DNA of 21,949 nucleotides from a virus: positions 1 through 21,949 of the IMG/VR virus record IMGVR_UViG_3300030329_005193, one strand, 5' to 3'. The notes beneath the pieces were generated by a model that ran no database searches, was not told where the DNA came from, and saw only the letters and a program-made list of their open reading frames with translations. A program made the translations under genes and the position numbers. The stretch's first letter is position 1. Each line of letters opens with the position of its first letter. Below are positions 1 to 21,949 of this stretch, piece by piece.

Positions 1-754
1 CCGGAACTTTACCACTACCCTCCACACTTTCCAAAATATTCATCGCATCATTGAGATCCAAGACACGACCGGGGTTATCACCCGCGTAGGATAGCACAAC
101 ATTTTCTGTAACTTTACCACGAATTTCATCTGGAATTGCTTCAACCAGAGCAGGATTTATCAAATTGCCGTTTGCCGAGTTTTTTAATTTTTGTCTAACT
201 GACGCAAGTTCCAATCCTAGCGAAGCTAAATCAAGGTCGTGATCACTAAAATTTTGTATAGCAGCATCTCTAGTTGCCGCGATAGAGGCACGATGACGCT
301 GTTCTATTTTCACATCAATTTTATCTCTGAGCCGAAAACGAGCATTCATTTCTGCAATTTTAAATTCTTCATTGAACTGGGCGACTGCGAACTTGTCTTT
401 CCCGATATTTTCTAGCAATCTTTGACGAATTTCCAGCATAGCAGTGTCCCACCTCGATGCAGCATTTTTATCATCTTTATCCAGAACACTTAAAAAATTC
501 GGACTTTTTAACATAGACTTTTCAGTTTCCCGAATAGCCTCTTTTGCTCCTATGATGGCTTCGTTGCGTTTGATTTCAGTAATCATTTTATATCGCATTT
601 TAGAAAATTCTGTAACCTGGTCAAAGCCAGCCTTGTAAACTCTCCCCTGCTCCAGAATTGATTTGGGACCAGCCATGGATTTTCGAGCCCTAAAGGACTT
701 TCCCGGAGCCTCCCGGGTCATTTGCAGTTTACTTTTATAAAGTGGAATTTTCAT
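1..754 (-). CDS. Internal virion protein, T7 gp15-like (partial)
   Basis: An open minus-strand frame starts at an ATG at 754 and runs off the left edge, so 251 codons are visible and the C-terminus is missing. The N-terminus reads MKIPLYKSKLQMTREAPGKS. The rest is highly charged and rich in Glu, Lys, Arg and Ala, and looks mostly alpha-helical, with no membrane segment seen. The ATG overlaps the stop of the gp14-like gene by one base (TAATG), which points to translational coupling. Position, following tail tubular proteins A and B and a gp14-like protein, is where T7-type phages carry the internal core proteins gp15 and gp16, which are ejected to carry DNA across the envelope. The assignment rests mainly on gene order and composition; no enzymatic motif was recognised. 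Confidence 0.6.
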   Translation of the reverse strand, partial: MKIPLYKSKLQMTREAPGKSFRARKSMAGPKSILEQGRVYKAGFDQVTEFSKMRYKMITEIKRNEAIIGAKEAIRETEKSMLKSPNFLSVLDKDDKNAASRWDTAMLEIRQRLLENIGKDKFAVAQFNEEFKIAEMNARFRLRDKIDVKIEQRHRASIAATRDAAIQNFSDHDLDLASLGLELASVRQKLKNSANGNLINPALVEAIPDEIRGKVTENVVLSYAGDNPGRVLDLNDAMNILESVEGSGKVP

Positions 755-1281
755 TATTCAAAAATCCCGGATTGCCAGCCAAACCGTGCTGCACTACCAA
801 ATGAGCCGATCAGGGACTGTGTCCCCTGAGCGCGTAAAGAAGCCGCCTGATAGCCGCCTTCCATCCTCGACATCTCTGCCTGTAGCCGCACATCTTCCTG
901 TGCATCGTTGATCTGCATGTTTGTCACAGCATTATTAAATTTCGATACAGTCATGTCATACTCGAATTCTCTTGCATTCTGCCTGAGCACCCGCATTGGA
1001 GTACCCTCGCTAATGTCGATGCCTCCTGCCGAAAAACCTGTTTTTACATCGCCTTGCAGCCCCGCAAAACGAAACCGCGCAATCTTTTCATCCAAGAGTA
1101 AGTTGGCATTGATTATAGCTCTTTGATCCTCAAGAATTCTTTCGTCACGCTCGATAATCTGAGCATTGAATTCTCCAACAGCCTTTGCTGCATCCGCAGC
1201 TTTATCAGCAGATTTTTTAGACGAAATTCCGGAAGCAATCGTAGAACCGATTCCGACCAAAGCGAGCAGGGTTTGAAACAT
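754..1281 (-). CDS. Virion core protein, T7 gp14-like
   Basis: This 175-residue protein begins MFQTLLALVGIGSTIASGIS, a hydrophobic N-terminal helix, followed by an Ala/Lys-rich coiled-coil-like stretch (about residues 20-65). A GFSAGGIDISEGTP segment comes mid-protein, with more helix after it. This layout is typical of podovirus gp14-like internal virion proteins, which help form the DNA ejection channel. It lies 15 nt downstream of the tail tubular B-like gene and overlaps the next gene by one base. Length and hydrophobic start match the family. The call is by pattern and synteny, not by a catalytic motif. Confidence 0.7.
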   Translation of the reverse strand: MFQTLLALVGIGSTIASGISSKKSADKAADAAKAVGEFNAQIIERDERILEDQRAIINANLLLDEKIARFRFAGLQGDVKTGFSAGGIDISEGTPMRVLRQNAREFEYDMTVSKFNNAVTNMQINDAQEDVRLQAEMSRMEGGYQAASLRAQGTQSLIGSFGSAARFGWQSGIFE

Positions 1282-1296
1282 TTTTTATCCTAATTA

Positions 1297-3291
1297 TTAA
1301 ATATCAAAAGTGTTGAGCCTCGGAAATATCGCAAGAACAGTAAGTGGTAGCGGCTGGTTTTGTCTTACATAGATTTTTGCATCGTCATCAAAACCCCCGG
1401 GAAACTCTATTTCTTTATCGCCCGTATACAGGGGGATAGCAGTATCCATTTCCATAGAATCATCCCGGAAAAATATACGATCCAGATTTTCACTATCGGT
1501 TCCAATTTCGACGCCTACTGTTTTATCGAGGCGCAGTGTAACTGCGTGAATCCTTTTTGGCTTTCCCTGGCTCGTTCCATCGGCAGATCCGGCCTCAAGC
1601 CGAAGTGTCTGCAAAGAGCTCGTATACCCTATTCCGATAGATGCTGTGGTTACAGAGAAGTCAAAATCAATTCCACCACTTGAAACAGTTTTATCGGCAT
1701 GCGTTGCGCCATTTGCGAGCGTTGTCACTGTCGCGCCTTCCAGATGATATAAACCAGTGGTCGAGGTTATTGCGGAGCCCGAATATGAAAGTCCCGAATC
1801 AACGTAGAAACATTCGTCTGAGCTCTGAAATGCAAAGGCTTTTAATCTTTCAACGTATCGTCTTGTAACACTGTTGATTGTTCTTTTTACAATTAAATAT
1901 AGTTCGTCTTCTCCCCCGTCCTTCGGCAAAGAAATAATTGATTCCACAACGGCCTGGCCGCTGCCAAAAACACCTCCGATTATGTGTTTGTGCCACGCAT
2001 AGACTTTTTCTTCCCTCCGGTATGTCAGGCCAAGCAACGTGCCATCACTTCGCCTGGCCCATATAATAGATTCCGGCTCCTGCTGGAATGCGAATTCTTC
2101 TAATCCACCTTCAGAAAGATGTTCTGCCAGAATTGTTATATCCCTGGCTATATATGCATCCTGGTTCAGATCTCCCCCATATCGAAATTCTCGAACCTTT
2201 CGACCCCCCCGCTGAGTAAACAGTGTGACGTCAGCCACCTGAACCGGTTCAGAAGCAGTACACCCGTAATTTGAATATTTACGAATTACGGTTGTGGTCG
2301 GGGCAACAGGTCCACCGTTTGTTGTGGTTAAAACGTATTCTCCTCCGCTCGTTCCTATTGTAAGAATTCGGGTGGCAGAGAGATGCCGGATGGCATTTAC
2401 CTTATTTGAAGCAATCGTATAAATCAAAGCATCGTCTGAATTTGTGCCTACAGTAAAATTCAGATAATCGGCTGATTTTGAAAACCACAAAGTCTGCGGA
2501 TTGTTATTTGTCGCACCAAATACTAGCCTTTGTTCAAAAAAAGTCACTACTGACGGGTAGTTATCGGACGAACTTAAACCGGGATTCGGACTGCCGGAAA
2601 TAGTTGCTGTAGCCAGTGTCCATGAATTATGGGCCGAGCGAGACAGCGTTCGTATAGCATGTGAAGGATGCACCAGGTACATGACATCAGCAGACTGGGC
2701 AAACCTGACATCACCAATTTGGGCTGATGTATAAGGTGTTGTAACTTCATAAATTTTCGCGGTGGTAACGCCGCTGGAATATGTCGTAAAAGATGTCGTG
2801 TTTATGGCAACGCCAAATAAATCGGTGAGAGTAAATGTATTTGTTGTCGAATTTGCTATTAAATAATTTCTTGCTTTTAACTCGCTCATTGCCGAAGTGT
2901 TGGTTAGATACACTTCATCACCGTCTGAATATCCGTGTGAATTAGAGGTAAGCACACCGGGATTGGCTTTTGTAATTGCTGAAATTGCTTTAGCAGTTTC
3001 AACAGCTTGTGAGCCGTTCCTAAACACACGCATGTACTGTTCACCAAATTCCAGACAGTATGTATCAGAGGTCTTGAATTCAAACGGAATAAGTCGTGTA
3101 TAATTAGAACTGTTTTTTACTGCGCCGAGATATTCTGTTCCGGGTCTTCGGGTCACACCGCCATGAGGCTGCACAACCATATTTGTAAGTTCTGATAATC
3201 CTTCCCGGTATTTTTCAATCGTAACCCTGCCCTCTAGCCTGGGCGATATTTCACCAGCAGTAAAACTGGATAAAGCAGGAGCGGAACGCAT
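1297..3291 (-). CDS. Tail tubular protein B-like (T7 gp12-type nozzle protein)
   Basis: This 664-residue protein has the N-terminus seen in podovirus tail tubular B / stabilisation proteins: FTAGEISPRLEGRVTIEKY, then GGVTRRPGTEYLG and LIPFEF near residues 45-75. The remainder is rich in Ser, Thr, Gly and beta-prone residues, as expected of the beta-propeller nozzle that closes the short tail. The segment VTFFEQRLVFGATNNNPQTL is also characteristic of this family. The start ATG overlaps the stop of the tail tubular A-like gene by one base (TAATG). Length is close to the family norm of 600-850 residues. No truncation or frameshift is visible. Confidence 0.85.
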   Translation of the reverse strand: MRSAPALSSFTAGEISPRLEGRVTIEKYREGLSELTNMVVQPHGGVTRRPGTEYLGAVKNSSNYTRLIPFEFKTSDTYCLEFGEQYMRVFRNGSQAVETAKAISAITKANPGVLTSNSHGYSDGDEVYLTNTSAMSELKARNYLIANSTTNTFTLTDLFGVAINTTSFTTYSSGVTTAKIYEVTTPYTSAQIGDVRFAQSADVMYLVHPSHAIRTLSRSAHNSWTLATATISGSPNPGLSSSDNYPSVVTFFEQRLVFGATNNNPQTLWFSKSADYLNFTVGTNSDDALIYTIASNKVNAIRHLSATRILTIGTSGGEYVLTTTNGGPVAPTTTVIRKYSNYGCTASEPVQVADVTLFTQRGGRKVREFRYGGDLNQDAYIARDITILAEHLSEGGLEEFAFQQEPESIIWARRSDGTLLGLTYRREEKVYAWHKHIIGGVFGSGQAVVESIISLPKDGGEDELYLIVKRTINSVTRRYVERLKAFAFQSSDECFYVDSGLSYSGSAITSTTGLYHLEGATVTTLANGATHADKTVSSGGIDFDFSVTTASIGIGYTSSLQTLRLEAGSADGTSQGKPKRIHAVTLRLDKTVGVEIGTDSENLDRIFFRDDSMEMDTAIPLYTGDKEIEFPGGFDDDAKIYVRQNQPLPLTVLAIFPRLNTFDI

Positions 3292-3896
3292 TACATTCTC
3301 GCCTCGATAAAGTCGGATGCTTCAATTTTTGGAGATGCACCCTCGGTCCCGTCGATAAATCTAGCCTCCCGGAGTTTGTCATCAAATATCCCGGCAGTTA
3401 ATTGGACCATAGATGTTGAACCTGTAATAGAATAACAGATTTCGAAAGCAAGCCTGGCTGCTAATACGTCAATTAAATTTGCATCGTATTCATTGGGATC
3501 AGTAATTCGCGCAACATATTTTATTTTAGCAGTATCCTCGTCTGTGACCAGATTTCTACCCTCAATGGCAAACACCGGATCACCGGAATTTGAAATCATA
3601 CTATCCTGCGGATACGAAAGTGATCCATTAGAAAATTCAAGCACACGCAGACAGTAGGGATCTGTCGGCAATGGAAAATAATTTGAATAGCCGAATGCCG
3701 GGGCAGTCGTGCTTTTAGATAATTCCGTTCTTTGAAGAAGGCAGTTCCACGGGTGTGCGCGAAACAGTGTATCGCGTACCGAATTATATTTCTGATTTAT
3801 GATCCGCGCAGGTTTTGAATTTTCGTCAAGCGCGGTAATATTATTTGCCCCGAGATAATTCAGAGCATAATTACAAATATCGACTGTGCTTGTCAT
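3291..3896 (-). CDS. Tail tubular protein A-like (T7 gp11-type gatekeeper)
   Basis: This 201-residue protein begins MTSTVDICNYALNYLGANNI, a typical start of gp11-like tail tubular proteins. Family-like segments follow: RDTLFRAHPWNCLLQRTELS, then FPLPTDPYCLRVLEF and DVLAARLAFEICYSITGS. The product forms the ring between portal and nozzle and helps close the head. It sits directly upstream of the gp12-like gene, with a one-base overlap. A GGA-type ribosome site precedes the ATG at 3896 by about nine bases. A strong hairpin separates this gene from the decoration-like gene upstream, so its expression may be set partly by read-through. Confidence 0.85.
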   Translation of the reverse strand: MTSTVDICNYALNYLGANNITALDENSKPARIINQKYNSVRDTLFRAHPWNCLLQRTELSKSTTAPAFGYSNYFPLPTDPYCLRVLEFSNGSLSYPQDSMISNSGDPVFAIEGRNLVTDEDTAKIKYVARITDPNEYDANLIDVLAARLAFEICYSITGSTSMVQLTAGIFDDKLREARFIDGTEGASPKIEASDFIEARM

Positions 3897-3925
3897 TTTT
3901 GATTCCGATTTAAAAGGGGGTGAAA

Positions 3926-3954
3926 GGGGCAGACACCCTGCCCCTCTTTTTCTT
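3926..3954. terminator. Hairpin terminator between head and tail genes
   Basis: GGGGCAG at 3926-3932 pairs with CTGCCCC at 3938-3944 around a 5-nt loop. On the plus strand it is followed by a T-rich run (TCTTTTTCTT). In the minus direction, which is that of the genes here, the hairpin is followed by TTTC and later TTTT, a weaker tract. It lies between the decoration-like gene (stop at 3953) and the tail tubular A gene. T7 also has a terminator just after its capsid gene, so a partial terminator that reduces tail gene expression is a reasonable reading. Confidence 0.65.
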
Positions 3955-4414
3955 AATCAACCACGTATTTGATTGTGACTTCGATTGTGCCAGTGCCGGC
4001 TGCACCGCCCATCGTTGCCGTTACGATCATTCCATCACCGTCAGCATCGACAACTGTTCCCGAGCCCAGGGCCAGAGTAGCAAGAATATCTACTTTCTGG
4101 GCCGAGGTAGAAGCAGCAGCTGCCTTGTAAGCCGCAGCAGATGCAGAAACAGCAGTTCCGGCTGCGTTAGTATGTGCAGCATATCCTACAGACAGGGTTG
4201 TAGATGAGCCCAGTGCATCATGTGCAAGAGATCCCTCTAACAGTCGGGCATTGTCCGGAAGGGTAAACATCTCTATAACATCACCGGATGCTAATGAGCT
4301 TGCTTCATACGTGCCATGAGCGACACGAATTCTTCCACCCATCTCGTTAGCCGAGTTCATCACAACAGGATTTGCGCGGGTGTTTGTGCGTTGCGCGCTA
4401 TAAACAGTAGCCAT
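3953..4414 (-). CDS. Probable head decoration / capsid accessory protein
   Basis: This 153-residue protein is rich in Ala, Ser, Thr and Gly and begins MATVYSAQRTNTRANPVV. It continues with MGGRIRVAHGTYEASSLASG and FTLPDNARLLEGSLAHDALG. The C-terminal half alternates small and hydrophobic residues (beta-type) and ends TIEVTIKYVVD. Similar proteins, often left as hypothetical, recur directly after the capsid gene in podovirus-type prophages, and a trimeric decoration role has been suggested for such proteins. AGGAGG lies seven bases before the ATG, one of the strongest ribosome sites in the window, which fits an abundant structural protein. Only 12 nt separate it from the capsid gene. The function is inferred from position and composition. 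Confidence 0.6.
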   Translation of the reverse strand: MATVYSAQRTNTRANPVVMNSANEMGGRIRVAHGTYEASSLASGDVIEMFTLPDNARLLEGSLAHDALGSSTTLSVGYAAHTNAAGTAVSASAAAYKAAAASTSAQKVDILATLALGSGTVVDADGDGMIVTATMGGAAGTGTIEVTIKYVVD

Positions 4415-4426
4415 TTTCTAATCCTC

Positions 4427-5287
4427 CTATGATTCTTGACAGAGGATGCTAACGACTTTAGCCTCCTCCATTCGAGTTGAGCCGATGGACTGAGAATAAA
4501 AAACCTGGGTAGAATAAGATTTATCAGCCCGTTCATCAATTCTCGCCTGTGGCTCGGAACCGATTGCAAGCTTCACGCCGTCCATTGCGAAGGCTATCAC
4601 CTGACGATTACTTGAGCTCGTAGTTAAGCGATTTGAAATTTTAAATTCAAAACCACAAAAACTATTGATAGAACCCTGTGCCAGTGCCTTCACGGTATTA
4701 AAGTCCGAGCTTTTTACTTCTGTAGTATTTAACAGATCTGTAATCTGTTTTGGCGCACAGACAATGTACCTTTTGATACTTGGGTCCACATCCGCAGCGT
4801 CAAGAAGTTCCTTGGCGCTTAGAAGCTTTGCCACTGTAAGACCTGCCGATCCGTGAGCAATTATATTCCCGGCAGTGAAGGAGGTAGTTGTACTACCATC
4901 TTTTCCTGTTTTGGAATCGCCCAGTGCAGCAGCAATGATAACATCATCCATTGCCCTGCCCATAGCCGCAGATGCAGCCTTCGAATAGCTTGAAGTGGGA
5001 TCTGCAAGCAGACGAACTTTATCAGCATCGTCGAGCAGTTCAGCCCATTCGTAGTCTGACATAGTTACCATTCGGCGTGAATGGGGTGTTTCAACCAGAG
5101 GCGTATCGGCATGACGTGATGTTTTTAAAACAGCCGCCGAGCTTCCTACCTGGTCAAAAAAAGCTTTCTCACCAGTAACAGATTCCACATCCACACAGGA
5201 TCTTAGCACAGACCCCATTTGCTGTGACAGCATCTGGACATTGGAACTAAACTGGTTGACAAAAGCTGTAGAAATCTGGTTAGACAT
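4427..5287 (-). CDS. Major capsid protein
   Basis: This 286-residue protein begins MSNQISTAFVNQFSSNVQML. It contains the segments TLVETPHSRRMVTMSDYEWA-like (residues about 63-83) and a family-like C-terminus with VFYSQSIGSTRMEEAKVVSI. This resembles the short single-domain capsid proteins of marine and proteobacterial podophages, which are expected to adopt the HK97 fold. It is preceded by scaffold and followed by a decoration-like protein, the standard order. AGGAG is placed eight bases before the ATG, consistent with high expression. A short segment around residues 40-46 (GEKAFFD) is echoed in non-coding DNA at about 16,146-16,178. No internal defect is visible. Confidence 0.85.
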   Translation of the reverse strand: MSNQISTAFVNQFSSNVQMLSQQMGSVLRSCVDVESVTGEKAFFDQVGSSAAVLKTSRHADTPLVETPHSRRMVTMSDYEWAELLDDADKVRLLADPTSSYSKAASAAMGRAMDDVIIAAALGDSKTGKDGSTTTSFTAGNIIAHGSAGLTVAKLLSAKELLDAADVDPSIKRYIVCAPKQITDLLNTTEVKSSDFNTVKALAQGSINSFCGFEFKISNRLTTSSSNRQVIAFAMDGVKLAIGSEPQARIDERADKSYSTQVFYSQSIGSTRMEEAKVVSILCQES

Positions 5288-5418
5288 AATAGTCTCTCCT
5301 TTTACAGTTTTTTCAATTTTTGATTAGTTTTCGTAGAGTTATCCCTGGCGGGGCTGTACTGGCTTATAAGCAAGCTAAACTGCCTGACGCACAGGCATGA
5401 TGATGTGGGCCTTTTCGG
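5288..5418. other. Gap between scaffold and capsid genes
   Basis: This is the longest non-coding gap within the head genes (131 nt). It holds a small inverted repeat, GCCTG/CAGGC at about 5382-5396, and a palindrome GCTTATAAGC at 5372-5381. It also contains the strong capsid ribosome site near the right end of the minus-strand reading. A promoter that raises capsid expression would be expected here, but no convincing -35/-10 pair was found. The repeat lacks a T-run, so a terminator is not supported either. Confidence 0.35.
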
Positions 5419-6222
5419 TTATCCACCCGTTATATATTCTTCCAGACGAAGAGATTCTTCATAATATGCCTTATGCTCGGGATGACTGGAATCCCAATAC
5501 GGACCATCCAGCCGCCTGACCTCATCCTGTTGTCGCTTGGCCTCTGCCGGGGTCATCACCATTTCTGTAGTTTCCCCTAGCAATTTATCTTCACCAATCA
5601 TCTCGGACAGGTTTACAAACATTTTTAAAATTTCCGGCACATTACCTAGCTGTCTTCCATCTGCCAGAGTAATGTTATCCATAATATCGACGTTACCCAG
5701 TAATTGCCGGGCTGCTGCTGCTGCTGCCTGCATTTTGTGATCGTATGCCTGTCCGTATTCTTTTTTTAATAACGCTTCTGTATCCCTTGTGCTTTGTTCT
5801 AAAAAAGAATTCTGACTATCACTTTCCGACTGTTTCCGGCTTTTAATGTGCTCTACGAATTTGTTTGCCTGGCTTTGATTGAGCCCTGCATCAAAAGCAG
5901 ACTGGCGTAGTTGTTTTTCAGCAGCTTCATCAAGACCTTCAAATGCATAGTCTTCCGGCTTTTCCGGCGCACCTAATTTTTGATATATCCCCCGCCATTC
6001 CTCCGGCGTAGCAGATTTGCCCGGAATGGCAATCTTGTCAGCACCTATCATTCTTTGTGCATGAACATACGATTTTGCCAGCGATCCGGCATCAGTAAAG
6101 TTTTTTAAGCTCGGCTCGTTTCGCAAATCTTCCGGCAATGTCTGATTAAAAGCTGGCTGGGGAGCTGCGTTAGCAGCTTCCTGAGATCCGGCATTATCCC
6201 GGGTTGTCTCGACGTCACTCAT
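5419..6222 (-). CDS. Capsid assembly scaffolding protein
   Basis: This 267-residue acidic protein has a disordered, Ala/Gln/Asn-rich N-terminus. It continues with LPEDLRNEPSLKNFTDAGSL and SYVHAQRMIGADKIAIPGKS, then helical charged sequence. These segments are typical of podovirus scaffolding proteins, which act inside the prohead and leave before DNA packaging. The C-terminus ends LRLEEYITGG. The start ATG at 6222 overlaps the end of the Bbp19-like gene by eight bases, with GGAACC just upstream. It lies between portal and capsid, as in T7 (genes 8, 9, 10). Confidence 0.8.
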   Translation of the reverse strand: MSDVETTRDNAGSQEAANAAPQPAFNQTLPEDLRNEPSLKNFTDAGSLAKSYVHAQRMIGADKIAIPGKSATPEEWRGIYQKLGAPEKPEDYAFEGLDEAAEKQLRQSAFDAGLNQSQANKFVEHIKSRKQSESDSQNSFLEQSTRDTEALLKKEYGQAYDHKMQAAAAAARQLLGNVDIMDNITLADGRQLGNVPEILKMFVNLSEMIGEDKLLGETTEMVMTPAEAKRQQDEVRRLDGPYWDSSHPEHKAYYEESLRLEEYITGG

Positions 6223-6433
6223 TTTGTGGTTCCTTTTGTTCGGTCAGCATGCGGACAATCAGCAGCACGGCTGCTCGCTGACCTTCATTAAATGCACTAG
6301 TATATGGATTGTCCGAATACGTGGTTGTCTCAAAACCGAACCGTGCTTTGAGGTCACCGAGCACAGCTTCACCATCGTCAGTGTTAAAAGTCCGGCGATA
6401 GGAAAGTTTTAACTCTTCTATTTTTTTATTCAT
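6215..6433 (-). CDS. Small Bbp19-like phage protein
   Basis: This 72-residue protein carries YRRTFNTDDGEAVLGDLKAR, then FGFETTTYSDNPY and NEGQRAAVLLIVRML. This pattern (YRR-F-T-DG-VL-DL-FG, then EGQR) matches the small Bbp19-type protein that sits between portal and scaffold genes in many podophages. Bbp19 was named from a Bordetella phage and is regarded as virion-associated. Its precise role is unknown. The gene overlaps the portal gene by four bases and the scaffold gene by eight, so it is tightly coupled to both. Confidence 0.7.
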   Translation of the reverse strand: MNKKIEELKLSYRRTFNTDDGEAVLGDLKARFGFETTTYSDNPYTSAFNEGQRAAVLLIVRMLTEQKEPQNE

Positions 6434-8019
6434 TGAGGCATCTGACCATTATTCATGGTGTTTTGCATGGTCTGAATCATTTCAGACCCCCCTTCCGGGT
6501 TCTGTGCCATAACTTCGGCAGCAGCCTCTGCTTTTTGACGCCGTGCCTGGTCAACTTCGATTTTAGATTTAATGACCCTTGCCGGCATCCCGGTAGTCTC
6601 GACCACATACTGAACCAGCTTGTCAGAATCCAGATAATCCATAACGGGCGCTACCTGGGCCATTTGAACCATAATTTCAAAGCCTCTTAACATACTTTGT
6701 AAATCGGTCATTTTCTGGGCCTTTGCCAGGGGAGATACATATTCGATATCAATATCCTGGCCCTGCAAGAACTCAGGAGCAGGGGGGAGGGCTCCACTCC
6801 TGAGAAGAAGAGAAAAGCTTCGATCTATCAAAGGCTGGAGCAATTCTGCCTGTAGCCGGCCCAGCACAGGGCCGAGAAGACGCATTTTCTCTTCATTACG
6901 TTGTAGAACTTCCGTAGCTGTCATTGTAGATCCCTGGCCCAGAAGCAGCTGGTCTACAAAAAATGCCTGTCTAATTGCGTTTCTTCGCTGCTCCTCCATG
7001 TTCAACCCTAGCGGGTTGTTGGCGCCGATCTGTAACGGCTCCATTCTGTCTCTCGTACCGGATCTATAAAAATTCAAAGATCCGGGGGTTGTCCGGATCG
7101 GCATCATAAAGCCATCATCAGGAACCATAAGCGGTGGATCTATCTGCTTCTGCGCGGCCTTGATTATAGTTTCCGACATTTTGTTTAGCATCTTCACATC
7201 AGGTAGTGCCGTCATTGCCGGGGAGCGGCCATAGGTAGAAACACTATCTTTGACAAAGCGGGTAACCATAAATGGAAATTCGTCAAATCCGCTTTCGCCA
7301 AGAAGATGTTTGTCATCTTTTGTGTAATAAACAGAGGCAAAAGGTTTTTTTGTTTTTATTTTCCCGGCCTCGCCCCGGGGATAAACAACATGGACCAGAT
7401 CGTGCTCCACGTAAGGGTCTTCATTAAGATCCTTTTTTATTTTATCTCCGAGATCTTTTTCTGAAAATTGCTGCGCTATTGCTCTCGCCGGCAATTTAAA
7501 ACTACGATAAACCGTGTCTACCCGCCCGTCCTGATTTTCAGAAATACATATTTCCGCAATATGACGACAAGCAAACCGCAAACCCTCCTCATCCATCTCA
7601 ACATAATAACTACCTGTTCCAAAAACCACCAGATCATAATATAATTCGTGAATTTCCTGTTGAAAGTTAGACCTGTTAAACGCCTGATACATTAAATCCG
7701 TGCAAGCCTCCAGCCACTCATTTCCAACGTCATCACCCTGCAAATCACGATTTCTGAATCGCAGAGAAAACCACGGCGTACTCGGGCTCGTCAACATACC
7801 ATGTAAGCTACTAGCCAGCAACTCTACCGCATGAATTGCAGTTCCGTCATAAATCAGTTCTGTCCGCTTATCGCCCGCAGAACGCGTTTTGGTAATGTCT
7901 GCTTTTCTGGGCAACATATAATCAGCCAGCTGCTGCCAGTGATTTTCCCAGTTTGACCGCTGGGTTTTCAAGGTAGTGTACCTGCGATCCAGCATCTCTA
8001 CCAGAGGACTGATTTTCAC
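6430..8019 (-). CDS. Portal protein (head-tail connector, T7 gp8-like)
   Basis: This 529-residue protein has the classic start of collar-type portals: LVEMLDRRYTTLKTQRSNW followed by HWQQLADYMLPRKAD. Later segments are also family-like: ELIYDGTAIHAVELLASSLH, LTSPSTPWFSLRFRN, DEFPFMVTRFVKDS, YGRSPAMTALPDVK and TATEVLQRNEEKMRLLGPVL. The product forms the twelve-subunit ring through which DNA is packaged. It starts at GTG (8019); an in-frame upstream ATG is excluded by a stop. The GTG overlaps the stop of a 10-codon leader ORF (GTGA) that has the only good ribosome site here. The C-terminus is Met/Gln-rich, as is common. Confidence 0.9.
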   Translation of the reverse strand: MKISPLVEMLDRRYTTLKTQRSNWENHWQQLADYMLPRKADITKTRSAGDKRTELIYDGTAIHAVELLASSLHGMLTSPSTPWFSLRFRNRDLQGDDVGNEWLEACTDLMYQAFNRSNFQQEIHELYYDLVVFGTGSYYVEMDEEGLRFACRHIAEICISENQDGRVDTVYRSFKLPARAIAQQFSEKDLGDKIKKDLNEDPYVEHDLVHVVYPRGEAGKIKTKKPFASVYYTKDDKHLLGESGFDEFPFMVTRFVKDSVSTYGRSPAMTALPDVKMLNKMSETIIKAAQKQIDPPLMVPDDGFMMPIRTTPGSLNFYRSGTRDRMEPLQIGANNPLGLNMEEQRRNAIRQAFFVDQLLLGQGSTMTATEVLQRNEEKMRLLGPVLGRLQAELLQPLIDRSFSLLLRSGALPPAPEFLQGQDIDIEYVSPLAKAQKMTDLQSMLRGFEIMVQMAQVAPVMDYLDSDKLVQYVVETTGMPARVIKSKIEVDQARRQKAEAAAEVMAQNPEGGSEMIQTMQNTMNNGQMPQ

Positions 8020-8048
8020 TTCTTCCTGCCGCCTTTTTTCTTATACAT
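8016..8048 (-). CDS. 10-codon basic leader peptide upstream of portal
   Basis: ATG at 8048 opens MYKKKGGRKK, ended by a TGA that overlaps the portal GTG start (GTGA, 8019-8016). AAGGAG stands eight bases before this ATG, an ideal ribosome site, whereas the portal GTG has no equally placed site. The simplest reading is that the short basic peptide is translated and the portal is started by re-initiation. The peptide could be only a coupling device or could have a role of its own. Confidence 0.45.
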   Translation of the reverse strand: MYKKKGGRKK

Positions 8049-8049
8049 T

Positions 8050-8247
8050 TTAATATCTCCTTGTTAAAATTGATCGTTTTTCAGGTTTAATACCGTCAAG
8101 AATTTTGCCGTGAGAACGCCCGGCAGCTTTCTGCTGTAGCCTTTCTAAAGGATCAATAGTCATATTCGACATCCGGGAACCCGGCTGAAAAGAACCCTGA
8201 CCCATTACGCCGGCTATATTCGCAGGAGTTTTTCTTTTTTTAATCAT
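8050..8247 (-). CDS. Small basic protein of unknown function
   Basis: This 65-residue protein begins MIKKRKTPANIAGVMGQGSF and is rich in Lys, Arg, Gly and Ser, with no hydrophobic segment. The C-terminal half reads LERLQQKAAGRSHGKILDG. It was not recognised. It overlaps the upstream 286-residue gene by four bases (ATGA), and its stop lies just upstream of the leader that starts the portal cistron. Position between large terminase and portal suggests a head or packaging accessory, but this is only inference. Confidence 0.55.
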   Translation of the reverse strand: MIKKRKTPANIAGVMGQGSFQPGSRMSNMTIDPLERLQQKAAGRSHGKILDGIKPEKRSILTRRY

Positions 8248-9104
8248 GCCCCTATCAACGTCTTTTTCTTTGTCAGAGTTTCTTCATCATCTTCATCATC
8301 AATCAGGCCGAGAGCACTCGTTAAAATAGTAGATTTCCTGCCGGTTTCCATAGCCTCTATTGCCCTGTCCTCGGCAGCACCCATTGATACCGGATTACCA
8401 TCGGCGTCCGTGAATGAACTTTCTTTTTGAACCGTCTGGTCAACATCAGTTCCCGTGCCGAAAGTCGATGCCGCAGTATCCACAACGTCATCATAGGCGG
8501 TGTTTACTTCGTCAGAACCGGTGCCCAGATCCCCGACAAGCGTGGTATCACCTGTCCCTGTCGTAGTCGTAGTATCTGTCGTAGTAGTATCTGTGCCAGT
8601 ATCCTTTTTTGCAGCGAGAGACTTTAAATATGTATTGATAAGACTTGCATCTGCTGCATCTCCACCCATGTTAACACGACCAACCCACACCTTTGACTCA
8701 CCATCTTTCCTCCCGGAACGGGCAACACCCGCATCTCCCTTTTTATCAGCAAGCTTCTGAATTTTTGACTGGTTTTTATAACCCGCCTTTTTTAATAAAG
8801 ACTGCGCCTTCTGGATATCACCAGGTGATAAACTAACATCATCCACGGCAGCTACCAGCTTTGACCCGGCTCTGCCGGACCCCCCGGGACGACCCTCACT
8901 TCCTACATTAAGCGGCGTAACTTTTTTAGTAGCATCAGTCCTGCTAATATAATCAGCAGCGTTACCTATACCAGCACCCTGATACGCAGCCAGTCTATCT
9001 GCCTCACTGCCATAATTCCTTAAAGTAACTCCTGTCTTAATTCCTTTTACACCGGAACCGACATCGCTCTTTAACTGTTTCCATCTATCCATAAAACTCG
9101 CCAT
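8244..9104 (-). CDS. Unknown late protein with Thr/Asp-rich linker
   Basis: This 286-residue protein has a basic, Gly-rich first half, including TPLNVGSEGRPGGSGRAGSK. A helical segment follows, SLSPGDIQKAQSLLKKAGYK, which resembles the start of a small helical repeat. A low-complexity stretch then alternates Thr and Asp (about residues 165-200) and leads to an acidic C-terminal half. The linker shows as repeated GTAGTA/GTCGTAG units on the plus strand near 8560-8600. No family was recognised. AGGAGG lies four bases before the ATG at 9104. It directly follows large terminase and precedes portal, so a virion or packaging role is likely but unproven. Confidence 0.6.
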   Translation of the reverse strand: MASFMDRWKQLKSDVGSGVKGIKTGVTLRNYGSEADRLAAYQGAGIGNAADYISRTDATKKVTPLNVGSEGRPGGSGRAGSKLVAAVDDVSLSPGDIQKAQSLLKKAGYKNQSKIQKLADKKGDAGVARSGRKDGESKVWVGRVNMGGDAADASLINTYLKSLAAKKDTGTDTTTTDTTTTTGTGDTTLVGDLGTGSDEVNTAYDDVVDTAASTFGTGTDVDQTVQKESSFTDADGNPVSMGAAEDRAIEAMETGRKSTILTSALGLIDDEDDEETLTKKKTLIGA

Positions 9105-9112
9105 ACTACCTC

Positions 9113-10387
9113 CTAAGCAGCAAAAACATCATATTGCGTCACAGCAATCTTCTGGGGTGGCCTCTGCCCGTCTACAGTCTCCCTGAGACCAACAGCCAGA
9201 TACCGGAATGCATCAGACGCATGTGACGCCCAGTCGTGAACAGGCGAACTCCTGAAACTCCTAGTACGCTCATTATACGCCCTGTGATAATGCCTGAGAG
9301 CCTCCAGACCAGCCTTGCACTTCTCACGGTCAAACCAGCAACGAGGTATCAACATCTGGGCAGCATGTATCCCGTCCTCTAACGGTAATTTCGGCACAAC
9401 CCTGAAATTCAACCCCAGATCCCAGGCAACCTCACGCCTGCTCTTCCCGCTTCCCAGCTCCCTCACCTCAATGTCATGGGGCGCAAAATGATTGCCAAAC
9501 AGGTAATTCTTCCTGCCAAGAACATGACAATAATGTGGTAATCCCTCGTTCCTGTTTTCATAATAATCAATCACATGTACCGCCCGTCCCACCCGCTGAA
9601 TAAACCAGATAGCCGTGCTATCACCAATGCCAAGATCCCAGAACGTGTCTACCTTGCAGGAAGGATCAAACGGAACATTACATATCCTTCCGGCATCCTG
9701 AGAAGCCTCCAGCTCCTTACCAAAAATACTGCCGGGAACATTCGCATTCCAGCTACACTCGAATTCCTGGTTATACTGGTCCTCGCTCATCATTGACCGC
9801 GCCGCTTCAAGCTCATCATCATCCAGCAACCCGGTCTCGGAAGCCTTGTAAACCTCAGATAACCATTCGTCCGATGCACAGGCATTCTCGTAATATTCAA
9901 AAAACATGTTGTGACCCATGGGCGTCCCGATAAAACAACAACTGCCCTTCCGGTCACTCAATGCAGGACGGATAATCTCAGGAAAAACATTCTCGGGCAT
10001 CTGGCTAACTTCGTCCATGACACAACCATCCAGATATATCCCCCGCAAAGAATCAGGATTCTCGGCACCAAGAAGATTGATCCTCGAACCATTGGGTAAA
10101 TCACACCTCAACTCTGTCTCGTGAAACCGAACCATCGGAATCTTGCCCGCAAACTGCTTCAGATAATCCCAGGCCACAGACTTCGCCTGACGATAGGTAG
10201 GGGCCATGTAAGCGTATCTGGCACTGGGTTTCGGATTAAGTATAGCATCCCTTAGAATGTGATTGATAGCCCACACGGTCTTTCCAAAGCGTCTGTGAGC
10301 TACTACTACGCCCCAGCGCTTAGTCTGCATCCTGTCATGTAACTGCTGCTGTATGGGTCGGGGTGAATAGGGAATGACGATCTGCAT
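9113..10387 (-). CDS. terL: Terminase large subunit
   Basis: This is the ATP-driven motor and nuclease that packages DNA into proheads. The chosen start is the ATG at 10387 (424 residues, MQIVIPYSPRPIQQQLHDRM), where family similarity begins. The open frame continues 41 codons further upstream, but that extension looks non-coding. Walker A-type HRRFGKT is at residues 31-37 and Walker B CVMDE at 122-126. A coupling-type segment CFIGTPMGH lies near 151-159. RNase H-fold nuclease acidic residues are visible in FWDLGIGDS (D251) and in the C-terminal HASDAFRYLA (D392). It lies 258 nt from the small subunit, a larger gap than usual. An extended -10 (TGTTATAAT) at 10470-10478 could drive it. Confidence 0.92.
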   Translation of the reverse strand: MQIVIPYSPRPIQQQLHDRMQTKRWGVVVAHRRFGKTVWAINHILRDAILNPKPSARYAYMAPTYRQAKSVAWDYLKQFAGKIPMVRFHETELRCDLPNGSRINLLGAENPDSLRGIYLDGCVMDEVSQMPENVFPEIIRPALSDRKGSCCFIGTPMGHNMFFEYYENACASDEWLSEVYKASETGLLDDDELEAARSMMSEDQYNQEFECSWNANVPGSIFGKELEASQDAGRICNVPFDPSCKVDTFWDLGIGDSTAIWFIQRVGRAVHVIDYYENRNEGLPHYCHVLGRKNYLFGNHFAPHDIEVRELGSGKSRREVAWDLGLNFRVVPKLPLEDGIHAAQMLIPRCWFDREKCKAGLEALRHYHRAYNERTRSFRSSPVHDWASHASDAFRYLAVGLRETVDGQRPPQKIAVTQYDVFAA

Positions 10388-10645
10388 GTGTGTGGTTCCA
10401 GAAAGAGTATAATGTATTAGAGTCGGCACAAAAAAAGATTCGGGGGTAGGGGTGCTGATCTCAGTAAAAATTATAACAATAGTCGGCAGACGGGGACTTA
10501 CCCCGTACACTTTATCATTGTTATCAATTACTTAACTGATCTCAGTGCCAAGCCGGTGCCAAACAAAATAAAAATAAAATCTCAGGTGGCCTGTCGCCTC
10601 GCGCGCGATCACCGCCACACTCAGCCTCTTATATAAATATAAACC
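10388..10645. other. Non-coding gap between terminase genes with repeats; candidate packaging site
   Basis: If large terminase starts at 10387, this 258-nt stretch is non-coding. It holds two copies of CTGATCTCAGT (10455-10465, 10536-10546) and two of AGTCGGCA (10421-10428, 10481-10488). A hairpin CGGGG/CCCCG lies at 10491-10505 and a 10-bp palindrome TCGCGCGCGA at 10599-10608. Two minus-strand copies of the attP arm-like motif (TTGGCACT at 10544-10551, TTGGCACC at 10555-10562) are also present. Phage cos or pac sites often lie beside the small terminase gene, so a packaging site is plausible. A regulatory region is the main alternative. Confidence 0.4.
10470..10478 (-). promoter_or_regulatory. 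Extended -10 promoter upstream of terL
   Basis: Read on the minus strand, the sequence is TGTTATAAT: a perfect TATAAT with the TGn extension of extended -10 promoters. No good -35 was found at 16-18 bases, which this promoter class does not require. It lies about 85 bases upstream of the chosen large terminase start and would drive the head and tail genes. Confidence 0.45.
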
Positions 10646-11068
10646 CTACCCCTCTTCGAGCTGCCTGACAGATCCGGTCTCCCAGGAAAGTGTGATCTGC
10701 CCCGACTGACTTACATCACCTGGCTTATCTCTTAACCCATTGGGCTGTAGCTGTCTGATATACTTGTCCGTATGATCTGCCTCGAGTCTTCTTCTCTGCA
10801 CTTCAGCCATAGCAAGTTTGGGATCATCGGGCAGCGGAGCCTGTACGAGCGAGAGGATATTATCTCTCAGCAACTCGGCCTGATTCGTGCGTGCATCCCT
10901 ATACTTCTTATAAGCTTCTTCATTTTCTTTGAGATACCGCAGAACGGTCCTGCTGCTTGGCAGCACTCTATTCTTTTCCACATCACATATTGTCGTCAGG
11001 GCTTTGCCTTGCTCTATCTGCTCACAGATATAATCCATCTGTGCTTCTGAAATATTTCTTTTTGTCAT
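10646..11068 (-). CDS. terS: Terminase small subunit
   Basis: This 140-residue protein recognises phage DNA and hands it to the large subunit. The N-terminal half looks like a helix-turn-helix: MDYICEQIEQGKALTTICDV, then LPSSRTVLRYLKENEEAYKK. A helical middle follows (YRDARTNQAELLRDNILSLV), with AMAEVQRRRLEADHTDKYIR after it. The pattern matches the Sf6-like small terminase family. No clear Shine-Dalgarno precedes the ATG at 11068. It is the first gene of the long late operon and is followed by an unusual repeat-bearing gap before large terminase. Confidence 0.82.
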   Translation of the reverse strand: MTKRNISEAQMDYICEQIEQGKALTTICDVEKNRVLPSSRTVLRYLKENEEAYKKYRDARTNQAELLRDNILSLVQAPLPDDPKLAMAEVQRRRLEADHTDKYIRQLQPNGLRDKPGDVSQSGQITLSWETGSVRQLEEG

Positions 11069-11331
11069 TGAATTCTGAAAAAAGGTCAGCCCCGTGTTTT
11101 GTTTTAATCAAGAGGAAGGGAGTTAAGCAGGACTGACCAAGTTGGAGGTTGCGGGTATTTATTAAAAAAATATACACCTGAGTATATCACTTTAGATACT
11201 ACATTTCGTGCATTCAGGCAAGTCCCTTAACATATTTTTTATAATTATTTAACTGTTTATGTACCACATCTTGACTTTTCACGTTAAGTAAACAATATGT
11301 ATATTGTAATAATAACGAAGGGAGTAAGAAA
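11069..11331. other. Intergenic region between terS and the plus-strand gene at 11,332
   Basis: This 263-nt AT-rich stretch separates two divergently transcribed genes. The right end holds the promoter and operator-like site described at 11271-11301. The left and middle parts contain A/T runs such as ATTAAAAAAATATA near 11160, with no hairpin, tRNA or small ORF that could be supported. A promoter for the late operon is expected on the minus strand here, but no convincing -35/-10 pair was identified. Confidence 0.4.
11271..11301 (+). promoter_or_regulatory. Promoter with operator-like site for the 85-residue gene
   Basis: TTGACT at 11271-11276 is a near-consensus -35. The -10 is less clear; TATGTA at 11296-11301 is a candidate. 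Between them lies TTCACGTTAAGTAAA (11278-11292), which differs by one base from the reverse complement of the site at 15305-15319. A protein bound here would block the promoter. AGGGAG lies seven bases before the ATG at 11332. Confidence 0.55.
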
Positions 11332-11589
11332 ATGCAGACTATTACGACAAAATATCTAGGGCCAACTAATCATCGAGGAACTCGGATTAAGGCGACTCAT
11401 ACGGGAGAGTCTGAAAGTGTTACAGTCGCTTACGATTATTCCCTATCTAATGAGGAGAATCACAAGGTCGCGGCATTTAATTTAGCTAATAAATTAGACT
11501 GGAAATTTGCGGAATATATCGGCGGCCATACAAAAAATGGAATGGTTTGGGTTGAATCTCAGCCGCTATATTCTTTTAAAATAATGTAG
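11332..11589 (+). CDS. Small conserved-looking protein of unknown function
   Basis: This 85-residue protein begins MQTITTKYLGPTNHRGTRIK, continues with VTVAYDYSLSNEENHKVAAF and ends with GHTKNGMVWVE and a short tail. From memory, small proteins with the same start and a following DHAL/DYSL-E-H pattern recur in proteobacterial mobile elements without known function. It stands alone on the plus strand, with its own promoter, operator-like site, AGGGAG ribosome site and terminator. Control by the phage repressor motif suggests that it is an early or lysogeny-related gene. It is likely soluble, with no signal peptide or membrane segment. Confidence 0.65.
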   Translation: MQTITTKYLGPTNHRGTRIKATHTGESESVTVAYDYSLSNEENHKVAAFNLANKLDWKFAEYIGGHTKNGMVWVESQPLYSFKIM

Positions 11590-11597
11590 AATAAAAA

Positions 11598-12080
11598 CTA
11601 GCTGAATATATCGGCCAGGAGTTCATCTTCCTGGTCGTTTTGTATTCTGAAACTCAATCTGACTAACGCATCCGAAAATCTTCTCTTGACCTGCCGACCA
11701 TCTCTCAGTCCCATTATTTTCGCAATCTTTGAAAATGCCGGACCTCTATCCCTTTTAACCGCAGAATGCGAAACCATCCATACAAGTTTCCTGTCATCAC
11801 TATTCATTTTTTCAACACTAAGAAATAACATATTTTCATAACTGCTGATTTCGGCTGGTGAAGGTCTTGGTTCTTTAGGTTCAAATTCACTATATCCATA
11901 CCCCGACCACTCCTGAACGTATTCCGGCCAGCTATTCATTTTCTGTTTTCGTATGGCCCTGGGCAATTTTCTTTCAGTCACTGCTGCCATGAAAAAAAGA
12001 TCTCTAAGATTACCTTCGCCGGTTTTTGCCCGGTTAAAATCTTTGAGAGAGTTATCCACAATTTTTGTCAAGAAACTCAA
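11598..12080 (-). CDS. DUF6362-like phage protein with C-terminal HTH
   Basis: This 160-residue protein carries TERKLPRAIRKQKMNSWPEY, then PRPSPAEISSYENML and DRKLVWMVSHSAVK. It ends with a helix-turn-helix-like segment, FSKIAKIMGLRDGRQVKRRF. This order (R-LP-R, SWPE, PSP-EI, LVWM, then HTH) resembles the DUF6362 family of phage proteins, which looks like a sigma-factor region 4 or DNA-binding fold. The function is unknown. The longest start is TTG at 12080 with AAGGAAGG just upstream. A perfect DnaA box lies within its first ten codons. It sits beside the repeat-rich gap, so a replication or regulatory role is possible. Confidence 0.6.
   Translation of the reverse strand: MSFLTKIVDNSLKDFNRAKTGEGNLRDLFFMAAVTERKLPRAIRKQKMNSWPEYVQEWSGYGYSEFEPKEPRPSPAEISSYENMLFLSVEKMNSDDRKLVWMVSHSAVKRDRGPAFSKIAKIMGLRDGRQVKRRFSDALVRLSFRIQNDQEDELLADIFS
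11612..11641 (+). terminator. Rho-independent terminator after the 85-residue gene
   Basis: CGGCCAGGA at 11612-11620 pairs with TCCTGGTCG at 11629-11637 (one G-T pair) around an 8-nt loop, followed by TTTT. It lies 22 nt after the plus-strand stop and is embedded in the 3' coding end of the converging minus-strand gene. Confidence 0.65.
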
Positions 12081-12090
12081 AATACCTTCC

Positions 12091-12250
12091 TTAAGTACTT
12101 AGCTAAGCACTTAGCTAAGCTATTTTATTTTATTAGGAAGGTTAGTCTTTAGAACTTAACCAGGTGCTATTCTAAGTACTTAACCAGGTGCTATATTAAG
12201 CTCTATACTAAGTGCTAAACTAAGTACTTAGCTAAGTGCTAAGCTAAGCT
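12091..12250. repeat. Array A: degenerate TAAG/CTTAGCTAAG repeats
   Basis: Short palindromic units related to CTTAGCTAAG recur at 12098-12107, 12110-12119 and 12227-12236, with degenerate copies between them. TAAGTACTTAGCTAAG is repeated exactly at 12092-12107 and 12221-12236. ACTTAACCAGGTGCTAT is repeated exactly at 12154-12170 and 12178-12194, a 24-base period. Spacing of about 10-13 bases between cores would place bound proteins on one face of the helix. Confidence 0.8.
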
Positions 12251-12317
12251 GCGTCGAGGCTCCTGACGTCGAGGATACAGATACACCTCAAGATTTGTCA
12301 AGTATTTTTTTTTAGAC

Positions 12318-12326
12318 TTATCCACA
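12318..12326 (+). promoter_or_regulatory. DnaA box TTATCCACA
   Basis: Exact match to the strong DnaA box consensus. It ends one base before the first GTTGA unit of array B. A second exact copy lies at 12052-12060 inside the start of the DUF6362-like gene. No other exact copy was noticed in the window. Confidence 0.65.
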
Positions 12327-12385
12327 GTTGATAGTGTTGATAGTGTTGATACAGTTGAGAGTTGATAGTGTTGATACAGTTGAGA
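12327..12385. repeat. Array B: tandem GTTGATAGT/GTTGATACA units
   Basis: Seven GTTGA units start at 12327, 12336, 12345, 12354, 12361, 12370 and 12379, spaced 9, 9, 9, 7, 9 and 9. Two adjacent 25-base blocks (12336-12360 and 12361-12385) are identical. The array lies 11 nt after the stop of the winged-helix gene as read on the minus strand. Confidence 0.85.
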
Positions 12386-12396
12386 GTGTTCATGTA

Positions 12397-12705
12397 TCAG
12401 CCTATCCAGTAAGTCCATTTTGGTTCAAGCATCAGTGTTCTATCGCTCATCCCCTTCTCTATATAACCTAGCTGATGAAGTTTTCTCAATGCATTCGCAG
12501 CGGTCTGGGTTGGAATTGCGGTTTCAAAAGCAATATCACAAGCCTTTCGCTTTTTTCCATCTCGCAGCAATTTTATGATAGCGACACCATGCCTCGGCAT
12601 CCCGGCCTTTGGTTTCTTCTTGGGCAACTCCTGCCTTAGCCCCATCTCGATCTGGTCCTGCTCGAACAACATCATTCTTCTTCCAAGTTCGGACTCATCC
12701 ATCAT
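12397..12705 (-). CDS. Small winged-helix DNA-binding protein
   Basis: This 102-residue protein has a Lys-rich linker followed by a winged-helix-like domain: GMPRHGVAIIKLLRDGKKRK, then AFETAIPTQTAANALRKLHQ and LGYIEKGMSDRTLMLEP. The pattern (helix, recognition helix with TQTAANALRKL, then a beta hairpin wing) is that of ArsR/MarR-like folds. Its target is unknown. The ATG overlaps the methyltransferase stop (ATGA). The gene ends directly beside array B, so binding to that array, for autoregulation or at an origin, is an attractive but unproven idea. Confidence 0.6.
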   Translation of the reverse strand: MMDESELGRRMMLFEQDQIEMGLRQELPKKKPKAGMPRHGVAIIKLLRDGKKRKACDIAFETAIPTQTAANALRKLHQLGYIEKGMSDRTLMLEPKWTYWIG

Positions 12706-13790
12706 TCATCACCCGCCTCCAGCCGCCTGATAATCTGACCAATTCGCATGGCTATTTGCGGCACAATGGCGTTGCCTAAACCCTTTAAACGTTGCACTCT
12801 ATTAGGAACGCCTTGGCTTACTCTCGGGATGTCTCCAGGCTCGTCCACCCATCGGGATAACCCATCAGCCATTCCACAAACCGGGGGTTCAGGCTTCCAG
12901 ATGGAGCGTTTTGTCTTTGCTCCACTGCATAATCTAATCTGTCGTTCATTCTGCTTTTTCCGTCTCTTCGAATGATCGTTGGCCCTGACCCCTTGTAATC
13001 GCTTGCTGTCGGTGTCGGCCACATCTGCTTTGCAACCGCTACTCTTAGGCTGTTTTTTGTTGCTGCGTGATTTGTCTCCATCTCCCACTGTGTCACTTGC
13101 CCATGCTTCGCCTCTTGCGCTAATGGTGTCGGCCACAGCTTCACTGCTCTGTTTAGAGTAACTTGCGTGTGCTTTCCTGTTTTTGGGTTGTAAACTCTTT
13201 CGTTCTGTTTCGGTGCTTTGCCATTCTTGTTTGTTAAAGTTTCCAGAAACTCGCCTGTTCCAGCGTTGTTCGCTGTCGGTGTTGGCCACATTTCTTCCGA
13301 TAATCCAGAGTCGCATTCTTCTATGTGGGGCGTCGACGGATACAGCTCCAAGATGAAATGTCTGGACTGCGTAATTGGCTTTGTCTGCCAGGTCAGAAAG
13401 CACCTCGTCGAGGCCCATAGTGATGTGGCCAGAAACGTTTTCACAAACAATCCAATCTGGCCTGACTTGCTGAATAATGGAAAATATTTCCGGCCAGATA
13501 TGTCTGTCATCTTCAATGCCTCTGCGCTGCCCGGCTTGACTAAAGGGTTGGCAGGGATAACCACATGATAAGATTGATCGTCTGTCTCCGATTGCGTGAA
13601 TAAGTCCATCTGGGTCATTTGCTAACTCCTTTACGTCTTCTGCAATTGGCACATCAGGCCAATGCTTGGCTAATATTTTTCGGCTCCAGGGTTCTATATC
13701 ACAAAACAAAACAGGCTTGCTCAAACCAGCCCATTCAAAGCCCAGCGCGAAGCCGCCAATACCCGAACATAAATCAACATGCGCCATCAT
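12702..13790 (-). CDS. DNA (cytosine-5) methyltransferase
   Basis: This 362-residue protein methylates cytosine at C5 in a specific DNA sequence. Motif I (DLCSGIGG) is at residues 6-13, the catalytic PCQ of motif IV at 79-81, ENV of motif VI at 117-119 and the HRRMRLW motif VIII at 156-162. The C-terminal motif X (LGNAIVPQ) is near 338-345. The target-recognition region between VIII and X is unusually hydrophilic and carries repeated VANTDS/VADTDS. Exactly there, a second frame is open and carries WPTPTA motifs. No restriction enzyme was seen, so this is probably an orphan enzyme protecting phage DNA or altering expression. The ATG overlaps the stop of the 57-residue gene, and the stop overlaps the next ATG. 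Confidence 0.9.
   Translation of the reverse strand: MMAHVDLCSGIGGFALGFEWAGLSKPVLFCDIEPWSRKILAKHWPDVPIAEDVKELANDPDGLIHAIGDRRSILSCGYPCQPFSQAGQRRGIEDDRHIWPEIFSIIQQVRPDWIVCENVSGHITMGLDEVLSDLADKANYAVQTFHLGAVSVDAPHRRMRLWIIGRNVANTDSEQRWNRRVSGNFNKQEWQSTETERKSLQPKNRKAHASYSKQSSEAVADTISARGEAWASDTVGDGDKSRSNKKQPKSSGCKADVADTDSKRLQGVRANDHSKRRKKQNERQIRLCSGAKTKRSIWKPEPPVCGMADGLSRWVDEPGDIPRVSQGVPNRVQRLKGLGNAIVPQIAMRIGQIIRRLEAGDE
12818..13618 (-). CDS. Nested ORF inside the methyltransferase gene, +1 frame (possible overlapping gene)
   Basis: A 266-codon frame from ATG at 13618 lies entirely inside the methyltransferase gene, on the same strand but in the +1 frame. It reads like a real protein: SAEALKMTDISGRKYFPLF, then TSLWASTRCFLTWQTKPITQ, three WPTP motifs (MWPTPTANN, LWPTPLAQE, MWPTPTASDY) and LNPRFVEWLMGYPDGWTSLE at the end. 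From memory, proteins with this order of motifs (ST-C-LTWK, WPTPTA, LNP-WVEWLMG-P-GWT) occur in phages beside or annotated as C5 methyltransferases. Whether it is translated is unknown, and no dedicated ribosome site was evident. The alternative is a conserved shadow frame created by the repeats of the recognition region. Confidence 0.45.
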   Translation of the reverse strand: MTQMDLFTQSETDDQSYHVVIPANPLVKPGSAEALKMTDISGRKYFPLFSKSGQIGLFVKTFLATSLWASTRCFLTWQTKPITQSRHFILELYPSTPHIEECDSGLSEEMWPTPTANNAGTGEFLETLTNKNGKAPKQNERVYNPKTGKHTQVTLNRAVKLWPTPLAQEAKHGQVTQWEMETNHAATKNSLRVAVAKQMWPTPTASDYKGSGPTIIRRDGKSRMNDRLDYAVEQRQNAPSGSLNPRFVEWLMGYPDGWTSLETSRE

Positions 13791-13960
13791 TTCTCTTTTA
13801 AAATCTGTTCGAGCAGCTGACGCACCTGCTTCTGTGAAAAATTATCCAGACCTCTGAAAGAACGGATAATGTGACCTACCGTAGTGTTGTGATTACACAC
13901 ACAATTTATCCGGGAATACCCGCAATCATCACACTTGTTATGAAATAACCGAAAAACCAT
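13787..13960 (-). CDS. 57-residue Cys-rich protein upstream of the methyltransferase
   Basis: ATG at 13960 opens MVFRLFHNKCDDCGYSRINC and continues with VCNHNTTVGHIIRSFRGLDN and a helical, charged C-terminus. The pattern C-x2-C followed by C-x-C and two His residues suggests a small zinc-binding fold. The gene starts one base after the stop of the 60-residue gene, and its TGA overlaps the methyltransferase ATG by four bases, so it fits exactly into the operon. The ribosome site is weak. The function is unknown; coupling to methyltransferase translation is likely. Confidence 0.6.
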   Translation of the reverse strand: MVFRLFHNKCDDCGYSRINCVCNHNTTVGHIIRSFRGLDNFSQKQVRQLLEQILKEK

Positions 13961-13961
13961 T

Positions 13962-14144
13962 CTACAGAAAATCCGGACGTAGCCGTGGACGTAATTTATC
14001 TATATAAAATCGGGGTAATTCTACCCCTTTTTCTTCAAACAGCACGCATTGAATACCGTGATTTTCCATAAGATTCTGTTGCTCGACAAACTCCAGACAG
14101 GCGTCCGGATCAGTCCAGACAACAAAAGCAACCCACATATACAT
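13962..14144 (-). CDS. Small protein of unknown function (60 residues)
   Basis: This protein reads MYMWVAFVVWTDPDACLEFV at the start and ends KLRPRLRPDFL. The middle (ENHGIQCVLFEEKGVELPRF) alternates hydrophobic and charged residues, as in a small alpha/beta fold. No family was recognised. It starts three bases after the stop of the 26-residue membrane peptide gene and ends one base before the 57-residue gene. The tight packing supports it being translated as part of this early operon. Confidence 0.5.
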   Translation of the reverse strand: MYMWVAFVVWTDPDACLEFVEQQNLMENHGIQCVLFEEKGVELPRFYIDKLRPRLRPDFL

Positions 14145-14147
14145 ATT

Positions 14148-14228
14148 CTACTTTCTCCACTCCCAGATCAGCCAGATCACCAGACATAAAATTGTCATAA
14201 TCCATAAAAATTCCGGCGTATTTATCAT
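14148..14228 (-). CDS. 26-residue membrane peptide
   Basis: ATG at 14228 opens MINTPEFLWIMTILCLVIWL and ends IWEWRK. About 18 consecutive hydrophobic residues form one membrane helix with a basic C-terminal end. The start lies one base after the TGA of the 108-residue gene, with TAGGA seven bases upstream. The stop lies three bases before the next ATG. This spacing is what makes it credible as a gene despite its length. Its role is unknown; single-helix phage peptides can act in lysis control, superinfection exclusion or membrane-protein modulation. Confidence 0.5.
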   Translation of the reverse strand: MINTPEFLWIMTILCLVIWLIWEWRK

Positions 14229-14229
14229 T

Positions 14230-14556
14230 TCAAATTCCTAACGGGTTACATTGTGGACAGGCTGTCAACTTGGCCTCGGGCTCAAAAACACCTGGCTCAC
14301 CCGGCATACGAACCATCTTGAAATCTTCTATATAACCTTCAAGACAACCCGGATAATCACAGACATCAGGCTTTTTAATCAGAGGTCTTAAATCTCTAAC
14401 CAGCTGTTCCAGGTCAGTTACAAGTTCCTCGTCTACCGGACCCGAGAATAAAACCTTCTCACGGTCCTTTTTCTCGGCAGCATCCCCTGCCCTCAGGGAA
14501 AACATCAAATCACTTTTATTTATTTCCCAGTAAATATTGGACGTTTTTTTTATCAC
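14230..14556 (-). CDS. Small protein with C-terminal CxxC-type motif
   Basis: Taken from the GTG at 14556, this is a 108-residue protein. The GTG overlaps the previous stop (GTGA) and has GAGG about eight bases upstream; another GTG nine bases earlier gives 111 residues. The N-terminal part reads IYWEINKSDLMFSLRAGDAA, and the middle is charged and helical. The C-terminus carries CDYPGC and later CPQC, a pattern that could bind zinc, with PGEPGVFEPEAKL between. No family was recognised. It belongs to the early minus-strand operon between the nuclease and the methyltransferase. Confidence 0.55.
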   Translation of the reverse strand: MIKKTSNIYWEINKSDLMFSLRAGDAAEKKDREKVLFSGPVDEELVTDLEQLVRDLRPLIKKPDVCDYPGCLEGYIEDFKMVRMPGEPGVFEPEAKLTACPQCNPLGI

Positions 14557-14708
14557 CGCGGCCACCTCAGATACTCCAGGATATCATGGGCCAGATGAAT
14601 AAATTGAACCGGGTGAATTACCGCGAGCTCCTTTCCACCCTCACCAAAAATATGTAGCCCGGTGGGCCTCACAGCATAATAAAATTTCCACTCGTCGGAC
14701 GATTCCAT
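14553..14708 (-). CDS. Small protein of unknown function (51 residues)
   Basis: The preferred start is the ATG at 14708, which overlaps the nuclease stop by one base (TAATG), giving MESSDEWKFYYAVRPTGLHI and a C-terminus HLAHDILEYLRWPR. A longer frame from a TTG at 14753 would overlap the nuclease gene by 46 bases and is less likely. The protein is short, with no membrane segment or metal-binding motif. The stop overlaps the next start (GTGA). The function is unknown. Confidence 0.5.
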   Translation of the reverse strand: MESSDEWKFYYAVRPTGLHIFGEGGKELAVIHPVQFIHLAHDILEYLRWPR

Positions 14709-15091
14709 TATTGGATCTTCAACCTCACAAACTGTTTTAAAAAATTTAGACAATCATCCCAGCTTCTACAGAGGCTCCAGCCAAAACCCGCATCAACCAG
14801 AATATCCCGAATGAATTTCTGGTTATCACTGAGCCGCCCCTTTTTAGTTTTTATTTCAATGAAAAGGGCTTCCGCATTACCCGAAAGGGTTTCGGTCCTG
14901 GGACAAAAAATCTCAAGATCGGGCCAGCCGGGTTTTGTTCCGAGCGCAACCAGTTTTTTTTTGAAACTAATGTGCCGGACCCCCTCGTTCGGACTATGAT
15001 GAACCACACAGTTGCTCGGTAACGCGACATCCAGCATCAACCTTATCTGCTTATGAATCTGATCTTCATTCATTGTGTTTATAAAAATCAT
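14708..15091 (-). CDS. VRR-NUC domain nuclease
   Basis: This 127-residue protein is a stand-alone VRR-NUC domain, a PD-(D/E)xK-type nuclease fold that acts on branched DNA such as recombination or replication intermediates. Motifs are clear: GTKPGWPDLEIF at 51-62 (D58), FIEIKTKKGRLSDNQ at 77-91 (E79, K81, Q91) and HHSPNEG at 31-37. The length matches phage VRR-NUC proteins. A second ATG at 15073 (MNEDQIHKQI) is an equally possible start that would reduce overlap with the upstream Cro-like gene. It probably helps process phage DNA together with the recombination genes on the other strand. Confidence 0.85.
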   Translation of the reverse strand: MIFINTMNEDQIHKQIRLMLDVALPSNCVVHHSPNEGVRHISFKKKLVALGTKPGWPDLEIFCPRTETLSGNAEALFIEIKTKKGRLSDNQKFIRDILVDAGFGWSLCRSWDDCLNFLKQFVRLKIQ

Positions 15092-15278
15092 TGGGCTGAA
15101 CCATGCCGTTTGTCACAATTTTAATTAAACTCATGTATTTTTTTCCGGGAAACATGAAGGCAGGTTCTTCGGGGCTTAGACACCATCGTCGTGCCACGGT
15201 TGCATGGCTGCATCCGATTTGACGGGCCAGGTGGGAATAACTCCAGCCTTTTTCAATTCTGTATTCATTCAATGTCAT
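15066..15278 (-). CDS. Cro-like helix-turn-helix regulator
   Basis: From the ATG at 15278 this is a 70-residue protein reading MTLNEYRIEKGWSYSHLARQ and then IGCSHATVARRWCLSPEEPA. The helix-turn-helix (WSYSHLARQIGCSHATVARR, about residues 12-31) is of the Cro/CI type. It is divergent from the repressor gene, the standard arrangement of a lysis-lysogeny switch. A CGTTAAGT operator-like site lies 8-15 bases before its ATG, over the expected ribosome-binding position, and a second lies about 30 bases further. It heads the early minus-strand operon that runs through the nuclease and methyltransferase genes. Confidence 0.7.
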   Translation of the reverse strand: MTLNEYRIEKGWSYSHLARQIGCSHATVARRWCLSPEEPAFMFPGKKYMSLIKIVTNGMVQPNDFYKHNE

Positions 15279-15282
15279 CAAA

Positions 15283-15319
15283 ATTACTTAACGGTTTTTG
15301 CTAATTCACTTAACGTGAA
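15283..15319 (-). promoter_or_regulatory. Two operator-like sites before the Cro-like gene
   Basis: CTTAACGG (15287-15294) and TTCACTTAACGTGAA (15305-15319) carry the motif CGTTAAGT on the minus strand. The second is a near palindrome: TTCAC and GTGAA arms around TTAAC. They lie between the Cro-like ATG and the likely -10 of its promoter. A repressor bound here would block leftward transcription. Confidence 0.55.
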
Positions 15320-15331
15320 TTGTAAAACAAC

Positions 15332-15348
15332 TTGACGTATATAGTCAA
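15332..15348. promoter_or_regulatory. Divergent promoter core TTGAC-7-GTCAA
   Basis: TTGAC at 15332-15336 and GTCAA at 15344-15348 form a 17-bp inverted repeat. They supply a -35 (TTGACG, TTGACT) to each strand, with weak -10 candidates (TACAGA at 15355-15360 rightward, TTTACA over 15320-15325 leftward). The placement fits back-to-back promoters of the repressor and Cro-like genes. It could also be a second operator type. Confidence 0.45.
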
Positions 15349-15379
15349 CAGGATTACAGATAAAAAATGTATATAACTT

Positions 15380-15394
15380 TTTACGTTAAGGTTA
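15380..15394 (+). promoter_or_regulatory. Operator-like site upstream of the repressor gene
   Basis: TTTACGTTAAGGTTA contains the exact core ACGTTAAG at 15383-15390. It lies between the likely promoter and the preferred ATG at 15439, in the position expected for repressor autoregulation. If translation started at the upstream ATG at 15367, the site would be inside the coding region. Confidence 0.5.
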
Positions 15395-15438
15395 AGATGA
15401 ATAGGAAATTTAGAAAAAATAAAATGCAGAGGGATCCG

Positions 15439-16077
15439 ATGCCCAACAACCTTGGGGGAGCCATAATACGCAGCGGATTCTCCAAAAAGGAAGTTGCGCG
15501 GCTAAAGGGGATTACTCCACAGACTTTAAGCCGGGTGATCCACGAACGTATAAATTTAAACATACAAGATGTTGAAGAATATGCGCAGATACTGAATTGT
15601 AAGCCGCAGCATATCCTGTTTAAAACAGAACCATTGCCCGTGATCGGATACGGTCACATCGATAAGGCTGGGAATTTTTTTCGAAACTTTAATACAGATG
15701 TAATTAAACACGAAATATATTGTCACAATAATTTTACCGTAGATACGGCAGTCGTTATGTGGTCGGTGGACGAGGCTTACGATGGCCCCTGGTACAATCG
15801 TCAGGGCGCTATACAGTTCGTAAAATATAGTCCTGTTTCTGAAAATTTTGTTTGCAGAACAGGCTACGAAAGAACAGTAACAGCAAAAATAAACGACGAT
15901 CATGGAACAATAATTTCGGGTCAACTATTTCCTGAGCCAGCCGGGAAGTATACTGTACACACGCCCTGGCCCGGCGAAACTGCTACCAGAAGAAATCTCG
16001 ATCTGTTGTGGGCTACACCTGTGATGGCTCTGTCATACCGACCAGATCTATCTAACATTGAAATTGTCGAGATTTAA
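15439..16077 (+). CDS. CI-like repressor (XRE-type HTH)
   Basis: The preferred start is the ATG at 15439, because GAGG lies six bases upstream and similarity to HTH proteins begins there, giving 212 residues. Upstream in-frame ATGs at 15367, 15397 and 15424 lack such a site. The N-terminus reads MPNNLGGAIIRSGFSKKEVA. The helix-turn-helix spans about residues 14-45 (SKKEVARLKGITPQTLSRVI). The C-terminal domain (about 62-212) shows PLPVIGYGHID, where S24/LexA-type repressors have a conserved Gly-rich strand, but no Ser-Lys peptidase pair was recognised. The product probably holds the lysogenic state by binding the CGTTAAGT sites. A terminator follows closely. Confidence 0.7.
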   Translation: MPNNLGGAIIRSGFSKKEVARLKGITPQTLSRVIHERINLNIQDVEEYAQILNCKPQHILFKTEPLPVIGYGHIDKAGNFFRNFNTDVIKHEIYCHNNFTVDTAVVMWSVDEAYDGPWYNRQGAIQFVKYSPVSENFVCRTGYERTVTAKINDDHGTIISGQLFPEPAGKYTVHTPWPGETATRRNLDLLWATPVMALSYRPDLSNIEIVEI

Positions 16078-16108
16078 AAAAGGGTAGACACCACGTTCTA
16101 CCCTTTTC
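16078..16108 (+). terminator. Terminator after the repressor gene
   Basis: AAAAGGGTAGA (16078-16088) pairs with TCTACCCTTTT (16097-16107) around an 8-nt loop, just after the repressor stop. The A-rich and T-rich flanks make it work in either direction. Confidence 0.75.
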
Positions 16109-16126
16109 TCTTTCCTGACCTCAAGA

Positions 16127-16198
16127 TCGTGCAGCCTGAAAAAACTTCCGGCACTGTCGAAAAAAGATTTCTCACCAGATTGTATTTCGGCTGCACGA
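16127..16198. other. Non-coding element with 10-bp inverted repeat and capsid-gene echo
   Basis: TCGTGCAGCC (16127-16136) and GGCTGCACGA (16189-16198) are perfect inverted repeats 52 nt apart. Between them, about 34 bases at 16145-16178 match the capsid gene near 5144-5177 at roughly 27 positions, including TTTCTCACCAG. On the minus strand this is the same sense as the capsid gene and reads GEKSFFD against GEKAFFD. A 67-codon minus frame (16048-16251) covers it but has no ribosome site. It could be a structured RNA, a capsid-like decoy or chance. Confidence 0.35.
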
Positions 16199-16251
16199 AT
16201 CAGTTTACCCCAAAAGTATAAATTGTAAAGATTTGTTAATTTATTTATCAT

Positions 16252-16289
16252 AATACGTTAATTTGACTTTACAGATTACGTTAAGTGTT
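16252..16289 (+). promoter_or_regulatory. Promoter with two operator-like sites for the recombination operon
   Basis: ACGTTAAT (16255-16262) and the exact core ACGTTAAG (16278-16285) flank a -35-like TTGACT at 16263-16268. The -10 is unclear. The layout, with an operator next to and inside the promoter, repeats that at 11271. GGGGGA lies ahead of the exonuclease ATG at 16322. Confidence 0.5.
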
Positions 16290-16321
16290 TTAGTGTCTAT
16301 TCGATACTTGGGGGAAAATTT

Positions 16322-17254
16322 ATGCTACATGATTTGCCGGTTTGGGCAGAGGAATTTAATTATTTCCATCATTCCAATCCTCGAACGAAAGATAGAGCAA
16401 AATCTTTTTTTGACAAAGTACACGTTAGACCTCTTCGATCATGGGCTTTTGAAAATCTCAACTGTGATGAAAACCGGGAAAAAGCTCAGGATATATTAGA
16501 ACGGCTGTCAAGCACTCCTTCTGCAAATATGAAGGCCGGAATCTGTACCCAGTTGGGGGTCGATTTACACCTCGTACCTGATCGTGAATTTCATCAAACA
16601 CTATCTCTTCCTGAGGCCAAAGAAACAGCTATGAAGGAGATGGAAAAATATGAACCTGTCTCAGAAATCGATGCTCAGAAAAAAATGAAATACCTACAGG
16701 AACTCCCGGATGTGATCGAGCATTCTGTGCTCGGACTAAAAGAAGCAATGGCAGGTGACAATAGAATTCTTGGTGAAATAGACCTGTTAAAAGTGTTGGA
16801 TGGATGTTCACTACCTCATTTTACTAAACCCGATTACGGACGGCGGGGCGATTTAAAAACCAAGTGGTCCCGGCAAAGCGATAGAGCCAGGCATGGATGG
16901 CAGACTGCATCACTACCAAAAACTCTGAGTGGACCTTTCGATATGAATAACGTCTATCAGGCGGCTGGATTTTATGCCTGTAATAACCGCCTACCACCAT
17001 TTCTGGTGTATGCAAACGCAGCAGATTACAGAATATTTACTTCGGAGAATGCACCAGAATTAACAAATAATTTTCTGGAAGAAGTAGTCAGAGATATATC
17101 TATGCAGCATCGCATCACAGAAAATCTTTTGAAAAGTGCCGAAACAAAAGAAGAGTTATTTAATCTCACTAGCCCGGATTTTTCGCAATGGTGCTGGAAA
17201 TTTGAATCAAAAAGTTATCTTTCAGAAGCAAAAAAGATATGGGGAATGGAATAA
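16322..17254 (+). CDS. PD-(D/E)xK exonuclease of phage recombination
   Basis: This 310-residue protein probably trims dsDNA ends to give single strands for annealing. Nuclease-type motifs are visible: GICTQLGVDLHLV near 73-85, GEIDLL at 151-156 (D154), GDLKTKW at 176-182 (D177, K179) and a trailing QAAGFYA at 213-219. This order matches lambda-exonuclease/Cas4/YqaJ-like nucleases. It is the first gene of a plus-strand operon, and its stop touches the start of the annealing-protein gene. Exonuclease plus annealing protein plus SSB is the standard phage recombination set. The exact subfamily is not assigned. Confidence 0.72.
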   Translation: MLHDLPVWAEEFNYFHHSNPRTKDRAKSFFDKVHVRPLRSWAFENLNCDENREKAQDILERLSSTPSANMKAGICTQLGVDLHLVPDREFHQTLSLPEAKETAMKEMEKYEPVSEIDAQKKMKYLQELPDVIEHSVLGLKEAMAGDNRILGEIDLLKVLDGCSLPHFTKPDYGRRGDLKTKWSRQSDRARHGWQTASLPKTLSGPFDMNNVYQAAGFYACNNRLPPFLVYANAADYRIFTSENAPELTNNFLEEVVRDISMQHRITENLLKSAETKEELFNLTSPDFSQWCWKFESKSYLSEAKKIWGME

Positions 17255-17920
17255 ATGGATATAAAAGAAATACAAGCGGCTATACAGGAAATGCATTCGC
17301 TCAATCTGCGTGGTAATGAATACACGCAAGTTCAACAACGTGTTGAAGCTTTTAGAAGGCATGTCGGAACTGCTTATTCGTTACACTCCCAAATACTAAC
17401 AAATGATGGAAGATCTGTTCTAATCAAGGCAAGCATTGCAGACAAGGAAGGGAGAGTTATAGCGGAAGGACTGGCAGAGGAGCTCCGTGGTAGCTCAAAT
17501 GTCAACAAGACATCTGCGATAGAGAATTGCGAAACAAGCGCATGGGGAAGAGCCCTGGCTAATCTGGGGCTGCATGGCGGCAAAATGGCAAGCGTCGAAG
17601 AGATAACAATAGCAAAAAACAAAGACAAACAAATCGATGCAGAGGCAGCGCACAAGAATGGTGAGATTATTGACCAACGAAAAAAACGGGAGTTTTTTCC
17701 ATCGACCCCGCCGATGGACAACCTTCCACAACACGTTTTGTGGATAGAGGAAAAAATTTTACAGGTAAAAAGTATTGATAATTTATCTGAATTAAAGATT
17801 TTTTGGATGAAAAACCGGGACGAATTAAACGATTTCGGAAAAGAACATCCAAAAGAATTTGAGCAGTTTAAAGGGGTTATTAAATCCCAGCGCGACAAAT
17901 TAAATAATGGAGAGAGATAA
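17255..17920 (+). CDS. Probable ssDNA-annealing protein (Rad52/ERF-like)
   Basis: This 221-residue protein contains NEYTQVQQRVEAFRRHVGTA and LIKASIADKEGRVIAEGLAE, then RGSSNVNKTSAIENCETSAW followed by GRALANLGLHGG. The segment N-K-T-S-x-I-E-N-C-E-T-S-A-x-G-R-A-L is the hallmark of a phage protein group I know as Rad52/ERF-like annealing proteins. The C-terminal third is Lys-rich, then helical with an LSELKIFW repeat-like helix. It follows the exonuclease with no gap and overlaps the SSB-like gene by one base (TAATG). The annealing role is inferred from motif and neighbours. Confidence 0.7.
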   Translation: MDIKEIQAAIQEMHSLNLRGNEYTQVQQRVEAFRRHVGTAYSLHSQILTNDGRSVLIKASIADKEGRVIAEGLAEELRGSSNVNKTSAIENCETSAWGRALANLGLHGGKMASVEEITIAKNKDKQIDAEAAHKNGEIIDQRKKREFFPSTPPMDNLPQHVLWIEEKILQVKSIDNLSELKIFWMKNRDELNDFGKEHPKEFEQFKGVIKSQRDKLNNGER

Positions 17921-18297
17921 TGCCTCATTTTTCAATGAGTAAGTGGCAACCAAAACAGACATTAAATTCGGACAAGGAATACAGAATATTCGCCTACCTG
18001 AATTTTTCAACACCCTGGAACGATGGTCTGAAACGCTATGAATTTCAGACGGAAGAACAGAAAGAGATTTGTAATAATCTTTTTTCGGAACTATCAAAGG
18101 CCGGAGTCAAACTTTCAGTCACAATTACAGAAAGATCGGGAGATGATGTAAAGTCTTTCCCGGTAGTTGCGCGGATGCCTTTGTTTGTAAACAAATATGA
18201 CAATCAGACAGCATCTAATGCGGCAAATGAAATAGTTTATAATGCTGTTGAAAATAAACCGTCCGTTAAAACAGACGATGATGACTGGGGGTTTTGA
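17920..18297 (+). CDS. SSB-like protein with acidic C-terminal tail
   Basis: This 125-residue protein ends TDDDDWGF, an acidic tail with a terminal aromatic residue, like the partner-binding tails of bacterial and phage ssDNA-binding proteins. The body is beta-type and basic (KEYRIFAYLNFSTPWNDGLK, KLSVTITERSGDDV, FPVVARMPLFVNKY), which suits an OB fold. No standard SSB signature was recognised, so the call rests on the tail and on the operon with exonuclease and annealing protein. GGAGAG precedes the ATG, which overlaps the previous stop by one base. Confidence 0.55.
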   Translation: MPHFSMSKWQPKQTLNSDKEYRIFAYLNFSTPWNDGLKRYEFQTEEQKEICNNLFSELSKAGVKLSVTITERSGDDVKSFPVVARMPLFVNKYDNQTASNAANEIVYNAVENKPSVKTDDDDWGF

Positions 18298-18298
18298 A

Positions 18299-18508
18299 AT
18301 GGAAAAGAAACTTCTATCAACAGTTGAAGTAAGTCAGATTTTGTTTGGAGAAAGCGGTGAGACAAATAAAAAACGTGTACTGAAAATGATACATAAAAAT
18401 CAGGTAAACCATAAAAAAATTGGTACACGATATTTTGTTACAAACGAAAGTTTGAAGACATTTTTAGAAAGCGATTCCATAGAAGAGACTAGAGCCGCTC
18501 TAAATTGA
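18299..18508 (+). CDS. Small MerR/HTH_17-like protein, excisionase candidate
   Basis: Starting at the ATG at 18299, one base after the previous stop and with GGGGG upstream, this 69-residue protein reads MEKKLLSTVEVSQILFGESG. It continues with RVLKMIHKNQVNHKKIGTRY and FVTNESLKTFLESDS. The layout (helix-turn-helix, then KIGTRYFVT and a helix) is that of excisionase-type winged-helix proteins. Its last codon lies 13 nt from the converging integrase stop, and both genes are close to attP. Directional control of excision is a reasonable inference; a general regulator is the alternative. Confidence 0.6.
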   Translation: MEKKLLSTVEVSQILFGESGETNKKRVLKMIHKNQVNHKKIGTRYFVTNESLKTFLESDSIEETRAALN

Positions 18509-18521
18509 ACGACTCTTTTTT

Positions 18522-19673
18522 CTAGCTAAAGATTGCAGACACTTTTTCGTGAGTTTCTACATCATCGGTTTCAGACTCCAGCCAATGTCCATAGATGGTT
18601 TGAGTCGTTTCGATTTTTTCGTGACCCAGATACCTTGATACACGCCACAGATCATCGGGGTAGTGTTTTAACATCATGCTGGCGTAATAGTGCCTGAGGT
18701 CGTGCCATCGAATACGCTCTACCTTCGCGGCGTCACAAGCCCGTTGTATTGCCCTCAAAAATTTTGATGGCATTCTTAATGTACCTGCTTTTGAACAAAA
18801 TACTAATTGGTTAGGATCTGGCCTACCGCGCTCAAGATATAATTCTTTTAATTTTTTTATTAACTCTTTTGTCAGCGGCACTTTTCTTACACCAGCATCA
18901 GATTTTGGTAGACCAACTTTGACTGTAGAATGTTTAACAGCTTTATTGACCACTACCTTTCCGGCTACGAAATCAATATCGGCCCAGGTTAGACATCTTT
19001 GTTCGCCCTGTCTCACACCCGTTTGACACGCAAATGTTGTATAGATCTTCCACTCGTCAGTCATTTTAGAAATTATTTTCTCGATTTTTTCCGGGGAAAT
19101 CAAAGATGCCTTGGGAACTTCGGATAGTTTTCTTTTTATACCGGCTTCTCGATTGTTCAAAACCCCTGCAAAAGGATTATCTGGCCTGATGTCTTTCAGT
19201 TTGGCAAAGGCCATGAGCTGCGAGAGTGAGCCTAGACAGTTCTGAATTGTCTTTTTGCTTTTTCCGGAGTTTTTTAATTGATCTACAATTTCGGAACAGA
19301 CCATGCCGTGCGTAAGTTCCAGTGTTTTTAAATTTTTAACTAATTTCGTTTTACCAAAACACATGAAAGTCAGAAACTCGGAAATGTGCCGGTTCTTATC
19401 GAGATAGGAAGTGTTTGAAATAACACCCTCGCGCCTTTTCCTATCAATATGTTTTAGATATTCCGCTGAAAGCTGGCCGAGGGTCCACTTCCAGGACTGG
19501 TCGCTGTTTGATTCTATCACAGTAGAAATTTTTCTAAAGTGTTTCTCGGCTTCTTCCTGCGTATTAAAAAACTGCCTTCGACCGCCCACCAGGATAGACC
19601 TTGTGTCAAGACACCAGGCTTTTTGATTTTTACTTTTTCGACTCTTAATAAAACTTATTTTCGAACTTAACAT
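18522..19673 (-). CDS. int: Tyrosine recombinase integrase
   Basis: From the ATG at 19673, preceded by GAGGAG with nine-base spacing, this is a 383-residue protein; a TTG three codons upstream is excluded because it touches the ribosome site. The catalytic domain shows TGVRQGEQ (R221), WHDLRHYYA (H324, R327), YLGHEKIETT (H351) and IYGHW (Tyr361), the full R-H-R-H-Y set. An AP2-like arm-binding domain (about 1-60) and SAM-like core-binding domain (about 65-165) precede it. It integrates the phage at a tRNA gene, whose 3' end lies 220 nt upstream of its start. An operator-like site (ATTACGTTAAATGTT) lies just before the gene. Confidence 0.93.
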   Translation of the reverse strand: MLSSKISFIKSRKSKNQKAWCLDTRSILVGGRRQFFNTQEEAEKHFRKISTVIESNSDQSWKWTLGQLSAEYLKHIDRKRREGVISNTSYLDKNRHISEFLTFMCFGKTKLVKNLKTLELTHGMVCSEIVDQLKNSGKSKKTIQNCLGSLSQLMAFAKLKDIRPDNPFAGVLNNREAGIKRKLSEVPKASLISPEKIEKIISKMTDEWKIYTTFACQTGVRQGEQRCLTWADIDFVAGKVVVNKAVKHSTVKVGLPKSDAGVRKVPLTKELIKKLKELYLERGRPDPNQLVFCSKAGTLRMPSKFLRAIQRACDAAKVERIRWHDLRHYYASMMLKHYPDDLWRVSRYLGHEKIETTQTIYGHWLESETDDVETHEKVSAIFS

Positions 19674-19695
19674 TTCACGCAACTCCTCTTAACTA

Positions 19696-19710
19696 ATTAC
19701 GTTAAATGTT
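19696..19710 (-). promoter_or_regulatory. Operator-like site upstream of the integrase gene
   Basis: ATTACGTTAAATGTT contains ACGTTAAA at 19699-19706, one base from the core ACGTTAAG, and shares the flanking ATTA and TGTT with the site at 16275-16289. It lies 22-37 bases upstream of the integrase ATG, so it overlaps the likely promoter or leader. Confidence 0.4.
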
Positions 19711-19786
19711 AATCATTTTTATTCTAATTTTCAACACCTCGAAAAAAGATTTTTGGCATTAAATTTTTGGCACTGGGAAAAATTCG

Positions 19787-19819
19787 TTTGGCACTAGGCC
19801 AAAATAACCCCGTGACCCC
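19787..19819 (+). repeat. 33-bp direct repeat, left copy
   Basis: Identical over 33 bases to 20059-20091. It begins TTTGGCACTAGGCC and ends AACCCCGTGACCCC. The first half is an arm-type site. The last 14 bases occur a third time at 20100-20113. Confidence 0.9.
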
Positions 19820-19892
19820 ACGATTCGTTGGCACTGGTTTGGCACTGAGAGGCGTCGAAAAATTCTAACATATTGTAATTATTATATATTTT

Positions 19893-19919
19893 TGGCGCGG
19901 TTGACGGGGCTCGAACCCG
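19893..19919 (-). other. attP core: 3' end of a tRNA gene
   Basis: Read on the minus strand this is the 3' end of a tRNA: T-stem CGGG, loop TTCGAGC, stem CCCGT, acceptor strand CAACCGC, then G and CCA. Only the T arm and acceptor 3' strand are present, so it is not a functional tRNA. Integration would restore the host tRNA. The acceptor sequence predicts a tRNA starting GCGGTTG with discriminator G, compatible with tRNA-Asp, but the anticodon is not present to prove it. Confidence 0.8.
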
Positions 19920-20058
19920 ATGGAAATTAGGGACTAGAAAGCCTTAAATTCCTTAAACGGCTTTAAAAGTATGTGTTGCCGAAATACAATAGAACCCTAG
20001 AAACCCTTACAAAACCCTACAGTCCTTAGATCGCTTGGCACTGGCCTGGCACTGGCTT

Positions 20059-20091
20059 TTTGGCACTAGGCCAAAATAACCCCGTGACCCC
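20059..20091 (+). repeat. 33-bp direct repeat, right copy
   Basis: Exact copy of 19787-19819 on the other side of the attP core, followed nine bases later by a third AACCCCGTGACCCC at 20100-20113. Confidence 0.9.
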
Positions 20092-20124
20092 CTTAACAAA
20101 ACCCCGTGACCCCTGCACAAATAA

Positions 20125-20577
20125 CTACTCCATCAATTCAAAATGCGGACCATCAATAAATGGCCTTCGACCTTGTGAACGACGAAGGTCAACATAGGCA
20201 TTCATAGCATCTTCTGCGCTCCCTTCCCAATCTCGGAAGTCGTTTATATGCCAAGCCGCTCCCCACCGGATTTTTACTCCAACCGCAAGTGCGCCTTCCT
20301 TCATCGCGTCTGCAATCTCATCATACAATTTCAACTCCCACCGGATTCCATTTACATAAGCAGCCAGGTCAACAGCATTCCCTTCAAGGTGTTTACTTTT
20401 CATCGTTTTAGATGCGCCTTTTTCAACCAGTTTTCGTTGTTCCTCAATAGTTCGTAGCCCACAAATACACGAAAAATCCTGTGAAGTGACGTTAATAGCA
20501 TACTTCACGACTGAGACTAAGCGTTCATCAACACCTTCTAATTTTTTTAAGCTGCCATTACCTAATTTATATCCCAT
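20125..20577 (-). CDS. Endolysin, M15-family peptidase
   Basis: This 150-residue protein is a zinc peptidase of the L-alanyl-D-glutamate / D-Ala-D-Ala carboxypeptidase type that cuts peptidoglycan peptides at lysis. Zinc-binding motifs are visible: SKHLEGNAVDLAAY (H63, D70) and GPHFELM (H145), and the GLRTIEEQ segment at 40-47 is also typical. There is no signal peptide, so it needs the holin encoded just upstream (11-nt gap) to reach the wall. The length matches phage M15 endolysins. It is the last gene before attP. Confidence 0.88.
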   Translation of the reverse strand: MGYKLGNGSLKKLEGVDERLVSVVKYAINVTSQDFSCICGLRTIEEQRKLVEKGASKTMKSKHLEGNAVDLAAYVNGIRWELKLYDEIADAMKEGALAVGVKIRWGAAWHINDFRDWEGSAEDAMNAYVDLRRSQGRRPFIDGPHFELME

Positions 20578-20588
20578 GTACTTTTTCC

Positions 20589-21047
20589 CTATTTAATCCT
20601 CATATACTTTGAAACCGCTCGATTCCCAAACCAGAAGGCAAGGATAGAACTAAAGAGTGCTTGAGTATTATCCGACCACAGTACCTCCACTCCGTCTTTC
20701 CAATCTCCACCACTCTCAATAACTTTCATCATTATTACTCCCTGGACGGCCAGGAAAAGAATAAAAAAAGAGTAAGTAAGGACAGGACGGACAGAGCCTC
20801 GTAAGGCGTTAATGAAACGACCTGAATCAAGAGACTGGTCATGTTGGTAGAGTCCTTTTGTTTCTTCGATATCTGCTTGTTTATCCAGTGCAGCTAACTT
20901 TAAATCACTGCGTCTTTCCATCATATCGTATTCAAGCTTCATCCGTTCAAGATGGTGCTTATGCTCCTGGCCTTTGCGAAAAAACGCAAGCACTTCAGGC
21001 AGAAAAGATGTACCAAAACCAATAAGAGTGCCTAATAGTGTAATCAT
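20589..21047 (-). CDS. Holin-like protein, three-TM GTA type
   Basis: Taken from the ATG at 21047, which overlaps the previous stop (ATGA) and has GGAG eight bases upstream, this is 152 residues; a GTG three codons earlier is less likely. A first hydrophobic helix (ITLLGTLIGFGTSFLPEVLA) is followed by a long charged helix (about 25-70). Two more hydrophobic segments follow, VRPVLTYSFFILFLAVQGVI and ALFSSILAFWFGNRA. The RP and WFGNR motifs and layout resemble the 3-TM holins of gene-transfer agents and phages. It sits next to the endolysin, so it probably forms the membrane lesion that lets the enzyme out. Confidence 0.75.
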   Translation of the reverse strand: MITLLGTLIGFGTSFLPEVLAFFRKGQEHKHHLERMKLEYDMMERRSDLKLAALDKQADIEETKGLYQHDQSLDSGRFINALRGSVRPVLTYSFFILFLAVQGVIMMKVIESGGDWKDGVEVLWSDNTQALFSSILAFWFGNRAVSKYMRIK

Positions 21048-21892
21048 GCTACACACTCCCCGTCGTTAGACTGACAAAGATACGACTTATTATCAAAGAT
21101 CCAATCACCTTGACGCTGCACAAAGTCTCCCAAATCTTTATAACTTCTAGTCTTGTGGAATTTAGCGCCAACCTTAGTTTCTAAGCTTGACCACCATTGC
21201 ATACGCTCTGGATGTTCACGCCAAACGGCAGCCAGAGTTGCTTCCGATTTAAGGAAACAACCATCACAGTTTCCCAAACCTTTTTCTACTCTCAAATCAA
21301 ATGGTTGGTCTTTCCAAAAGCTATGAATATTATGGAGCGATACAGTTGCATTGTTTAATGGATACCAGTTGCTCCATCTCTTATCTTTTGAAACGCGCAA
21401 TCTGTTATTTTCATCTGCGCGAATACCGACAGTGTTAATCCACTTTTTCCAACCTTGTCTGACTAAATACCTTTTTATCGTCAGGACTTTCATTTGTTGT
21501 GTGCAAAATCTTTGTGCTTGATTAGGCAAATATCTAAACTTTGTTACACTATCAATACACTGACTGAACGGCTCGCCATCACGACTAGCAGAGTTGTGGC
21601 TAACGGTTACAAACTTAGGCATTTGTTTTCTGTACTCTAGCCATGTGATAGGCACACGCCAACGCTCGCTGCACTCTTGTACAAAGTCTAATGTCTCTGG
21701 CATCTCACGCCCAGTATTTGCAAAGACAACCTTGCAACGCTCTGGCAAATCTCCGTTAGCCTCAAGTATTTTATGCAACATATATCCTGACGTTCTGCCA
21801 CCAGAAAAACTAATCAACACATTACCATCTGGTAGTGTGTATGCGTTACAGTTTTTTTCAAAACGTAAAAGACTCCCTGATAATGCAATCAT
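21044..21892 (-). CDS. PAPS-reductase-family protein
   Basis: This 282-residue protein carries the N-type ATP pyrophosphatase loop SFSGGRTSG (28-36) and VVFANTGREMPETLDFV. CTQQMKV follows in mid-protein, then GNCDGCFLKS and EHPERMQWW, with Cys residues at the very C-terminus. The family includes PAPS reductase, DndC and related enzymes that handle sulfur transfer or adenylation. Phage members are common, but their substrates are mostly unknown. It overlaps both neighbours by four bases, so it is locked into the lysis operon. A role in sulfur metabolism or DNA/RNA thiolation during infection is possible; neither is shown by the sequence. Confidence 0.75.
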   Translation of the reverse strand: MIALSGSLLRFEKNCNAYTLPDGNVLISFSGGRTSGYMLHKILEANGDLPERCKVVFANTGREMPETLDFVQECSERWRVPITWLEYRKQMPKFVTVSHNSASRDGEPFSQCIDSVTKFRYLPNQAQRFCTQQMKVLTIKRYLVRQGWKKWINTVGIRADENNRLRVSKDKRWSNWYPLNNATVSLHNIHSFWKDQPFDLRVEKGLGNCDGCFLKSEATLAAVWREHPERMQWWSSLETKVGAKFHKTRSYKDLGDFVQRQGDWIFDNKSYLCQSNDGECVA

Positions 21893-21949
21893 TTTTTCTT
21901 TTTGACCCTTTTCCTAGATGTCTTTTTTTTAGTCGGCCCGTGCTCTTTT
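21889..21949 (-). CDS. C-terminal end of an unidentified basic protein (partial)
   Basis: The minus frame entering from the right edge reads KEHGPTKKKTSRKRVKKKK and stops at a TGA that overlaps the ATG of the PAPS-reductase-like gene (ATGA). The other frames are closed or less coherent. The overlap pattern, the same as at neighbouring junctions, supports a real upstream gene in this operon. Only the Lys/Arg-rich tail is seen, so the function cannot be judged. Confidence 0.45.
   Translation of the reverse strand, partial: KEHGPTKKKTSRKRVKKKK

Follow-up and report, generated by a model that had tools for sequence, protein, structure and literature searches.

An overlapping gene nested in a phage cytosine methyltransferase gene, probably encoding the second subunit of a split enzyme

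Introduction

What is a second long reading frame doing inside a phage cytosine methyltransferase gene? The DNA analyzed here, which we refer to throughout as the window, is an IMG/VR virus record of 21,949 bases in which an open reading frame (ORF) scan identified terminase, head, tail, integrase, and endolysin genes. A preliminary description of this sequence drew attention to 266 codons without a stop in the +1 frame of the methyltransferase gene, and suggested either a true overlapping gene or an alternate recognition-domain frame used by frameshifting. Here, we examine which of these readings fits the locus and its relatives, and what the inner frame may contribute to the enzyme.

Results

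A second open reading frame inside the methyltransferase gene

The 266-codon frame was confirmed and lies on the minus strand, which the preliminary description had not given (Table 1). We will refer to the outer ORF as alpha and to the nested ORF as beta. Family searches place alpha among the methyltransferases (Pfam PF00145, E 2.7e-32; PHROGs phrog_363, E 8.6e-65). Beta begins at offset 172 of the alpha ORF, spans 74% of alpha, and translates from its ATG at 13618 to its stop at 12818 with zero internal stops. The peptide motifs quoted for the inner frame are present, and the DNA repeat said to serve both frames does so in three copies, read as VADT or VANT in alpha and as WPTP in beta.

Table 1. 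Features of the nested methyltransferase locus, in window coordinates.
Feature	Position	Strand	Details
Outer ORF (alpha), catalytic C5-cytosine methyltransferase subunit, motifs I-VIII and X	12702..13790	minus	362 aa
Nested ORF (beta) with WPTP modules and motif IX, probable second subunit	12818..13618	minus	266 aa, +1 frame
Putative Shine-Dalgarno sequence AAGGAG of beta, read K-E in alpha	13626..13631	minus	7 nt upstream of beta ATG
TAG stop in beta frame, two codons upstream of beta ATG	13622..13624	minus	from the sequence
Dual-coded repeat copy 1: beta WPTP, alpha VANT	13272..13291	minus	
Dual-coded repeat copy 2: beta WPTP, alpha VADT	13119..13138	minus	
Dual-coded repeat copy 3: beta WPTP, alpha VADT	13005..13024	minus	
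Motif IX in beta (LNPRFVEWLMGYPDGWT)	12842..12892	minus	near beta C-terminus; canonical motif-IX profile match
Alpha motif I (DLCSGIGGF)	13749..13775	minus	translation and alignment of alphas
Alpha motif IV (GYPCQPF)	13542..13562	minus	G77, P79, C80, Q81 invariant in alignment
Alpha motif VI (ENV)	13434..13442	minus	E117, N118 invariant
Alpha motif VIII (HRRMRLWIIG)	13296..13325	minus	H156, R158, R160 invariant
Alpha motif X (GLGNAIVPQIA), 3' of beta stop	12750..12782	minus	L338, G339, N340, P344 invariant; folded in AF2 model
Alpha residues 177-322, predicted disordered; expected site of target-recognition domain and motif IX	12825..13262	minus	AF2

Beta matches the PHROGs family phrog_1008 (E 2.2e-30), which is annotated as DNA methyltransferase; searches of Pfam and NCBIfam assigned it to no family, and a megablast of the gene against phages returned zero matches. 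The statement in the preliminary description that proteins of this pattern form separate database entries is borne out in part by the existence of the PHROGs family, but relatives are almost always nested. Among the 211 fetched loci that match beta, which come from phages and bacterial contigs and were collected partly via beta similarity, 208 carry it within alpha in the +1 frame. The same nesting was seen in additional bacterial genomes and plasmids. Of the 43 alpha-type loci that a search with alpha found, 41 carry a nested beta, and the two exceptions stop at a contig end. Canonical C5 genes carry motif IX in frame and, apart from 4 weak matches, no beta. The nested arrangement is conserved across hundreds of phages and prophages and represents a widespread phage variant.

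Several neighboring features were recorded as well. An ORF at 12397-12705 encodes 102 aa with an ArsR-like helix-turn-helix match (PF01022) and starts a few bases before the methyltransferase ORF ends. Between it and the ORF at 11598-12080 lie two short direct-repeat clusters (12080-12250 and 12317-12399), with TAAGTACTTAGC-like units spaced 12 nt and GTTGATAGT-like units spaced 9 nt; the clusters are iteron-like and possibly mark an origin or operator region. A VRR-NUC domain protein (PF08774) that also matches a phage Holliday-junction resolvase family is encoded at 14708-15091, and a phosphoadenosine phosphosulfate (PAPS) reductase domain protein (PF01507) at 21044-21892; Phage C72C1 likewise has a PAPS reductase near its methyltransferase. 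A scan of flanking ORFs recognized no restriction-enzyme gene, a result in keeping with an orphan phage methyltransferase.

Division of the methyltransferase motifs between the two frames

Alpha carries motifs I, IV (PCQ), VI (ENV), VIII (RxR), and X of the C5-cytosine DNA methyltransferases, consistent with membership in PF00145. Its profile aligns to M.HhaI 11-174, and its AlphaFold2 (AF2) model matches the HaeIII/HhaI catalytic domain of solved structures. That model is mostly confident over residues 1-170 and 330-360, and residues 177-322 fall below pLDDT 50 bar a few. Motif IX, which a single-chain C5 enzyme holds in the same chain, is absent from alpha: with a PSSM of canonical motif IX, 0 of 62 alphas rose above the 99% null. 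The middle of alpha, predicted to be disordered, is also less constrained than beta over the same stretch.

Motif IX is instead present in beta. The LNPRFVEWLMGYPDGWT segment was the best window for the canonical PSSM, in register, in 61 of 62 betas, and 38 of the 62 exceeded the 99% null. An HMM of canonical motif IX scores <5 bits on beta, and hhalign of beta against canonical enzymes is weak (prob 2.3, E 0.02); the assignment therefore rests on the short segment together with the single-chain relatives described below. Because the alpha profile partly overlaps the motif-IX DNA, the presence of beta with alpha-type genes and its motif-IX match are not fully independent. Neither the beta profile nor the motif-IX peptide gave a relevant match when searched against PDB sequences, AF2 modeling of beta alone was poor (pLDDT 56, pTM 0.23), and Foldseek found no fold match for that poor model.

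The number of WPTP modules ranges from 0 to 4 per beta in the set, and no sequence tie links the WPTP region to any known target-recognition domain. Since C5 enzymes need a recognition region between motifs VIII and IX, and this part of alpha is predicted to be disordered, we infer that beta most likely supplies target recognition via its WPTP region. The suggestion of an alternate recognition-domain frame survives in part: motif IX and probably the recognition region are in beta, but beta looks like a separate trans-acting subunit.

Rearranged relatives and the role of beta

Motif IX moves between chains among relatives of this locus. Natural REARRANGEMENTS include the gene L279 from a Candidatus Megaera plasmid and eight further contigs (L330, L336, L354, L359, L360, L365, L368, and L381), in all of which a single chain holds motifs I-VIII, a VEWLMGYP segment, and motif X. 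In this single-chain group, the final P of the segment and the GN of motif X lie 16 residues apart, the spacing of canonical enzymes such as L134 and L139. The +1 frame still codes for a PTP-repeat beta, which ends without motif IX. Within the middle of these genes, the alpha first position changes at 0.204 and the third at 0.089, the beta frame being the more constrained, and before and after the middle the alpha third position is free (0.315 and 0.283, respectively).

Other arrangements also occur. In L257 and L265, alpha has motifs I-VIII only, and the second chain consists of beta with motifs IX and X; in L062 and L079, motif IX is in the alpha frame and motif X in another frame. In L272, VEWLMG lies in the same frame as PCQ. 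Some rearranged forms could be assembly errors; the single-chain group recurs.

That beta persists under selection without motif IX in the single-chain group indicates a role beyond motif IX. Together with the lack of a Pfam family, this is what could be expected if beta were a real overlapping gene with its main job elsewhere, as an anti-restriction, regulatory, or DNA-binding protein. We regard such a separate function as unlikely, given that beta holds the very motif missing from alpha, is found only alongside this alpha, and exchanges motif IX with the other chain.

Start signals of beta

The start of beta is marked by conserved signals within alpha. Where alpha reads ELAND at the beta start, the Asn codon is AAT, which makes the ATG, in all 60 of 60 distinct genes; at other Asn codons of those same 60 genes, AAT and AAC are used 335 and 344 times. 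A Shine-Dalgarno hexamer (AAGGAG, AAGGAA, or AGGGAG) is found in 57 of the 60.

These signals bear on how the inner frame would be reached. Programmed frameshifting from alpha, producing a fusion with an alternative recognition region, would accommodate the relatives in which the beta ORF runs well upstream of its start, as well as the natural frame swaps. It is nevertheless very improbable: for the window and the relatives closest to it, a stop shortly precedes the beta ATG, and both the Shine-Dalgarno sequence and the ATG are conserved. No frameshift site came to notice in the course of the analysis. The frameshifting put forward in the preliminary description is also unnecessary, because a ribosome-binding site precedes beta itself and a TAG in the beta frame, two codons ahead of the ATG, would block entry from a frameshift farther upstream.

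Selection on both frames

To ask how often such a frame would arise from alpha, we recoded alpha synonymously. A +1 frame as long as beta appeared in 2 of 5000 random recodings under a codon-usage model and in 0 of 5000 codon shuffles, and the remaining same-strand frame of alpha is no longer than the recoding null leads one to expect. Across 24 relatives, similarity to the window beta scored 160-818, against means of 51-239 after recoding (z 7-17); no recoded null attained the observed score, and recoding added 3-11 stops on average. In one locus (L269, 93-951), a single in-frame stop, either an error or natural, splits alpha, and beta is open across the same stretch.

Substitutions were then counted in 28 disjoint pairs of relatives as simple, tree-free pairwise ratios of observed to expected changes, with duplicates and two canonical genes excluded. 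In the overlap, the ratio was 0.53 for changes synonymous in both frames, 0.14 for those altering beta only, 0.16 for those altering alpha only, and 0.09 for those altering both. The corresponding classes in the flanks gave 0.35, 0.33, 0.056, and 0.051, the pattern of a single coding frame. Along the gene, the log2 ratio of third- to first-position change in alpha was 1.1-2.0 near the 5' end, fell to 0.3-0.4 ahead of motif VIII, was about zero or below past motif VIII, and stood at 1.7 at motif X, so that the more constrained frame switches near motif VIII. Taken together, these rates point to purifying selection on both frames, with the beta frame the stronger past motif VIII. Neither of the observations that would have spoken against a nested gene, frequent stops in this frame among homologues or outer synonymous variation that freely changes beta, occurred.

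That beta is a by-product of a conserved alpha, whose composition and VADT repeats prevent stops in the +1 frame and make that frame similar among relatives, would explain why conserved stretches of beta and alpha coincide and why WPTP is a shifted reading of VADT, but this idea retains next to no credibility and is ruled out as far as sequence goes, as synonymous recoding of alpha abolishes both the frame and the beta similarity, changes silent in alpha that alter beta are held back about fourfold in the overlap only, and the beta ATG and Shine-Dalgarno sequence are maintained through codon choice in alpha. The recoding nulls, the internal start with its Shine-Dalgarno sequence, the conserved nesting, and the two-frame selection argue for a genuine gene overlapping alpha, the first of the two readings originally offered.

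Annotation of the locus in deposited genomes

Ten deposited records were compared by frame: 1 lists both frames, 8 the outer only, and 1 the inner only. Both frames are given for Paenibacillus phage Shelly, in which beta is named 'g55 internal gene'. The outer frame only is listed for Phage vB_PlaS-1/A, Phage C72C1, Acinetobacter phage ABMM1, and Lacticaseibacillus phage R23.9, and for the Citrobacter, Enterobacter, Paenibacillus polymyxa, and Megaera plasmids, whose tables are by their nature incomplete. The sole methyltransferase CDS listed for Escherichia phage EcoPhCCP1 is the beta frame (1195-1986), and the alpha ORF (1086-2027, in the other frame) is absent from the table. Many Paenibacillus matches display two features in the match listing. 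A literature search, with most subscription papers beyond its reach, found no paper describing this phage family. A two-subunit C5 enzyme is already known in M.EcoHK31I; the widespread phage form is commonly annotated as one gene.

Discussion

Our analysis makes it highly probable that this locus encodes a split two-subunit C5-cytosine DNA methyltransferase, with alpha as the catalytic chain and beta providing motif IX and probably target recognition. In such an enzyme, alpha would form the S-adenosylmethionine-binding and catalytic domain (motifs I-VIII), closed by motif X, and its middle would be a poorly structured linker. Beta would be translated by independent internal initiation at its own Shine-Dalgarno sequence and ATG in the +1 frame. 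It would contribute motif IX and complete the small domain, recognizing the target most likely through the region of WPTP modules. Joined in a single active enzyme, alpha and beta would methylate the DNA of the phage itself. Phage methyltransferases can protect against host restriction, and this is presumably the role here.

A more tentative extension concerns the recognition function itself. Target recognition may be encoded in the alternative frame by WPTP modules that form a modular array acting in trans, which we consider possible, if somewhat doubtful. The gene could then be a mutual overprint, in which an old catalytic frame dominates before motif VIII and an old recognition and motif-IX frame (+1) after it, a history that we put at a little under even chances. 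If true, phages could alter specificity by gain or loss of dual-coded modules.

The proposed two-subunit enzyme would have practical consequences. For hundreds of phage and prophage genes called 'DNA methyltransferase', the annotation may capture only half of what is encoded; if so, cloning the outer gene alone, or predicting specificity from alpha alone, would fail. These loci also make up a large natural collection of two-frame genes. Its members show a dominant frame that switches from one part of the gene to another and a catalytic motif that has passed from chain to chain, which makes the collection useful for studying the origin of overlapping genes and split enzymes.

How does this locus compare with known systems? 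Single-chain enzymes such as M.HhaI and M.HaeIII have a catalytic domain like that of alpha, but unlike alpha they carry the target-recognition domain (TRD) and motif IX in the same chain. A homing-endonuclease insertion in a phage methylase gene likewise hides a second protein in another frame. That case is a mobile insertion, whereas beta has no HNH family match, shares its DNA with catalytic motifs, and occurs in almost every relative of the alpha type.

By its division of motifs, the closest precedent appears to be M.EcoHK31I (YGGCCR), a two-polypeptide C5 methyltransferase. The probable small subunit of the window locus is encoded inside the large-subunit gene in another frame, and the same is said of M.EcoHK31I, whose small subunit was reportedly found by Lee, Kam and Shaw in 1995 to be translated from another frame inside the large-subunit gene. 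The large subunit of M.EcoHK31I carries motifs I-VIII and X and the small subunit motif IX only (PMC3404938), the division seen between alpha and beta in the window. Unlike that small subunit, beta has 266 aa, including an extended N-terminal part and WPTP modules. For M.EcoHK31I, the TRD has been predicted to lie in the large subunit (PMC3404938), whereas the middle of alpha is predicted to be disordered. M.AquI (CYCGRG) is a two-subunit C5 enzyme split differently, with motifs I-VIII in alpha and IX-X in beta (PMC3404938), a division shared by L257 and L265 only. The window locus differs from it: motif X stays in alpha, and beta, which is nested, has an N-terminal extension of its own.
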